Assembly: GCA_943789305.1 (NCBI GenBank)
Contig: CALSTP010000001.1
Coordinates: 1,443,178-1,507,177 of the forward strand
Length of the DNA: 64,000 bases
Direction: 5' to 3'
Origin: an uncultured Flavobacteriaceae bacterium
GTDB lineage: Bacteria > Bacteroidota > Bacteroidia > Flavobacteriales > Flavobacteriaceae
Shown here: positions 1 to 64,000 of the stretch, piece after piece
Layout: each line of letters begins with the position of its first letter
Position numbering within the stretch: the stretch's first letter is position 1
Translations under genes and position numbers: made by a program
Notes under the pieces: generated by a model
What the model was told of the DNA's origin: nothing
The model's input: only the letters and a program-made list of their open reading frames with translations
Databases searched by the model: none

Positions 1-1
1 T

Positions 2-196
2 ACAACAATATTCATTATGGGTTGTTTGTTCTTTGGAACATTAGCCACTATTGGTATAGTTTCTACATTTGTTAGGGATTATAAAAACCCTCCTACTGAT
101 ATTCGTCATCAACACATTAAGCAGCATTCAGATGAGCAATTAAAATATAATGAAATGATAAAGCTGCTTGACTCTATTAATTCAAAATTGGAATAG
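2..196 (+). CDS. Small hypothetical protein, 5' truncated by window edge (…TTIFIMGCLFFGTLATIGIVSTFVRDYKNPPTDIRHQ…NSKLE*)
   Basis: Open frame from window edge to TAG at 196; hydrophobic N-terminus then charged C-terminus; not in supplied ORF track. Confidence 0.45.
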   Translation, partial: TTIFIMGCLFFGTLATIGIVSTFVRDYKNPPTDIRHQHIKQHSDEQLKYNEMIKLLDSINSKLE

Positions 197-519
197 TTTA
201 AACTGCTCTTTTACTTATGCTGTTACTTTGTTTTGGCTTCCTTTGGGTCTAGTGATTAACTAAATGAGTAAACTTTGTAACACACTCAAACTTTCTGTGT
301 GGAGAGACTAGGGTAATAAGAAGAAGTGAAGTGAATTTTGGCAGAGTAGGTAAAATAGAGAACAAAAAACCTCTATAGTACTATTTATATATAGTACTAT
401 ATATAGTTTCTTTTATTTATTTATATACTATATATATATTATGTGCCACCATGACACTTGGAAGAAGATAGAAGATTTAAAAAATAGATGAATAAGTTCG
501 CTATAAGTTCGCTAAACAT

Positions 520-550
520 AAAAAAAAGGCTTAACCTTTCGGAGAGCCTT
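520..550 (-). terminator. Rho-independent terminator after tRNA cluster
   Basis: AAGGCT…AGCCTT hairpin followed on minus strand by a T-run. Confidence 0.6.
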
Positions 551-558
551 ATATGTTG

Positions 559-630
559 AGCCAGCGAGCAGATTTGAACTGCCGACCTCTTCCTTACCAA
601 GGAAACGCTCTACCCCTGAGCTACGCCGGC
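559..630 (-). tRNA. tRNA-Thr(GGT)
   Basis: Cloverleaf on minus strand: acceptor GCCGGCG/CGCTGGC, anticodon loop TTGGTAA, T-arm GGCAGTTCAAATCTGC. Confidence 0.93.
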
Positions 631-641
631 AATAAAAAGAG

Positions 642-714
642 AGCGAGAGACCGGGTTCGAACCGGCGACATTCAGCTTGGAAGGCTGACGCTCTACCAAC
701 TGAGCTACTCTCGC
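642..714 (-). tRNA. tRNA-Gly(TCC)
   Basis: Acceptor GCGAGAG/CTCTCGC, anticodon loop CTTCCAA, T-loop GGTTCGAACCC. Confidence 0.93.
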
Positions 715-745
715 ATGATTGAAAAATCCTTAAGTGATTTTTTTG

Positions 746-827
<82 letters not shown>

Positions 828-894
828 AATAATATTTCAACAACCAAGATATTAAACTCTTGGATGAATCGAGACATATTCGATTCTTTTTTTG

Positions 895-968
895 AGCCGA
901 TGGAGGGACTCGAACCCACGACCTGCTGATTACAAATCAGCTGCTCTAGCCAGCTGAGCTACATCGGC
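895..968 (-). tRNA. tRNA-Thr(TGT)
   Basis: Acceptor GCCGATG/CATCGGC, anticodon loop TTTGTAA, T-loop GGTTCGAGTCC. Confidence 0.93.
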
Positions 969-1391
969 TTTTAAATTTTATTAGCCTTCTGAAAAACAAG
1001 ATTTTAATCTGATATTTTTAAAAAAAAATCATCAAAATCACAATGTTTCTTGAAGAACTAGTTTCAGTTTTCTGATAAACTGAGTGCAAATATAAAAGGA
1101 TTTAACTTAAAAAAAAGCATTCCTAGAAAAATAATGCAAGAATATTAAAGGTCAGTAAAATCTTAAAGTTCTTTCGAGTTAAAACACAGTAATTTAATTA
1201 ACCATTTGGACAATATCGCTAGTTAAAAGCAGGTATTATGAAAATTTATATAATAAAAAATAATTGAGCTAAGAATGAATTTATGTCTTTTTAAAAGCAG
1301 GAGATTCATAGATAATTTTTCTTTTTAAAAAACAATAACCTATCTTGTTCTTTAGTTTTATAAATCCCGTTTTATTTCAAAACACAAAAAA

Positions 1392-2129
1392 ATGAACAAA
1401 CATCTTTCTTTACGATCTGGCAACCCCGTTTTATCAAAAAGTACTTTTACAAGTGCAGCAAATGTTTCCGAAACAATGACCATAGAGGGTACGGTTAACA
1501 AAACTGCAATCTGCCTTTTTTTACTTGTTGGTACTGGTTATTTAACCTTTGATGTAATGAATCCAATCCTTTTGATTAGCTGCGCAATTGGTGGTTTTAT
1601 TATAGCACTGATTACCATATTCAAAAAGCACTGGGCTCCCATAACGGTTCCTATTTATGCAGTCTTGGAGGGAGGTCTACTGGGAGGAGTCTCTTATATG
1701 TACAACAACATGTACGAAGGGATTGTGAGCAATGCTGTTTTTTTGACCATCGGAATACTTCTCGCTTTACTTATGGCTTATCGTTCTGGCTTAATAAAAC
1801 CCTCCGAAAATTTCAAACTGGGAATTGTTGCTGCTACGGGCGGAATTGCGATTGTTTATTTAATAAATTTTGTAATGAGCTTTTTTGGCTCAGGATTGGG
1901 AATTATGAGTATTGAAAACGCATCTCTAATGAGTGTTGGATTTAGTTTAGTAGTTGTTGTAATTGCTGCTTTGAATTTAATTCTTGATTTTGATTTCATT
2001 GAGGAGGGTGCTGAAAAAGGAGCACCAAAATACATGGAATGGTATGGAGCCTTTGGTTTATTAGTATCCTTGATTTGGCTTTATTTAGAAATACTCAGAT
2101 TACTCGCAAAACTTAATTCAAGAAAATAA
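1392..2129 (+). CDS. Bax inhibitor-1/YccA family membrane protein
   Basis: N-terminal RSGNPVL motif and multi-TM pattern typical of YccA/BI-1. Confidence 0.85.
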   Translation: MNKHLSLRSGNPVLSKSTFTSAANVSETMTIEGTVNKTAICLFLLVGTGYLTFDVMNPILLISCAIGGFIIALITIFKKHWAPITVPIYAVLEGGLLGGVSYMYNNMYEGIVSNAVFLTIGILLALLMAYRSGLIKPSENFKLGIVAATGGIAIVYLINFVMSFFGSGLGIMSIENASLMSVGFSLVVVVIAALNLILDFDFIEEGAEKGAPKYMEWYGAFGLLVSLIWLYLEILRLLAKLNSRK

Positions 2130-2147
2130 TAGAAATTAAAACTTTAC

Positions 2148-3065
2148 CTAGGGATAGATAACTTTTTTGATCTGGTTCCATTGAACAAGTTGAATGTTTT
2201 CCTGTTTCATTAATTTTTTGAAGGGGCTGCTCTCCAAAACTTCTGAATCTAAAGCCCTCCATTTTGCTCCCCATCCTGGATGATCAACCATCATTTGTTT
2301 TAGTTCTGGGGTATCATCCCCTAGATGAACCAAAAGAACATTTAGTCCAGGTTTAATGTCTTTTATGACATTGGAATAAAAAATATCCCAATTTTCTCTG
2401 TCAATTGGAGTATCATCGGATTTTTGATATACTTTTTGAACCCAAACAATTTTTGATTCGTCAATTCCATCAAGATTTACAAGATCTTTAAAAACAGTTG
2501 CTGCAAGAACAGGAATTCGAAATTCTTCACCTATCTCAAAATAAGCTTTTGTGATGTCTTGACGCACCAAAACAGCACCCATATGAGTGTCTAAATGTGT
2601 GGGTTCGAACCCGAAATTCTTTGCATAACTTACTTGTGCCCTCAATTCATTTTTTACATCATCATAAGTTGCATTGATTTTAACCTCTTCTGTAGAAGAA
2701 TAAAAATGTCCTTTTTCATTTAACAAAGAAGAGATTTCGTTTGATGATGAAATACCGTCCCATTTATAGTTTTTCCATTCAGAGGTTAAAGTTAAATGAA
2801 GTCCTAAATCATACTTTGGATTCTTCTTTGCAAATTCGGCAACTTCCAAAAACCAAGGACATGGAACCATAACACTTCCAGAGTTAATTGCACCTTTTTG
2901 GAATGCGGAAAAACTTGCATTATTTACCCCCTGTGCAACTCCAATATCATCCGCATGAATAATAAGTAATTTACTGTCGGGGGCGTAACCAAGTTGTTGG
3001 GCTAAATTTTGTGCATTGACCGAAATAAAAAGAAAAAAGAACAAGTATTGAGTAAATAGTTTCAT
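2148..3065 (-). CDS. YdjC/ChbG-like polysaccharide deacetylase, probably exported
   Basis: Signal peptide, HADDIG motif, DLGLHLTLTSEW, HLDTHMG. Confidence 0.8.
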   Translation of the reverse strand: MKLFTQYLFFFLFISVNAQNLAQQLGYAPDSKLLIIHADDIGVAQGVNNASFSAFQKGAINSGSVMVPCPWFLEVAEFAKKNPKYDLGLHLTLTSEWKNYKWDGISSSNEISSLLNEKGHFYSSTEEVKINATYDDVKNELRAQVSYAKNFGFEPTHLDTHMGAVLVRQDITKAYFEIGEEFRIPVLAATVFKDLVNLDGIDESKIVWVQKVYQKSDDTPIDRENWDIFYSNVIKDIKPGLNVLLVHLGDDTPELKQMMVDHPGWGAKWRALDSEVLESSPFKKLMKQENIQLVQWNQIKKVIYP

Positions 3066-3135
3066 GGCATGAGTGTAAAAATTTTTATTAAAAAATTAAT
3101 GGCTTATTTTGAAAGCTTAGACAAAAGCCTCCTAA

Positions 3136-3429
3136 CTATCGAACAGTTTCTTTGTGTTTTTTTAAAATACGTTCAGCAGCTCTGACATTTAAATCAATTG
3201 CTTCTTCAAAGGTTTTACATATTTTTTTTACAACAATATCATCTCCAACAATTCTTAATTTAATCTCAGCAAATTTATTGATTCGATCTGAAGCATTCTC
3301 TACTTTAAAGATAACCTCAGCATTTAAAATCTTATCGTAAAACTGTTCTAATTTTTCAATTCGCTTTTTAGCGAAGTCAATTAATTTGGCGTCTGCTGTA
3401 AAATTGATGGATTGAATATTAATCCTCAT
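3136..3429 (-). CDS. hpf: Ribosome hibernation promoting factor (HPF/RaiA/YfiA family)
   Basis: MRINIQSINFTADAKLIDFAKKRIEKLEQFYDKI; located behind xerC. Confidence 0.85.
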   Translation of the reverse strand: MRINIQSINFTADAKLIDFAKKRIEKLEQFYDKILNAEVIFKVENASDRINKFAEIKLRIVGDDIVVKKICKTFEEAIDLNVRAAERILKKHKETVR

Positions 3430-3453
3430 AATTTAGAGATTTTAAATTAAACA

Positions 3454-4347
3454 CTATTTTTCGGTTCCTCGTGGATGGGCTTTTGAATAAACCTTTTTCA
3501 TCTTGTCAATACTGGTATGAGTATAGACTTGAGTGGCTGCTAAGGAGGCATGTCCTAATAATTCTTTAACTGCATTTAGATTCGCACCCTGATTCAACAA
3601 ATGAGTAGCAAAGCTGTGGCGAAGCATATGCGGGCTCCTTTTAACCTTCGTTGATACAAGACTAATATAATCATTTACTGTTTTGTAAACAAAATTCTCC
3701 GATAATTTTCTGCCCTTTTCAGATTGTAAAAAAAAACTTTTTTGATTGTAATTGGGTTGCTCTTGTGCAAAACTTGTGAATTTTTTAAGTGTATTTTCAA
3801 GACTGCTAATAATAGGGATTAACCTTTCTTTGTTTCGCTTGCCAAGTACACGAATCGTTTTTGAACTGAAAGAAATGTCACTGCTTTTTAGGGCTATTAA
3901 TTCTGCTCTTCTCATGCCCGTTGAATACAAAAGCTCAATAATTGTTTTTTGCAGAACTCCCTTGTAACTGTCTTCAAAATGATCTCCCTCAAATAAAAGT
4001 TTCATTTCATTTTCAGAAAAGGGTATTTGTACTTTCTTTTTTTCTTTTAAAGTAAGATGTTTTTGCAAAGGCGAAATTTTTATAATTTCTAATCGCAATA
4101 AAAAATTGTAATAAGACCGCAGTACTGAAATCTTTCTATTTACAGTTCGATTACTCATCCCTTGCTCTATTAAATTGACGATCCAAGAACGGATTATTGA
4201 ATAAGAGACTTGATTAATATCCTGATCTTCAAAATTATCTACACAGAATTGCTGAAAGCTTTTTAAATCTGCAGAATATGTATTCTGTGTATGAATTGAG
4301 TAATTTCGCTCAAAAGTTATGTAATCGATATACTGGGATATGGACAT
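3454..4347 (-). CDS. xerC: Tyrosine recombinase XerC-type
   Basis: SAM-like N-domain; catalytic R…HMLRHSFATHLLNQGANLNAVKELLGHASLAATQVYTH. Confidence 0.88.
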   Translation of the reverse strand: MSISQYIDYITFERNYSIHTQNTYSADLKSFQQFCVDNFEDQDINQVSYSIIRSWIVNLIEQGMSNRTVNRKISVLRSYYNFLLRLEIIKISPLQKHLTLKEKKKVQIPFSENEMKLLFEGDHFEDSYKGVLQKTIIELLYSTGMRRAELIALKSSDISFSSKTIRVLGKRNKERLIPIISSLENTLKKFTSFAQEQPNYNQKSFFLQSEKGRKLSENFVYKTVNDYISLVSTKVKRSPHMLRHSFATHLLNQGANLNAVKELLGHASLAATQVYTHTSIDKMKKVYSKAHPRGTEK

Positions 4348-4394
4348 AAAAAAACGTTCTTACTCAAAGTTAAAAACTTTAAATAAGAACGTTT
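4348..4394 (-). terminator. Hairpin/T-tract between rpsU and xerC
   Basis: AAACGTTCTTA…TAAGAACGTTT stem with internal AAAGTT/AACTTT hairpin; 7-T tract directly abuts xerC ATG. Confidence 0.75.
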
Positions 4395-4415
4395 GATTTT
4401 TTAGCAACAAATAAC

Positions 4416-4610
4416 TTAGATGTTTTCAGCGTCTCTAAGTTTCTGGATGTATTGTGCTTTTTGAATTTTCACTCTGTTTTTTACAGAAGGTTTAGTAAAC
4501 TGCTTACGCGTACGTAACTGACGCATTCCGCCGGTTTTATCAAATTTTCGCTTAAAACGTTTTAAAGCTCTATCGATATTTTCTCCCTCTTTAATTGGTA
4601 TAATTAACAT
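4416..4610 (-). CDS. rpsU: 30S ribosomal protein S21
   Basis: MLIIPIKEGENIDRALKRFKRKFDKTGGMRQLRTRKQF. Confidence 0.95.
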   Translation of the reverse strand: MLIIPIKEGENIDRALKRFKRKFDKTGGMRQLRTRKQFTKPSVKNRVKIQKAQYIQKLRDAENI

Positions 4611-4684
4611 AATAATGCACCTCCTTTAGTTAAAATAGGTCGCAAAGATAAACAACCTTTTAGATAAATCTAACTTTTCTTGAT

Positions 4685-5848
4685 TTAATCTCTTAGGAGC
4701 TCTCTAGAGATTACTAGTTTCTGGATTTCTGTGGTTCCTTCACCTATTGTACAGAGTTTTGAATCCCGGTAAAACTTTTCTACTGGAAAATCTTTAGTAA
4801 ATCCGTATCCTCCATGTATCTGAACAGCTTCACTGGCAACCTTTACACAAACTTCAGAAGCATACATCTTTGCCATCGCTCCAATTTTTGTGATATTTTT
4901 ACCTTTCATCTTATCAGAAGCAGCTTTGTGTATAAGCAATTCTGAGGCTTCAATTTGAGTTGCGATTTCTGCCAGTTTAAAAGAAATGCCTTGAAAGGAA
5001 CTAATGGGTTTTCCAAACTGTTTTCTCTCTTTTGAATATTGAAGGGAGGCTTCATATGCACCTTTTGCAATACCCAAAGATAGGGCTCCAATAGATATTC
5101 GACCTCCGTCCAATATTTTCATGGATTGTACAAAGCCTTCTCCTACTTCTCCCAGTCTATTTTCATCAGGAATAATACAATTGTCAAAAACCATCTCTGC
5201 TGTTTCTGAAGCTCGCATTCCCAATTTATCTTCCTTTTTTCCATAACCAAATCCCGGAGTAGAACGTTCTACAACGAATGCAGTCATTCCTCTGCTCTGA
5301 CCTTTTTCTCCATTTCGAGCAATTACTATAGCAATATGACCACTTTTACCATGCGTAATAAAGTTTTTAGTACCGTTTAATACCCAAGAATCTCCTTGTT
5401 TTTTGGCGGTAGTGTTCATTCCTTTTGCATCAGAACCTGTATTATGCTCTGTTAGACCCCATGCTCCAATGTATTCTCCTGAACACAATTTAGGCAACCA
5501 TTTTAAACGCTGAGACTCGTTTCCAAAAAGATAAATATGATTTGTACAAAGTGAATTATGTGCTGCTATCGATAAACCAATGGATGGGTCTATGATTGAA
5601 ATTTGCTCTATAACCGAAATATATTCGTGGTAACCCAGACCAGAACCTCCGTATTCCTCTGGAATTATAATTCCAAGAAAACCTAACTCAGCTGCTTTTC
5701 GCATAAGATCAAGGGGAAAATATTGTGCTTCATCCCATTCTCGAACGTAAGGCTTGATGTGTTGAAGTGCAAAACCCCTTGCCGACTCGGAAATTAGATC
5801 CAAAGTCTCAGAAGTTTCGTAAGAAAAGGTAGTTGGGTTCATAAACAA
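4685..5848 (-). CDS. Acyl-CoA dehydrogenase
   Basis: [48 protein letters not shown] motifs. Confidence 0.92.
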
Positions 5849-5851
5849 ACT

Positions 5852-6682
5852 TTAGTACAAATATAAGGTTAATCTTTCAATTTTCAAGGAATCAAAATCC
5901 ATCTCTAAAAAGAAATCCCCTAAACTTAAATTTGGTTTCCTTGTACGAATTTCGATTATTTTTTTTGCTTCTTTATAAGTTAGATAGAGAACTGCTTGAA
6001 GCTCTTCTAAAGTTACTTTATTAATCTTCTTCTTTACCAGATTTATCGGAACTTGAATATTGAATCGCTCAAAAACTCTTTGAGCAACCAATGTATCTAA
6101 TCCATAAACCTCATACATTTGATCTAAATCTTCGAAACCTTTTAATCAGGATCTATACTTTATAATTCGTTCAGAAAGAACATCTCCTATTCCTCGAATT
6201 TGAGTCAATTCAACTGCAGTAGTTTTATTGATGTCTTTCAATTCAACTGTAATTGTTTTATTTTTTTTGGTTTCAACTCTTGAAACCCAATCTGGAAACC
6301 TAAAATAATTGCTGTATTTTTCAATCCAAATCAAAGGGACTGCGGTGATCTTTTGAAACTCAGAAATTGAGTTTATAAATTTCCCCGACTTCCGATACTT
6401 ATGAATTTTTTTTATCTGTTCGACTGATAGTTCAAGCTGATATCCTTTGGAAAGAGTTGTGAAATTTGGATTGAAGGGGAAAATAACTTCCTTTTGGTAA
6501 TTTTGCTTCAAAGAATCTATATGGATTTGTAAAGCCGCATCGAAAGACAAGATATTGATTTGATTTTGTTGTTTAAATCCTTATTCTAGGTAATTCTGAA
6601 AACCGATGATTAACATCAATAAAAAAAAGACCAAACGTTGTTTTCGAAAAGGCTGAAAAACGAATAATCTTTTTTTTAACAT
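5852..6682 (-). pseudogene. Helix-hairpin-helix (ComEA-like) membrane-anchored protein interrupted by two in-frame stops
   Basis: One continuous frame from ATG at 6682 (MLKKRLFVFQPFRKQRLVFFLLMLIIGFQNYLE*GFKQQNQINILSFDAALQ…IIKYRS*LKGFEDLDQMYEVYGL…) with TAA at 6581-6583 and TGA at 6146-6148. Confidence 0.8.
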
Positions 6683-6691
6683 TAAAGAAAT

Positions 6692-8302
6692 TTAACTAGT
6701 GATACTTTCTGTAGCCTTTAAATATTTATTCAATTCTTCCTTCACTTTAGGAAAAAGAATCAAAAGTCCTATCATGTTTGGAAATACTAATGCGAGTATC
6801 ATGGCATCCGAAAATGCCCAAACAGAAGACATATCTCCAGCAGCTCCAATCACAATAAAAATTAGAAATAAAGATTTGTATGTTAAATCTGAAATTTTAC
6901 TTTTTCCAAAAACAAACATCCAAGATTGAAGACCGTAATAAGACCATGAAATCATGGTTGATACGGCAAATAAAACTACCGCAATTGTTAAGAAAGGGCC
7001 AGAAAATGAAATATATTTAGCAAAAGCTGCAGCAGTAATTCCTGCACCTTCAACTTCGAGTCCATCAATAAGAACTTTACCCCCCTCACCTCCATAGGTA
7101 AATACAGTACTATCACCATTAAATATAATGATTACTAGTGCGGTCATAGTACAAATAACCACGGTGTCAATGAAAGGTTCTAAAAGCGCTACTAGACCCT
7201 CCGAAGCCGGGTATTTTGTTTTTACTGCCGAATGTGCAATAGATGCAGAACCAGCCCCTGCTTCATTAGAAAAAGCTGCACGTCTAAATCCAGTAATCAA
7301 AACTCCCAAAAGACCACCAAGTCCAGCTTGAGGATTGAATGCTTGTGAAAAAATCATTCCAAAAGCGTCATCAATAAATGAAAAGTTGCTCAAAATGATG
7401 TAAATACATGCGAGGACATACATCAATGCCATAAAGGGTACTACTTTTTCAGTAACTGAAGCAATTCTTTTTATTCCTCCAATGATAATTACCCCTACAA
7501 TAATCATCATAATTACTCCAATAATCGTTCTAGCATTTCCACCTGTCATTCCAAAAGATTCAACCAGTTGCATAGCAGCCTGATTTGACTGAGCGGCATT
7601 TCCACCACCAAATGAGGCACCAATACAAAGAAGGGCAAAAACTACGGCCAAAAACTTCCCTAATTTTGCAAAACCTTTTTCCTCTAATCCTCTGGTCAAG
7701 TAGTACATTGGCCCACCGTAAACAGTTCCATCTTCACCTATGTCTCTGTATTTAACCCCTAAAGTACACTCAACAAATTTTGTAGACATACCAATCAATC
7801 CGCAAAGAATCATCCAAAAGGTAGCCCCGGGACCACCAACTGCAATTGCTAAAGCAACACCCGCAATGTTACCATTACCAACCGTACCTGACACTGCAGT
7901 GGCTAATGCCTGAAAGTGACTAACTTCCCCCTCTTCACTTTCATCAGCAATAGTATCTTTTATATCTCCATCGATTGCTAAATCAGGATTTCCCGAACTG
8001 TGATGATCCAAAGAATCATATTTACCACGAACCGTATTAATTGCCATTGGGAATCTTCTAACATTAATAAAGCCGAAGTAAATGGTAAAAAACAAGGCTC
8101 CTCCAACCAATAAAAAAATGATTGTTGGAATTTCTGTTCCAGGAAAATTATGAAGTACTAAAGCTTCCCACCAATTAGCTATCGGGGTAAATGCTTCATT
8201 AATTTGCTCATCTAATCCTTTTTCTTGTGCAAAAATTAGAGGAGTTGAAAAGAGTAGTAAAAGAATTGTAAGAAGTTTTGGTTTGTTTGTTATAGGTTTC
8301 AT
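6692..8302 (-). CDS. Alanine/glycine:cation symporter (AGCS family)
   Basis: TAVSGTVGNGNIAGVALAIAVGGPGATFWM, FSNEAGAGSASIAHSAVKT. Confidence 0.92.
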   Translation of the reverse strand: MKPITNKPKLLTILLLLFSTPLIFAQEKGLDEQINEAFTPIANWWEALVLHNFPGTEIPTIIFLLVGGALFFTIYFGFINVRRFPMAINTVRGKYDSLDHHSSGNPDLAIDGDIKDTIADESEEGEVSHFQALATAVSGTVGNGNIAGVALAIAVGGPGATFWMILCGLIGMSTKFVECTLGVKYRDIGEDGTVYGGPMYYLTRGLEEKGFAKLGKFLAVVFALLCIGASFGGGNAAQSNQAAMQLVESFGMTGGNARTIIGVIMMIIVGVIIIGGIKRIASVTEKVVPFMALMYVLACIYIILSNFSFIDDAFGMIFSQAFNPQAGLGGLLGVLITGFRRAAFSNEAGAGSASIAHSAVKTKYPASEGLVALLEPFIDTVVICTMTALVIIIFNGDSTVFTYGGEGGKVLIDGLEVEGAGITAAAFAKYISFSGPFLTIAVVLFAVSTMISWSYYGLQSWMFVFGKSKISDLTYKSLFLIFIVIGAAGDMSSVWAFSDAMILALVFPNMIGLLILFPKVKEELNKYLKATESITS

Positions 8303-8439
8303 AAAGAATAATTATCAATTTCTAGTAAGTGTCCAATATCCAAAAATTCCCCAACATAACAAATTTATAGGGTATGGATTTTGGATACGTATTCTTTTTG
8401 AGGACTTGTTTTGGAATTTTTATTTTTAAGACAACATGT

Positions 8440-8658
8440 TTATAAGTCAAAAACTGATGTCCGTTTCGTATAAATCATATCTTTCATTTTCATCCAAAAA
8501 GCCAAAGTCAAATAGAGTCCAAAAAAACCGCCGAATGTTGCAAATGAGGCATAAATAAAAAATAAACGTACGTTTTTAACTTTCATCCCCAAACGATCTG
8601 CCAAGCGGTTACTTACTTCAAAACCATACTTTTCGAACCAATGTCTTATTTTATTCAT
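8440..8658 (-). CDS. PspC-domain-like small protein
   Basis: MNKIRHWFEKYGFEVSNRLADRLGMKVKNVRLFFIYASFATFGGFFGLYL; start chosen inside longer ORF. Confidence 0.6.
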   Translation of the reverse strand: MNKIRHWFEKYGFEVSNRLADRLGMKVKNVRLFFIYASFATFGGFFGLYLTLAFWMKMKDMIYTKRTSVFDL

Positions 8659-8769
8659 ACTTATTATTTGATATCCAGAAGGGCATATCCTATGTTGCAA
8701 TTTAAACATTTTTTTAAATCGCAATAATTTGTTTTTAATTGAATTAAACTTTGCGAATCTTGGGCTGTA

Positions 8770-9937
8770 TTAACTGGAATTTTTAATTTTAAAAAAACCT
8801 CTTGCAATAGTGTTCTTTTCAGATTTTAATTTTCGAATCCAATCAAAAACAATTTCAGAGGGATCTTTCCCTAAATAACTTTCATAAGTAAATTTTAAAG
8901 GAATGATTGTATTTATAAGAATCAAATCTTGAAATTCTTTGGAAAGACCTTTGCGTCTTACAGCAGAATTTTTCCCAAAAACATAATGCGATTTCCAATA
9001 ATCAGACACTTCTAAATCTGACAACCAACTTAGATTGAGTCTATTTTGATTTTCAATAAAACTGGAAAATAATGCTTTGTGCAAAACATAGAGTTGTGCA
9101 AGTTGGGCCCATCTTATCGTTGGAAAATTCATTGGCCGTAAGTGGCTAAAATGAACCAATATCTCATCTTGGGCTTTCAATTGATGTTTTCCTTTCAAGT
9201 AGTCAAATTTTTTTGCCAATGTCTTGTGAAAAGGATCCTCAAAAGGGGGTAATAAAAGTCCTGACATCCCTAAAAATAAAGATTCTAAACTGTGGACATT
9301 GTCCCAATTTTTTCGAATAACATTAAATGAAAGTGATTTTGCAATGCTCAAAAAAGCTGAACCATTTCTATTTAGTCTAAAGTTTTTAGCGAGCATTTGG
9401 AAACATACAGCCTCCCAATCGTTTTTTGATTCTTCCAAAAGTTGACTAATTAGCTTTGACTTTTGTTCTAAACGTTCAACAAATAGTCGCTCTTGCCAAT
9501 TCAACCAAACTGAAGTATTAACGTGGTCGATTTGAGACTCGCATGGAATCCAATTTAGTTTTTGTGAAAACTGTTTTTGATATCGATGAATCCATTTTTT
9601 CAACAAATTTGGATAATTCTAAAGTGGGCAAAATTGAGCCTTACTCAGTCATTACTGCAATATCATCTTCCCAAACTACACGAAGTATTACCGAGTCATA
9701 ATTTTTGTCTAGGTGGTGTTGATGAGAAAACCAATCAGAAGATTTTACATGAACTTCTACATTACCAGACCACTCAAGCGCATCATAGGTGATTCTAGCA
9801 TCAAAAAAATCAGGCCCAGCATATGCATTAGGTGTCCCTGGATTGAGAATCTGAATGCTTATTCCCTGGGTGTTTTCAAGTTTTGCTAATGGAAACTTTT
9901 GGTGCTTCCACAAAAAATGTAAAAAGTCTTCTTTCAT
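8770..9937 (-). pseudogene. DUF2851 family protein, disrupted by stop and frameshift
   Basis: N-part 9641-9937 ends EDDIAVMTE*, same frame continues GSILPTLELSKF, then frame changes into KKWIHRYQKQF… (ORF 8770-9606). Confidence 0.75.
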
Positions 9938-9971
9938 AAGCTTGGGGCACAGAAATTTAAAAAATTAAACG

Positions 9972-10283
9972 CTAGGTAATCACATCACCGTCCCATGATA
10001 AAATCCCTCCATCTAAATTATAGGTAGCTTTTATTCCCATTTGATTTAAAAGCTGACATGCTTGACCGCTTCGAGATCCAGAGCGACAGTAGATAAAAAA
10101 AGATTTGCTTTTATCCAAAGCTTGAGCAGCAGTCATAAATTCATGCGGTTGTTGAATATCCATAAGTTGAGCTCCTTCAATATGACCCGATTCAAATTCT
10201 TCTTCTGTTCGGACATCCAAAAGAACTGAATCTTTACTATCATTCTTTAGGGCGACCCATTCTTTTTGATTTAAGTTATTCAT
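9972..10283 (-). CDS. Rhodanese-like domain protein
   Basis: LLDVRTEEEFESGHIEGAQLMDI, active loop YCRSGSRS. Confidence 0.9.
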   Translation of the reverse strand: MNNLNQKEWVALKNDSKDSVLLDVRTEEEFESGHIEGAQLMDIQQPHEFMTAAQALDKSKSFFIYCRSGSRSGQACQLLNQMGIKATYNLDGGILSWDGDVIT

Positions 10284-10369
10284 GCTTCATTGTTTTAAAC
10301 AAATTTAATCGGATTTAATTTTTAAAAAAAAATAAATTAAACAATTTGAATTTAAATTAATTTTAATAT

Positions 10370-10385
10370 ATTTGTATATACAAAT
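10370..10385. promoter_or_regulatory. Perfect palindrome overlapping TAnnTTTG promoter of marR gene (candidate MarR operator)
   Basis: ATTTGTATATACAAAT equals its own reverse complement; overlaps TATATTTG; adjacent GTTGTAACAAC. Confidence 0.6.
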
Positions 10386-10401
10386 GTTGTAACAACAAGA
10401 T

Positions 10402-10827
10402 ATGGAAGAGCAAATAATTCGCGATACTGTAATTAGCATTCTAAAAACTGGATACAAAATCAATGATGATTTATCATCACTATTCAAAAAATTTGACATC
10501 TCGTTACCACAGTTCAATGTTCTTCGTATCCTCAGAGGTCAAAAAGGAAAACCAGCTAATTTGTCAACGATTCAAGAGCGAATGATTCACAAAATGAGCA
10601 ATACTACTCGATTGATCGACAAACTTATTCTAAAAGGATTTGTAAAAAGAAATATATGCGAAAACAATCGTCGTAAAATTGAAATTTACATAACAAATAG
10701 CGGTCTACAATTATTAGATTCAATTGATGATCTGCTAGACAGCAAAGAAAGTTTTATTCTAGAAAAACTAAAACTTGATGAAAAAAAAGAACTAATTAGA
10801 ATACTTTCTAAAATACAAACTACATAA
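10402..10827 (+). CDS. MarR family transcriptional regulator
   Basis: Winged-helix pattern LPQFNVLRILRGQKGKPANLSTIQERMIHKMSNTTRLIDKLILKGFVKR. Confidence 0.88.
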   Translation: MEEQIIRDTVISILKTGYKINDDLSSLFKKFDISLPQFNVLRILRGQKGKPANLSTIQERMIHKMSNTTRLIDKLILKGFVKRNICENNRRKIEIYITNSGLQLLDSIDDLLDSKESFILEKLKLDEKKELIRILSKIQTT

Positions 10828-10860
10828 GTAAACTAAATATTAATATTAACATTCAAACAA

Positions 10861-11430
10861 ATGAAAAAGACAATTACATCATTATTTTTATTAACCGCAA
10901 TTCTTTTGAACCTTCAAAAGGCAGAAGCACAAGAAAAAAGAATTAATTTAACTGAAAGCTCCATCCATTGGTTAGCCAAAAAAGTAACAGGTCAACATGA
11001 GGGTAACATCAAAATCTATTCAGGAAATTTAGCCTATGACAAAGGAGTTCTTTCGGGTGGTTCTTTTGTTGTTGACATGAATTCTATAAACTGTACCGAC
11101 CTTGAGGGCGAATACAAAGGGAAATTAGAAGGACATTTAAAGTCAAATGATTTCTTTGGTGTTGCTGAACATCCTCAAGCTACATTGACTTTTACGGATG
11201 TAAAAGAAAAAGGAAATGGACTCTATAGCGTAACGGGAGATTTTACAATTAAAGGGAAAACCAATCCAGCAACTTTTGACCTTCAAATAAGTGAACAAAA
11301 CGCTACTGCAAAAGTTACTATCAATCGTTCACTCTATGACATTCGTTATGGATCCAAATCATTTTTTGATAATTTAGGAAACAAAATGATTTACGATGAT
11401 TTTGAATTAAACGTAAACTTAAAACTTTAA
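10861..11430 (+). CDS. YceI family exported protein
   Basis: Signal peptide; SIHWLAKKVTGQHEGNIKI…TITGDFTIKGKTNPATFDL-type pattern. Confidence 0.88.
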   Translation: MKKTITSLFLLTAILLNLQKAEAQEKRINLTESSIHWLAKKVTGQHEGNIKIYSGNLAYDKGVLSGGSFVVDMNSINCTDLEGEYKGKLEGHLKSNDFFGVAEHPQATLTFTDVKEKGNGLYSVTGDFTIKGKTNPATFDLQISEQNATAKVTINRSLYDIRYGSKSFFDNLGNKMIYDDFELNVNLKL

Positions 11431-11434
11431 AATT

Positions 11435-11518
11435 ATGAGAATTACAAGACCAAAATGTGGATGTGGAAATACTCAAAATCCTGAAGGGTATTGCGACGGA
11501 TCACACGTCAATAAATAA
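11435..11518 (+). CDS. 27-aa CDGSH-like mini-protein MRITRPKCGCGNTQNPEGYCDGSHVNK
   Basis: ORF 4 nt after the YceI gene; CxC-x9-CDGSH; not in ORF track. Confidence 0.55.
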   Translation: MRITRPKCGCGNTQNPEGYCDGSHVNK

Positions 11519-11553
11519 TTTCAAATTCATTGTATAAAAAATATTTTTTAGAC

Positions 11554-11561
11554 TATATTTG
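11554..11561 (+). promoter_or_regulatory. Bacteroidota -7 promoter element (TATATTTG) for trp leader
   Basis: TAnnTTTG consensus, with TTG at 11530-11532 as possible -33. Confidence 0.55.
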
Positions 11562-11566
11562 ATCCA

Positions 11567-11608
11567 ATGAAATTTTTTATAAGTACAATAGCATGGTGGA
11601 ACGAATAA
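11567..11608 (+). CDS. trpL: trp operon leader peptide MKFFISTIAWWNE
   Basis: Short ORF with tandem TGG TGG, between promoter-like element and terminator, upstream of trpE. Confidence 0.75.
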   Translation: MKFFISTIAWWNE

Positions 11609-11641
11609 ATCAATTATTAGTGATCTACGCTATTTAAACAT

Positions 11642-11675
11642 AAAAAAAGGCTTGTCATCACGACAAGCCTTTTTT
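11642..11675 (+). terminator. trp attenuator terminator
   Basis: AAAAAAGGCTTGTC-ATCAC-GACAAGCCTTTTTT, 12 nt before trpE ATG. Confidence 0.85.
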
Positions 11676-11687
11676 AATTTTAGTATT

Positions 11688-13088
11688 ATGGAAACATTTA
11701 ATTTACAATCTCAACATAAAAAAATACTTGCTGATACAATTACTCCTGTAAGCGCGTATCTGAAAATAAGGGATGTTTTTCCACACAGTTTACTTCTGGA
11801 GAGTAGTGACTATCATGCAAACAACAAAAACTTTTCTTATATCTGCTGTAATCCAATCGCCTCTATAACTCTAAAAAACAAACAACTTACAATTCACTAT
11901 CCTAATGGAAAAGTTTTGAATGAAATTTTAGATGAAAATGCAGATATTGCCCAGCGTATTGATCAATTTTCACAACAATTCAAAAGTGAAGATTATCCTT
12001 TTAAGTTCATAAGCAATGGTCTTTTTGGATACATCGCTCATGATGCGGTAGAATTTTTTGAGAATTTAAAACTCAATAAAGAAAAAAAAGGCCTAGAAAT
12101 TCCTGACATCCATTATGCAGTTTATCAAAATATAATTGCCATCAGTTTATTCAATCATGAGGCCCATTTATTTTCTCACCTTTATCGAGGAGAGCATAAT
12201 CTTAAAGAAATTGAACAACTCCTTCATGCAAAAAACAGCACCCAGTTTAATTTTGAAAAAGTTGGAGAAAAAACCTCGAACCTAACGGACAAGGAGTTCA
12301 TAGAATTTGTAAACAAGGGAAAACAACATTGCTACCGTGGTGATGTTTTTCAACTCGTACTTTCTCGACGTTTTTTACAAAAATTCAAAGGAGATGAATT
12401 TAATGTTTACCGAACTCTTCGATCTGTGAACCCCTCGCCATATTTATTCTTTTTTGACTATGGAGACTTCAAAATTTTTGGGAGCTCACCAGAGGCTCAA
12501 ATTATAGTAGATCAAGGAAAAGCTGAGATTCATCCCATTGCAGGGACTTTTAAAAGAACTGGAAATGATCAGGAGGATGAACGAGCCGCTTTGGAACTTT
12601 CCAAAGATCCAAAAGAAAACAGCGAACATGTTATGTTGGTTGACTTGGCACGAAATGATTTAAGCAGAAACGGTTCAAATGTTAAAATTGAAAAAAATAG
12701 AGAAGTTCAGTTTTTCTCTCATGTAATACATCTTGTATCCAAAGTTACCTGCAAAATAAAAGAGGCAGCAAAAACTTTTCAAATAGTAGTCGATACATTC
12801 CCAGCTGGAACTCTCAGTGGAGCTCCCAAACACAATGCATTAAAACTTATCGATCGATACGAAAAAACAAAAAGAAATTTTTATGGCGGAGCAATTGGAT
12901 ATATGGATTTTAATGGGAATTTTAATCATGCCATTATCATTCGATCTTTCTTATCAAAAAATCGAGAATTACATTACCAAGCTGGCGCAGGAATTGTTGC
13001 TGATTCCGTACCTGAAAAAGAACTTCAAGAAGTATACAATAAATTAGGTGCTTTAGACAAAGCGTTGTCCTTAGCCGAAGAAATCTAA
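11688..13088 (+). CDS. trpE: Anthranilate synthase component I
   Basis: VFQLVLSRRF, IAGTFKRTGNDQEDERAALELSKDPKENSEHVMLVDLARNDL, FPAGTLSGAPK. Confidence 0.95.
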   Translation: METFNLQSQHKKILADTITPVSAYLKIRDVFPHSLLLESSDYHANNKNFSYICCNPIASITLKNKQLTIHYPNGKVLNEILDENADIAQRIDQFSQQFKSEDYPFKFISNGLFGYIAHDAVEFFENLKLNKEKKGLEIPDIHYAVYQNIIAISLFNHEAHLFSHLYRGEHNLKEIEQLLHAKNSTQFNFEKVGEKTSNLTDKEFIEFVNKGKQHCYRGDVFQLVLSRRFLQKFKGDEFNVYRTLRSVNPSPYLFFFDYGDFKIFGSSPEAQIIVDQGKAEIHPIAGTFKRTGNDQEDERAALELSKDPKENSEHVMLVDLARNDLSRNGSNVKIEKNREVQFFSHVIHLVSKVTCKIKEAAKTFQIVVDTFPAGTLSGAPKHNALKLIDRYEKTKRNFYGGAIGYMDFNGNFNHAIIIRSFLSKNRELHYQAGAGIVADSVPEKELQEVYNKLGALDKALSLAEEI

Positions 13089-13089
13089 T

Positions 13090-13653
13090 ATGAAAAAAAT
13101 ATTCCTAATAGACAATTACGATTCATTTACCTACAACCTGGTTCATTACTTAGAAGAATTGGGATGCAAAGTAACCGTTAAACGTAATGATCAATTCGAG
13201 CTGGATGAACTCGAAAATTTTGAATACATCTTACTATCACCTGGCCCTGGAATTCCAGAAGAATCTGGTCTACTAAAAGCTGCTATAGAGAGATATGCAC
13301 CTACCAAAAACATACTTGGAGTTTGCTTGGGGCAACAAGCTATAGGAGAAGTTTTTGGGGCTAAATTGATAAACCTTGATAAAGTTTATCACGGAATTTC
13401 AACTCCGGTAAGTGTTTCAACAGAAGATCCTCTTTTCGAAGGAATTCCAAAAAACTTTGAAGTTGGCCGTTATCACTCATGGGTTGTAGGCTTGCCTCTT
13501 CCTGAAGTATTGATTCCGACTTCTTTTGATTCTGAAGGGCAATTAATGTCTTTACGACACAAAACCTATAAAGTAAGTGCTGTTCAATATCATCCTGAAT
13601 CGGTCCTAACTCCACACGGGAAAAAAATAATTGAAAACTGGATAAATTCATAA
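13090..13653 (+). CDS. trpG: Anthranilate synthase component II (glutamine amidotransferase)
   Basis: DNYDSFTYNLVHYL, SPGPGIP, GVCLGQQ, QYHPESV. Confidence 0.95.
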   Translation: MKKIFLIDNYDSFTYNLVHYLEELGCKVTVKRNDQFELDELENFEYILLSPGPGIPEESGLLKAAIERYAPTKNILGVCLGQQAIGEVFGAKLINLDKVYHGISTPVSVSTEDPLFEGIPKNFEVGRYHSWVVGLPLPEVLIPTSFDSEGQLMSLRHKTYKVSAVQYHPESVLTPHGKKIIENWINS

Positions 13654-13657
13654 GCTC

Positions 13658-14653
13658 ATGAAAACAGTATTGAATAGATTAATCAAACACGAGCAACTTT
13701 CAAAAGAAGAAGCGCGAGAAATGATTATCAACATTGCCGATGGGAAATATAACAAATGTCAAATTGCATCTTTCTTAACAGTTTATATGATGCGTAGTAT
13801 TGGTTTAGACGAACTCGAAGGTTTTAGATCTGCATTATTGGAGCTATGCATTGCAGTCGATTTGAAAGAATTTGAAACCATTGATTTGTGTGGGACTGGA
13901 GGGGATGGAAAAGACACTTTTAATATTTCAACGCTCTCCTCTTTTGTTACCGCTGGCGCAGGTATAAAAGTTGCGAAACACGGAAATTACGGAGTCTCTT
14001 CTGGTTGTGGATCGAGTAATGTTTTAGAACATTTAGGGGTTCATTTTTCAAATGAGGAAGATTTTTTGAAACGCTGTGTTGATCAGGCAGGAATTTGTGT
14101 TTTACATGCTCCTCTTTTTCATCCAGCAATGAAAAACGTAGCTCCAGTTAGAAGAGACTTAGGGGTTAAAACTTTTTTTAATATGCTAGGTCCTTTGGTA
14201 AATCCTTCTTTTCCAAAAAATCAATTGACCGGTGTTTTCAATTTAGAATTGGCTCGACTCTACCATTATCTATTTCAAAAAACAAATCAAAACTTTACAG
14301 TGCTCTATGCCTTGGAAGGTTATGATGAAATATCGCTGACGGGTTCAACAAAGGCATTCAGAAACCATAGTGAACAAATTTTAACTCCTGCCGATTTTGG
14401 AGTCAAAGCAGTTAGCCCCTCTGAAATCACTGGAGGAGAAAACGTAGCTTCCTCTGCAGAGATTTTCATGAATATAATTCAAAACAAAGGAACAAAAGCC
14501 CAAACCAATGTAGTTTGCGCCAATGCTGGAATGGCTATTGCAACAGCGTTACAATCAACACCACAAGATGGTTTTGAAAAAGCGAAAGAATCTCTTCTTT
14601 CGGGAAAAGCATTTGAAGCATTGAAAAAACTACAAAAACTAAGCAAGCAATGA
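13658..14653 (+). CDS. trpD: Anthranilate phosphoribosyltransferase
   Basis: DLCGTGGDGKDTFNISTLSSFV, KHGNYGVSSGCGSSNVLEHLG. Confidence 0.95.
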   Translation: MKTVLNRLIKHEQLSKEEAREMIINIADGKYNKCQIASFLTVYMMRSIGLDELEGFRSALLELCIAVDLKEFETIDLCGTGGDGKDTFNISTLSSFVTAGAGIKVAKHGNYGVSSGCGSSNVLEHLGVHFSNEEDFLKRCVDQAGICVLHAPLFHPAMKNVAPVRRDLGVKTFFNMLGPLVNPSFPKNQLTGVFNLELARLYHYLFQKTNQNFTVLYALEGYDEISLTGSTKAFRNHSEQILTPADFGVKAVSPSEITGGENVASSAEIFMNIIQNKGTKAQTNVVCANAGMAIATALQSTPQDGFEKAKESLLSGKAFEALKKLQKLSKQ

Positions 14654-15441
14654 CTATTTTAGATAAAATTATTGCAGACAAGAAAGTTGAAGTTAATCAG
14701 AGAAAAAAACTCTTTCCACTTGATTTCTGGGAAAAATCATCCCTATTCGAAAGAGATACGTATTCTATCACTTCTTTATTACGATCCAATAGAACAGGAA
14801 TCATCGCTGAACACAAAAGACGTTCTCCATCAAAACAGAACATCAACAGTTCTTTATCTGTAATTGATGTCGCAAAAGGATATGAGGCCGCTGGAGTTTC
14901 AGGGATGTCTATTTTGACTGATGGAAAATATTTTGGAGGATCTCTCGAAGATTTGAACTTGGCTCGAGCTGTAACTCAACTACCTTTGTTGAGAAAAGAG
15001 TTCATTGTTGATGAATATCAAGTTCTAGAAGCAAAGGCTCATGGGGCTGATTTAATTTTACTCATAGCAGCAGTACTTTCGAGAAAAGAAATTGAATCTC
15101 TATCCACTTTTGCTCAGTCTCTTGGACTTGAAGTTTTGTTGGAAGTGCACAATTTGGAAGAAATAGAAAAATCGATAATGCCTTCTTTAAATCTGCTAGG
15201 TGTGAACAACAGAAACCTAAAAACCTTTGAAGTGAATCTGGACACCAGTAGAGAACTAGCCGAAAAGATTCCTTCAGATTTTATAAAAGTTTCTGAAAGT
15301 GGAATCAATAAAACGGAATCTATAAGGGATCTTAAAAAATACGGATATCAAGGATTTTTAGTGGGCGAAAATTTTATGAAAACGGATGATCCCGGTCAAA
15401 GTGCGGTTGAATTCATAAAAACCATCAATGATGAAGCTTAA
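14650..15441 (+). CDS. trpC: Indole-3-glycerol phosphate synthase
   Basis: IIAEHKRRSPSKQNIN, LLRKEFIVDEYQ, VNNRNLKTFEV. Confidence 0.95.
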   Translation: MTILDKIIADKKVEVNQRKKLFPLDFWEKSSLFERDTYSITSLLRSNRTGIIAEHKRRSPSKQNINSSLSVIDVAKGYEAAGVSGMSILTDGKYFGGSLEDLNLARAVTQLPLLRKEFIVDEYQVLEAKAHGADLILLIAAVLSRKEIESLSTFAQSLGLEVLLEVHNLEEIEKSIMPSLNLLGVNNRNLKTFEVNLDTSRELAEKIPSDFIKVSESGINKTESIRDLKKYGYQGFLVGENFMKTDDPGQSAVEFIKTINDEA

Positions 15442-16048
15442 AATATGTGGAATGCGTGAACCTCAAAATATTAACGCCATAGCTGCTTTAGCACCCAATT
15501 ACATGGGATTTATTTTTTGGGAACCTTCATCTCGTTACGTAAACCAAAGTACTCCTGCATTAACTAAAAAAATTAAAAAAACGGGGGTGTTTGTAGATGC
15601 CTCCCTCGACTATATTGAACAAAGCATCAACGAACATAAACTTCAAGCTGTTCAATTACACGGAAAAGAAACTTCGGTACACTGCAAAGAGGTTCAGAAT
15701 TTGGGAGTTGAGGTAATCAAAGCATTCAGTATCCGAGATGAGTTTAACTTTTCTGAACTAGAGGTTTATGAAAACTGTTGTGATTTTTTCCTTTTTGATA
15801 CTAAGGGTGGGCTTCCTGGCGGGAACGGTTATCGTTTTGATTGGTCCATACTAAAAACTTATCCCTCTAAAAAACCTTTTTTCCTTAGTGGAGGAATTGG
15901 AATCGAAAACGTTGAAGAACTTCAAAAATTGATAAAAACCAATTTACCGCTTTATGCTATTGATGTGAATAGTAAATTTGAAAGTGCCCCAGCAATCAAA
16001 AAAATTAAAGAATTAAAACAATTTAAAAACGAATTGTATGAACTATAA
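15428..16048 (+). CDS. trpF: Phosphoribosylanthranilate isomerase
   Basis: LKICGMREPQNI, VQLHGKE, FDTKGGLPGGNGYRFDW. Confidence 0.93.
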   Translation: MMKLKICGMREPQNINAIAALAPNYMGFIFWEPSSRYVNQSTPALTKKIKKTGVFVDASLDYIEQSINEHKLQAVQLHGKETSVHCKEVQNLGVEVIKAFSIRDEFNFSELEVYENCCDFFLFDTKGGLPGGNGYRFDWSILKTYPSKKPFFLSGGIGIENVEELQKLIKTNLPLYAIDVNSKFESAPAIKKIKELKQFKNELYEL

Positions 16049-17219
16049 TGTAGATGAAAAAGGATATTACGGTGATTTTGGCGGAGCATTTATTCCCGAA
16101 ATGCTTTATCCCAATGTTGCTGAATTGAAAAATAATTATCTGAAAATTACTGCAGAACCAGAATTTAAAAAAGAATTTGATGCCTTATTAAAAAATTATG
16201 TTGGAAGACCAACCCCTCTATATTTCGCAAAACGTTTGTCTGAAAAATACAATACAAAAATCTACCTTAAACGGGAAGACTTGTGTCATACAGGAGCACA
16301 CAAGGTAAACAATACCATTGGTCAAATCCTTTTAGCTAAGCGCTTGGGTAAAAACAGAATCATCGCCGAGACTGGGGCAGGTCAACACGGGGTTGCTACC
16401 GCAACGGTTTGTGCATTGATGGGTATTGAATGCATCGTTTATATGGGTGAACTCGACATCAAACGCCAAGCGCCCAATGTAGCTCGAATGAAAATGTTGG
16501 GAGCAGAAGTTCGTCCTGCACAATCGGGAAGTAAAACCCTTAAAGATGCAACCAACGAGGCCATCAGAGATTGGATTAACAACCCCGTTGACACACACTA
16601 CATCATCGGATCTGTCGTAGGGCCGCATCCCTACCCTGACATGGTAGCCCGTTTTCAATCCGTAATTAGTGAAGAAGTAAAAACCCAGCTCCTAGAACTC
16701 GAAGGACGAGACTATCCCGATCATGTAATTGCATGTGTTGGTGGTGGTAGCAACGCTGCAGGTTTATACTATCATTACCTCAACGACAACCGAGTTAACA
16801 TCATCGCAGTGGAGGCAGCTGGAAAAGGAATTTACTCTGGAGAAAGCGCAGCAACTTCTGCCCTAGGAAAAGAGGGAATCATTCACGGAAGTAAAACACT
16901 TTTGATGCAAACTGATGATGGACAAATTACAGAACCTTACTCCATTTCGGCTGGACTTGACTATCCAGGTGTTGGTCCCATGCATGCACATCTTTTTAGA
17001 AGCAAACGTGCCGAATTTATCTCAGTTCCCGATCAAGAAGCAATGGACTGGGGGCTAACGCTCTCTCAATTGGAAGGGATAATTCCTGCAATAGAAACAG
17101 CCCACGCTTTTGCAGCTTTAGATATACGCAAATTTGGAACCGAAGAAATAGTTGTTTTCAACTGCTCGGGACGTGGAGACAAAGATTTAGAAACCTACAT
17201 CAATTACTTTAAGCTCTAA
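16038..17219 (+). CDS. trpB: Tryptophan synthase beta chain
   Basis: GRPTPLYFAKRLSE, KREDLCHTGAHKVNNTIGQ, CVGGGSNAAG. Confidence 0.97.
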   Translation: MNYNVDEKGYYGDFGGAFIPEMLYPNVAELKNNYLKITAEPEFKKEFDALLKNYVGRPTPLYFAKRLSEKYNTKIYLKREDLCHTGAHKVNNTIGQILLAKRLGKNRIIAETGAGQHGVATATVCALMGIECIVYMGELDIKRQAPNVARMKMLGAEVRPAQSGSKTLKDATNEAIRDWINNPVDTHYIIGSVVGPHPYPDMVARFQSVISEEVKTQLLELEGRDYPDHVIACVGGGSNAAGLYYHYLNDNRVNIIAVEAAGKGIYSGESAATSALGKEGIIHGSKTLLMQTDDGQITEPYSISAGLDYPGVGPMHAHLFRSKRAEFISVPDQEAMDWGLTLSQLEGIIPAIETAHAFAALDIRKFGTEEIVVFNCSGRGDKDLETYINYFKL

Positions 17220-17235
17220 AACAAGACTACTAAAA

Positions 17236-18006
17236 ATGAAACAAAATAGAATAAACCTTAAATTTCAGGAAGATAAAAAACTACTTTCCATCTATTTTTC
17301 TGCAGGCTTTCCAAATCTTGATGATACCGTTCCCATTTTAAGAAATTTAGAAGCTGCAGGAGTAGACATGGTTGAAATTGGTCTTCCATTTTCTGATCCC
17401 CTTGCAGATGGTCCTACCATTCAAGAAAGTTCGACAAAAGCCTTACGCAATGGTATGACAACAGAAAAATTATTTACCCAACTCGAAGGTATTCGAAAGT
17501 ATATTGATATTCCTTTAGTACTTATGGGCTATTTTAACCCCATGATGCAATACGGAATTGAGAAATTTTGCCAACGCTGTGAGACCATTGGCATCGACGG
17601 ACTCATCATCCCCGATTTACCCGTAGATGTTTATCATAAGCGGTACAAAAACCTATTTGACCAACACGGACTTTACAATATGTTTTTGATTACCCCTCAA
17701 ACTTCAGACGAGCGAATTCGCTACATCGATCAGGTATCGAATGGATTTATCTACATGGTATCGAGTGCAGCGGTAACGGGCGCTCAAAACACCTTTGGAG
17801 CAACACAAACCTCTTATTTCGAGCGCATTGCAAACATGAACCTCAACACCCCAACCGTTGTAGGTTTTGGAATTAGTAATGCAGCTACTTACACCGCCGC
17901 TACTACCCACTCAAAAGGCGCGATTATTGGTTCAGCTTTTATTAAATTTTTAGAGGAAAAAGGGGTCGATCGGATTGAATCTTTCATCAAAACCATTAAA
18001 GGTTAA
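17236..18006 (+). CDS. trpA: Tryptophan synthase alpha chain
   Basis: VEIGLPFSDPLADGPTIQESSTKAL, GLIIPDLPV, VGFGISN. Confidence 0.97.
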   Translation: MKQNRINLKFQEDKKLLSIYFSAGFPNLDDTVPILRNLEAAGVDMVEIGLPFSDPLADGPTIQESSTKALRNGMTTEKLFTQLEGIRKYIDIPLVLMGYFNPMMQYGIEKFCQRCETIGIDGLIIPDLPVDVYHKRYKNLFDQHGLYNMFLITPQTSDERIRYIDQVSNGFIYMVSSAAVTGAQNTFGATQTSYFERIANMNLNTPTVVGFGISNAATYTAATTHSKGAIIGSAFIKFLEEKGVDRIESFIKTIKG

Positions 18007-18655
18007 AAACAACTCTGTATTGTTCCACTCTAAAATCTAGGGTATTGTAGTTTGGGTCACGTTGCTTAGCCTTTTTGTAAGCCTGCATACTCCCAATTGC
18101 AAGGTTAGCAGTTCCAGACGGTGCTGTTAGGCTGTGTGTTTTTATGTTTCTCCCTGCCCAATTAAACTGATGTATTTTGGGAACTTGATTATCCAAACAA
18201 TCAAAAAGAATCTTTGCCTTCTTCAAAATTTTACGAAAAAAATACTCAGGTCCATTTTTACTATTCCCACCTATAAAAATCAAGGAATCAACTTTGGGGT
18301 GTTGCTCCAAAATGGAAAGGATATCTCGAAGCTGAACATCTTGCATTCCCAAGTCAGATGCATCAATTTTATGGCGATATGCTCCCCCTACAATATCGCA
18401 AATTCCAAACCGCTCGTGTTTCAGAAAGGCTTTGCGCTGTTCAATAGCAAAATGAGTATTTTCAAAATCAAGTTTTAAATCATACAAACGATTCCAAATC
18501 TTCCATAGCATTCCATTGCTGCTGCCATAACAAAAATCCACATCTTGGGCGTTCAAGTTACCTGTTGAAAAACGCGGAGGGGGTAATGTACCTACAATCA
18601 AACGAGTAGCAGTTTCAGGAATGAAGGGTGGGTAAGAATGTTTATTAAACCACAT
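17996..18655 (-). CDS. Uracil-DNA glycosylase-like family protein
   Basis: RLIVGTLPPPRF…FCYGSSNGMLWKIW…GICDIV…TAPSGTAN pattern. Confidence 0.65.
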   Translation of the reverse strand: MWFNKHSYPPFIPETATRLIVGTLPPPRFSTGNLNAQDVDFCYGSSNGMLWKIWNRLYDLKLDFENTHFAIEQRKAFLKHERFGICDIVGGAYRHKIDASDLGMQDVQLRDILSILEQHPKVDSLIFIGGNSKNGPEYFFRKILKKAKILFDCLDNQVPKIHQFNWAGRNIKTHSLTAPSGTANLAIGSMQAYKKAKQRDPNYNTLDFRVEQYRVVFNL

Positions 18656-18709
18656 ATTTGGAGTTTAGGATAAAAATAAATATTTTAGAGGAAAGATAAT
18701 CAACTACTT

Positions 18710-18817
18710 ATGGGAAAAGGAGATAAAAAAACAAAGCGTGGAAAAATAACTAGAGGTACCTACGGGGCACGTCGAAGTCGAAAAAAACACAAACTAAGAA
18801 AAAAGGCAAAAGCCTGA
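18710..18817 (+). CDS. 30S ribosomal protein THX (bTHX)
   Basis: MGKGDKKTKRGKITRGTYGARRSRKKHKLRKKAKA; too short for ORF track. Confidence 0.85.
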   Translation: MGKGDKKTKRGKITRGTYGARRSRKKHKLRKKAKA

Positions 18818-18866
18818 TTCCAAAACCTTTGAATGAATAGCGAATTTAGTTGGGGAATAAACCTTT

Positions 18867-19628
18867 TTAACGAATGAAAACGGGCTGGTTTTCGTTCAAA
18901 GTATGCTCTTCGCTGTATTGATACCCATCGGTATTAAAACCTAAGAGATCCGTTTTATTTTTACAGTCGTTATCAATTACATAACGTACCATCATACCTC
19001 GCGCTTTTTTGGCGAAAAAAGAGATGATTTTGAGTTTTCCGTTTTTAAAATCTTTGAATTGAGGGGTAATTATTTCAGCCTTTAAAGTTTTATCATCAAT
19101 TGCATTGAAGTATTCATTACTTGCTAGGTTAATTAAGTTTTTATTTTGTCCCATTTCTTCATTTAAGGCTTCTGCAACCTTTTGTTTCCAAAATTCAGGA
19201 AGATTTTTTTTTGTGCCAACTGAAAATTTAGTCCCCATCTCAAGGCGATAGGCCTGAATCAGATCCATAGGTTTGAGTAAACCATACAAACCGGATAAAA
19301 TTCTAAGTTGACTTTGAAGTTGTTCTATTTTATATGAAGGGAGACTGTAAACATCTAGACCCGTGTATACGTCACCGTCAAAAGTGTAGACTGCTGGTCG
19401 TGCGTTTTGACTGGTAAAAGGTAATTCAAATGCTTGATTTCTGTCCCAGTTTAATTGAGATAAGTTTTCAGAAATCCCCATGAGTTTTCCTAAAGATTTT
19501 ACCGATTTTTTTTTCAATAAACTATTGATCCGCTCAGCCTCACTTAAAAATAATGGAAGCGTAAATGTTGATTTAGGTAATGTTTTTTCAAAATTAAGAG
19601 ACTTTGCCGGTGAGATAATCATTTTCAT
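18867..19628 (-). CDS. yaaA: Peroxide stress protein YaaA (DUF328)
   Basis: MKMIISPAKSLNFE, ARPAVYTFDGDVYTGLD, FFAKKARGMMVRY. Confidence 0.92.
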   Translation of the reverse strand: MKMIISPAKSLNFEKTLPKSTFTLPLFLSEAERINSLLKKKSVKSLGKLMGISENLSQLNWDRNQAFELPFTSQNARPAVYTFDGDVYTGLDVYSLPSYKIEQLQSQLRILSGLYGLLKPMDLIQAYRLEMGTKFSVGTKKNLPEFWKQKVAEALNEEMGQNKNLINLASNEYFNAIDDKTLKAEIITPQFKDFKNGKLKIISFFAKKARGMMVRYVIDNDCKNKTDLLGFNTDGYQYSEEHTLNENQPVFIR

Positions 19629-19706
19629 AGAACATCATTTTAATCAAATGTAAGAGGGTTAGATGAAAATTGCAAATCATACGAATTCTAACATTTTATA
19701 TCCACA

Positions 19707-20741
19707 TTATAAATTTTTATGCACCGCGTATTGCCTCCATTTATCAAGTGTATTTTTAATATCACTTGGGATTTCAGAATCGAACTCCATCCACTTACCT
19801 GTTACGGGATGTTCAAAACCCAAAGTTTTTGCATGCAAGGCTTGTCTCGGTATAAGCTTAAAACAATTGTCTACAAATTGTTTGTATTTAGTAAAGCTGG
19901 TTCCCTTTAAAATTGAGTTACCTCCGTAACGCTCATCATTAAAAAGAGTGTGACCTATATGTTTCATATGTGCCCGGATTTGATGTGTACGCCCCGTTTC
20001 TAATTCGCATTCTAAAAAAGTAACATACCCCAAACGTTCCAAAACTTTGAAATGGGTAATTGCTGGTTTTCCAGCTTCACCTTCTTCAAAGACGGTCATT
20101 TGTAAGCGATTTTTTGGATGGCGCCCAATATTACCCTCTATTGTACCACTGTCTTCTTTGACATCCCCCCATACCAAAGCGTGATATTTTCGTTTGGAGC
20201 TTTTATCAAAAAATTGTTTGGACAGATGAGTCATTGCGACCTCTGTTTTAGCTATTACCAAAAGACCTGAGGTATCTTTGTCGATTCGATGAACAAGACC
20301 TGGTCGATGTTGCTCGTTTTTAGGTAAGTTTTCGAAATGAAACATTAAAGCATTTATCAACGTGCCTGAATAGTTTCCATGTCCAGGATGGACGACCATT
20401 CCTGCGGCCTTATTAACTAAAATTAAACTTTCATCTTCATATACAATATCAAGGGGTAGGTCTTCCCCTACCAATAAATTTTCAGCAGGCGGATGCCCAA
20501 AAAGTACACGTACGGTATCACCTCCTTTAACTTTATAATTGGACTTTACAGTAACATCATTCACAAAAATACTTCCTTCTTTTGCTGCTTTTTGAATTTT
20601 ATTTCGAGTAGCATTTTCAACCCGATTCATTAAGTATTTATCAACTCTTAAGGGTTCTTGACCAGGATCAGCTGTAAAAGAAAAATGTTCATGAAGTACT
20701 TGCTCATCTTGAAATTCAGGCTCTAAATTATCGTTTTCCAT
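19707..20741 (-). CDS. RluA/RluD family pseudouridine synthase
   Basis: S4-like N-domain; HRIDKDTSGLLVIAKT; GRTHQIRAHMKHIGH. Confidence 0.93.
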   Translation of the reverse strand: MENDNLEPEFQDEQVLHEHFSFTADPGQEPLRVDKYLMNRVENATRNKIQKAAKEGSIFVNDVTVKSNYKVKGGDTVRVLFGHPPAENLLVGEDLPLDIVYEDESLILVNKAAGMVVHPGHGNYSGTLINALMFHFENLPKNEQHRPGLVHRIDKDTSGLLVIAKTEVAMTHLSKQFFDKSSKRKYHALVWGDVKEDSGTIEGNIGRHPKNRLQMTVFEEGEAGKPAITHFKVLERLGYVTFLECELETGRTHQIRAHMKHIGHTLFNDERYGGNSILKGTSFTKYKQFVDNCFKLIPRQALHAKTLGFEHPVTGKWMEFDSEIPSDIKNTLDKWRQYAVHKNL

Positions 20742-21282
20742 TCCCGAGTACTAAGTCAATTTTTGATGTTTTAGGTAAAATAGCTCCTGGTTTAATCGCT
20801 TTACCCTGATATCGAATTTGAAGAACCATATCCTTTCCTATATTGTTTCGATAAGTAATTTCACCCAACTGAAACCCTACCGCAGTAAGTTTAGTTTCAG
20901 CATTTCTTTTCGTAATTTGTATTACATCCGGTACGCTTAATTTTCTGAAACCCGACGGATTGATTGTCAAATATATTTTTCTTCCTTTTTTGACATCAGA
21001 TCCGGCTAAAGGGAACTGTTCAATTGCAGCAAAGGCAGGATATGAAGGGTTAAATTTTGCTGAATCCAGAACTTCAAAACGCAGCTCATACTGGTCTAAT
21101 ACCGAAGCGATAGTTTGAATGTCAAGTGCTTCTAAATCTGGAACTTGAATGTTTTCTCTGTGTTGAGTAAACTTGTTTAATCCATGAAAAGAGAAGCCTA
21201 CAAATAACACTAAAAGTAATCCAGCCCAGAGCAGTTGCTTTAGAAAGAGTTTACTGAAAAAGAAACGAAAGAAATTAATCAT
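20728..21282 (-). CDS. PASTA domain-containing membrane protein
   Basis: Start MINFFRFFFSK; TM helix then repeated VPDL…I…A…L PASTA-type units. Confidence 0.75.
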   Translation of the reverse strand: MINFFRFFFSKLFLKQLLWAGLLLVLFVGFSFHGLNKFTQHRENIQVPDLEALDIQTIASVLDQYELRFEVLDSAKFNPSYPAFAAIEQFPLAGSDVKKGRKIYLTINPSGFRKLSVPDVIQITKRNAETKLTAVGFQLGEITYRNNIGKDMVLQIRYQGKAIKPGAILPKTSKIDLVLGNGKR

Positions 21283-21397
21283 AGTTTTAATATGGAGTAA
21301 AGATAATAAAACCGACTTGTTTTGAAACGATGGAAAACAATTACCTTTACCTGAGCAACTTTTAAAGTTAAATTCTAAATGTCCAAAATTTAAAAGC

Positions 21398-22387
21398 ATG
21401 AATACAATAGTTGGTGTTGCTTTGGGTGGTTTTACCTCAGAAAACAATATTTCTAAAAAAAGTGGTAATGCCGTTTTCAATGCACTACAAAAAAGCCCTT
21501 TTGATGTATTTAAAATAAATATCACAAGAAAGGACTGGTCTGTTTCGGATAGGTCAGGAAATGTTTTCAAACTGAATAAAGGAGACTTTTCTTTTGTGAA
21601 AAATGGAGTATCAATAAATTTTGATGTGATTGTAAATATGATTCATGGTGCTCCCGGAGAAAATGGCCAACTTGCTGGAATGTTGGAGTTACTGAAGATA
21701 CCACAAACCAGCTGCTCTAGCTATGTAGCAGCACTAACCTACAATAAAAGAGATTGCCTAGCTGTTGCTCGATCGAGTAAAATACCTACTGCTAGTTTTT
21801 TTACTTTAGATCAAGGTGATGAATTTACAATTGAAGAGATCGAGAAGGTTGTTGGATTTCCATGTTTTGTAAAAGCTAACAGAGCTGGAAGTAGTTTTGG
21901 AGTTTCCAAGGTATATACGCCTGAAGAACTTCCTTCAGCCATTGAAAAATCATTTGAAGAAGATAATCAAATCCTTATTGAAACAGCTCTAGAAGGAAGA
22001 GAGTTTAGCGTAGGAGTATGCAAATGGAAAAATAAAATTAATGTGCTGCCAATCACAGAAATAATCAGTGAAAATGATTTTTTCGATTACGAAGCAAAAT
22101 ATGAAGGAAAATCGCGAGAAATAACACCTGCTAAAATTCCGGAAGAATGGGAGAAAACACTTGTAGGTTTATCAAAAAAAATATACAAACAAATGGGACT
22201 TGAAGGAGTAGTTCGAAGTGAATTCATTTTTGAAAACGGAATCCCTCACTTGCTCGAAATCAATACAATCCCTGGAATGACTTTAGAGAGTTTAATTCCA
22301 CAACAATTAGAAGCCGGCGGAATTTCGTTAACGGAATTCATGGAAGAACTCATATCTGAAACAATGAAAAAAAAAGAATATCTTTAG
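21398..22387 (+). CDS. ddl: D-alanine--D-alanine ligase
   Basis: ATP-grasp: VNMIHGAPGENGQLAGMLELL, FVKANRAGSSFGVSKV, LEINTIPGMT. Confidence 0.95.
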   Translation: MNTIVGVALGGFTSENNISKKSGNAVFNALQKSPFDVFKINITRKDWSVSDRSGNVFKLNKGDFSFVKNGVSINFDVIVNMIHGAPGENGQLAGMLELLKIPQTSCSSYVAALTYNKRDCLAVARSSKIPTASFFTLDQGDEFTIEEIEKVVGFPCFVKANRAGSSFGVSKVYTPEELPSAIEKSFEEDNQILIETALEGREFSVGVCKWKNKINVLPITEIISENDFFDYEAKYEGKSREITPAKIPEEWEKTLVGLSKKIYKQMGLEGVVRSEFIFENGIPHLLEINTIPGMTLESLIPQQLEAGGISLTEFMEELISETMKKKEYL

Positions 22388-22391
22388 GATT

Positions 22392-22847
22392 ATGAAGAAA
22401 GCAATTTTTCCAGGTTCATTTGATCCAATTACCAACGGACACGTTGATATTATTAAAAGAGCAATTCCTTTGTTTGACGAGATTGTAATCTCAATCGGTA
22501 TTAATTCGAACAAAAAATACATGTTTTCTTTAAAAGAACGCAAACGTTTTATTGAAAAAACTTTTGAAAATGAAAATAAAATTTCTGTTCAAACATACAA
22601 GGGACTTACTGTTGGTTTTTGTATGAATATTGGAGCATCCTTCATTTTGAGGGGTCTTCGAAACCCAGCAGACTTTGAATTTGAAAAAGCAATAGCGCAT
22701 ACAAATAGTAGCCTTTCAGGAATTGAAACCGTTTTCTTATTAACTTCAACAGAAACTTCCTTTATCAGTAGCAGTATTGTTCGAGAAGTAATTCATAATC
22801 AAGGAGACTACAAACACCTCGTTCCAAAATCTGTAATCCAGTCTTAA
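22392..22847 (+). CDS. coaD: Phosphopantetheine adenylyltransferase
   Basis: AIFPGSFDPITNGHVDIIKRA. Confidence 0.95.
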   Translation: MKKAIFPGSFDPITNGHVDIIKRAIPLFDEIVISIGINSNKKYMFSLKERKRFIEKTFENENKISVQTYKGLTVGFCMNIGASFILRGLRNPADFEFEKAIAHTNSSLSGIETVFLLTSTETSFISSSIVREVIHNQGDYKHLVPKSVIQS

Positions 22848-23437
22848 AGATTTTCATAAACTAGTTTGATGTTTTCATAAGCATTCTGAAACTTTTCTGG
22901 AATTTCTGACTCATTAATCCAAACTGCTTGCTCAATACCCTCTTTTGTTTGAGGAATCAAATCTATCTTTGAAGACGTTCTCATTTCAAACCAAAACGTC
23001 TTTTTAAGTTTATACCTGCCATTTCTATTGAAAATGTGTAGCGTATTAATTAATGGTCTAATGATTTCTAATCCTTCAACCCCTGTTTCTTCCTCTACTT
23101 CTCTAATTGCGGCTATTTTAACAGGTTCATTTTTCTCTATTCTCCCCTTAGGTAAGTCCCATTTTTTATTTCTGTAAATAAACAATAAGCGTTGATCTTG
23201 ATGTCGAACCATACCTCCAGCTGCTTCAACAACTGGAAAATGTTTTAAAAAATGCATCCATAATTTTTCTTCAGAGGGGTGATACAAATACAGGGAATTG
23301 ATTTTTTTAGACTTCAATGCTTTTATAATACCTTCAGGCGATGAAAATTTTATAAAAAAAACTGGAATTTCATCAGTTTGAGGAACCAATTCAGTTATTA
23401 AGAAAATTGGTTTTTGATTGAAAAATACTTTATACAT
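22844..23437 (-). CDS. NUDIX hydrolase
   Basis: Nudix box PKGRIEKNEPVKIAAIREVEEETGVE. Confidence 0.88.
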   Translation of the reverse strand: MYKVFFNQKPIFLITELVPQTDEIPVFFIKFSSPEGIIKALKSKKINSLYLYHPSEEKLWMHFLKHFPVVEAAGGMVRHQDQRLLFIYRNKKWDLPKGRIEKNEPVKIAAIREVEEETGVEGLEIIRPLINTLHIFNRNGRYKLKKTFWFEMRTSSKIDLIPQTKEGIEQAVWINESEIPEKFQNAYENIKLVYENL

Positions 23438-23443
23438 TTGTGT

Positions 23444-24085
23444 ATGATTTATAACGAACAAATAGCCTACAAAACTGCTGCTCATTTACTACAAATTAAT
23501 GCAATTAAATTGGAACCAAAAAATCCATTTACATGGGCGAGTGGATGGAAATCTCCAATATATTGTGACAATCGATTAGCACTATCATATCCAAAAGTTA
23601 GAGATTTCTTGACAGATATATTGGCTGAACAAGTAAAATCTTTGTACGGAACTGAGGTGACTATTGCAGGTGTAGCTACTGGTGCAATTGGAATTGGAGC
23701 ACTGGTTGCTCAAAAATTGAATTTACCTTTTGTATATGTTCGCCCTCAAGCCAAAAAACACGGACGTCAAAATCAAATTGAAGGATTTATTCAAGAAGGA
23801 CAGGTCGTTGTTGTAATTGAAGATCTGATCAGTACTGGAATGAGTAGTTTAAACGCAGTAGCTGCAATTAAAGCTGAAGGTATTGAAGTTTTAGGAATGA
23901 TTGCTTTATTCTCATATGGATTTTCTGTTGCAAAAAATAATTTTGAAAAAGCTGGTGTTCAACTCCACACTTTGAGTGACTATGACCATTTGATAGAATT
24001 TGCTAGAGATAATAAAACAATAGAAAAAAGCCAACAAGATACGCTTGTCAATTGGAGAAAAGACCCTTCAAACTGGAGTCCCTAA
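23444..24085 (+). CDS. pyrE: Orotate phosphoribosyltransferase
   Basis: FTWASGWKSPIYCDNR, VVVIEDLISTGMSS. Confidence 0.93.
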   Translation: MIYNEQIAYKTAAHLLQINAIKLEPKNPFTWASGWKSPIYCDNRLALSYPKVRDFLTDILAEQVKSLYGTEVTIAGVATGAIGIGALVAQKLNLPFVYVRPQAKKHGRQNQIEGFIQEGQVVVVIEDLISTGMSSLNAVAAIKAEGIEVLGMIALFSYGFSVAKNNFEKAGVQLHTLSDYDHLIEFARDNKTIEKSQQDTLVNWRKDPSNWSP

Positions 24086-24840
24086 TTTTTCAATTTAATT
24101 TGTTTTAAATCATACGCACACATTTTACGATCTTCTAGTTCAACTTTTAACAATCCTTGTGGGGTAACACCCCTTATAATTCCTGTAAACATTCGCCCTT
24201 TTGATTCAAAAGTGCTAGGTAAATTTCGTCTGTAAAGCGAAGCCTCATAAGTTTTTATTATTTGTTCTTGGGGGTGATTTAAAAGTTCAAGTTTTTGATT
24301 TAGAAGTTTTAGAAAACAATTCATCACCTCATCCAAATCATATAAAATTCCTGAGATTTTGAACATAGAACTAGCAATAGGAAGATTTTTAAAATGATTT
24401 TGATTTACATTGAGTCCAACTCCAATTACACTTGCATGAAGTGAAGAGGTTTTGAACATGTTTTCAATCAAAATTCCACAAATTTTTTTGTCACCTGACA
24501 TAATGTCGTTTGGCCATTTTACATGAGTTTTGGGAATCATAAAGGAATTTAATGTTGCCTCAACTGCTAAAGAAACAACAGCACTTAATACAAAAGGGTT
24601 TTGAATTAAAAGATCACTAAATTCCTTGTAGATACTGAATGTTAGATTTTTACCTTTCTCTGATATCCAAATAGAATTGCTTTGCCCTCTACCACTATTC
24701 TGAGTTTGTGACCAAACAACATCACAATCAGTACACTTGTTTGATGAATAGCGCTCTTTCATCCAAGAATTCGTTGAATCAGTGGCATTAATTTTGATTA
24801 AATTGAAATAATGCATCTTAAAAATACTTGTGTCTGCCAA
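24082..24840 (-). CDS. birA: Biotin--[acetyl-CoA-carboxylase] ligase
   Basis: TDSTNSWMKE, GRGQSNSIWISEKGKNLTFS, KWPNDIM. Confidence 0.9.
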   Translation of the reverse strand: MADTSIFKMHYFNLIKINATDSTNSWMKERYSSNKCTDCDVVWSQTQNSGRGQSNSIWISEKGKNLTFSIYKEFSDLLIQNPFVLSAVVSLAVEATLNSFMIPKTHVKWPNDIMSGDKKICGILIENMFKTSSLHASVIGVGLNVNQNHFKNLPIASSMFKISGILYDLDEVMNCFLKLLNQKLELLNHPQEQIIKTYEASLYRRNLPSTFESKGRMFTGIIRGVTPQGLLKVELEDRKMCAYDLKQIKLKN

Positions 24841-24874
24841 TATTATAATAAATTTGTGTTAAAGAAAAAAATTA

Positions 24875-25246
24875 ATGACGAAAGCTTCCAATAGTGCTGA
24901 TAATCTTATTACCCAAATACTTCTAGGAATAGACCAAGTTAAAGGTGTTGAAGTAAATTTACTCGATTTAAGAAATATTGAAAACACAGTCTGTGATTAT
25001 TTCATTGTGTGTACAGGAACATCGAATACTCACGTATCCGCAATAGTTGGATCTGTTCAAAAGACGGTAAGCAAAGCATTACAAGAAAAACCTTACCATA
25101 CTGAAGGACAAGATAATGGAGAATGGGTATTGATGGACTATGTAGATATCGTTGTTCATGTTTTTCAAAAACAAATTAGAGAGTATTACAATATTGAAGA
25201 GCTTTGGGGTGATGCAAAAACTACATTAATCGCTTCAAATCAATAA
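24875..25246 (+). CDS. rsfS: Ribosome silencing factor
   Basis: CDYFIVCTGTSNTHVSAI, EGQDNGEWVLMDYVDIVVHVF. Confidence 0.93.
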   Translation: MTKASNSADNLITQILLGIDQVKGVEVNLLDLRNIENTVCDYFIVCTGTSNTHVSAIVGSVQKTVSKALQEKPYHTEGQDNGEWVLMDYVDIVVHVFQKQIREYYNIEELWGDAKTTLIASNQ

Positions 25247-25253
25247 AAAAATT

Positions 25254-27197
25254 ATGGCAAAAGAAAACCAACCAAAAAAACAGAAATTCAATACGTATTG
25301 GGTTTATGGAATTGTAATTATTCTACTTTTAGGGCTAAGTATGTTTGGTGACGGAAGTTCACAGTCTCTTAAGAAGACCAACATATCAGAATTTGAGCGT
25401 TTCTTAAATGAAGGAGATGTAAAAAGTATTGTTGTTTACAATAAAAACCTCGTGAAAGTTTCATTAACAGAATCAGCCTTAGAAAAATCGATTCACTCTG
25501 GAGCAAAAACAAAAAATATTTTAGGGCAAGACAACATCAAAGGTCCTCATTATCAATTCGAAGTTGGAAACTTGGAGTTATTTCAGCGAAAATTAGAGAA
25601 AGCCGAATCCAACGGTATTGTTTTTAAATATGATTTTACAACCATTGAAAATAAGTGGCTTGACGTTTTACTTAGTTTCCTTCCTATTATAGTAATCATA
25701 GGAATATGGATCTTCTTGATGAGAAGAATGTCGGGAGGTGGAGGAGGTGCCGGTGGAAGTCAAATTTTTAATATTGGGAAATCAAAAGCTAAGCTTTTTG
25801 ATGAAAAAGCAGACATCAAAACAACTTTCAAAGATGTTGCTGGATTAGAAGGAGCCAAAGAAGAGGTTCAAGAAATTGTAGACTTTCTTAAAAATCCAAC
25901 AAAATACACCAAACTGGGTGGAAAAATTCCTAAGGGAGCACTTCTTGTAGGGCAACCCGGAACCGGTAAAACATTACTAGCTAAAGCTGTAGCAGGGGAA
26001 GCAAAAGTCCCTTTCTTTTCTTTATCAGGATCTGATTTCGTGGAAATGTTTGTAGGAGTAGGTGCTTCAAGGGTGAGGGATCTTTTTAAACAAGCAAAAG
26101 AGAAATCCCCAGCAATTATTTTTATTGATGAAATTGATGCTATTGGAAGAGCACGTGGGAAAAGTAATATGACAGGTTCAAATGATGAACGTGAAAATAC
26201 TTTGAATCAGCTACTAACCGAAATGGATGGTTTTGGAACCAACACCAATGTAATAGTTTTAGCAGCAACAAATCGTGCTGATGTATTAGACAAAGCATTG
26301 ATGCGAGCTGGTCGGTTTGACCGCCAAATCTATGTTGATCTTCCTGATGTGAGAGAACGTAAACAGATTTTTTCTGTACATATTGCTCCTCTAAAAACAA
26401 CCAAAACATTAGATATCGATTTTTTATCCAAACAAACTCCTGGTTTTTCAGGAGCTGATATTGCAAATGTTTGTAATGAAGCAGCACTAATTGCTGCTCG
26501 AAAAAACAAAAAATCAGTTGGAAAACAAGACTTTTTAGATGCAGTTGATCGAATTGTTGGAGGGCTTGAAAAGAAAAATAAAATTATCACTCCGGCAGAG
26601 AAAAAAACAATTGCATTCCATGAGGCAGGCCATGCTATGGTCAGCTGGTTACTTCAACATGCTGCGCCCTTAGTTAAGGTAACTATTGTTCCCCGAGGAC
26701 AATCTTTAGGAGCTGCATGGTATCTTCCAGAAGAACGAATGATTGTCCGAACCGAGCAAATGCTTGATGAAATGTGTGCAACTCTTGGAGGAAGAGCAGC
26801 AGAAAAAATGGTTTTTGATAAAATATCCACTGGGGCCCTAAGTGATCTAGAAAAAGTAACCCGACAAGCAAAGGCTATGGTCACCATATATGGTCTTAAC
26901 GATGAAATTGGAAACCTGACCTACTACGATTCCAGTGGTCAATCAGATTATAGTTTTTCTAAACCCTATTCCGAGGACACTGCTCAAAAAATTGATAAAG
27001 AAATATCCATACTGATAGAAGGTCAATATGAAAGAGCGTGTAAGCTTGTTGCAGACAACATAGAAAAGTTAACAATACTAGCGGAACGTCTTTTAGAAAA
27101 AGAAGTTTTGTTTAAAGATGACCTTTTAAATATTCTTGGAAAAAGACCCTTTGATCAAGAACAAAATGAGGATGAAAAAAAAACAATAACTGAATAA
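25254..27197 (+). CDS. ftsH: ATP-dependent zinc metalloprotease FtsH
   Basis: [29 protein letters not shown]. Confidence 0.97.
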
Positions 27198-27204
27198 TTT
27201 TTTC

Positions 27205-27801
27205 GTGAATTTCTTCAAAAATATTTTCGGAAAAAACAAAAAGGAAATAATCAAAGAAAATAGCCCCTATTTAGCTCCTAAAAAAGATCATAAAGAAATT
27301 GAGTTTGCCAAAAAATTTACTGAGAAGGGTGGAAAATTTATTTTTAGTGAGAATAGAAAAGATACTTTAAAATATTTCCACCAAATACTAGCTGAAAACG
27401 GATGGGGCAACTTAGATTTAAAAAGTGATTCAAAAAGTCTAAACAGTTTTTTTAAACTCGATACAAATCAAGAGTTTTCTGAAAATAAAATTCCTTCAAC
27501 ACAGGTTTTAGGCTGCGAATATTTAATTGCAAACAAAGGAGCTATATTGATTTGTAGTCATCAAATAAAAGATTTGAAATTGAATGAACTTCCTGAAAAT
27601 TTGATAATTCTTGCAAGTTCAGCTCAATTTGTTGAAGACGTTAGTGAAGCGATGACATTGATAAATACTCGATATAAAGAAGATCTACCATCAAATATTA
27701 CTACCCTAAATGCGTTCGATCCAGATAAAGAAGAAAACTTTCTTTCTTATGGAAGTAGCACAAAAAACTTATATTTACTCGTTCAAGAAGACTCCTACTA
27801 A
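27205..27801 (+). CDS. LUD-domain (LutC-like) protein
   Basis: CEYLIANKGAILICSHQ…; location ftsH-LUD-cdsA. Confidence 0.65.
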   Translation: MNFFKNIFGKNKKEIIKENSPYLAPKKDHKEIEFAKKFTEKGGKFIFSENRKDTLKYFHQILAENGWGNLDLKSDSKSLNSFFKLDTNQEFSENKIPSTQVLGCEYLIANKGAILICSHQIKDLKLNELPENLIILASSAQFVEDVSEAMTLINTRYKEDLPSNITTLNAFDPDKEENFLSYGSSTKNLYLLVQEDSY

Positions 27802-28593
27802 ATGAAAGATATAAAAATTCGTGCTGTATCTGGATCACTTTATGCTGCAACATTAATAGGGGCAATATTCTTTTCCCCATTTACAATGTCGGCAATTATT
27901 TTTATTTTTTCAAGCCTAGCTTTGTGGGAATTCCAACGATTAATTCAATTCAAAAGCATTATCCCATTTATGACATTAGCTCTTTCAATTGGGTATGCCC
28001 TATTCAGCCTGATGACTAAACAAACTGAGGATGTCATGCTCTACATTGCTTTGATTCTTAATTCAGTTCTTATCATATTACTCTTTTCTTCTAAAAAAAT
28101 AAACCTCAACTATCCAATAAAACTTATTCTTAGTCTTGGATATTTAGTTTTTTCATCTTATTTCATTTGTCGATCAGCTTATGAGGGGTTGACTTATTCC
28201 CCGTGGTTACTGACATTACTTTACTTATCGATTTGGGCAAACAATTCATTTGCATATATTTTTGGCTCAAAATTTGGAAAGCACAAGTTGCTTCCAAAAA
28301 TATCTCCAAAAAAATCCTGGGAAGGATTTTTTGGAGGAATGATTGCTACTATTCTTTTGACATATGTCATTGAAAAAGAATTGAATCTTTTTGAAAATAA
28401 GTTATGGATCCTATTTGCTTTAATGGTTCCCATATTGGCTACTTTAGGGGATTTTATTCAATCTTATTTCAAGAGAATAGCTAAGGTTAAAGACAGTGGG
28501 AGTCTAATTCCTGGCCACGGAGGGTTTTATGATCGCATGGATAGTGTTATCTTTATTGCACCTTATTATTATTTACTTTTAAAATTCATCTAA
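27802..28593 (+). CDS. cdsA: Phosphatidate cytidylyltransferase
   Basis: SPKKSWEGFFGGM, KRIAKVKDSGSLIPGHGGFYDRMDS. Confidence 0.94.
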   Translation: MKDIKIRAVSGSLYAATLIGAIFFSPFTMSAIIFIFSSLALWEFQRLIQFKSIIPFMTLALSIGYALFSLMTKQTEDVMLYIALILNSVLIILLFSSKKINLNYPIKLILSLGYLVFSSYFICRSAYEGLTYSPWLLTLLYLSIWANNSFAYIFGSKFGKHKLLPKISPKKSWEGFFGGMIATILLTYVIEKELNLFENKLWILFALMVPILATLGDFIQSYFKRIAKVKDSGSLIPGHGGFYDRMDSVIFIAPYYYLLLKFI

Positions 28594-28594
28594 G

Positions 28595-29245
28595 ATGTTT
28601 CACAAAGAAGGCCACTTAATCATTGTTTTTACTTTTATTTTTACAGCAGGAATTGCACTTGGTGCTGATTACTTTGTTCCAATTTCTTGGTTAAAATTAG
28701 CCTTACAAGTTCTAAGCCTTGGTTTACTCGTATTGGTTTTACAGTTTTTTAGAAATCCTAAGAGAAATACAGTTATAAATTCAGATCACATAATCGCCCC
28801 GGTTGATGGGAAGGTAGTTGTGATTGAAGAGGTTTATGAAAAAGAATATTTAAAAGATCAACGCCTTATGGTGTCGATTTTTATGTCACCAGTAAACGTT
28901 CACGTAACTCGTTATTGTATGAGCGGAAAAGTGCTATTTAGCAAATACCATCCAGGAAAATATCTCGTTGCATGGCACCCAAAAGCTTCTGAAGAAAACG
29001 AACGAACAACGATTGTTGTCGAAAATAAATCTTTTGGATCAGTGCTTTATCGTCAAATTGCGGGTGCGCTTGCACGAAGAATTGTAAACTATGCAAAAGA
29101 AGGTCAGGAGATAATTCAAGGAACGGATGCTGGCTTCATCAAATTTGGTTCTCGGGTAGATTTATACCTTCCTGTTGGTACCAAAATTGAGGTAGATTTG
29201 AATCAAGTTGTGAAAGGCGGAATCCACTGTATCGCCAAGAAATAA
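28595..29245 (+). CDS. psd: Phosphatidylserine decarboxylase family protein
   Basis: IIAPVDGKVV, VSIFMSPVNVHVTR, FIKFGSRVDLYLP. Confidence 0.92.
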   Translation: MFHKEGHLIIVFTFIFTAGIALGADYFVPISWLKLALQVLSLGLLVLVLQFFRNPKRNTVINSDHIIAPVDGKVVVIEEVYEKEYLKDQRLMVSIFMSPVNVHVTRYCMSGKVLFSKYHPGKYLVAWHPKASEENERTTIVVENKSFGSVLYRQIAGALARRIVNYAKEGQEIIQGTDAGFIKFGSRVDLYLPVGTKIEVDLNQVVKGGIHCIAKK

Positions 29246-29253
29246 ACAGTTAT

Positions 29254-31884
29254 TTATAAAGCTGCCAAGCTTTTCTGTAATACTTCTATTTTTTCTAAAG
29301 CATCAGCTTCTTTTTTTCGCTCATTAACAATCACTTGTTCTGGAGCGTTAGAAACAAAGCGTTCGTTTGCCAATTTCTTTTGAACAGATACTAAAAAACC
29401 ATTCAAGTATTTGAGTTCTTCACCTAGTTTTTGTCGCTCTTTTTCAACATCAATTTTACCTTCAAGTGGAATAAAAAATTCCAGTCCATTTGCACGAAAA
29501 GCTCCCCCTTGTTTTTCTGGTGATGATTTTAGATAATTAATGCTAATAAGCTGTCCCATTTTTTGAATCAAAGATTCAAAAGGGATTTCTGCTGAAGAAC
29601 CGATTACTTGAAGAGCCAGTTTTTCCTTAAATCCAATTTGTTTTTCTTTTCGGAAATTTCGTATTCCGCCAATTACTGCCTTAGCAGCATCAAAGCGATT
29701 GATAATCTCTACGTCAAATGACTTGAATATTGGCCATTGACTAATAATCAATGCCTCATTTTGAGATCTTTTGTCCATATCTTGCCAGAGTTCTTCTGTA
29801 ATGAAAGGCATAAATGGGTGTAATAATTTTAAATTTTGCTCAAACAAAGATCGAATTTCTTTTAGGGTTTGCCCATCAATCGGATCACCATAGGATGGTT
29901 TTATTGCCTCAAGCAGCCAAGAGCAGAAATCGTCCCAAATAAGTTTATAAGAAGTCATCAAAGCATCTGATAAGCGGTATTTATCAAAATGATCATTGAT
30001 AGTTTCTAGAGTTTGATGAAATTTGTGATCGTACCATTGAAGTGATTCTCTATTCACTATGGATTGGCTTTTATTTTCATCAACTTCCCAACCATCAATT
30101 AGACGATATGCATTCCATATTTTATTTGCAAAACTTTTTCCTTGTTGACATAAGCTTTCGTCAAACAACAAATCATTCCCAGCAGCTGAACTGAATAATA
30201 AACCTATTCGAACAGCATCAGCACCGAAATCCTCTATAAGTTTAATTGCATCTGGAGAATTACCTAATTGCTTAGACATTTTTCTTCCTTGTTTATCTCG
30301 AACTAGTCCAGTTAAATAAACTTTAAAAAAAGGTTTTTTTTTGCGGTATTCATAGCCCGAAATTATCATACGAGCAACCCAAAAAAACAATATATCTGGG
30401 CCCGTTACTAGGTCTTTAGTTGGATAATAATAGTTTATCTCTTCGTTATCAGGGTTTCGAATTCCGTCAAAAACAGAGATAGGCCACAACCAAGAAGAAA
30501 ACCAAGTGTCTAAAACATCGTCATCTTGACGAAGATCACTTGCCTTTAAATTTTTATTTCCTGATTTTAAATGTGCCATTTCCAATGCTTTCTCAATTGA
30601 AGGAGCTACTACAAAATCATCAGGGTTATTACTGTAATAATAAGCTGGTATTTGTTGTCCCCACCATAATTGTCGGGATATGTTCCAATCTCGAATGTTT
30701 TCCATCCAATGGCGATAGGTATTCTTGAATTTGGTTGGAACTAAAGTAACATCATCTGATTCAAGTACAGCTTTGATGGCTGGTTTTGCAAGTTCTTCCA
30801 TTTTTAAAAACCATTGATCAGATAAACGGGGCTCAATAACTGCCTTAGTTCGTTCAGAAGTGCCTACTTTGTGGGGGTAATCTTCTTTTTTAACTAATAC
30901 ACCTAGGTCTTCTAACTCTTTTGAAATGGCTTTCCGAACTTCAAATCGATCCATAGCTTCATAGTGAAGTCCCTGAGCATTTAAGGTTGCATCTGGATTA
31001 AAAATATCAATAATATCTAATCCGTGTTTTTCTCCCAAAGCTTTGTCATTGACGTCATGTGCTGGTGTCACTTTCAAACAGCCTGTTCCAAATTCTATTT
31101 CAACATAATCATCTTCAATGATTGGTATCCAGCGGTCAGCAATTGGAACTTTTGCCTTTTTCCCTTTCAAATGTTCAAAACGTTCATCTTCTGGGTGAAT
31201 ACAAATTGCCGTATCTCCAAAAATAGTTTCGGGACGAGTTGTTGCAACTATCAAGGGATTTTCAACCCCCTCTACTTCATAAGCCACATAATATAAAAAA
31301 CCTGCTTTTTCTTCATAAATAACTTCTTCATCAGACAAAGTTGTTTGTGCTTCTGGATCCCAATTAACCATGCGATAACCCCTATAAATCAACCCTTTTT
31401 TAAACAGATCAACAAATACTTGAATTACAGATTCTGACATTTCTGCATCAAGAGTAAACTTGGTTCTATCCCAGTCGCAAGAAGCTCCCAGTTTTTGAAG
31501 TTGATTTAAAATAACTCCTCCATATTCCTCTGTCCAATTCCACGCATGCTCTAAGAACTCTTCTCGTGTTAAGTCATTTTTATCAATTCCTTGTTTCTTT
31601 AATCGAGCTACCACTTTAGCTTCTGTAGCAATCGATGCGTGATCGGTTCCAGGAACCCAACAGGCGTTAAATCCTTGCATTCTAGCTCTTCGAATCAAAA
31701 TATCTTGCAAAGAAACATTTAACATATGGCCCATATGAAGTACACCTGTAACGTTTGGTGGTGGGATTACTATAGAATAAGAAGGACGTTTATCCGGTGT
31801 GGATGCAAAATACTTATTACTAAGCCAGTAGTCGTACCATTTCTTTTCGACAGTTGCGGCTTCAAACTTTGAGGAAATCGACAT
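29254..31884 (-). CDS. valS: Valyl-tRNA synthetase
   Basis: PPPNVTGVLHMGHM, KMSKQLGNSPD. Confidence 0.97.
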   Translation of the reverse strand: MSISSKFEAATVEKKWYDYWLSNKYFASTPDKRPSYSIVIPPPNVTGVLHMGHMLNVSLQDILIRRARMQGFNACWVPGTDHASIATEAKVVARLKKQGIDKNDLTREEFLEHAWNWTEEYGGVILNQLQKLGASCDWDRTKFTLDAEMSESVIQVFVDLFKKGLIYRGYRMVNWDPEAQTTLSDEEVIYEEKAGFLYYVAYEVEGVENPLIVATTRPETIFGDTAICIHPEDERFEHLKGKKAKVPIADRWIPIIEDDYVEIEFGTGCLKVTPAHDVNDKALGEKHGLDIIDIFNPDATLNAQGLHYEAMDRFEVRKAISKELEDLGVLVKKEDYPHKVGTSERTKAVIEPRLSDQWFLKMEELAKPAIKAVLESDDVTLVPTKFKNTYRHWMENIRDWNISRQLWWGQQIPAYYYSNNPDDFVVAPSIEKALEMAHLKSGNKNLKASDLRQDDDVLDTWFSSWLWPISVFDGIRNPDNEEINYYYPTKDLVTGPDILFFWVARMIISGYEYRKKKPFFKVYLTGLVRDKQGRKMSKQLGNSPDAIKLIEDFGADAVRIGLLFSSAAGNDLLFDESLCQQGKSFANKIWNAYRLIDGWEVDENKSQSIVNRESLQWYDHKFHQTLETINDHFDKYRLSDALMTSYKLIWDDFCSWLLEAIKPSYGDPIDGQTLKEIRSLFEQNLKLLHPFMPFITEELWQDMDKRSQNEALIISQWPIFKSFDVEIINRFDAAKAVIGGIRNFRKEKQIGFKEKLALQVIGSSAEIPFESLIQKMGQLISINYLKSSPEKQGGAFRANGLEFFIPLEGKIDVEKERQKLGEELKYLNGFLVSVQKKLANERFVSNAPEQVIVNERKKEADALEKIEVLQKSLAAL

Positions 31885-32018
31885 AGTGGTCTGATTTTTG
31901 TTAAATATAAAGCAAAAGTAATTTTCTTAAGGGGATTTCAAAAGGAATCAGATCACTTTTGTCATGCTTTTTTCTGTGAATTAAAATTATGTATATTGCA
32001 AATACTAAAAATGAGCTT

Positions 32019-32396
32019 ATGAAAAATTTAATTACCGCTTTCAGTTTTTTTTTAGCGTTCAATTTGGGAAGCTTTGCTCAAACCAGTGGGCCAAAAATAG
32101 AGTTTAAATCCAGTGTTATTGATTATGGAGAAATTTCAAGAGGCAGTGACGGAATTCGTGTTTTTACTTTTGTAAACAAAGGTGATAAACCTCTTGAAAT
32201 AACTAAGGTATACTCTTCTTGTGGCTGTACTATCCCCAAGAAACCAGAGGCCCCAATTCCACCTGGGGAAACTGGAGAAATTCAAGTTAAATACGACACC
32301 AACAGATTGGGTCCGATTCGTAAAACCATTACTGTAAATTCAAACTCTGCAGAAACACCTATTGTTTCACTGAAAATAAAAGGAGTGGTTCAATAA
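32019..32396 (+). CDS. DUF1573 domain exported protein
   Basis: FVNKGDKPLEITKVYSSCGCTIPKKPEAPIPPGETGEIQVKY. Confidence 0.88.
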   Translation: MKNLITAFSFFLAFNLGSFAQTSGPKIEFKSSVIDYGEISRGSDGIRVFTFVNKGDKPLEITKVYSSCGCTIPKKPEAPIPPGETGEIQVKYDTNRLGPIRKTITVNSNSAETPIVSLKIKGVVQ

Positions 32397-32399
32397 CTC

Positions 32400-33736
32400 T
32401 CATAACAATGTTTTTAAAACAAATCGATAAATAAGTTTTACTCCTTTTCTTTTGATTGCTAGTTTTATTTTAGTTCCAGGTTTCTTTTGAAATAGGTGAG
32501 TCATATGCTGAAGCTATATGTCATCTACTCTTTTACCATTAATTGATATTATACATCTACTACTTTCAAGCCCACTAATGCTGCAGGAGAACCCTTTCTA
32601 AGATTTGATATTTCAATTATGGATTGAAAACGCAACCGATAAACTTCTGTAAGAAATATCTTAACCCCATTATTCTGTCTTTCATCTTGACTTTTGTGTC
32701 GATCATCAGCTATAAAATTAATTTTTTCCTTGATTAAATTTTCGCCTTTGTATTGCAATTCAATACCACTTAAATTATAATAAAAAGGAGAAAAAGCTTT
32801 AGAATTTCTTTTTAAGATTAATTGTTTGTTTGGATAGTCAAAAGTTATTTTAAAACGTCTTAACAATTCACCTCCAATACTTACTATTCTATTGTTGTCT
32901 AGTACTTTTTTATAGTCAATTATACTATCAGGGTAGGCAACTTTTTATTTTTTTCAAAATAAATGATCCCAGTTGAAATGAAGATATTTTCCCTCGGTCA
33001 CCAAACAAGTCCCCATTGATTCCTATTCCTAAAAAGTTAGGGAAAAAGGAAGATATTTTGACAACTTTTTCATGTTGATCAAAAAGCCATAGAGCATCAC
33101 TTGAACCACTATCAATTAAATTTCTCCTTCGACAACCTTTCAATTATCTTGAGTAATAAATCCGCTAACAAGGGGTTTTTTATTTTTAAACCGAATGGGA
33201 AGAATACTGCACTTTCTACATGAAATAGTTTTATCATTTGAGTACTCAATGCGTATGCGTTTACTTATATAATTAATTGAAATTTTAAAATTCTTAAAAA
33301 GAGAAGCTCCCAAAATACCGTCAATTTGAGTTCCCATGCGTTTACTAAATTTTAAATTCTCATCCTCTAACAATAATATTTCATGATTTACGCTAGTCAA
33401 ACGGTCAATTTTAAAAAAGTCAGCCTCTACCCTAAATGCGCGTATGAAAGCTACATTGGAAAAAACCCTAATATTAATAATTTCTCTGCTTTCAAAGTCA
33501 TGAATTGATATTAAATCGTTGTTAAATAAAATGGTTTTATTGACACCAGAATCTAATAAAAAATTAAGGGCTACTCCATTAATTTGAACTGGTAATACGA
33601 TTAGATTATTGATTAATTTAAAAGAAAAAGTTCGCTTTTTAACGCCTTCTGGAAAATAAAAACTGGATTGAGCAAACAATGAGAAAGAGCAACAAAAATA
33701 AAATATGAATAAAATTATTCTAAAATATTGTTTCAT
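32400..33736 (-). pseudogene. Retropepsin-like aspartyl protease with PDZ domain, multiply disrupted
   Basis: Signal peptide + FLLDSGVNKT; continuation LIDSGSSDALW in second frame, VAYPDSIIDYKKVLDNNRIVSIGGELLRRFKITFDY in third, then frameshift into IISINGKRVDDI*LQHMTHLFQKKPGTKIKLAIKRKG. Confidence 0.85.
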
Positions 33737-33892
33737 AGAAATGGGGTATAATTCGGTCTTCTATTTTAATTACATTTTTTTAGCAAAAAAGTAATCCTAA
33801 AAAAAGAATACATATAAAACCTAACAAAAAACATTCTAATTAATCTGATGTAATTTTTTTTTAAGATATTAGCAAAATTATTTTAATACAAA

Positions 33893-35086
33893 ATGCCCAT
33901 TTTATCCAACAAGGGAAGAAACCTTCCAGAATCTCCCATAAGAAAATTAAGTGCTTTTGCGACTAAAACAAAAACTAAAGGAGTTCATGTATTTCACCTC
34001 AACATTGGACAACCTGATATTGATTCTCCACAAGATTCAATTGACATAGTTCGCAACAATAATCTAAAACTACTTCCCTATGAGTCTTCTGAAGGGTCAT
34101 TAAGTTTTAGAAAATCACTTTGTTCTTATTACAAAAGAAATAAAATTGAAGTTCTTCCCGAAGACATCATTGTTACGACTGGAGCAAGCGAGGCATTAGC
34201 ATTTACCTTGAATTGTATTTGTGATGCTGGTGATGAGATTATTATACCTGAACCTTTTTATGCAAACTACAATGGTTTTGCTGCTGCATCAAGTGTAAAA
34301 GTTATACCTATAGTTTCATTATTTGATGATCAATTTTGCCTCCCTTCAATCTCTACCATTGAAAATAAAATCACACCAAGAACCAAGGCGATTTTAATCT
34401 GCAATCCAAGTAACCCTACGGGATATCTATACTCACAAGAAGAAATCAAATTGCTTGGAGATCTTGCACTAAAACACAATGTTTTTTTAATTGTTGATGA
34501 AGTTTATCGAGAATTTATTCATAGTGAAGTAGATAAACACTTTTCGGTTTTACAATATGAAAAGTTAAATGATCATGCAATCATGATTGATTCGGTTTCT
34601 AAACGTTACAGTCTTTGTGGAGCACGAGTTGGATTCATGGTTTCAAAAAACAAAAATCTAATCGCAACTGCTCTAAAATTTGCGCATTTACGGTTATCTC
34701 CCGCTACTTTAGCTCTTATGGCTAGCGAAGCTGCTATCAATTCTGACCCAGAATATTTAATCCAAGTAAAAAATGAATATTCAAAACGAAAAAAAACCTT
34801 AATTGAAGCTTTAGAAAAAATTGATGGCATTCGAGTATCCAATCCAAAGGGAGCATTTTACTGTATTGTAGAATTACCTGTTGAGGATGCGGAAGAATTT
34901 TCTAAATGGATGTTAACTGATTTTACTTATCAAAATGAAACAGTTATGTTTGCTCCTGCAGCAGGGTTTTATTCTACACCTGGGTATGGAAAAAAACAAA
35001 TTAGAATGGGTTTTGTTTTAAAGCAAAAAGACTTGTTACGCTGTGCTAAAATTCTAGAAAAAGCCTTAAAGGCTTATTCCAATTGA
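33893..35086 (+). CDS. Pyridoxal phosphate-dependent aminotransferase (class I/II)
   Basis: LNIGQPDIDSP, CNPSNPTGYLYS, DSVSKRYSLCGARVGF. Confidence 0.92.
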   Translation: MPILSNKGRNLPESPIRKLSAFATKTKTKGVHVFHLNIGQPDIDSPQDSIDIVRNNNLKLLPYESSEGSLSFRKSLCSYYKRNKIEVLPEDIIVTTGASEALAFTLNCICDAGDEIIIPEPFYANYNGFAAASSVKVIPIVSLFDDQFCLPSISTIENKITPRTKAILICNPSNPTGYLYSQEEIKLLGDLALKHNVFLIVDEVYREFIHSEVDKHFSVLQYEKLNDHAIMIDSVSKRYSLCGARVGFMVSKNKNLIATALKFAHLRLSPATLALMASEAAINSDPEYLIQVKNEYSKRKKTLIEALEKIDGIRVSNPKGAFYCIVELPVEDAEEFSKWMLTDFTYQNETVMFAPAAGFYSTPGYGKKQIRMGFVLKQKDLLRCAKILEKALKAYSN

Positions 35087-35101
35087 ATTGAGTTTTCTAT
35101 C

Positions 35102-36133
35102 TTGTGTATGCTTAAGAAAACACAATTGAAAACCATCGAAGAAAATAAATCCATAAAAGTATATAATACATTTGGTGTTGAATGTTTTAGTGAATATTTC
35201 AGTCGTGTTAATTCGGAAGAAGAGCTTCGTGAGATACTTTTGAATAAAAACTTTAAAAAGAAATTTATCATAGGTGGTGGAAGTAATTTACTGCTTACCA
35301 AAAATATATTAGGATTATGCATCCATATTAATCTTAAAGGAATCCATATCGTTGAAGAAAATGATGAACATGTTGTACTTGAAGTTCAAGCAGGGGAAAA
35401 CTGGCACGAATTTGTTGTTTGGACTATTAATCAAGGATATGGTGGCCTAGAAAATTTATCCCTAATTCCTGGAAATACTGGCACTGCCCCAATTCAAAAT
35501 ATTGGTGCTTACGGAGTTGAATTGAAAGACAGTTTTGTAAGCTGTAAGGCTATGAATGTAGAAACTGCAGAAATGCGTAAATTCAATCTTGAAGATGTAG
35601 AATTTGGTTACCGAACCTCTATTTTTAAAACTACTTTAAAAGGAAAATATGTGATTACTTCTGTTCAATTTCGGTTGACCAAAAAAAACCATAAACTCAA
35701 AACAAGTTATGGGGCAATTCGAGAGGAAATGGGAAATATAACTGTATCTCCAAAAAGCATTGCTGATGCAGTAATTTCAATTAGAGAACGTAAACTTCCT
35801 GATCCCAAAGTAATTGGGAATGGTGGAAGTTTCTTTAAAAACCCCATAATTAAAGAAAAACAATTTGAAAACTTATTGGAAAAATATCCTGAAATACCTT
35901 ACTACAGAATGAATAGTTCTGAAATCAAAATTCCAGCTGGGTGGTTAATTGAATCTCTTGGTTTCAAGGGGTATAAAAAAGGTGATGCAGGTGTTCATAA
36001 AGATCAAGCTCTCGTATTGGTTAATCACGGAAAAGCTTCGGGTCAAGAAATTTTAGCATTATCACAAGAACTTCAAAAAAAAGTAAAATACATCTTTGAT
36101 ATTCATTTAGAAATTGAAGTAAATATCTATTAA
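35102..36133 (+). CDS. murB: UDP-N-acetylmuramate dehydrogenase
   Basis: IIGGGSNLLLTKN, GTAPIQNIGAYGVE, GNGGSFFKNP. Confidence 0.95.
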   Translation: MCMLKKTQLKTIEENKSIKVYNTFGVECFSEYFSRVNSEEELREILLNKNFKKKFIIGGGSNLLLTKNILGLCIHINLKGIHIVEENDEHVVLEVQAGENWHEFVVWTINQGYGGLENLSLIPGNTGTAPIQNIGAYGVELKDSFVSCKAMNVETAEMRKFNLEDVEFGYRTSIFKTTLKGKYVITSVQFRLTKKNHKLKTSYGAIREEMGNITVSPKSIADAVISIRERKLPDPKVIGNGGSFFKNPIIKEKQFENLLEKYPEIPYYRMNSSEIKIPAGWLIESLGFKGYKKGDAGVHKDQALVLVNHGKASGQEILALSQELQKKVKYIFDIHLEIEVNIY

Positions 36134-36586
36134 TTACTCTTTATTCTTTGAGTCGAGTTGTAAAGTTACCGGACCATCGTTGCACAAAGAAACTTGCATG
36201 TCTGCACCAAAAATTCCAGTTGCAATGGGCTTGTTCAAAACCTTTTCTACTTGAGATATAAAAGCTTCATATAGAGGGATTGCATGTTCATGTTTTGCTG
36301 CAAGTATATAAGAAGGTCGATTCCCTTTTTTAGTGGCTGCCATTAATGTAAACTGACTAATTAGAAGAAGCTCCCCATCAATATCAAGAAGAGATCGATT
36401 CATAATTCCATCTGAATCTGAGAAAATGCGAATTTGGGTTGTTTTTTTTATTATCCAATTAACGTCTTCTATGGTGTCTGCCATTTCAATTCCTAAAAAA
36501 ACAAGCAAACCTTGTTTAATGGATCCGACATTCTTTTGGTTCACCTCTACTTTGGCATTTTTTACTCGCTGAATTACTACACGCAT
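36134..36586 (-). CDS. dtd: D-aminoacyl-tRNA deacylase
   Basis: MRVVIQRVKNAKV, LLISQFTLMA, GIFGADMQVSLCNDGPVT. Confidence 0.95.
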   Translation of the reverse strand: MRVVIQRVKNAKVEVNQKNVGSIKQGLLVFLGIEMADTIEDVNWIIKKTTQIRIFSDSDGIMNRSLLDIDGELLLISQFTLMAATKKGNRPSYILAAKHEHAIPLYEAFISQVEKVLNKPIATGIFGADMQVSLCNDGPVTLQLDSKNKE

Positions 36587-36588
36587 AA

Positions 36589-37518
36589 TTAATTTCTATA
36601 AGGAGTGTCTTCCTCTAAAAGTTGAAGATAACTTTTGTATCTAGAGGCCGCAATAGTTTTATTTTCGACACCTTCTTTTACGGCACATTTGGGTTCATCC
36701 ACATGAAGACAATTATTAAACTTGCAGGAGTTTTTTATTTTTAAAAATTCAGGGAAATAATTTCCTAGTTCTTCTGATTCCATATCAACAACACCAAAAC
36801 CTTTGATGCCTGGTGTATCAATAATTCTTGCATTTCCATCCAAATCAAACATTTCAGCATAGGTAGTTGTATGCTGACCTTGCTGGTGTTGTTCTGAAAT
36901 GATTTTTGTCTTTAAATTTAAATTTGGAGATATTGAGTTGATCAAAGTAGATTTACCCACACCACTATGTCCCGAAAACATTGAACATTTCCCCTCCATT
37001 AATTTTGAAATAAAGGCTACATCTTTTTTGTTAAAACTTGAAATCTGATGGCAGGTATATCCTGTTTTTTCATAAATACTTTGCATTGCCTTTATCTCGA
37101 GCTTTTCTTCTTCAGAATATTTATCCATTTTATTGAACAGCAAAATCGCTTTAATTTGGTAGGCTTCAGCAGTAATTAAAAAGCGATCAATAAAAGAAAA
37201 GAAAGTTGGAGGATTATTCAGAGTAATCAATAAAAAAGCTTGATCAATATTGGAGGCGATAATATGAGTTTGCTTTGATAAATTAACCGATTTTCTTACG
37301 ATGTAATTATCTCGAGGTTCAATTGCATTGATGATTCCCAAGGATTCTGCTTCTTTCTCTATTTCAAAATCAACTCTATCCCCCACTGCAATAGGATTAG
37401 TACTCTTTATACCTTGTATTCTAAACTTCCCTTTTATTCTGCATGAAAAAAAATCTCCACTAGTATCTTTTACAAGATACCAACTCCCTGTTGAACGATA
37501 AACAATTCCTTTATTCAA
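36589..37518 (-). CDS. rsgA: Ribosome small subunit-dependent GTPase A
   Basis: LLFNKMDKYS, GHSGVGKSTLINSI, DTPGIKGFG. Confidence 0.95.
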   Translation of the reverse strand: MNKGIVYRSTGSWYLVKDTSGDFFSCRIKGKFRIQGIKSTNPIAVGDRVDFEIEKEAESLGIINAIEPRDNYIVRKSVNLSKQTHIIASNIDQAFLLITLNNPPTFFSFIDRFLITAEAYQIKAILLFNKMDKYSEEEKLEIKAMQSIYEKTGYTCHQISSFNKKDVAFISKLMEGKCSMFSGHSGVGKSTLINSISPNLNLKTKIISEQHQQGQHTTTYAEMFDLDGNARIIDTPGIKGFGVVDMESEELGNYFPEFLKIKNSCKFNNCLHVDEPKCAVKEGVENKTIAASRYKSYLQLLEEDTPYRN

Positions 37519-37609
37519 TTATAACGTTTTAGAAAGTTTAAAGATAAGTTAGAAATCTTTATGCGGCAATTTCATTGACATATTTGCTATCTTTGTGGAA
37601 AAATTTTTC

Positions 37610-39130
37610 ATGGCTCAAAAAGCAATTTTAATGATTCTGGATGGATGGGGAAAGTCACCAAATCCCTCAGTTTCTGCTATTGATCAAGCACAAACTCCTT
37701 TTATTGATAGTTTATATAAAAATTACTCCAATAACAGTCTTCGAACCGATGGTATGCATGTTGGCCTTCCCGATGGACAAATGGGTAATAGTGAAGTCGG
37801 TCATGTAAATCTTGGTGCTGGTCGTATTGTCTATCAAGATTTGGCTAAAATTAATTTAGCAATTGAGAACAATACGCTAAAAGATGAAATCGTTTTGAAA
37901 GAAGCCATTGCATATGCAAAAACTAATGATAAAAAAATTCATCTAATGGGTTTGGTTTCTGATGGTGGAGTACATTCTCATGTAAATCACATTAATGCTT
38001 TATTGGAAATTTTTGCTGAACAAAAAATGGATAAGGTATATCTTCATGCATTTACCGATGGACGGGATGTTGATCCACAATCAGGAAAAAAGTTCATAAA
38101 AAACATCGAAGAAACTATGTCCAAAACTACTGGAAGAATAGCTTCTGTTATTGGGCGATATTATGCCATGGATAGAGATCAACGCTGGGAACGTGTTCAA
38201 AAAGCATACGATCTTATTGTTCGAGGCAAGGGTAACTTAGTAGATGACTTTGCTAGCGCAATTCAGAATTCTTATGATGAAAAAATAACCGATGAGTTCA
38301 TCGCTCCTCTAGTTGCAAAAAATAAAGAAGGAAAAGCCCTTGCTACTTTAGAGTCAGATGATGTAGTAATTTTCTTTAACTTTAGAACTGATCGAGGGCG
38401 TGAATTATCAAAGGCACTTTCACAAAAAACATTTAAAGAACAAGGAATGAATCCTTTAAGTCTACATTTTGTTACCTTGACCAATTATGATAGTTCTTTT
38501 AAAAAGGTAAATGTTATATTTGATAAAGAGAATCTTAAAGATACTTTGGGGGAAACTTTATCTGATGCTGGCAAAATTCAAATTAGAATTGCTGAAACTG
38601 AAAAATATCCACACGTTACATTCTTTTTTAACGGTGGTAGAGAGAAACCTTTTCCGGGAGAAGAACGCATTCTTTGTCCTTCACCTAAAGTGGCAACCTA
38701 TGATTTGCAACCGGAAATGAGTGCTTTTGAAATTCGCGATGCAATTATTCCTGAGATTCAAAAAGAAACTGCAGATTTTATTTGTTTGAACTTTGCAAAT
38801 CCTGATATGGTAGGCCATACTGGTGATCTTAATGCTACAATTAAAGCATGTGAAACAGTAGATAATTGTGCTCAAGAAATTATAGAAGCTGCCTTGACTC
38901 AAGATTACGCTACTTTGGTTATTGCTGATCATGGAAATTGTGAGACCATGATAAATCCAGACGGAAGTCCAAATACAGCTCATACAACCAACCCTGTTCC
39001 AATTATTTTGGTAGATAATCACAAGAAAAAAATAGCTTCTGGTGTTTTGGGAGATATAGCTCCCACAATCCTTGATTTAATGGATATTAAACAACCTGAA
39101 GCAATGACACAAAAATCATTACTCCTATGA
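37610..39130 (+). CDS. gpmI: 2,3-bisphosphoglycerate-independent phosphoglycerate mutase
   Basis: LMILDGWGKSP, GQMGNSEVGHVNLGAGRIVYQDL, ADHGNCE. Confidence 0.96.
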   Translation: MAQKAILMILDGWGKSPNPSVSAIDQAQTPFIDSLYKNYSNNSLRTDGMHVGLPDGQMGNSEVGHVNLGAGRIVYQDLAKINLAIENNTLKDEIVLKEAIAYAKTNDKKIHLMGLVSDGGVHSHVNHINALLEIFAEQKMDKVYLHAFTDGRDVDPQSGKKFIKNIEETMSKTTGRIASVIGRYYAMDRDQRWERVQKAYDLIVRGKGNLVDDFASAIQNSYDEKITDEFIAPLVAKNKEGKALATLESDDVVIFFNFRTDRGRELSKALSQKTFKEQGMNPLSLHFVTLTNYDSSFKKVNVIFDKENLKDTLGETLSDAGKIQIRIAETEKYPHVTFFFNGGREKPFPGEERILCPSPKVATYDLQPEMSAFEIRDAIIPEIQKETADFICLNFANPDMVGHTGDLNATIKACETVDNCAQEIIEAALTQDYATLVIADHGNCETMINPDGSPNTAHTTNPVPIILVDNHKKKIASGVLGDIAPTILDLMDIKQPEAMTQKSLLL

Positions 39131-39690
39131 AAATAGTTTTTACTTTTTTGACTTTAGCACTTTTCATCAGTTGTGGAGAGGTAAAAAAAGAACCCAAACA
39201 GAAAGTAACAGAAGTTACAATTCCAAATTCCCTTAAAAGCACTACCCTAGAAGGCGAAGAAATTCTCTTAGGAAAAATAACCTTGGATCAATTAAAATTA
39301 TTTTCGCCATGGTATCAAAGGGAGTATGATTTTTACAAAGTGAATCCATCACAAGCTAAAGAATTAAAACCCTTATTAAAAAACATTCGGATAACCTTAC
39401 TTTTAGGAACTTGGTGTGAGGATAGTCAAAGAGAAGTTGCTCCAATGTTAAAAATTTTAAAAGAATCAGGATTTACCATAGATCAAATAGAACTTATTGC
39501 AGTTTCGGAAGATAAAGATACCCCAGATGGTCTTGAAAAAAAATATGACCTCTTCAATGTTCCCACGCTAATTTTTTCTAAAAACAATAAAGAATTGAAT
39601 CGAATTGTAGAATTTCCCATTGAAACTTTAGAGCAGGATATGCTAAAAATTCTGAAAGATGAGAGCTACAAAAACGCATATGCTGAATGA
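39127..39690 (+). CDS. Thioredoxin-like family lipoprotein
   Basis: Lipobox LALFISC; GTWCEDSQREVAPMLKIL. Confidence 0.75.
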   Translation: MKIVFTFLTLALFISCGEVKKEPKQKVTEVTIPNSLKSTTLEGEEILLGKITLDQLKLFSPWYQREYDFYKVNPSQAKELKPLLKNIRITLLLGTWCEDSQREVAPMLKILKESGFTIDQIELIAVSEDKDTPDGLEKKYDLFNVPTLIFSKNNKELNRIVEFPIETLEQDMLKILKDESYKNAYAE

Positions 39691-40511
39691 GTGCTGTTGT
39701 ACTTAAAAATAGAGAAGAAATTGAATTAATGCGAGAAAGCGCTTTGATCGTTTCTAAAACACTAGGAATGCTTGCCAGTGAAATTAAACCTGGAATAAGC
39801 AGCTTAGAATTGGATGTAAAAGCAGAAGAGTTTATCAGGGATCATGGAGCAGTTCCAGGCTTTTTAGGACTTTATGATTTCCCTAATACATTATGCATGA
39901 GCCCCAATTCTCAGGTAGTCCATGGAATTCCAAATAATGAACCTCTTCAAGAGGGAGATATTATTTCGATTGACTGTGGCTCCCTTAAAAATGGCTTTTA
40001 TGGAGATCATGCTTATACTTTTGCGGTAGGTGAAATTGATCCCAAAACAGAAAAACTTTTACGCATTACTAAGGAATCTTTGTATAAAGGAATTGCAGAA
40101 TTTAAAAATGGAAATCGTATTGGAGATCTTGCTTATGCCATTCAAAACCATGCAGAAACTGAGGGATATGGTGTTGTTAGAGAATTAATTGGACATGGAT
40201 TAGGAATAAAAATGCATGAAGGACCAGAAGTTCCTAATTATGGAAAAAGAGGGCGTGGTAAAAAATTCATAGATGGAATGGTTCTGGCTATTGAGCCTAT
40301 GATTAACAGAGGAACCCACCGAATCAAGCAACTCAATGATGGCTGGACTATTTTGACCGCTGATGGTTTACCTAGTGCACATTTTGAACATGATGTTGCT
40401 TTGATAGATGGAAAACCCGAACTGCTTTCTACCTTTCAATACATCTATAAAGCTCTGGGTATAGATAGTGATGAGGAAACACCCTTTCGAAAAGAAGCCT
40501 TGATTTTATGA
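39687..40511 (+). CDS. map: Type I methionyl aminopeptidase
   Basis: SPNSQVVHGIPN, SIDCGSLKNGFYGDHAYTF, GHGLGIKMHEGPEVPNYG. Confidence 0.95.
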   Translation: MSAVVLKNREEIELMRESALIVSKTLGMLASEIKPGISSLELDVKAEEFIRDHGAVPGFLGLYDFPNTLCMSPNSQVVHGIPNNEPLQEGDIISIDCGSLKNGFYGDHAYTFAVGEIDPKTEKLLRITKESLYKGIAEFKNGNRIGDLAYAIQNHAETEGYGVVRELIGHGLGIKMHEGPEVPNYGKRGRGKKFIDGMVLAIEPMINRGTHRIKQLNDGWTILTADGLPSAHFEHDVALIDGKPELLSTFQYIYKALGIDSDEETPFRKEALIL

Positions 40512-41263
40512 AATCGATAATCAACCTTCTACCCAGAACTTGGTTGATACAACTGAGTATTTTATTCCGTCCCCTTATTAGGTTATATTTTAAAGGCAAT
40601 AAGTACACTGATCCCATTGACGGTAGTAGCTACCGTAAATTTTTACCTTATGGATATCAAAAATTACGTGAAAATGCACTTTGCCCAGGTACCTTATCGC
40701 TTGAGCGGCATCGACTTTTATGGTTGTATCTAAAACGTAAAACTTCCTTTTTAAAGGATTCTATCCGTGTTTTACATGTCGCTCCTGAACAGGTCTTTTA
40801 CAAAAAATTCAAATCCTTCTCGCATTGGGATTACACAACAACTGATCTTGATTCACCTTTGGCGGAAGTAAAGGCTGATCTTTGTAATCTTCCGTTTGAA
40901 TCAAATACTTATGACTTAATATTATGCAATCATGTATTGGAACATATTCCTAATGATAAGCTGGCAATGAAAGAAATATACAGGGTTTTAAAACAAGGAG
41001 GAACTGCTATTCTTCAAGTTCCTTTGGATGAAAACAGAAAAAAAACTTTTGAAGATAACAGTGTAGTAGATTCCAAAGAAAGAGCAAAGATTTTTGGACA
41101 ATATGATCATGTTAGAGTTTATGGAAAGGATTATTATGATCGATTAAAATCTATAGGCTTTAAAGCAACTGCTGTTGATTTTATTAATACACTTCCACAA
41201 AACGAGCAAGAAAAATTTGGATTACCCAAAAATGAACAGATTCCAGTAGTCAAAAAGAATTAA
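40508..41263 (+). CDS. Class I SAM-dependent methyltransferase
   Basis: VLHVAPEQVFYKKF…LPFESNTYDLILCNHVLEHIPND. Confidence 0.85.
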   Translation: MKSIINLLPRTWLIQLSILFRPLIRLYFKGNKYTDPIDGSSYRKFLPYGYQKLRENALCPGTLSLERHRLLWLYLKRKTSFLKDSIRVLHVAPEQVFYKKFKSFSHWDYTTTDLDSPLAEVKADLCNLPFESNTYDLILCNHVLEHIPNDKLAMKEIYRVLKQGGTAILQVPLDENRKKTFEDNSVVDSKERAKIFGQYDHVRVYGKDYYDRLKSIGFKATAVDFINTLPQNEQEKFGLPKNEQIPVVKKN

Positions 41264-41264
41264 G

Positions 41265-42254
41265 TTATTTATTCCATCCTTTAGAAAAATATTCCTTTAT
41301 AGAATCTTGACTTGCAGTAATCCAATAGGCTTCTATATTGGGTAAAGACTCTATCATCTCCATACTTTTATCCAGGGGCATTACCATCAAAGCAGTGGCA
41401 TACGCATCTGCAGTCATACAATCTGATGCAATTACTGATGTACTCAGAACTTCTGATTTAACTGCAGTTCCCTTTAGAGGATTTATTGAATGAACATAGC
41501 GTTTACCTGTAATTTCATCTATCTTGAATTTGCGGTAATTCCCTGACGTTGCAATTGCTTGATCTTTCAAAGTTAATGTTTGAATCAATTTTCGATCTTT
41601 AATTTGATTTGGGTCATCTATTGCAATTCTCCAAGGATTTAAAGATATAGGGTTCTCTCCTCGAGCAACAATTTCACCACCAATTTCTATTAAAAAGTTA
41701 GTTGCTCCGTAAAGTTCAAGATATTTAGCCAAAAGATCAACTGAATAACCTTTTGCTAATGCGTTAAAATCAAGATAAATTGCAGTGTGCATTTTTTGAA
41801 TGGTACCCTCTGAAGTTAATTTAATTTTATCCCATCCCGTAATACTATTCAAAAAAACTCTCTTTTGATCGGTAAGTATTTGTGGTTTATTATCGGGGCC
41901 AAAACCGTATGCATTTACCCAAGAACCTACTGTAGGATCGAAATAACCATCAGTACTTTTCCACACTTCAGTAGTTTTTTCAAAAACTCTCTTAAAATGA
42001 ACATCTACAGTTAACAAAGAATCCCCTTGATTTATTTTAGTGATGTCTGAATTAGGAAGATATGTAGACATGGAAGAATTAATAACTGTAAATAAAGAAT
42101 CTATACCCCTTTGGATTTGATCGAAACTTGTGTTGATTTGACCATACTGAACCGAGTATGCTGTACCCAAAGCAAAACCTTGATGCTTTATTATTTGTTT
42201 ATTGTCCTTACAACCAACAACAAAAAGAAAAATTAAAAAAATAAAATTACGCAT
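41265..42254 (-). CDS. apbE: FAD:protein FMN transferase
   Basis: Lipobox FLFVVGC; LDFNALAKGYSVD; adjacent to nqr cluster. Confidence 0.9.
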   Translation of the reverse strand: MRNFIFLIFLFVVGCKDNKQIIKHQGFALGTAYSVQYGQINTSFDQIQRGIDSLFTVINSSMSTYLPNSDITKINQGDSLLTVDVHFKRVFEKTTEVWKSTDGYFDPTVGSWVNAYGFGPDNKPQILTDQKRVFLNSITGWDKIKLTSEGTIQKMHTAIYLDFNALAKGYSVDLLAKYLELYGATNFLIEIGGEIVARGENPISLNPWRIAIDDPNQIKDRKLIQTLTLKDQAIATSGNYRKFKIDEITGKRYVHSINPLKGTAVKSEVLSTSVIASDCMTADAYATALMVMPLDKSMEMIESLPNIEAYWITASQDSIKEYFSKGWNK

Positions 42255-42624
42255 GAGGTTCTATTTTTTGAAGTCCTTGAAAATTGATTGCATATGAATC
42301 TTTTTTGTTTAAGGGCAATTCATAATTTTCTGCGTTTGCCAATCCTACTCCTGCATAGTATGTAGTGGCCTCAAATTTCTCAGCATGAGAACGAACTGTT
42401 TCCATAAAGACTTTGTCATAGTCCATAGGATTTTTGGGATATGAAACTGAGCGCACAATTACGAAGTATAATTTTTTATCCTTAAGGCAAACAAATTGAG
42501 GATCATTCTTTAGTTCTGAATTAACTGTCATAAATTCAAAACCCTCTTCTTCCATTCTTTTCCCTACCACTTCCATGGCTAGGTTATGTAATTCTTGTTT
42601 TTTTAATATTTTCATATTTAACAA
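42247..42624 (-). CDS. Conserved hypothetical protein between apbE and nqr cluster
   Basis: 125-aa ORF overlapping apbE start by 8 nt. Confidence 0.6.
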   Translation of the reverse strand: MLNMKILKKQELHNLAMEVVGKRMEEEGFEFMTVNSELKNDPQFVCLKDKKLYFVIVRSVSYPKNPMDYDKVFMETVRSHAEKFEATTYYAGVGLANAENYELPLNKKDSYAINFQGLQKIEPHA

Positions 42625-42658
42625 AAATAATTATATATTTTAAGAGTAAAAACAACCT

Positions 42659-43382
42659 TTGAAAAGTTTTTATTTTACTAACCCATCCAAATTTTATGTC
42701 ATGAAAAAATTAATCCTTTTACCCTTATTATTTCTAGGAATTTACTCTTGTACCCATAGAACATCCTTCGAAATTAAAACTAAAACTATTGATGGTTACA
42801 CCTTTGAATATGTTACCGACGATCCAACCGAAACTAGAATTTACACTTTAGATAATGGTTTAAAAGTGTATTTGAGTAGGTATGAATAGTATAGTTTTCC
42901 AAGAAATTAGAGAAGCACAAGCTTTAGCATACTCCGTTTACTCTGATTATTTTCAAGCAAATCAAACTGAAAAATCTGACTATATATTTTCCTATGTAGG
43001 TATTCAATCCGATAAACAAAAGGAAGCTTTGTCTTCTATGTTTGGATTGATTAATAACTTACCAGAATCTGAAAATACTTTTGAAATTGCAAAAAAAGCA
43101 GTTCTTAATAAAATTGAAAGTGAACGAATTACCAAATCTGCAATAATCGAGCAGTATTTAAGTGCAGAAAAAAAGGGATTAACCTATGATATCAAGGAAT
43201 CTATTTATGATGAAGTAAAAAACATGGATTTTAAAACTCTTAAAGATTTCCATTCTACTTATATTAAAGATAAGCCACATGACATTCTAGTGATTGGAAA
43301 CAGAGAAAACATCGATTTCGAAAATTTGGCTCAATATGGTTCTGTAAAAGAATTAGATTTGGAAAGTATCTTTGGCTACTAG
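42659..43382 (+). pseudogene. M16 (insulinase-like) peptidase with large internal deletion
   Basis: N-terminal lipoprotein DPTETRIYTLDNGLKVYLSRYE* joined out of frame to C-terminal MNSIVFQEIREAQALAYSVYSDYF…. Confidence 0.8.
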
Positions 43383-43384
43383 CT

Positions 43385-43416
43385 AAAAAAGGTGGTTCTT
43401 AAGAACCACCTTTTTT
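43385..43416. terminator. Bidirectional terminator
   Basis: Perfect palindrome AAAAAAGGTGGTTCTTAAGAACCACCTTTTTT between convergent genes. Confidence 0.9.
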
Positions 43417-43421
43417 AAATA

Positions 43422-44717
43422 TTATCCTCCGAAATCGTCGAAACGAATATTTTCGGGCGGGATTCCAAAATCATCAGACATTCGTTCTACCGCTTGATTC
43501 ATCAAAGGAGGCCCACAGAAATATACTTCAATATCCTCAGGTGATTCGTGTTTAGACAAATAGTTATCAATTACTACTTGATGAACAAAGCCTTTAAAAC
43601 CATCACCTGCTCCATCCAAACCATCTTTTACCTTCCAATTATCCTCTTCAAGAGGTTCTGAAAGGGCTACATAAAATTTGAAATTTGAGAAATCTTTTTC
43701 AAGAGCACGGAAGTGTTCTAGATAGAAAAGTTCTCTCTTAGAGCGTCCACCATACCAAAAAGTGACCTTACGTCCAGTTTTTAGAGTTCTAAAGAGTTGA
43801 TATAAGTGTGATCGCATTGGTGCCATACCAGCACCCCCACCAACATAAAGCATTTCAGAATCTGAGGGGTTGATGAAAAATTCACCAAAAGGACCCGAAA
43901 TGGTTACCTTATCCCCTGGTTTTTTTGAAAAAATATATGAGGATGCAATTCCAGGATTGACATCCATCCATCCATTTTTGTCTCGATCCCATGGTGGTGT
44001 AGCAATACGAACATTCAACATAACTTCTCTTCCTTCTGCTGGATAAGAAGCCATTGAATATGCACGTTCTACTGACTCTGGGTTTTTCATTGTCAGTGGC
44101 CATAAATTAAAATTATCCCATTCCATTTTAAACTTCTCAGGTTCTCCTGGATGTTCTTCTGGATGAGCGGAAATGTCTATGTCAGAGTATTTAATCTCAC
44201 ATTCTGGGATTTCAATCTGAATATATCCACCAGCTTTGTAATCCATTTCTTCAGGTAGTTCAACGACAAATTCTTTAATAAAAGAAGCAACATTCCAATT
44301 GCGAACAACTGTTGCTTCCCATTTTTTGATTCCAAAGACCTCTTCGGGTACTTGGATAACCATGTTTTCTTTAACTTTTACTTGACACCCTAAACGCCAT
44401 CCTTCTGCAATTTCTTTTCGTGAGAAATGTGGTTTTTCAGTGGGAAGAATTTCTCCTCCACCTTCCATAATTTGACACTTGCACTGAATACAGGTTCCAC
44501 CTCCTCCACAAGCAGATGGCAGAAATATTTTATTATTTCCTAGGGTAGTTAATAAAGTACTTCCCGATGAAACTTCGATATTATTTTCACCGTTTATCAT
44601 CAAGGCAACTGGACCTGATGGCATTAATTTGGCTTTAGCCCCCAACAACATTCCTACTAATAAAAAAATGATTAATAAGAAAACAACAATACTCGCTAAA
44701 ATAATAGTATAATCCAT
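43422..44717 (-). CDS. nqrF: Na+-translocating NADH:quinone reductase subunit F
   Basis: SACGGGGTCIQCKCQI 2Fe-2S motif, YVGGGAGMAPMRSHL. Confidence 0.96.
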   Translation of the reverse strand: MDYTIILASIVVFLLIIFLLVGMLLGAKAKLMPSGPVALMINGENNIEVSSGSTLLTTLGNNKIFLPSACGGGGTCIQCKCQIMEGGGEILPTEKPHFSRKEIAEGWRLGCQVKVKENMVIQVPEEVFGIKKWEATVVRNWNVASFIKEFVVELPEEMDYKAGGYIQIEIPECEIKYSDIDISAHPEEHPGEPEKFKMEWDNFNLWPLTMKNPESVERAYSMASYPAEGREVMLNVRIATPPWDRDKNGWMDVNPGIASSYIFSKKPGDKVTISGPFGEFFINPSDSEMLYVGGGAGMAPMRSHLYQLFRTLKTGRKVTFWYGGRSKRELFYLEHFRALEKDFSNFKFYVALSEPLEEDNWKVKDGLDGAGDGFKGFVHQVVIDNYLSKHESPEDIEVYFCGPPLMNQAVERMSDDFGIPPENIRFDDFGG

Positions 44718-44725
44718 AAATGATC

Positions 44726-45343
44726 TTATAATTTAATACCCATAAAACTCATAAATCCTATTGCCATCAAACCTGTGATGATAAAAGTTATTCCTAAACC
44801 TCGAAGAGGGGCAGGAACATTCGAATAGGTTATTTTTTCTCGAATTGCAGCAATAGCAATAATGGCCAAAAACCATCCAATCCCCGATCCAAATCCATAA
44901 ACTCCTGATTCGAGAACTCCTCCAAAATCTTTTTGTTGCATAAATAGTGATCCTCCTAAAATTGCACAGTTTACAGCGATTAATGGTAAAAATATCCCTA
45001 AGGCTCCATAAAGTGCAGGAGCAAATTTTTCTACAATCATCTCGACCAACTGAACCATCGATGCAATAACAGCAATGAACATGATAAAGCTTAAAAAACT
45101 GAGATCGATTGATGCGTATTCTGAACCTAGCCATGTTAATGCAGCTGGTTTAAGCAAATAAGTGTCTAATAAAAAGTTGATTGGTACTGTAATAGATAAA
45201 ACAAATATCACTGCAAAACCTAAACCAACTGCTGTTTTCACTGTTTTCGAAACAGCCAAATAGGAACACATCCCTAAGAAGTAGGCAAATATCATGTTCT
45301 CAATGAAAATACTTTTTACGAATAAATTAATGTATGATTCCAT
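44726..45343 (-). CDS. nqrE: Na+-translocating NADH:quinone reductase subunit E
   Basis: [36 protein letters not shown]. Confidence 0.95.
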
Positions 45344-45346
45344 GAT

Positions 45347-46039
45347 TTAGTTTTTTTCAATGAGTTTACGGTTTCTAGAACGTTGAATCCAAATAAAAAT
45401 TCCAACAGTAATCAATGCCATTGGAGACAAGAGCATCAAACCATTGTTTTCATAACCCATTTCATAAAGCGCATCGGGTATTACTTGATAACCAAATAGT
45501 TTTCCTGAACCTAGTAATTCTCTAAAAAAGGCTACAACAATTAATATAAATCCATATCCTGCTGCATTACCAATACCATCTAAAAATGATGGCCAAGGAC
45601 GATTGGCTAAAGCGAAAGCTTCAAGTCTTCCCATTACGATACAATTTGTGATGATTAGTCCAATAAAAATCGACAGTTCCTTGTAGACATCATATGCATA
45701 TGCCTTGAGTACTTGATCTACCAATACCACCATTGCAGCTACAACTACCAATTGAACAATAATTCGAATACGATTTGGAATCAAATTTCTCAGCAATGAA
45801 ATGATTACATTAGAAGCCGCCATAACCACAACAACCGAGATACTCATTACAATGGCTGGTTTAAGTTGAACGGTGATTGCTAATGCAGAACATATACCCA
45901 AAACCTGAACGGTAATTGGATTGTTATCATCCATCGGATCGGATAGCAGGGCTCTGTTCTTTTTTGAAAACAAAGCTTCTTTGCCTTTGTTGACAAAAAA
46001 TAAGCTTGGTTTTTGTGAAGGTGTATGTTTTTGCTTCAT
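45347..46039 (-). CDS. nqrD: Na+-translocating NADH:quinone reductase subunit D
   Basis: LLSDPMDDNNPITVQVLGICSALAIT, ITNCIVMGRLEAFA; start moved to internal Met to avoid overlap with nqrC. Confidence 0.93.
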   Translation of the reverse strand: MKQKHTPSQKPSLFFVNKGKEALFSKKNRALLSDPMDDNNPITVQVLGICSALAITVQLKPAIVMSISVVVVMAASNVIISLLRNLIPNRIRIIVQLVVVAAMVVLVDQVLKAYAYDVYKELSIFIGLIITNCIVMGRLEAFALANRPWPSFLDGIGNAAGYGFILIVVAFFRELLGSGKLFGYQVIPDALYEMGYENNGLMLLSPMALITVGIFIWIQRSRNRKLIEKN

Positions 46040-46043
46040 GAAA

Positions 46044-46847
46044 TTAATTTTGGTAAGCAATTGTATTGGTTTCTTCAACTCCTTCTTGAGTTGGAACTTC
46101 TTCAATAGTTTCTTCTATAAGTTCTTCTGAGATAGTTGTTTGATTCATCTTAAAGTAGGGAGTGTAATGGGCTAAACGTTCCGAAATCATATCCGTAACA
46201 CCATCTCCAGTTATTGTTGCCCCTGAAATTGCATCAACCTCATGATCGTCTTTATCTAATCCCTTTGGATCATTATTTGTTTTGGAAACTGCTATTCCAA
46301 CAAGCTCTCCGTTAGAGTCAAATATGGTCTCTCCAACAAAACGGTCTTGAAACCATTTTTGGGTTATCTCAGCTCCTAGTCCGGCAGTTTCACCTTTATG
46401 GTCAAAAACTGCTCCTTTAATTGTTTTCATATCACTCTCCAAAGCAATATATCCCCAAATAGCATCCCATAGCCCTGCTCCTCGTAAAGGAACAATATAA
46501 AAAGTTTGAGTTTCAACTTCTGCAACGTATAAAGGATAACGTTGCTGTTCGACAGGCTTTTTAACTTCTGTTCCTAACTGAATTTTAAATGCGTTTACCT
46601 CTTCATCTGGAACACCTTTGAGTGTCAATGCTAGTTGTTGCTTTATGTATTGATTGTATAATTTTTCAGCACCATCTCGATCAGTATCAATTCCGATAGT
46701 AGAAAGAATATTTTGCATTTGTTCTTTACGAACATTTTCACTTTGTTTCTCTTTAAGTGATGTTGCTGTGTAAGCCAAAGAGGAGGCTACAACAAATACC
46801 ATAATCGTGGCAAAAAGAAAAGTATATGAATTGCTATCTCTATTCAT
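46044..46847 (-). CDS. nqrC: Na+-translocating NADH:quinone reductase subunit C
   Basis: DAISGATITGDGVTDMI flavinylation-type motif. Confidence 0.94.
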   Translation of the reverse strand: MNRDSNSYTFLFATIMVFVVASSLAYTATSLKEKQSENVRKEQMQNILSTIGIDTDRDGAEKLYNQYIKQQLALTLKGVPDEEVNAFKIQLGTEVKKPVEQQRYPLYVAEVETQTFYIVPLRGAGLWDAIWGYIALESDMKTIKGAVFDHKGETAGLGAEITQKWFQDRFVGETIFDSNGELVGIAVSKTNNDPKGLDKDDHEVDAISGATITGDGVTDMISERLAHYTPYFKMNQTTISEELIEETIEEVPTQEGVEETNTIAYQN

Positions 46848-46849
46848 AA

Positions 46850-48007
46850 TTAAGCTGTTTTAAGTTGAGCAGATGACCAACGTTTTTTTCGTTTTGATAT
46901 GTTGGATTCAACTACATAATGATCAATTGTTGGTGCAAATACATTCATCAATAAAATTGCCAACATTACTCCTTCAGGATATGCAGGATTAAATACTCGA
47001 ATTAGAATACAAAATATACCTACTAATATACCATAAATCCATTTCCCTCTATTGGTCTGTGCTGCAGATACTGGATCCGTAGCCATAAATACAATACCAA
47101 AGGCAAATCCTCCTACTACTAAATGATTCATCCATGGAAAACTCATTAAAGCATTTGCTCCCCAAAGATTAAATAAGAATCCCATTAGTGCAGCTCCTAA
47201 AATTCCACCAATCATAATACGCCAACTTCCAACTCCAGTAAAAATAAGTATCAATGCCCCTACTCCTACCCAAAGAGCTGATGTTTCAGCAATTGAACCT
47301 GGTATAGAACCATTGAACATTTCCATCATTGAATAACTCACATCATTACCAGCTGCAAGAGATCCAAGAATAGTTTCACCAGAGATAGCATCCACATTTG
47401 AGGCCTCAGAGACCCAAACTTTGTTTCCAGACATGTACGTTGGATAGGCAAAAAAGGCAAAAGCTCGAGCCGTAAGGGCTGGATTCAATATGTTCATCCC
47501 AGTACCTCCAAATGCTTCTTTTGCTATCAAAACTGCAAAAGCGGTTGAAATACCAACCATCCACAAAGGAATATCAACTGGCATTATCATTGGGATTAAA
47601 AGACCCGTTACCAGATATCCTTCATTCACCTCATGACCTCGATAAATTGCAAAAATAAATTCTATTGTTAATCCAACTACATAGGATACAATTATCATTG
47701 GAACTATTTTATATGAACCGTGAATAAATGCGTCTAGAAAAGTAAAAACTTCTCCAGTTTGAATGTAATATTGGTAACCCGTGTTATAAATTCCATAGAT
47801 CAGAGCAGGGATAAGTGCAATAATTACGGTAACCATTGTACGTTTTAAGTCTACTGCATCTCTAATGTGAGCTCCTTTTTGAGTTGTATGATTGGGTACA
47901 AACATAAAGGTGTCAAATGCATTTACAGCTGGAGCAAATTTTGCCCATTTTTCTCCCTTTGCAAATGGTTTTTTTATTTGGTCAATTTTGTTTCTTAAAA
48001 AACTCAT
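46850..48007 (-). CDS. nqrB: Na+-translocating NADH:quinone reductase subunit B
   Basis: FGGTGMNILNPALTARAFAFFAYP, FMATDPVSAAQTNRGKWIYG. Confidence 0.96.
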   Translation of the reverse strand: MSFLRNKIDQIKKPFAKGEKWAKFAPAVNAFDTFMFVPNHTTQKGAHIRDAVDLKRTMVTVIIALIPALIYGIYNTGYQYYIQTGEVFTFLDAFIHGSYKIVPMIIVSYVVGLTIEFIFAIYRGHEVNEGYLVTGLLIPMIMPVDIPLWMVGISTAFAVLIAKEAFGGTGMNILNPALTARAFAFFAYPTYMSGNKVWVSEASNVDAISGETILGSLAAGNDVSYSMMEMFNGSIPGSIAETSALWVGVGALILIFTGVGSWRIMIGGILGAALMGFLFNLWGANALMSFPWMNHLVVGGFAFGIVFMATDPVSAAQTNRGKWIYGILVGIFCILIRVFNPAYPEGVMLAILLMNVFAPTIDHYVVESNISKRKKRWSSAQLKTA

Positions 48008-48018
48008 ATATATCGATT

Positions 48019-49374
48019 TTATCCTACTTCTTTAATCATTAAAGCTATTCCTTTTTTGATGATATCTTGGGCTTCAATTTTTGAAGTTGAAGCATAATCT
48101 ATTAACCCAAAGTCTTCAGGAACTACCTCGTAGATTCCCAGAGCTTCCATTCTTTCAATGTCTTCTGCAATACAGGCTTTGACAAGTTGCATTGGAAAAA
48201 TATTCATTGGGAAAACTTTCTCCATTTCTCCAGTAACTACCAATGCTCGTTCTTCACCATTCAGGTTGGTTGTTACCTTTGCTTTCTTTGATCCAAACAA
48301 CCACGAAAGTGAGGTTTTTGAAATACTAGGAATGTGGTTATCCACAAAAGGTAACCATCCAAACATACGATATAAATTTCCTTCTGGAATTACAGAAACT
48401 AAATTGTTGTAATATCCTGTATATCCTTCTTCAGATGATGTTGTACCGCTCAATACATCTCCATTAATCACTCGAACTTCCTCTTCATGAGTTATGCCTG
48501 ATGCTTCTAGATAAGGCTTCAATGCAGCACCTATTGTAGTTTTATAATATTGTGGTTTTGCTACTGAAGAACCAACAACTGCAATAGTACGTTGAGAAGA
48601 AAATTGTCCTGTAGAGAATAAAATCCCAATATTCACTACGTCCTCTGGTTCAATAACCCAAACTCTATCACCGTAATTTATGGGATCAATCCGATGGATT
48701 TGAACTCCAGCATTACCCGCGGGGTGTTTTCCAGAAACTCCAATTAATTCTGCATCTTTAACGCCACCAAAAAAACCTTTGAAGGACTCATCAAAAGTTA
48801 AATTCACATTTCCCGACGTAAGTTTTTTGAGAACAGAAATTCCTCTTTGGAAATCTCGTTTATTATTCTTTAACAAAAATTCATAGTCAACATCTAATGG
48901 TGCTGTAGAATAGGTTGAAATAAAAATAGATTTTGGGGTGTCTTCCGGCTGAGCTATTATATTGTATGGACGTTGCTTTATAAAAGGCCAACTCCCACTC
49001 TTAAGAATAATTTCTTTAATTGTTTCTGCATCTAAAGATTCAAAATCTGGCACATCATAAGATATGGCTTCATCTGATTCATCAGCAGTAATCAGTACCT
49101 GAAGAATTTTACGCTTGGCTCCTCTGACAATTGCACTAACTTCACCAGAAACTGGAGAAACAAAATGAATTCTTGGATTTTGTTTTGAGAAGAATAAAGG
49201 GGATCCTTTTTTTACAGGCTCTCCTTCTTTTACGATTAGCTTCGGTGTGATATTAAAAAAATCGTCAGGTTTCAGAACAAATGTCTTTGGTCTTGGTAAT
49301 TCAACCAAAATTTTATTTGCTTCACCATCTAAGTTTAGCTTTGATCCTCTAGGGATTCGAATGTCTTTGGACAT
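48019..49374 (-). CDS. nqrA: Na+-translocating NADH:quinone reductase subunit A
   Basis: KHPAGNAGVQIHRIDPINYGDRVWVIEPEDV. Confidence 0.96.
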   Translation of the reverse strand: MSKDIRIPRGSKLNLDGEANKILVELPRPKTFVLKPDDFFNITPKLIVKEGEPVKKGSPLFFSKQNPRIHFVSPVSGEVSAIVRGAKRKILQVLITADESDEAISYDVPDFESLDAETIKEIILKSGSWPFIKQRPYNIIAQPEDTPKSIFISTYSTAPLDVDYEFLLKNNKRDFQRGISVLKKLTSGNVNLTFDESFKGFFGGVKDAELIGVSGKHPAGNAGVQIHRIDPINYGDRVWVIEPEDVVNIGILFSTGQFSSQRTIAVVGSSVAKPQYYKTTIGAALKPYLEASGITHEEEVRVINGDVLSGTTSSEEGYTGYYNNLVSVIPEGNLYRMFGWLPFVDNHIPSISKTSLSWLFGSKKAKVTTNLNGEERALVVTGEMEKVFPMNIFPMQLVKACIAEDIERMEALGIYEVVPEDFGLIDYASTSKIEAQDIIKKGIALMIKEVG

Positions 49375-49550
49375 GAAATGAATTATTAAATTCTAAAAAT
49401 CATGCAAATTTACTAATTAAAACAGACTACTAAAAGTGGATCTAGAGGGAATTTATTTTATTTATATTCATTCTAAATAAATTGTTTAACCTATACGAAC
49501 AGACAACAACTTTACATACGAATTAATCCTTAATATTGTATCTTTAGAGC

Positions 49551-50804
49551 ATGAAAGCCCTTGAGACATATCCAACTCTTTTTTTAATTCTTTTTTCTTC
49601 CCTTTTGGGACATACTCAAGTCTTAAACGAAATAACAAATGTCGATTTTTTAAAAAGTATTTCTTTTAAATCCGAAACTGCGAAACATCAATTCCCTCTG
49701 ATCACAAAAGGAGAATCATTTATCCTTCAATTTGATGATCTTTTGGCAGAAGATAATGACTATTATTATGTGATTGAATACTTTGATCACGATTGGAAGC
49801 CCTCAAACTTGTATAAAAATGAGTATTTATCAGGTCTTGATAATCAAAGAATTTCAAACTACAAAAGTTCTTTTGGAACCCTTCAACGCTATACTCATTA
49901 TGAATTGACCTTACCCAATGAAAATACTCAATTTTTAATATCAGGGAATTATATGCTTTCTGTATTTGATGCCAATGATGAACTTATGTTTCGTAGAAAA
50001 TTTTTAATTTATGAAAACCTTGTCACAATTGAAGCTGGTGTGTTTAGGAGTAGAAAATTAGAGCAGTTTTCGACCCATCAAACGGTTCAATTTTCAATCA
50101 CCCCAATTGGCATTAATATTCGCAATCCAGATAAAGACTTAAAAATTACACTTATTCAAAATGAGCAATGGGATAATGTCAAAAAACTTTCTAAACCCCA
50201 ATATATTATTGGAAAAGAATTGCATTTCCGTTATGATATCCCCGCACAATTTGAAGGTGGAAATGAATTTTTATATTTTGATACTAAAGACAACCGTATT
50301 ACAAACCCCAGTATAAGTTACGTTGAACAGGAAGAAATCTATCAAACTTATTTATTTACAGATCCAGAGAGAGCCAATTATCCCTATACGTTCAACCCTG
50401 ACATCAATGGTGATTTTGTAATTAATACAGTTATGGGTGAAGATCCCTCCATTGAGGCAGATTATACACAAGTACATTTTAGCTTAGCAAAGCAATACAC
50501 GCTCAAAAATGAAGAAATATTCCTTTACGGCAAATTTTCAAATTATGAGTTAAATGAAAATTACAAACTGATTTATAATCCAAGCTATGAAGTTTATGAA
50601 GGAATCTTTCTTTTAAAACAAGGCTTTTATAACTATAAATATGTATGGAAATCTATAAATGGACTGGAAAAAAACAAAATAAGTGGTAATCATGCAACTA
50701 CTGAAAATCAATATTTAATTTTACTTTATGTTCGAGATATCAGAAATCAACATGATGAATTGATTGGAGTAAAAACACTTTCTTCTTTTGATATTAATAA
50801 TTAA
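49551..50804 (+). CDS. DUF5103 / type IX secretion plug-like protein
   Basis: Signal peptide; YFDHDWKPSNLYKNEYLSGLDNQRISNYKSSFGTLQRYTHYELTLPN. Confidence 0.75.
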   Translation: MKALETYPTLFLILFSSLLGHTQVLNEITNVDFLKSISFKSETAKHQFPLITKGESFILQFDDLLAEDNDYYYVIEYFDHDWKPSNLYKNEYLSGLDNQRISNYKSSFGTLQRYTHYELTLPNENTQFLISGNYMLSVFDANDELMFRRKFLIYENLVTIEAGVFRSRKLEQFSTHQTVQFSITPIGINIRNPDKDLKITLIQNEQWDNVKKLSKPQYIIGKELHFRYDIPAQFEGGNEFLYFDTKDNRITNPSISYVEQEEIYQTYLFTDPERANYPYTFNPDINGDFVINTVMGEDPSIEADYTQVHFSLAKQYTLKNEEIFLYGKFSNYELNENYKLIYNPSYEVYEGIFLLKQGFYNYKYVWKSINGLEKNKISGNHATTENQYLILLYVRDIRNQHDELIGVKTLSSFDINN

Positions 50805-50856
50805 TTATTTTTAATTGCATATCTTTATAATGTAAGTAGGGTTTATTTTAATTTAA

Positions 50857-51243
50857 ATGATACAACAAGTAACCAAAGGGATTCGAGTTTCAGTTGAAAC
50901 ACGGTATGAAGGGAGTTTCTTAAAAAACAGTATTTCCCATCATTCTTTTCGTTATTTAATTACAATTGAAAATCAAAGCAAAGAAACAGTTCAACTCATC
51001 AAAAGATATTGGATAATAAACGAAAGCCGAAAACGTCCTCAAGTTGTAGAAGGATCAGGAGTGGTTGGAAAAAAACCAATAATTAAATCTGGGCAAGTAA
51101 TACAATATGAATCTGGTTGCATCTTAAATTCTCCTACTGGATCAATGAAAGGTTACTATTCAATGATTAATCTTAGTTCTACCAATGAATTTAAACTAGA
51201 AATTCCTGTTTTTCAGCTAGAAACTCCTTTTTCTCTCAATTAA
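50857..51243 (+). CDS. apaG: ApaG domain protein
   Basis: VTKGIRVSVETRYEGSF, YLITIENQSKETVQLIKRYWIINES, VVGKKPIIKSGQ. Confidence 0.94.
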   Translation: MIQQVTKGIRVSVETRYEGSFLKNSISHHSFRYLITIENQSKETVQLIKRYWIINESRKRPQVVEGSGVVGKKPIIKSGQVIQYESGCILNSPTGSMKGYYSMINLSSTNEFKLEIPVFQLETPFSLN

Positions 51244-51247
51244 GAAA

Positions 51248-51865
51248 CTACAGCGGGAGATAAACAATTTTTTTTGTTTCAAAAAAATCTTCTTCGTAAA
51301 AATCCGATAAAGCAAAGATTCGTGCTTTAGGAAAGTTTTTTAGTTCCTCGGTCAAATCACCTCCCTTTAAATATAAAACACCATTGGGTAAATCGTGCTT
51401 ACTCTTTTTGCTGATATTTTTTTTTATCCAAGGAACAAAGACATCCATTCGAGTTACTGCTCGACTAATAACAAAATCAATAGGTTTTTTAAATTCTTGC
51501 GCTCTTTGGTGCCGAGCCTCTACATTTCTTAAATCTAAAGCTTGACTAATTTCTTGAACCACTTTAATTTTTTTCCCAATGCTATCGATCAAATAAAAAT
51601 CTACTTGAGGAAATAAAATTGCTAATGGAATACCTGGAAATCCTCCACCAGTTCCTACGTCAAGAATTTGACTGCCTGGAGAAAAATTAATCAAACGTGC
51701 AATGCTCAAAGAATGAAGTATATGTCTTTCATATAGCTCGTTAATATCTTTTCGAGAAATCACATTTATTTTTTCGTTCCATTTTCTGTAAAGTGATTCC
51801 AATTGATTAAATTGCTTTTTTTTTCGAGGTGATAAGCTTTGGAAGTAATGTTCTATTATATTCAA
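51248..51865 (-). CDS. rsmG: 16S rRNA (guanine527-N7) methyltransferase
   Basis: ILDVGTGGGFPGIPLAILFP, NVISRKDI; start uncertain (TTG). Confidence 0.92.
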   Translation of the reverse strand: MNIIEHYFQSLSPRKKKQFNQLESLYRKWNEKINVISRKDINELYERHILHSLSIARLINFSPGSQILDVGTGGGFPGIPLAILFPQVDFYLIDSIGKKIKVVQEISQALDLRNVEARHQRAQEFKKPIDFVISRAVTRMDVFVPWIKKNISKKSKHDLPNGVLYLKGGDLTEELKNFPKARIFALSDFYEEDFFETKKIVYLPL

Positions 51866-51927
51866 AATGTAAATTTTTATCAAAAATATAACTAGTAAAG
51901 AAATAAACCACAATTAATTCAACAAGT

Positions 51928-53028
51928 ATGTCTAGAGAGATTAAACCTTTACGATTTTCCCGAAAAGATTCAAAGAAATTTTTTATTACTCTTAACAAAC
52001 GCGTAAACGAACATTTCAAAAAAATAAACGCGCCCAAAACAGGTAACTGGAAACTTTATTCAAAAACAGGGATTATGTTTATCTTATTCATAACCCCTTA
52101 TTTTCTAATTTTATTTACAGATTTTAATGCTTGGATTAAATTAGCACTTGCATTGATAATGGGTATTGGAATTGCTGGTGTAGGAATGAATGTTATGCAC
52201 GATGGAAATCATGGGTCTTTTTCAAAAAATCATTGGGTAAATAAAGTTATGGGGGCTAGTATTTACTTTTTAGCTGGAAATGTCCACAACTGGAAAGTTC
52301 AACACAACATACTCCATCACACCTACACAAATATTCATGGACATGATGAGGATCTTGAGGCTGGACGAATAATTCGTTTTTCAAAACACAGTAAATGGTT
52401 ATCTATCCACAAGTATCAGCATTTGTATTTTGTGTTTATATACGGACTACTAACGATAAATTGGGTGATTAGTACCGACTTTCTTCAGACATACAGATAC
52501 ATAAAACGAAAATTAACTTACAGAAATGCAATCCAACCCATTCGTCAATGGATTATTTTAATTTCTACTAAGTTAATTTATTTTGTGGTTTGGATAGTAA
52601 TTCCAATCTTGTTTTTGGAGATAGTGTGGTGGAAAATTTTAATTGGTTTTTTTCTAATGCATTATGTTGCAGGACTAATATTAAGTCTTGTATTTCAGCT
52701 GGCTCATATCATCGAAGACGCTCAAATGCCCCTACCTGACAAAAAGACCGGTACTATGAAAAATACATGGGCAATTCACCAACTGCTTACTACAGTTAAT
52801 TTTTCAACCAAAAACAAATTTGTGAACTGGTTTACTGGAGGGTTAAATCACCAAATAGAGCATCACATTTTTCCACACATCAGCCACATACATTACACAG
52901 ATATTGCTAAAATTGTTAAAAAAACTGCAAAAGAATTTAATTTACCCTATAACGAGTATAAAACTACCAGAAGTGCCTTATTTTCGCATTTCAAATATCT
53001 AAAACAAATGGGGCTTCAACCTTCATAA
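51928..53028 (+). CDS. Fatty acid desaturase (acyl-CoA desaturase)
   Basis: His boxes HDGNH, HNILHHTYTN, GGLNHQIEHHIFPHISH. Confidence 0.92.
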   Translation: MSREIKPLRFSRKDSKKFFITLNKRVNEHFKKINAPKTGNWKLYSKTGIMFILFITPYFLILFTDFNAWIKLALALIMGIGIAGVGMNVMHDGNHGSFSKNHWVNKVMGASIYFLAGNVHNWKVQHNILHHTYTNIHGHDEDLEAGRIIRFSKHSKWLSIHKYQHLYFVFIYGLLTINWVISTDFLQTYRYIKRKLTYRNAIQPIRQWIILISTKLIYFVVWIVIPILFLEIVWWKILIGFFLMHYVAGLILSLVFQLAHIIEDAQMPLPDKKTGTMKNTWAIHQLLTTVNFSTKNKFVNWFTGGLNHQIEHHIFPHISHIHYTDIAKIVKKTAKEFNLPYNEYKTTRSALFSHFKYLKQMGLQPS

Positions 53029-53040
53029 ACTCGTTATTAA

Positions 53041-54225
53041 ATGGAAGAATTATCAGAAAGAATTAACAGCTTACCTGTTTCAGCAACACTAGCTATGGCT
53101 GCAAAAGCCCGGGAACTTAAAAATAATGGCATTGATGTAATTGGGCTCAGTTTAGGAGAACCTGATTTCAACACTCCTGAATATATTAAAGATTCCGCAA
53201 TAAAAGCAGTAAATGATAATTACAACTCCTATTCACCTGTTGATGGATATGCAGACTTAAAAGATGCTATTTGCACCAAATTTAAACGCGACAACAATCT
53301 AAACTACAAACCTTCGCAGATTGTAGTTTCTACGGGAGCCAAGCAATCAATTGCAAATTTATGTATGGTTTTACTCAATCCTGGAGATGAAGTGTTGCTT
53401 CCCGCACCCTATTGGGTGAGTTATTCTGCAATTGCAACTTTGGCAGAAGCAAAATCTGTCATTATTCCTTCATCAATTGAGACAGATTTCAAAATTACTC
53501 CCAAACAACTGGAAGCAGCTATTACGCCCAAGACAAAACTGATCATGTTCAATTCACCCAACAACCCAAGTGGAACAATTTATACTGAGGCTGAATACAG
53601 AGCATTAGGAAAAATTTTAGAAAAATATCCTGATATTTTTATCCTATCTGATGAAATATACGAACACATCAACTACGGAACACCGCACTTCAGTATTGCT
53701 GCAATTCCAGAATTGTATGACCGTACAATTACTGTAAATGGTGTAGCAAAAGCTTTTGCTATGACGGGTTGGAGAATTGGTTATATTGGAGCTGCCGAAT
53801 GGATTTCAAAGGCTTGCAACAAAATGCAAGGTCAGATAACGAGTGGTGCAAACTGTATAGCACAGCGAGCTACCATAACAGCGCTTTTAGAACCCGTAAG
53901 TAAAATCCAATATATGGTCGATGAGTTTAGTCATCGTAAAAATTTAATTATCGAATTATTATCCCAAATAAAAGGGTTTAAAATGAACCGCCCTGATGGT
54001 GCTTTTTATGTTTTCCCTGATGTTTCTTTTTACTTTGGAAAAACTATTGGTGGGACGACAATAAACAATGCAAGTGACTTTGCACTATTTTTGTTAGAAA
54101 AAGCCCACGTTGCGACCGTAACAGGCGAAGCCTTTGGAAATGAAGATTGTATTCGAATATCCTATGCTGCATCTGAGGCAAATATTAAAGAAGCCGTTGA
54201 ACGTATTTCTAGGGCTTTGTCTTAA
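53041..54225 (+). CDS. Aspartate aminotransferase-type PLP enzyme
   Basis: SLGEPDFNTP, FNSPNNPSGTIY, NGVAKAFAMTGWRIGY. Confidence 0.93.
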   Translation: MEELSERINSLPVSATLAMAAKARELKNNGIDVIGLSLGEPDFNTPEYIKDSAIKAVNDNYNSYSPVDGYADLKDAICTKFKRDNNLNYKPSQIVVSTGAKQSIANLCMVLLNPGDEVLLPAPYWVSYSAIATLAEAKSVIIPSSIETDFKITPKQLEAAITPKTKLIMFNSPNNPSGTIYTEAEYRALGKILEKYPDIFILSDEIYEHINYGTPHFSIAAIPELYDRTITVNGVAKAFAMTGWRIGYIGAAEWISKACNKMQGQITSGANCIAQRATITALLEPVSKIQYMVDEFSHRKNLIIELLSQIKGFKMNRPDGAFYVFPDVSFYFGKTIGGTTINNASDFALFLLEKAHVATVTGEAFGNEDCIRISYAASEANIKEAVERISRALS

Positions 54226-54242
54226 AATGAACAGTTTATATA

Positions 54243-54270
54243 AAAAAAACCGGCTCAAACCGGTTTTTTT
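54243..54270. terminator. Bidirectional terminator
   Basis: AAAAAACCGG-CTCAAA-CCGGTTTTTT. Confidence 0.85.
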
Positions 54271-54298
54271 ATTTTATGAGTTTTCATTAATATTTGAT

Positions 54299-55381
54299 TT
54301 ATCCATTTACGACTTCCTCTTGATGGTTGATTGATTCTTGATGGATTGCTTTAAAAATCTTTAAAATAAATTCTTCTGACAAACCTCGGTCTTTTCCTTC
54401 TAAAATCATTTTACCTAAAATTTCGTTCCATCGTTTATTTTGTAAAACCGCAACATTCTTAGATTTCTTTAACAAACCTATTTCTTCTGCAACTAGCATA
54501 CGTTTTCCCAAAGTATCGAGTATGGTCTGATCAGCAATGTCAATTTGAGTACGAAGATTATTCAAGGCAGTATTATAAGCCTCTTCTTGATCACTTTCTT
54601 TTCGGATTTTGAGATCTTTCATAATTTGAATTAATCTTGTAGGTGTAACTTGTTGAGCAGCATCACTCCAAGCATTATCTGGATCCCAATGTGACTCTAC
54701 CATCAAACCGTCAAAATTTAAATCTAAAGCGGTTTGACAAATATCAAAAATTAAATCTCGTCTCCCAGCGATATGAGAAGGATCACATATCAAAGGAAGA
54801 TCTGTAAATTTATTTTGTGCCTCCACAGCAATCTGCCACTCAGGATTGTTTCGATATTTTGTCTTTTCATAAGACGAAAAACCTCTATGTATCAAACCTA
54901 ATTTTTTGATGTTAGCAGTATACAAACGCTCTACTCCACCAAGCCATAGTGCCAAGTCAGGGTTAACAGGGTTTTTTACCAATACAATTTTATCGGTTCC
55001 TTCAAGGGCGTCTGCAATTTCTTGCATAATAAAGGGGCTCACAGTTGATCGAGCACCAATCCACAAAATATCAATACCGTGTTCGATTGCTAATTTTACA
55101 TGATCTTTATTTGCTACTTCGGTAGCTGTAAGTAAACCGGTTTCCTCTTTGGCTTTTTGTAACCACTTCAACCCAATTGCTCCTACCCCTTCAAACATTC
55201 CTGGTCGGGTTCTTGGTTTCCATATTCCTGCACGAAGAACTGTGACGTCAGAATCTTTTAGCTCATGAGCAATTTTCAACACTTGTTCTTCTGTCTCTGC
55301 ACTACAAGGCCCACCAATTACAAGTGGGTGAGAAAGACCGAAGTCATTAAGCCATTCTCTCATCTGAGATTTATTTTCCAT
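54299..55381 (-). CDS. Bifunctional DAHP synthase/chorismate mutase
   Basis: VIGGPCSAETEEQVL, AGIWKPRTRPGMFEGVG, C-terminal AroQ-like LRTQIDIADQTILDTLGKRM. Confidence 0.93.
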   Translation of the reverse strand: MENKSQMREWLNDFGLSHPLVIGGPCSAETEEQVLKIAHELKDSDVTVLRAGIWKPRTRPGMFEGVGAIGLKWLQKAKEETGLLTATEVANKDHVKLAIEHGIDILWIGARSTVSPFIMQEIADALEGTDKIVLVKNPVNPDLALWLGGVERLYTANIKKLGLIHRGFSSYEKTKYRNNPEWQIAVEAQNKFTDLPLICDPSHIAGRRDLIFDICQTALDLNFDGLMVESHWDPDNAWSDAAQQVTPTRLIQIMKDLKIRKESDQEEAYNTALNNLRTQIDIADQTILDTLGKRMLVAEEIGLLKKSKNVAVLQNKRWNEILGKMILEGKDRGLSEEFILKIFKAIHQESINHQEEVVNG

Positions 55382-55392
55382 TTTATTTTGTT

Positions 55393-56247
55393 TTATTTTT
55401 TATTAATTCCATTTAATATTGATGTTAATTGATTGGTATTTTTCATTTCCTGAAACAAACTTTTATAATCGTCATTTACTAACAATTTTTTAAAGTGTTC
55501 TAAGTTTTTTATGTACGCGTCCAAAATCTCGATCACGTTCTCTTTATTTTGTTCAAAAATGGGAGTCCACATTTCAGGAGAGCTTTTAGCTAAACGAACT
55601 GTTGATTCAAATCCACTTCCAGCGAGGTCAAAGATATTATTCTCATCTTCTTCTTTCTCAAGAACCGTTTTTCCTAACATAAAAGAACTGATGTGTGATA
55701 AATGAGACACATAGGCCATGTGTTTATCGTGTTCTGCGGCTTCCATAAAGCGCAAATACATTCCCATCTCTCTAAAAGTTCGTTTAGCCCAGGTAAGTAA
55801 ATCAGGACGTGTTTTATTAGACTCACATAAAATCTGAGGTTTCCCATTAAACAAATCCCTATGTGCTGCTTGTGGTCCAGAAAACTCATTACCAGCAATG
55901 GGATGCGCAGCTAAAAACTGATCTCTTTTAGAATGGTTCGCTATTAATTCACACAATTGTTCTTTTGTAGACCCAACATCCCAGAGCAAAGCATGGGAGT
56001 GTAACTGATCTAAAAGCTTTGGCAATAATGCTAAGGATTCCTTTACCGGAATACTCAAAATAACTCGATCGGCTTCTGCAACATTGTCTAAAGTACCAAT
56101 GCGATCAATGATACCCAATTCTAGAGCTTGATTAGCGTGTTTTTTATTGGCATCAATTCCAACAACTTCAATTCCTTCAATTATAGTTTTGAGATCCATA
56201 GCCATGGATCCCCCTATCAAACCAATTCCAATGATATAAATCTTCAT
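55393..56247 (-). CDS. tyrA: Prephenate dehydrogenase
   Basis: IGIGLIGGSMAMDL, DVGSTKEQL, AAHPIAGNEFSGPQAA. Confidence 0.93.
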   Translation of the reverse strand: MKIYIIGIGLIGGSMAMDLKTIIEGIEVVGIDANKKHANQALELGIIDRIGTLDNVAEADRVILSIPVKESLALLPKLLDQLHSHALLWDVGSTKEQLCELIANHSKRDQFLAAHPIAGNEFSGPQAAHRDLFNGKPQILCESNKTRPDLLTWAKRTFREMGMYLRFMEAAEHDKHMAYVSHLSHISSFMLGKTVLEKEEDENNIFDLAGSGFESTVRLAKSSPEMWTPIFEQNKENVIEILDAYIKNLEHFKKLLVNDDYKSLFQEMKNTNQLTSILNGINKK

Positions 56248-57398
56248 GGCTCTAATCGATTAATTGCTGTTTCAATATCTTCAAGTTTTACACAAAGTGA
56301 AAACCGAACATACCCCTCTCCCCGAGTACCAAAAATAGTTCCTGGAGCTATAAAAATATTCTGCCTCGTCAGGACATCTTCAATAAAAGATTCTGAGCTC
56401 AAGGAAGAGTCATTAAGTTTAGCCCACAAAAACATTCCAACACTTTTTGAATCAACGGTGGTATTCATAAGAGTTGCCAACTCAATCATAGCTTTTCTTC
56501 GTTCTGCATACACAATATTGAGTTCATCAAACCAATTTGAGTTTAATTGTAAAGCGGCTATTGCTCCTTTTTGAACTCCATAAAACATACCTGAATCCAT
56601 ATTACTTTTCACCTTCAAAACTGCATTGATGTGCTCCGAATTTCCACAAAGCATTCCTACCCTCCAACCTGCAAGGTTATAAGCTTTGCTCAAAGAATTT
56701 AGCTCTAAAGCAACTTCCATAGCTTGGGGTTGGCTTAGTAAACTTCGAGGGGAATCATTTAGGATAAAACTATATGGATTATCATTGATTAATAATATAT
56801 TGTTTTTCTTAGCCCAAATAATTAAACGTGAAAAAGTGTCTAGATTAACTTGAGCCCCAGTAGGCATATTAGGATAATTTAGCCACATTAACTTTACTCG
56901 GCTTAGATCAAGTTGCTCCAGAGATTCAAAATCTGGCTGCCAGTTATTCTTTTCTTTAAGGTCATAAAAAACAGGTTCGGCCTCTAGCAATTTTGTAACA
57001 GAGCTGTAAGTGGGATATCCAGGATTTGGAATTAACACCTGATCTCCTTTATTCAAAAAGGCCATTGATATATGCATAATTCCTTCTTTGGAGCCCATTA
57101 AAGGGAGTATTTCATTGCTTGGGTTTAACGAGACGTTGTAATTATTTTTATAAAATGTTGCTATTTGTTCTCTCAACTCGGGAAGTCCTTGGTAACTTTG
57201 ATACATATGGGCTTTGGGATCTGACAGACTATCCTCCAAAGCTTCAAGCACAGACGGATGAGGTTTTAAGTCAGGACTTCCAACACCCATATTAAGAATC
57301 GGTTTTCCCGCTTTAACCAAAGCAGCAACCTCTCTAAGTTTTTTAGAAAAGTAATATTCCTTCACGCTGCTTAAACGATTTGCTGTTGTTGTGCTCAT
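56244..57398 (-). CDS. PLP-dependent aminotransferase of aromatic operon
   Basis: MGVGSPDLKPHPSV, LNYPNMPTGAQ, NSLSKAYNLAGWRVGM. Confidence 0.9.
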   Translation of the reverse strand: MSTTTANRLSSVKEYYFSKKLREVAALVKAGKPILNMGVGSPDLKPHPSVLEALEDSLSDPKAHMYQSYQGLPELREQIATFYKNNYNVSLNPSNEILPLMGSKEGIMHISMAFLNKGDQVLIPNPGYPTYSSVTKLLEAEPVFYDLKEKNNWQPDFESLEQLDLSRVKLMWLNYPNMPTGAQVNLDTFSRLIIWAKKNNILLINDNPYSFILNDSPRSLLSQPQAMEVALELNSLSKAYNLAGWRVGMLCGNSEHINAVLKVKSNMDSGMFYGVQKGAIAALQLNSNWFDELNIVYAERRKAMIELATLMNTTVDSKSVGMFLWAKLNDSSLSSESFIEDVLTRQNIFIAPGTIFGTRGEGYVRFSLCVKLEDIETAINRLEP

Positions 57399-58222
57399 AT
57401 TTTATTATTCTGATATTCTCCAAGAATTTTATGTTCAGTTGCCATGATTTGAATGATGGACCATGCTTTTTGATAAGTATCAAAAGAATCAAAAGTCACA
57501 TCTACAAAAAAAGCATATTTACCAGGTGTTTCGATTACGGGAAGTGATTGTATTTTGGTAAGGTTGAGTTGACAATCACTCATTACATTGAGCACTGCAG
57601 CAAGGCTACCCCGTTGGTGATCCAATACAAATTTCAATGAGGCTTTATTGATCTTGTTTTGATCAACTAAATCTCCCTTTTGTTGAATAATTACAAAACG
57701 GGTTACATTATTTTTGATGGTTTGAATCGATTCAGAGAAAATCTCCAAATTAAAAATTTCTGCAGCTTTGATACTGGCAACTGCTCCAATTCCAAGAAGT
57801 TGCTCCTCTTGAATCTTACGTGCAATGTCTGCTGTATCTTCAGCCTCAACTAAACGTATGTGTGGATGTTTTGAAAAAAAAGCCTTACACTGGAGTAATG
57901 CCATTGGATGAGAATGAACTTCTTTTAAATCTTCAATAGATTGCCCAACCAATCCCATTAAGTTGTGATGAATACTCAAATACGATTCACCTACTATTTG
58001 TAAGTCATGATGATCCAATAAAGCATAATTGGGTATGATTGATCCAGCAATTGAGTTTTCAATGGCCATTACAGCTTGAGTAGCTCTTCCCGAAACTAAT
58101 TCAACAGCCAACGAATCAAAAGTTAAACACTCCAATACCTTAACGCCAATAGGGAAGTAATTCATTGCCACTTGATAGTGAAAAGAACCTCGTATTCCTT
58201 GTATGGCAATTGTTGATTGCAT
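57395..58222 (-). CDS. pheA: Prephenate dehydratase
   Basis: IAIQGIRGSFHYQVA, MAIENSIAGSI, C-terminal ACT domain. Confidence 0.93.
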   Translation of the reverse strand: MQSTIAIQGIRGSFHYQVAMNYFPIGVKVLECLTFDSLAVELVSGRATQAVMAIENSIAGSIIPNYALLDHHDLQIVGESYLSIHHNLMGLVGQSIEDLKEVHSHPMALLQCKAFFSKHPHIRLVEAEDTADIARKIQEEQLLGIGAVASIKAAEIFNLEIFSESIQTIKNNVTRFVIIQQKGDLVDQNKINKASLKFVLDHQRGSLAAVLNVMSDCQLNLTKIQSLPVIETPGKYAFFVDVTFDSFDTYQKAWSIIQIMATEHKILGEYQNNKI

Positions 58223-58235
58223 TATTATTGTTTGT

Positions 58236-58266
58236 AAAAAAAAAGTCCCGATTAAATCAGGACTTT
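58236..58266 (-). terminator. Attenuator terminator upstream of pheA
   Basis: Minus strand AAAGTCCTGATTTAATCGGGACTTTTTTTTT, 14 nt before pheA ATG. Confidence 0.85.
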
Positions 58267-58298
58267 CGTGGTTATTTATTTTAAAATACTACAATGCC

Positions 58299-58361
58299 CT
58301 ATTTTTTATCCAAAAAATAGAAGTTAAAAAATCGATTGTAATATGTTGTTGTAATATTCAT
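58299..58361 (-). CDS. Phe/Tyr-rich leader peptide MNITTTYYNRFFNFYFLDKK
   Basis: 20-aa ORF, 5 Phe... region with YY, FF and FYF, between promoter and terminator of pheA operon; not in ORF track. Confidence 0.75.
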   Translation of the reverse strand: MNITTTYYNRFFNFYFLDKK

Positions 58362-58378
58362 TTCAGTTTTACTTAGTA

Positions 58379-58409
58379 CAAATGTACATTCCAGATTGAG
58401 AAAAACAAA
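58379..58409 (-). promoter_or_regulatory. Bacteroidota promoter TTTG-N19-TACATTTG
   Basis: Minus strand -33 TTTG and -7 TAnnTTTG with 19-nt spacer, 17 nt upstream of leader ATG. Confidence 0.7.
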
Positions 58410-58492
58410 TTTTTAGAGATTTAATTTAATAGTGGTAAAAAAATATTTAAAAAATTAAATATATATTTATGGATATCATATGAAATACTGTA

Positions 58493-59581
58493 ATGATTAA
58501 AAAACTATTGACTATTGAAAATATAGATGTATACTTTGTTATCGGAATTATTGTTTTCTTCAGTTTATTAGAAACAATTTCAGGCTTTCTAAAAAATTCA
58601 AATCGAAAAAAAGGAGATTGGATTCAAGAAATTTTGAGCTTTGTTATTTTGGGAAATTTGATTAAGCCTTTTATCGTCTTTTTTGTTTTTAGTTTGGGAA
58701 ATATGTTTTTACCAGAATACCGGTTTGTTCTCGGGGATTTATCTTTTAAAGGAATTTTATTAGGTTATCTTTTAGTTGATGATTTACTCCAATATTGGTA
58801 TCACAGAACTGCTCACGAAACCCGATTTTTGTGGAAACTGCATAGGCCACATCATCAAGCTGAAGAAATGGGGTATTTTGTTTCTTACCGAAATGCATTC
58901 ATTTATTACTTACTAATGCCAAACATATGGTGGGTAGCCCTAGTTCTTTTTCTTGGAGGAGCCAAAGCCGTTGCCTTAGGATTAATCTTAAAACAGCTCG
59001 TCATCATTGGCTCACACAGTAGAATCAAATGGGATAAGCCTTTTTATCAATATACTTTACTCCGACCAATTATTAAAATCCTAGAACGCATAATTATAAC
59101 TCCTACATTTCATCATTCTCATCATGGAACCTCAAAATTAGAAGCGTCTAGCGATCCCAATGGAAATTTTGGAAACATGTTCAGTATCTGGGATCAGCTG
59201 TTTGGAACAGCTACCTTTCATTCAACTTATCCCACTACTTATGGTTTACAACAAAAAACAGAGGATTCATGGTCAGCATCTTACTTTTATCCTTTGATTA
59301 AATCTAAAGACAAAAAAAGTGAATTAAGTGCTGGTTATAAAAAACTCAATACCTCAAGTTTAAATGCACTAACAGTTCCCTTGACTAAGAGAGAAAATTA
59401 CTTATGGTGCGCCTGTGGAATGAGTAAAACACAACCTTTTTGTGATGGGTCTCACCATGGATCAAAATTTACACCTTTAAAATTCTCAGTAAAAAGGACT
59501 GGTAATGTAAAACTATGTAATTGTAAAAAGAGTAATCGAACTCCTTTTTGCGATGATACACACATTAAGCTAAAAAAATAA
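58493..59581 (+). CDS. Sterol desaturase/fatty acid hydroxylase with C-terminal tandem CDGSH Fe-S motifs
   Basis: HRTAHETRFLWKLHRPHHQ, FHHSHHGTSK; then CACGMSKTQPFCDGSH and CNCKKSNRTPFCDDTH. Confidence 0.85.
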   Translation: MIKKLLTIENIDVYFVIGIIVFFSLLETISGFLKNSNRKKGDWIQEILSFVILGNLIKPFIVFFVFSLGNMFLPEYRFVLGDLSFKGILLGYLLVDDLLQYWYHRTAHETRFLWKLHRPHHQAEEMGYFVSYRNAFIYYLLMPNIWWVALVLFLGGAKAVALGLILKQLVIIGSHSRIKWDKPFYQYTLLRPIIKILERIIITPTFHHSHHGTSKLEASSDPNGNFGNMFSIWDQLFGTATFHSTYPTTYGLQQKTEDSWSASYFYPLIKSKDKKSELSAGYKKLNTSSLNALTVPLTKRENYLWCACGMSKTQPFCDGSHHGSKFTPLKFSVKRTGNVKLCNCKKSNRTPFCDDTHIKLKK

Positions 59582-59586
59582 AGCCT

Positions 59587-60312
59587 TTGAATAAAAAAAA
59601 TAAAAAAGCACTTATTATTGGTGCAACCTCTGGAATTGGAAAAGCTCTTGCTCGTGAATTAGTCAAAAATGGATACACTGTTGGAATAACGGGTAGAAGA
59701 AAAAATCTTCTGTTAAAAATTCAAAAAGAAAGTCCTGAACTTATTCAAATTGAGTCTTTTGACAGCACACAACCTAATGCCTTAAAACATGTTGAATCCT
59801 TAGCTAATAAAATAGGTGCTATTAACTTGTTAATCATTAGCGCAGGAGTTGGGCACATGAACTTTAATCTTGATTATGCAAAAGAAAACGAAACTAATCA
59901 ACTGAATGTAATCGCATTTTCGCAAATGGTTAATTGGGGAATTCATTATTTTGAAAATCAAGGGCGTGGCCATTTGGTAAATTTATCCTCCATAGCTTCA
60001 CTGAGGGGTGGAAGAGCAGCACCTGCATACAATGCCTCAAAAGCCTATCAATCGAATTATTTTGAAGGGATAGCCCAAAGAGTCACGCGAAGTAAACTCC
60101 CCATTTTCACTACCGATGTAAAACCTGGATTTGTAAAAACTGCCATGGCAAAGGGACCAAAAATGTTTTGGGTAGCCTCAAAAGAAAAAGCTGCTCGTCA
60201 AATATTCAAAAGTATTCAAAAGAAAAAAAGAATTGTTTACATTACTAGAAGGTGGCGAATAATTGCTTGGATTCTAAAAGGAATTCCTTGGCTAATTTAT
60301 AAACGAATGTAA
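59587..60312 (+). CDS. SDR family oxidoreductase
   Basis: IIGATSGIGKALARELV, NLSSIASLRGGRAAPAYNASKAYQ; TTG start. Confidence 0.92.
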   Translation: MNKKNKKALIIGATSGIGKALARELVKNGYTVGITGRRKNLLLKIQKESPELIQIESFDSTQPNALKHVESLANKIGAINLLIISAGVGHMNFNLDYAKENETNQLNVIAFSQMVNWGIHYFENQGRGHLVNLSSIASLRGGRAAPAYNASKAYQSNYFEGIAQRVTRSKLPIFTTDVKPGFVKTAMAKGPKMFWVASKEKAARQIFKSIQKKKRIVYITRRWRIIAWILKGIPWLIYKRM

Positions 60313-60400
60313 TCCCCTACAAAGCGAATCGTTCAAAGATGTCTTTAGCAAGATCAATCTTTTATTAATTTTTTCTGCTTTATCTTTATAAAAAAAACAA

Positions 60401-61294
60401 TTGGCATTAGTCCTCGATAAAATCAAAAAAAAATATGGAAGCCTAGAAGCACTTCAGGGAATTTCCATGGAATTAAAAACTGGTGAAGTTATAGGTTTAC
60501 TAGGTCCTAATGGAGCTGGAAAATCTACATTAATGAAAATTATAACAGGTGAAATTGATCATTGGGAGGGAACAATTAGTTACAATGGAAAAGATTTTAG
60601 GAAGTCTTCGAAAAGTATACAGCAAATTACGGGGTATCTTCCAGAAAATAATCCACTGTATGAAGATTTGTTTGTTTTAGAATATCTTCAATATACTGCA
60701 TCCCTGTATAAAATTAAAAAGGCTTCTTTAGATTTTGTCTTGAATCAAGTGGGACTGATTGCTCATAAAAGGCAAAAAATTGGAACCCTATCAAAAGGAT
60801 ATCAACAAAGGGTTGGACTTGCAGCAGCACTTTTACATGACCCTGAAATATTGATTTTAGATGAGCCAACAACGGGTTTAGATCCGAATCAAATGGTCAG
60901 CATCCGAAAACTGATACGAACACTTGGTAAAGATAAAATTGTAATTCTTTCAAGTCACATACTTTCTGAAGTAGAGTCTGTTTGTGATCGAGTGGCTATA
61001 ATAAAAGAAGGGAAACTTGTAGCTAATAAAAATTTAGAAGAACTTCGAAAAGGTCAACAGCAAATTATTCAAGTTGAGTTTGACTATCGAGTAGAGACCG
61101 AAGCCCTGTCGAAAATACCAAATGTAAGTAAAGTTGTCAATACCTTTGATTTTAGATATGAAATATTTCTGGACACTCAGGAAGATATGCGAACTCAAGT
61201 ATTTGATTTTGCACATGATAACAAACTCAAGATTTTAGCTTTACAACTTAAAAACGAAAATTTGGAACAGTTGTTTACCAAATTGACAACCTAA
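60401..61294 (+). CDS. gldA: GldA-like ABC transporter ATP-binding protein
   Basis: GPNGAGKSTLMKIITGEI, LSKGYQQRVGLAAALLHDPEILILDEPTTGLDP; TTG start. Confidence 0.82.
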   Translation: MALVLDKIKKKYGSLEALQGISMELKTGEVIGLLGPNGAGKSTLMKIITGEIDHWEGTISYNGKDFRKSSKSIQQITGYLPENNPLYEDLFVLEYLQYTASLYKIKKASLDFVLNQVGLIAHKRQKIGTLSKGYQQRVGLAAALLHDPEILILDEPTTGLDPNQMVSIRKLIRTLGKDKIVILSSHILSEVESVCDRVAIIKEGKLVANKNLEELRKGQQQIIQVEFDYRVETEALSKIPNVSKVVNTFDFRYEIFLDTQEDMRTQVFDFAHDNKLKILALQLKNENLEQLFTKLTT

Positions 61295-61303
61295 TTTTTT
61301 TCT

Positions 61304-61849
61304 GTGACAAAAACTCCCCGGCTCCTTCTTACTCCACTTACACCAAATGACGTTGAAAATATTCACATTAAAAATTGCTTCCCAGAAGTCACAGAATTCA
61401 ATACAATAGGTATCCCAATAAGCATTGAAGATACAAAGCAATTGCTGGAACCTTTGTTTGAGACTCAAAATCCTGAAAAAGGACAGCTAGTGGGCTGAAG
61501 TAATCGATTAAAAAAAGATCAAAAATTTATAGGGGAACTGGGAATGCAAACCTCAATACCTAAATACAATAAAGCTGAAATTCATTACAGCCTGATCCCT
61601 TATTATTGGAACAAAGGTTATGCTTTTGAAGCTGTAAAAGCACTTTTAAACTTCGGTTTTAAAAGACTCAAACTTCATCGAATACAGGCTGGTGTGGCAA
61701 CAGGAAATTCAAACTCTATCAAACTGCTTCAAAACATAGGAATGAAACAAGAAGGAATTCATCGGGAAATCTTACCCATCGGAGGGAAGTGGATTGATAA
61801 TTTTAGCTACGCAATTTTAGAAGTTGATTTTTTAGAGGAGAACCCCTAA
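61304..61849 (+). pseudogene. GNAT acetyltransferase interrupted by one in-frame TGA
   Basis: LEPLFETQNPEKGQLVG*SNRLKKDQKFIGELGMQTSIPKYNKAEIHYSLIPYYWNKGYAFEAVKALL in a single frame; TGA at 61496-61498. Confidence 0.78.
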
Positions 61850-62802
61850 AAAACAGCTTGAGCAATTGCCTTTACATTATCTGATTTGCCCATAGAGTAA
61901 TAATGTAAAAAAGGAACACCAGCTGCTTTTAATTGATTGCTCTGTTCAATACACCATTCTACTCCAACTTTACGAACCTGTTTATTGTCTTTACATTTAA
62001 TCACTTGCTTAATTAAATCTTCAGGTAGATCGACATGAAATCTATGAGGTAAAGAATTGAGTTGTTTTCTGGTAGCTAGGGGTTTTAGACCAGGAATTAT
62101 CGGGACATTTATTCCAAAATCTTTACATTTTTGAACAAATTCAAAATATTTTTGATTGTCAAAAAACATTTGAGTTACTATATAGTCAGCTCCTGCTTCA
62201 ATTTTCTTCTTTAAGAAATGTAAATCACTTTCTAGGCTTGGTGCTTCCATATGTTTTTCTGGGTAACCAGAAACCCCTATACAAAAATCAGTTTTAGATG
62301 TATTCAAAATTTCCTCATCTAAATATTGACCTTTATTGAGATCCTTTATCTGTCTAACCAAATCACCAGCATAACTGTGACCATCTTTGTTGGGCTTAAA
62401 ATAGGTTTCTGATTTAATAGCATCTCCACGTAAAGCAACAACGTTATCAATACCTAAAAAATCAAGGTCGATTAAAAAATTTTCAGTGTCTTCTTTAGTA
62501 AAACCACCACATAGAATATGAGGAATTGCATCCACTTTATATTTGTTTTGCAATGCTGCACAAATTCCAACTGTTCCAGGTCGTTTTCGAATGACATGTT
62601 TTTCTAATAGACCGTTATCTAATTCTTTATAAACATATTCTTCACGGTGATAAGTTACATCAATAAAAGGAGGGTTGAACTCCATTAAGGGATCTATTGA
62701 TTCATATATGGATTGTATATTTTGTCCCTTTAAAGGAGGTAAGATTTCAAAGGTAAATTGTGTTTCCCCAGAAGCTTTTTTTATATGATCAATTACTTTC
62801 AT
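61846..62802 (-). CDS. metF: Methylenetetrahydrofolate reductase
   Basis: TFEILPPLKGQNIQSIY, ADYIVTQMFFDNQKY. Confidence 0.95.
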   Translation of the reverse strand: MKVIDHIKKASGETQFTFEILPPLKGQNIQSIYESIDPLMEFNPPFIDVTYHREEYVYKELDNGLLEKHVIRKRPGTVGICAALQNKYKVDAIPHILCGGFTKEDTENFLIDLDFLGIDNVVALRGDAIKSETYFKPNKDGHSYAGDLVRQIKDLNKGQYLDEEILNTSKTDFCIGVSGYPEKHMEAPSLESDLHFLKKKIEAGADYIVTQMFFDNQKYFEFVQKCKDFGINVPIIPGLKPLATRKQLNSLPHRFHVDLPEDLIKQVIKCKDNKQVRKVGVEWCIEQSNQLKAAGVPFLHYYSMGKSDNVKAIAQAVF

Positions 62803-62812
62803 TTATTCAAAT

Positions 62813-64000
62813 CTATTTAATATTTGGACGAAGCCATTTTTCAGCTTCTTTGAAATCAATTTTTTTTCGCTTACTAAAACTTTTCACTTGATCTTCTTTA
62901 ATTTTTCCTACGCCAAAATATTGAGCTTGAGGATGTGCAATATAATATCCGGAAACAGATGCTGCAGGCCACATGGCAAGGCTTTCTGTCAGAGTTACAC
63001 CAATTCTTTTTTGAACTTTTAACAATTCCCAAATTGTATTTTTCTCTAAGTGATCTGGACATGCAGGGTAACCTGGAGCTGGACGAATTCCTTTGTAGGC
63101 TTCCTTAATCAACGCATCATTATCAAGTAGTTCATTTGGAGCATATCCCCATGTATTGGTCCGAACTACTTTGTGTAAGTATTCAGCAAAAGCTTCAGCA
63201 AGTCGATCGGCTAATGCTTTTACCATAATCGAATTATAATCGTCGTTATCATCTTCATAAGCTTTAGCTAATTCGGCCGTTCCAAAACCTGTCGAAACAC
63301 AAAAAGCTCCAATATAATCATGAATACCACTTTCTTTTGGTGCAATAAAATCAGCCAAGGCAATATTGGCTTTCCCTTCTCGTTTTTTTAATTGTTGACG
63401 AAGAGTTAAAAATTTCACATCTATTTCTGTTCTGGTATCATCAGAATATACTTCTATATCATCGTAGTCAACACTATTTGCTGGAAAAATTCCAAAAACA
63501 GCTTTTGCTTTTAACAACTTTTGATCTAAAATTTTTGATAAAATTACCCGAGCATCTGCGAATAACTCAGTGGCTTGTTTTCCTACAATATCATCATTTA
63601 ATATAGCGGGGTAGTGACCATGTAAATCCCATGATCTAAAAAAAGGACTCCAGTCTATAAAATCAACTAAAGTTTTCAAATCTTGATTTTCTATGACTTG
63701 AAAACCCATCTGATTAGGAACTTTTGGTTTATAATCAGTCCAATCCAATTGTAATTTTCGAGATCTTGCAGTTGCTAAATCAATATGCTCTTTGGTTTCT
63801 TTTCGATCTAAAAACTTATCTCGAAATAATTCATACTCATTTCTAATACTATCTTTATATACTTGTGAAGTATCTTTATTCAGCAAACTACCTGTAACAG
63901 TAACAGCTCTTGAAGCATCATTAACATGTACTACAGGGGTTGATAACTCAGGTGCAATCTTTACTGCTGTATGGGCTTTAGAAGTTGTTGCACCCCCTAT
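62813..64000 (-). CDS. metH: Cobalamin-dependent methionine synthase C-terminal part (B12-binding end + activation domain), truncated by window edge
   Basis: Frame stays open to edge: IGGATTSKAHTAVKIAPELSTPVVHVNDASRAV…; GIRPAPGYPACPDHLEK, MWPAASVSGYYIAHPQAQYFGVGKI. Confidence 0.93.
   Translation of the reverse strand: MGGATTSKAHTAVKIAPELSTPVVHVNDASRAVTVTGSLLNKDTSQVYKDSIRNEYELFRDKFLDRKETKEHIDLATARSRKLQLDWTDYKPKVPNQMGFQVIENQDLKTLVDFIDWSPFFRSWDLHGHYPAILNDDIVGKQATELFADARVILSKILDQKLLKAKAVFGIFPANSVDYDDIEVYSDDTRTEIDVKFLTLRQQLKKREGKANIALADFIAPKESGIHDYIGAFCVSTGFGTAELAKAYEDDNDDYNSIMVKALADRLAEAFAEYLHKVVRTNTWGYAPNELLDNDALIKEAYKGIRPAPGYPACPDHLEKNTIWELLKVQKRIGVTLTESLAMWPAASVSGYYIAHPQAQYFGVGKIKEDQVKSFSKRKKIDFKEAEKWLRPNIK

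Follow-up and report, generated by a model that had tools for sequence, protein, structure and literature searches.

A probable ribosome-mediated attenuator with Phe and Tyr codons ahead of the pheA operon of a flavobacterium

The window analyzed here, a stretch of 64,000 nucleotides from an uncultured Flavobacteriaceae bacterium, carries an operon that holds both the Phe and the Tyr branch of aromatic amino acid synthesis. The genes of this operon are pheA, a class I/II aminotransferase gene, tyrA and a DAHP synthase/chorismate mutase fusion (Table 1). These identities, given in a preliminary description of the DNA, are backed by Pfam and NCBIfam matches. The gene order is the same in 78 of 80 named loci, and the remaining two loci are cut by contig ends.

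The preliminary description read the segment ahead of pheA as a leader-peptide attenuator, and the parts it named are all present where it placed them. The promoter TTTG-N19-TACATTTG is found on the minus strand, followed 17 nt past TACATTTG by the ATG of a 20-codon ORF. As claimed, that ORF has Tyr and Phe codons, which make up 7 of the 20. The terminator with its nine-T tract is also there, with a stem of 12 bp (58267-58241) and the T run at 58244-58236; the spacing from the T run to the pheA ATG is 13 nt, not the 14 first given. Since the neighboring gene on the other side is divergent (58493, + strand), the terminator acts only on the pheA leader transcript.

Table 1. Coordinates of the leader region and the operon behind it, as positions in the window.
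Feature	Position	Strand	Basis or remark
Promoter: -33 TTTG (58409-58406), 19 nt, -7 TACATTTG (58386-58379)	58379..58409	-	Read in sequence
Leader ORF, 20 codons, MNITTTYYNRFFNFYFLDKK*	58299..58361	-	Sequence, frame test and relatives
Region 1, Tyr codons AUAUUACAAUC	58334..58344	-	Pairs with region 2 absent a ribosome; minimum-energy fold
Region 2	58286..58301	-	Overlaps leader stop codon; duplex and covariation tests
Region 2, antiterminator strand UAGGGCAUUGU	58291..58301	-	
Region 2, part pairing with region 1	58286..58297	-	
Region 3, ACGAAAGUCCUG	58258..58269	-	Terminator 5' arm and antiterminator partner
Intrinsic terminator, GAAAGUCCUGAU-UUA-AUCGGGACUUUU and U run	58236..58267	-	Folding; kept in 19/19 genus members
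pheA, prephenate dehydratase, monofunctional, weak ACT match	57395..58222	-	Pfam PDT 3.5e-52
Class I/II aminotransferase	56244..57398	-	Pfam Aminotran_1_2
tyrA, prephenate dehydrogenase	55393..56247	-	Pfam PDH_N/PDH_C; NCBIfam PRK08507 above cut-off
DAHP synthase/chorismate mutase fusion	54299..55381	-	Pfam DAHP_synth_1 and CM_2

We interpret these parts as a ribosome-mediated transcription attenuator sensing charged tRNA-Phe and tRNA-Tyr together, a reading to which the sequence comparison leads us to assign a probability of roughly 0.93. A short ORF, conserved in frame and predicted to be translated, lies between the promoter and the first gene and is rich in end-product codons; a terminator stands ahead of the first structural gene; and an antiterminator, predicted to be freed by stalling, competes for the 5' arm of that terminator. 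RNA polymerase would start just past the -7 box, followed by a ribosome that translates the leader. With Phe and Tyr in ample supply, this ribosome would reach the stop codon and cover region 2, the terminator (3:4) would form, and transcription would end ahead of pheA. When either is short, the ribosome would stall on the Phe/Tyr run and leave region 2 free to pair with the emerging region 3, and transcription would read into pheA, the aminotransferase gene, tyrA and the DAHP synthase/chorismate mutase gene.

To gauge how easily such an arrangement could arise by chance, we screened the window and, as a control, 827 kb of flavobacterial DNA around pheA in 80 named genomes. The window holds 527 small ORFs, 12 of them aromatic-rich; of these 12, only the pheA leader is followed by a terminator. 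In the control DNA, 6573 small ORFs were put through the combined aromatic and terminator filter; 63 pass, every one of them located upstream of pheA. Against shuffled sequence, the 115-nt segment 58350-58236 folds with a z of -5.1, and none of 200 shuffles was as good.

Conservation in relatives had been proposed as the check on the attenuation reading, and it lends that reading support: leader ORF, aromatic codons and terminator are all kept family-wide. Of the rows from the genus, 19/19 have an aromatic-rich ORF followed by a terminator ahead of pheA, as do 79/83 rows from other family members, the latter including a few genomes counted twice. The same is true of 78 of 79 named genomes, the sole exception being Gelidibacter L089, where the leader sits further upstream. 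The closest named records are Candidatus Arcticimaribacter MAGs. The promoter pattern TTTG-N15..22-TAnnTTTG is found in 19/19 genus members, compared with 0.45% of shuffled sequences, and the window promoter fits the TAnnTTTG reported as the sigma-A -7 box of Flavobacterium psychrophilum (PMC9723704).

The preliminary description had found no convincing antiterminator. Comparison locates one in the end of the leader ORF, where region 2 pairs with the terminator 5' arm (region 3) and changes together with it. In relatives, typical leader ends such as AGG-ACT-TTG-TAG or AAC-GAG-GCG-TTG-TAT-GTA-TAA are complementary to the terminator 5' arm, and the matched region 2/3 pairs include AGGACT/AGTCCT, CGAGAC/GTCTCG, CGGGAC/GTCCCG, AGGATT/AATCCT, CCGGGT/ACCCGG and many others. 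Because region 3 hardly varies within the genus and covariation there is uninformative, the test drew on arms from the whole family; the two regions co-change over no fewer than 37 distinct arm sequences. Region 2 pairs with its own arm at -11.9 kcal/mol, compared with -8.3 (sd 0.21) for permuted arms, a contrast that kinship inflates somewhat. It survives sampling one sequence for each of the 37 distinct arms (own -12.4 versus permuted -9.0 kcal/mol; 0/5000 permutations reached the own value). The window's own antiterminator is among the weakest, at -8.2 kcal/mol, and its pairing is imperfect, with a mismatch. When a ribosome is modeled as stalled on an aromatic codon, regions 2 and 3 are predicted to pair with a mean probability of 0.90; one placed at the stop codon occludes 98% of region 2. 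The protector helix 1:2, expected to favor termination when the leader is not translated, is part of the minimum-energy structure predicted for the window; its strength varies between species, many of which have a weak helix or none, and mean pairing in the ribosome-free fold is 0.30. A small ATTTTTT-GGAT-AAAAAAT hairpin noted earlier at the leader end does exist, but it was rejected as the antiterminator and is probably incidental, because it is confined to the closest relatives.

The leaders of relatives are mostly 22-27 codons long and stop inside region 2. In the nearest relative, the peptide extends further, with ...DKNRAL* running into the antiterminator strand. The window has a run of six A residues at 58307-58302 (minus strand) where that relative has five, which makes the window leader three codons shorter, and the end of the 20-aa form is peculiar to the window sequence. 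This early stop may reflect either a real indel or a homopolymer error. Short forms also occur in L017 and in several Flavobacterium and Winogradskyella, so the short form of the window may be real. Its stop lies directly ahead of region 2, and in the model a terminating ribosome would still cover that region.

The codons of the leader suggest what it would sense. Each of the 149 clean family leaders has no fewer than two Phe and two Tyr codons; Trp codons also occur in 70 of them, none from the window's genus. Phe and Tyr replace each other at the same places in the leader, and the non-aromatic residues drift. It would be sensible for an operon that includes DAHP synthase, the common first step, to respond to the aromatic pool.

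A terminator upstream of pheA could be put to use in other ways. It might belong to a riboswitch or T-box, that is, an element binding a ligand or a tRNA, with the small ORF a by-product of T-rich DNA. The DNA is indeed T-rich, and a lone terminator in a 5' UTR would fit. However, Rfam covariance models of leader, T-box and riboswitch families found nothing relevant, either with E allowed up to 1 or at gathering thresholds, and at this locus no family matched even with E as high as 1. The aromatic run is also a property of one frame only, the aromatic fraction being 0.395 in the leader frame versus 0.13 and 0.18 in the other two, and it persists in relatives whose leader regions are GC-rich. 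Moreover, the leader nearly fills the space from promoter to terminator. We therefore consider a ligand- or tRNA-binding element very improbable.

We give just as little credence to a real attenuator in which a trans-acting RNA-binding protein, rather than ribosome stalling, selects the structure. Such a protein could also set the alternative 1:2, 2:3 and 3:4 structures, but it leaves unexplained the conserved Phe/Tyr codons, the free exchange of F and Y, and the position of the stop codon at region 2. Least probable of all is a constitutive partial terminator that merely fixes the level of expression. The terminator is strong and near-invariant in the genus, as that explanation would have it, yet region 2 covaries with the terminator arm while playing no part in the terminator, which speaks for an alternative structure.

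Ribosome-mediated attenuation as favored here is a textbook mechanism, of which the pheA leader is a further case. In the enterobacterial pheL-pheA attenuator, a Phe-rich leader peptide is followed by a terminator ahead of pheA, with an alternative antiterminator. The flavobacterial element likewise has a leader containing Phe, a terminator before pheA and an alternative antiterminator. Unlike pheL, its leader holds Phe and Tyr, and in many relatives Trp as well, and would control both branches along with DAHP synthase; the promoter is flavobacterial, region 2 is usually inside the end of the leader ORF, and there is no Rfam match. The enterobacterial thrL and ilvL are single leaders with codons for several end products of their operon. 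The present leader resembles them in that respect and differs in pathway and phylum, and homology is not claimed.

A transcriptome study of F. psychrophilum (PMC9723704) already describes a structured 5' element ahead of pheA that is conserved among other genera of the Flavobacteriaceae, and mentions leader-peptide attenuation for amino acid operons in general. It is very probably the same element. The main text of that study does not give the leader sequence, antiterminator, covariation or wider distribution of the pheA element. The main text of Naville and Gautheret 2010 (PMC2965389) makes no mention of Bacteroidetes or pheA. The Bacteroid-trp motif RF01692 is a cis-regulatory RNA in Bacteroidetes tied to trp genes by name (PMC2864571); in the Rfam scan, it matched neither the pheA leader nor the trp leader of the window.

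The comparison makes classic ribosome-mediated attenuation the likely means by which aromatic amino acid synthesis is controlled across a large and little-studied group with promoters and translation starts unlike those of model bacteria. An attenuator of this kind implies that translation closely trails RNA polymerase in these bacteria. The comparison supplies an exact antiterminator for mutation, and the exchange of Phe, Tyr and Trp between species amounts to a natural experiment on the choice of amino acid pools monitored by an operon. We lean, with some reserve, towards a broader view in which a pooled aromatic attenuator extends across Flavobacteriaceae and much of Bacteroidia, with freely exchanging Phe, Tyr and optional Trp codons, an antiterminator strand encoded in the last codons of the leader, and one family with two complete leader-terminator modules in series before pheA.

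His and Trp leaders built in the same way are found in this genome and, together with the covarying antiterminator, support attenuation at pheA. The Trp leader, MKFFISTIAWWNE*, is at 11567-11608 of the window (+ strand), with a terminator at about 11642-11676, ahead of a trpE-like gene; it had no Rfam match at the gathering threshold. A Trp leader ending ...WWNE* and its terminator are conserved in the genus. The His leader, MQQILIHNHHHFTNSNEL, lies with a terminator upstream of hisG at 1006984 (L217, G000:C1) and is conserved in most genus members. At ilvD, neither a leader nor a terminator was recognized, by eye or by script.

Outside the family, aromatic leaders occur in most of the class members sampled. 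Beyond the class, a crude screen of 20 further genomes found none, and none was found in L213-L216. Four other-class genomes (L068, L070, L074 and L204) have both an aromatic leader and a PheA unusually similar to the flavobacterial one, a combination that suggests transfer of the operon together with its attenuator. In one family of Bacteroidia (f9), 5 of 21 loci have two aromatic leaders in tandem upstream of pheA (L260, L264, L265/L201, L266/L202 and L277), in GC-rich leader regions. Each of the tandem leaders is followed by a terminator; both were detected by script in four loci, and in L265/L201 one of them, the first, was recognized by eye. As judged from sequence, these loci are two putative attenuators in series upstream of pheA.
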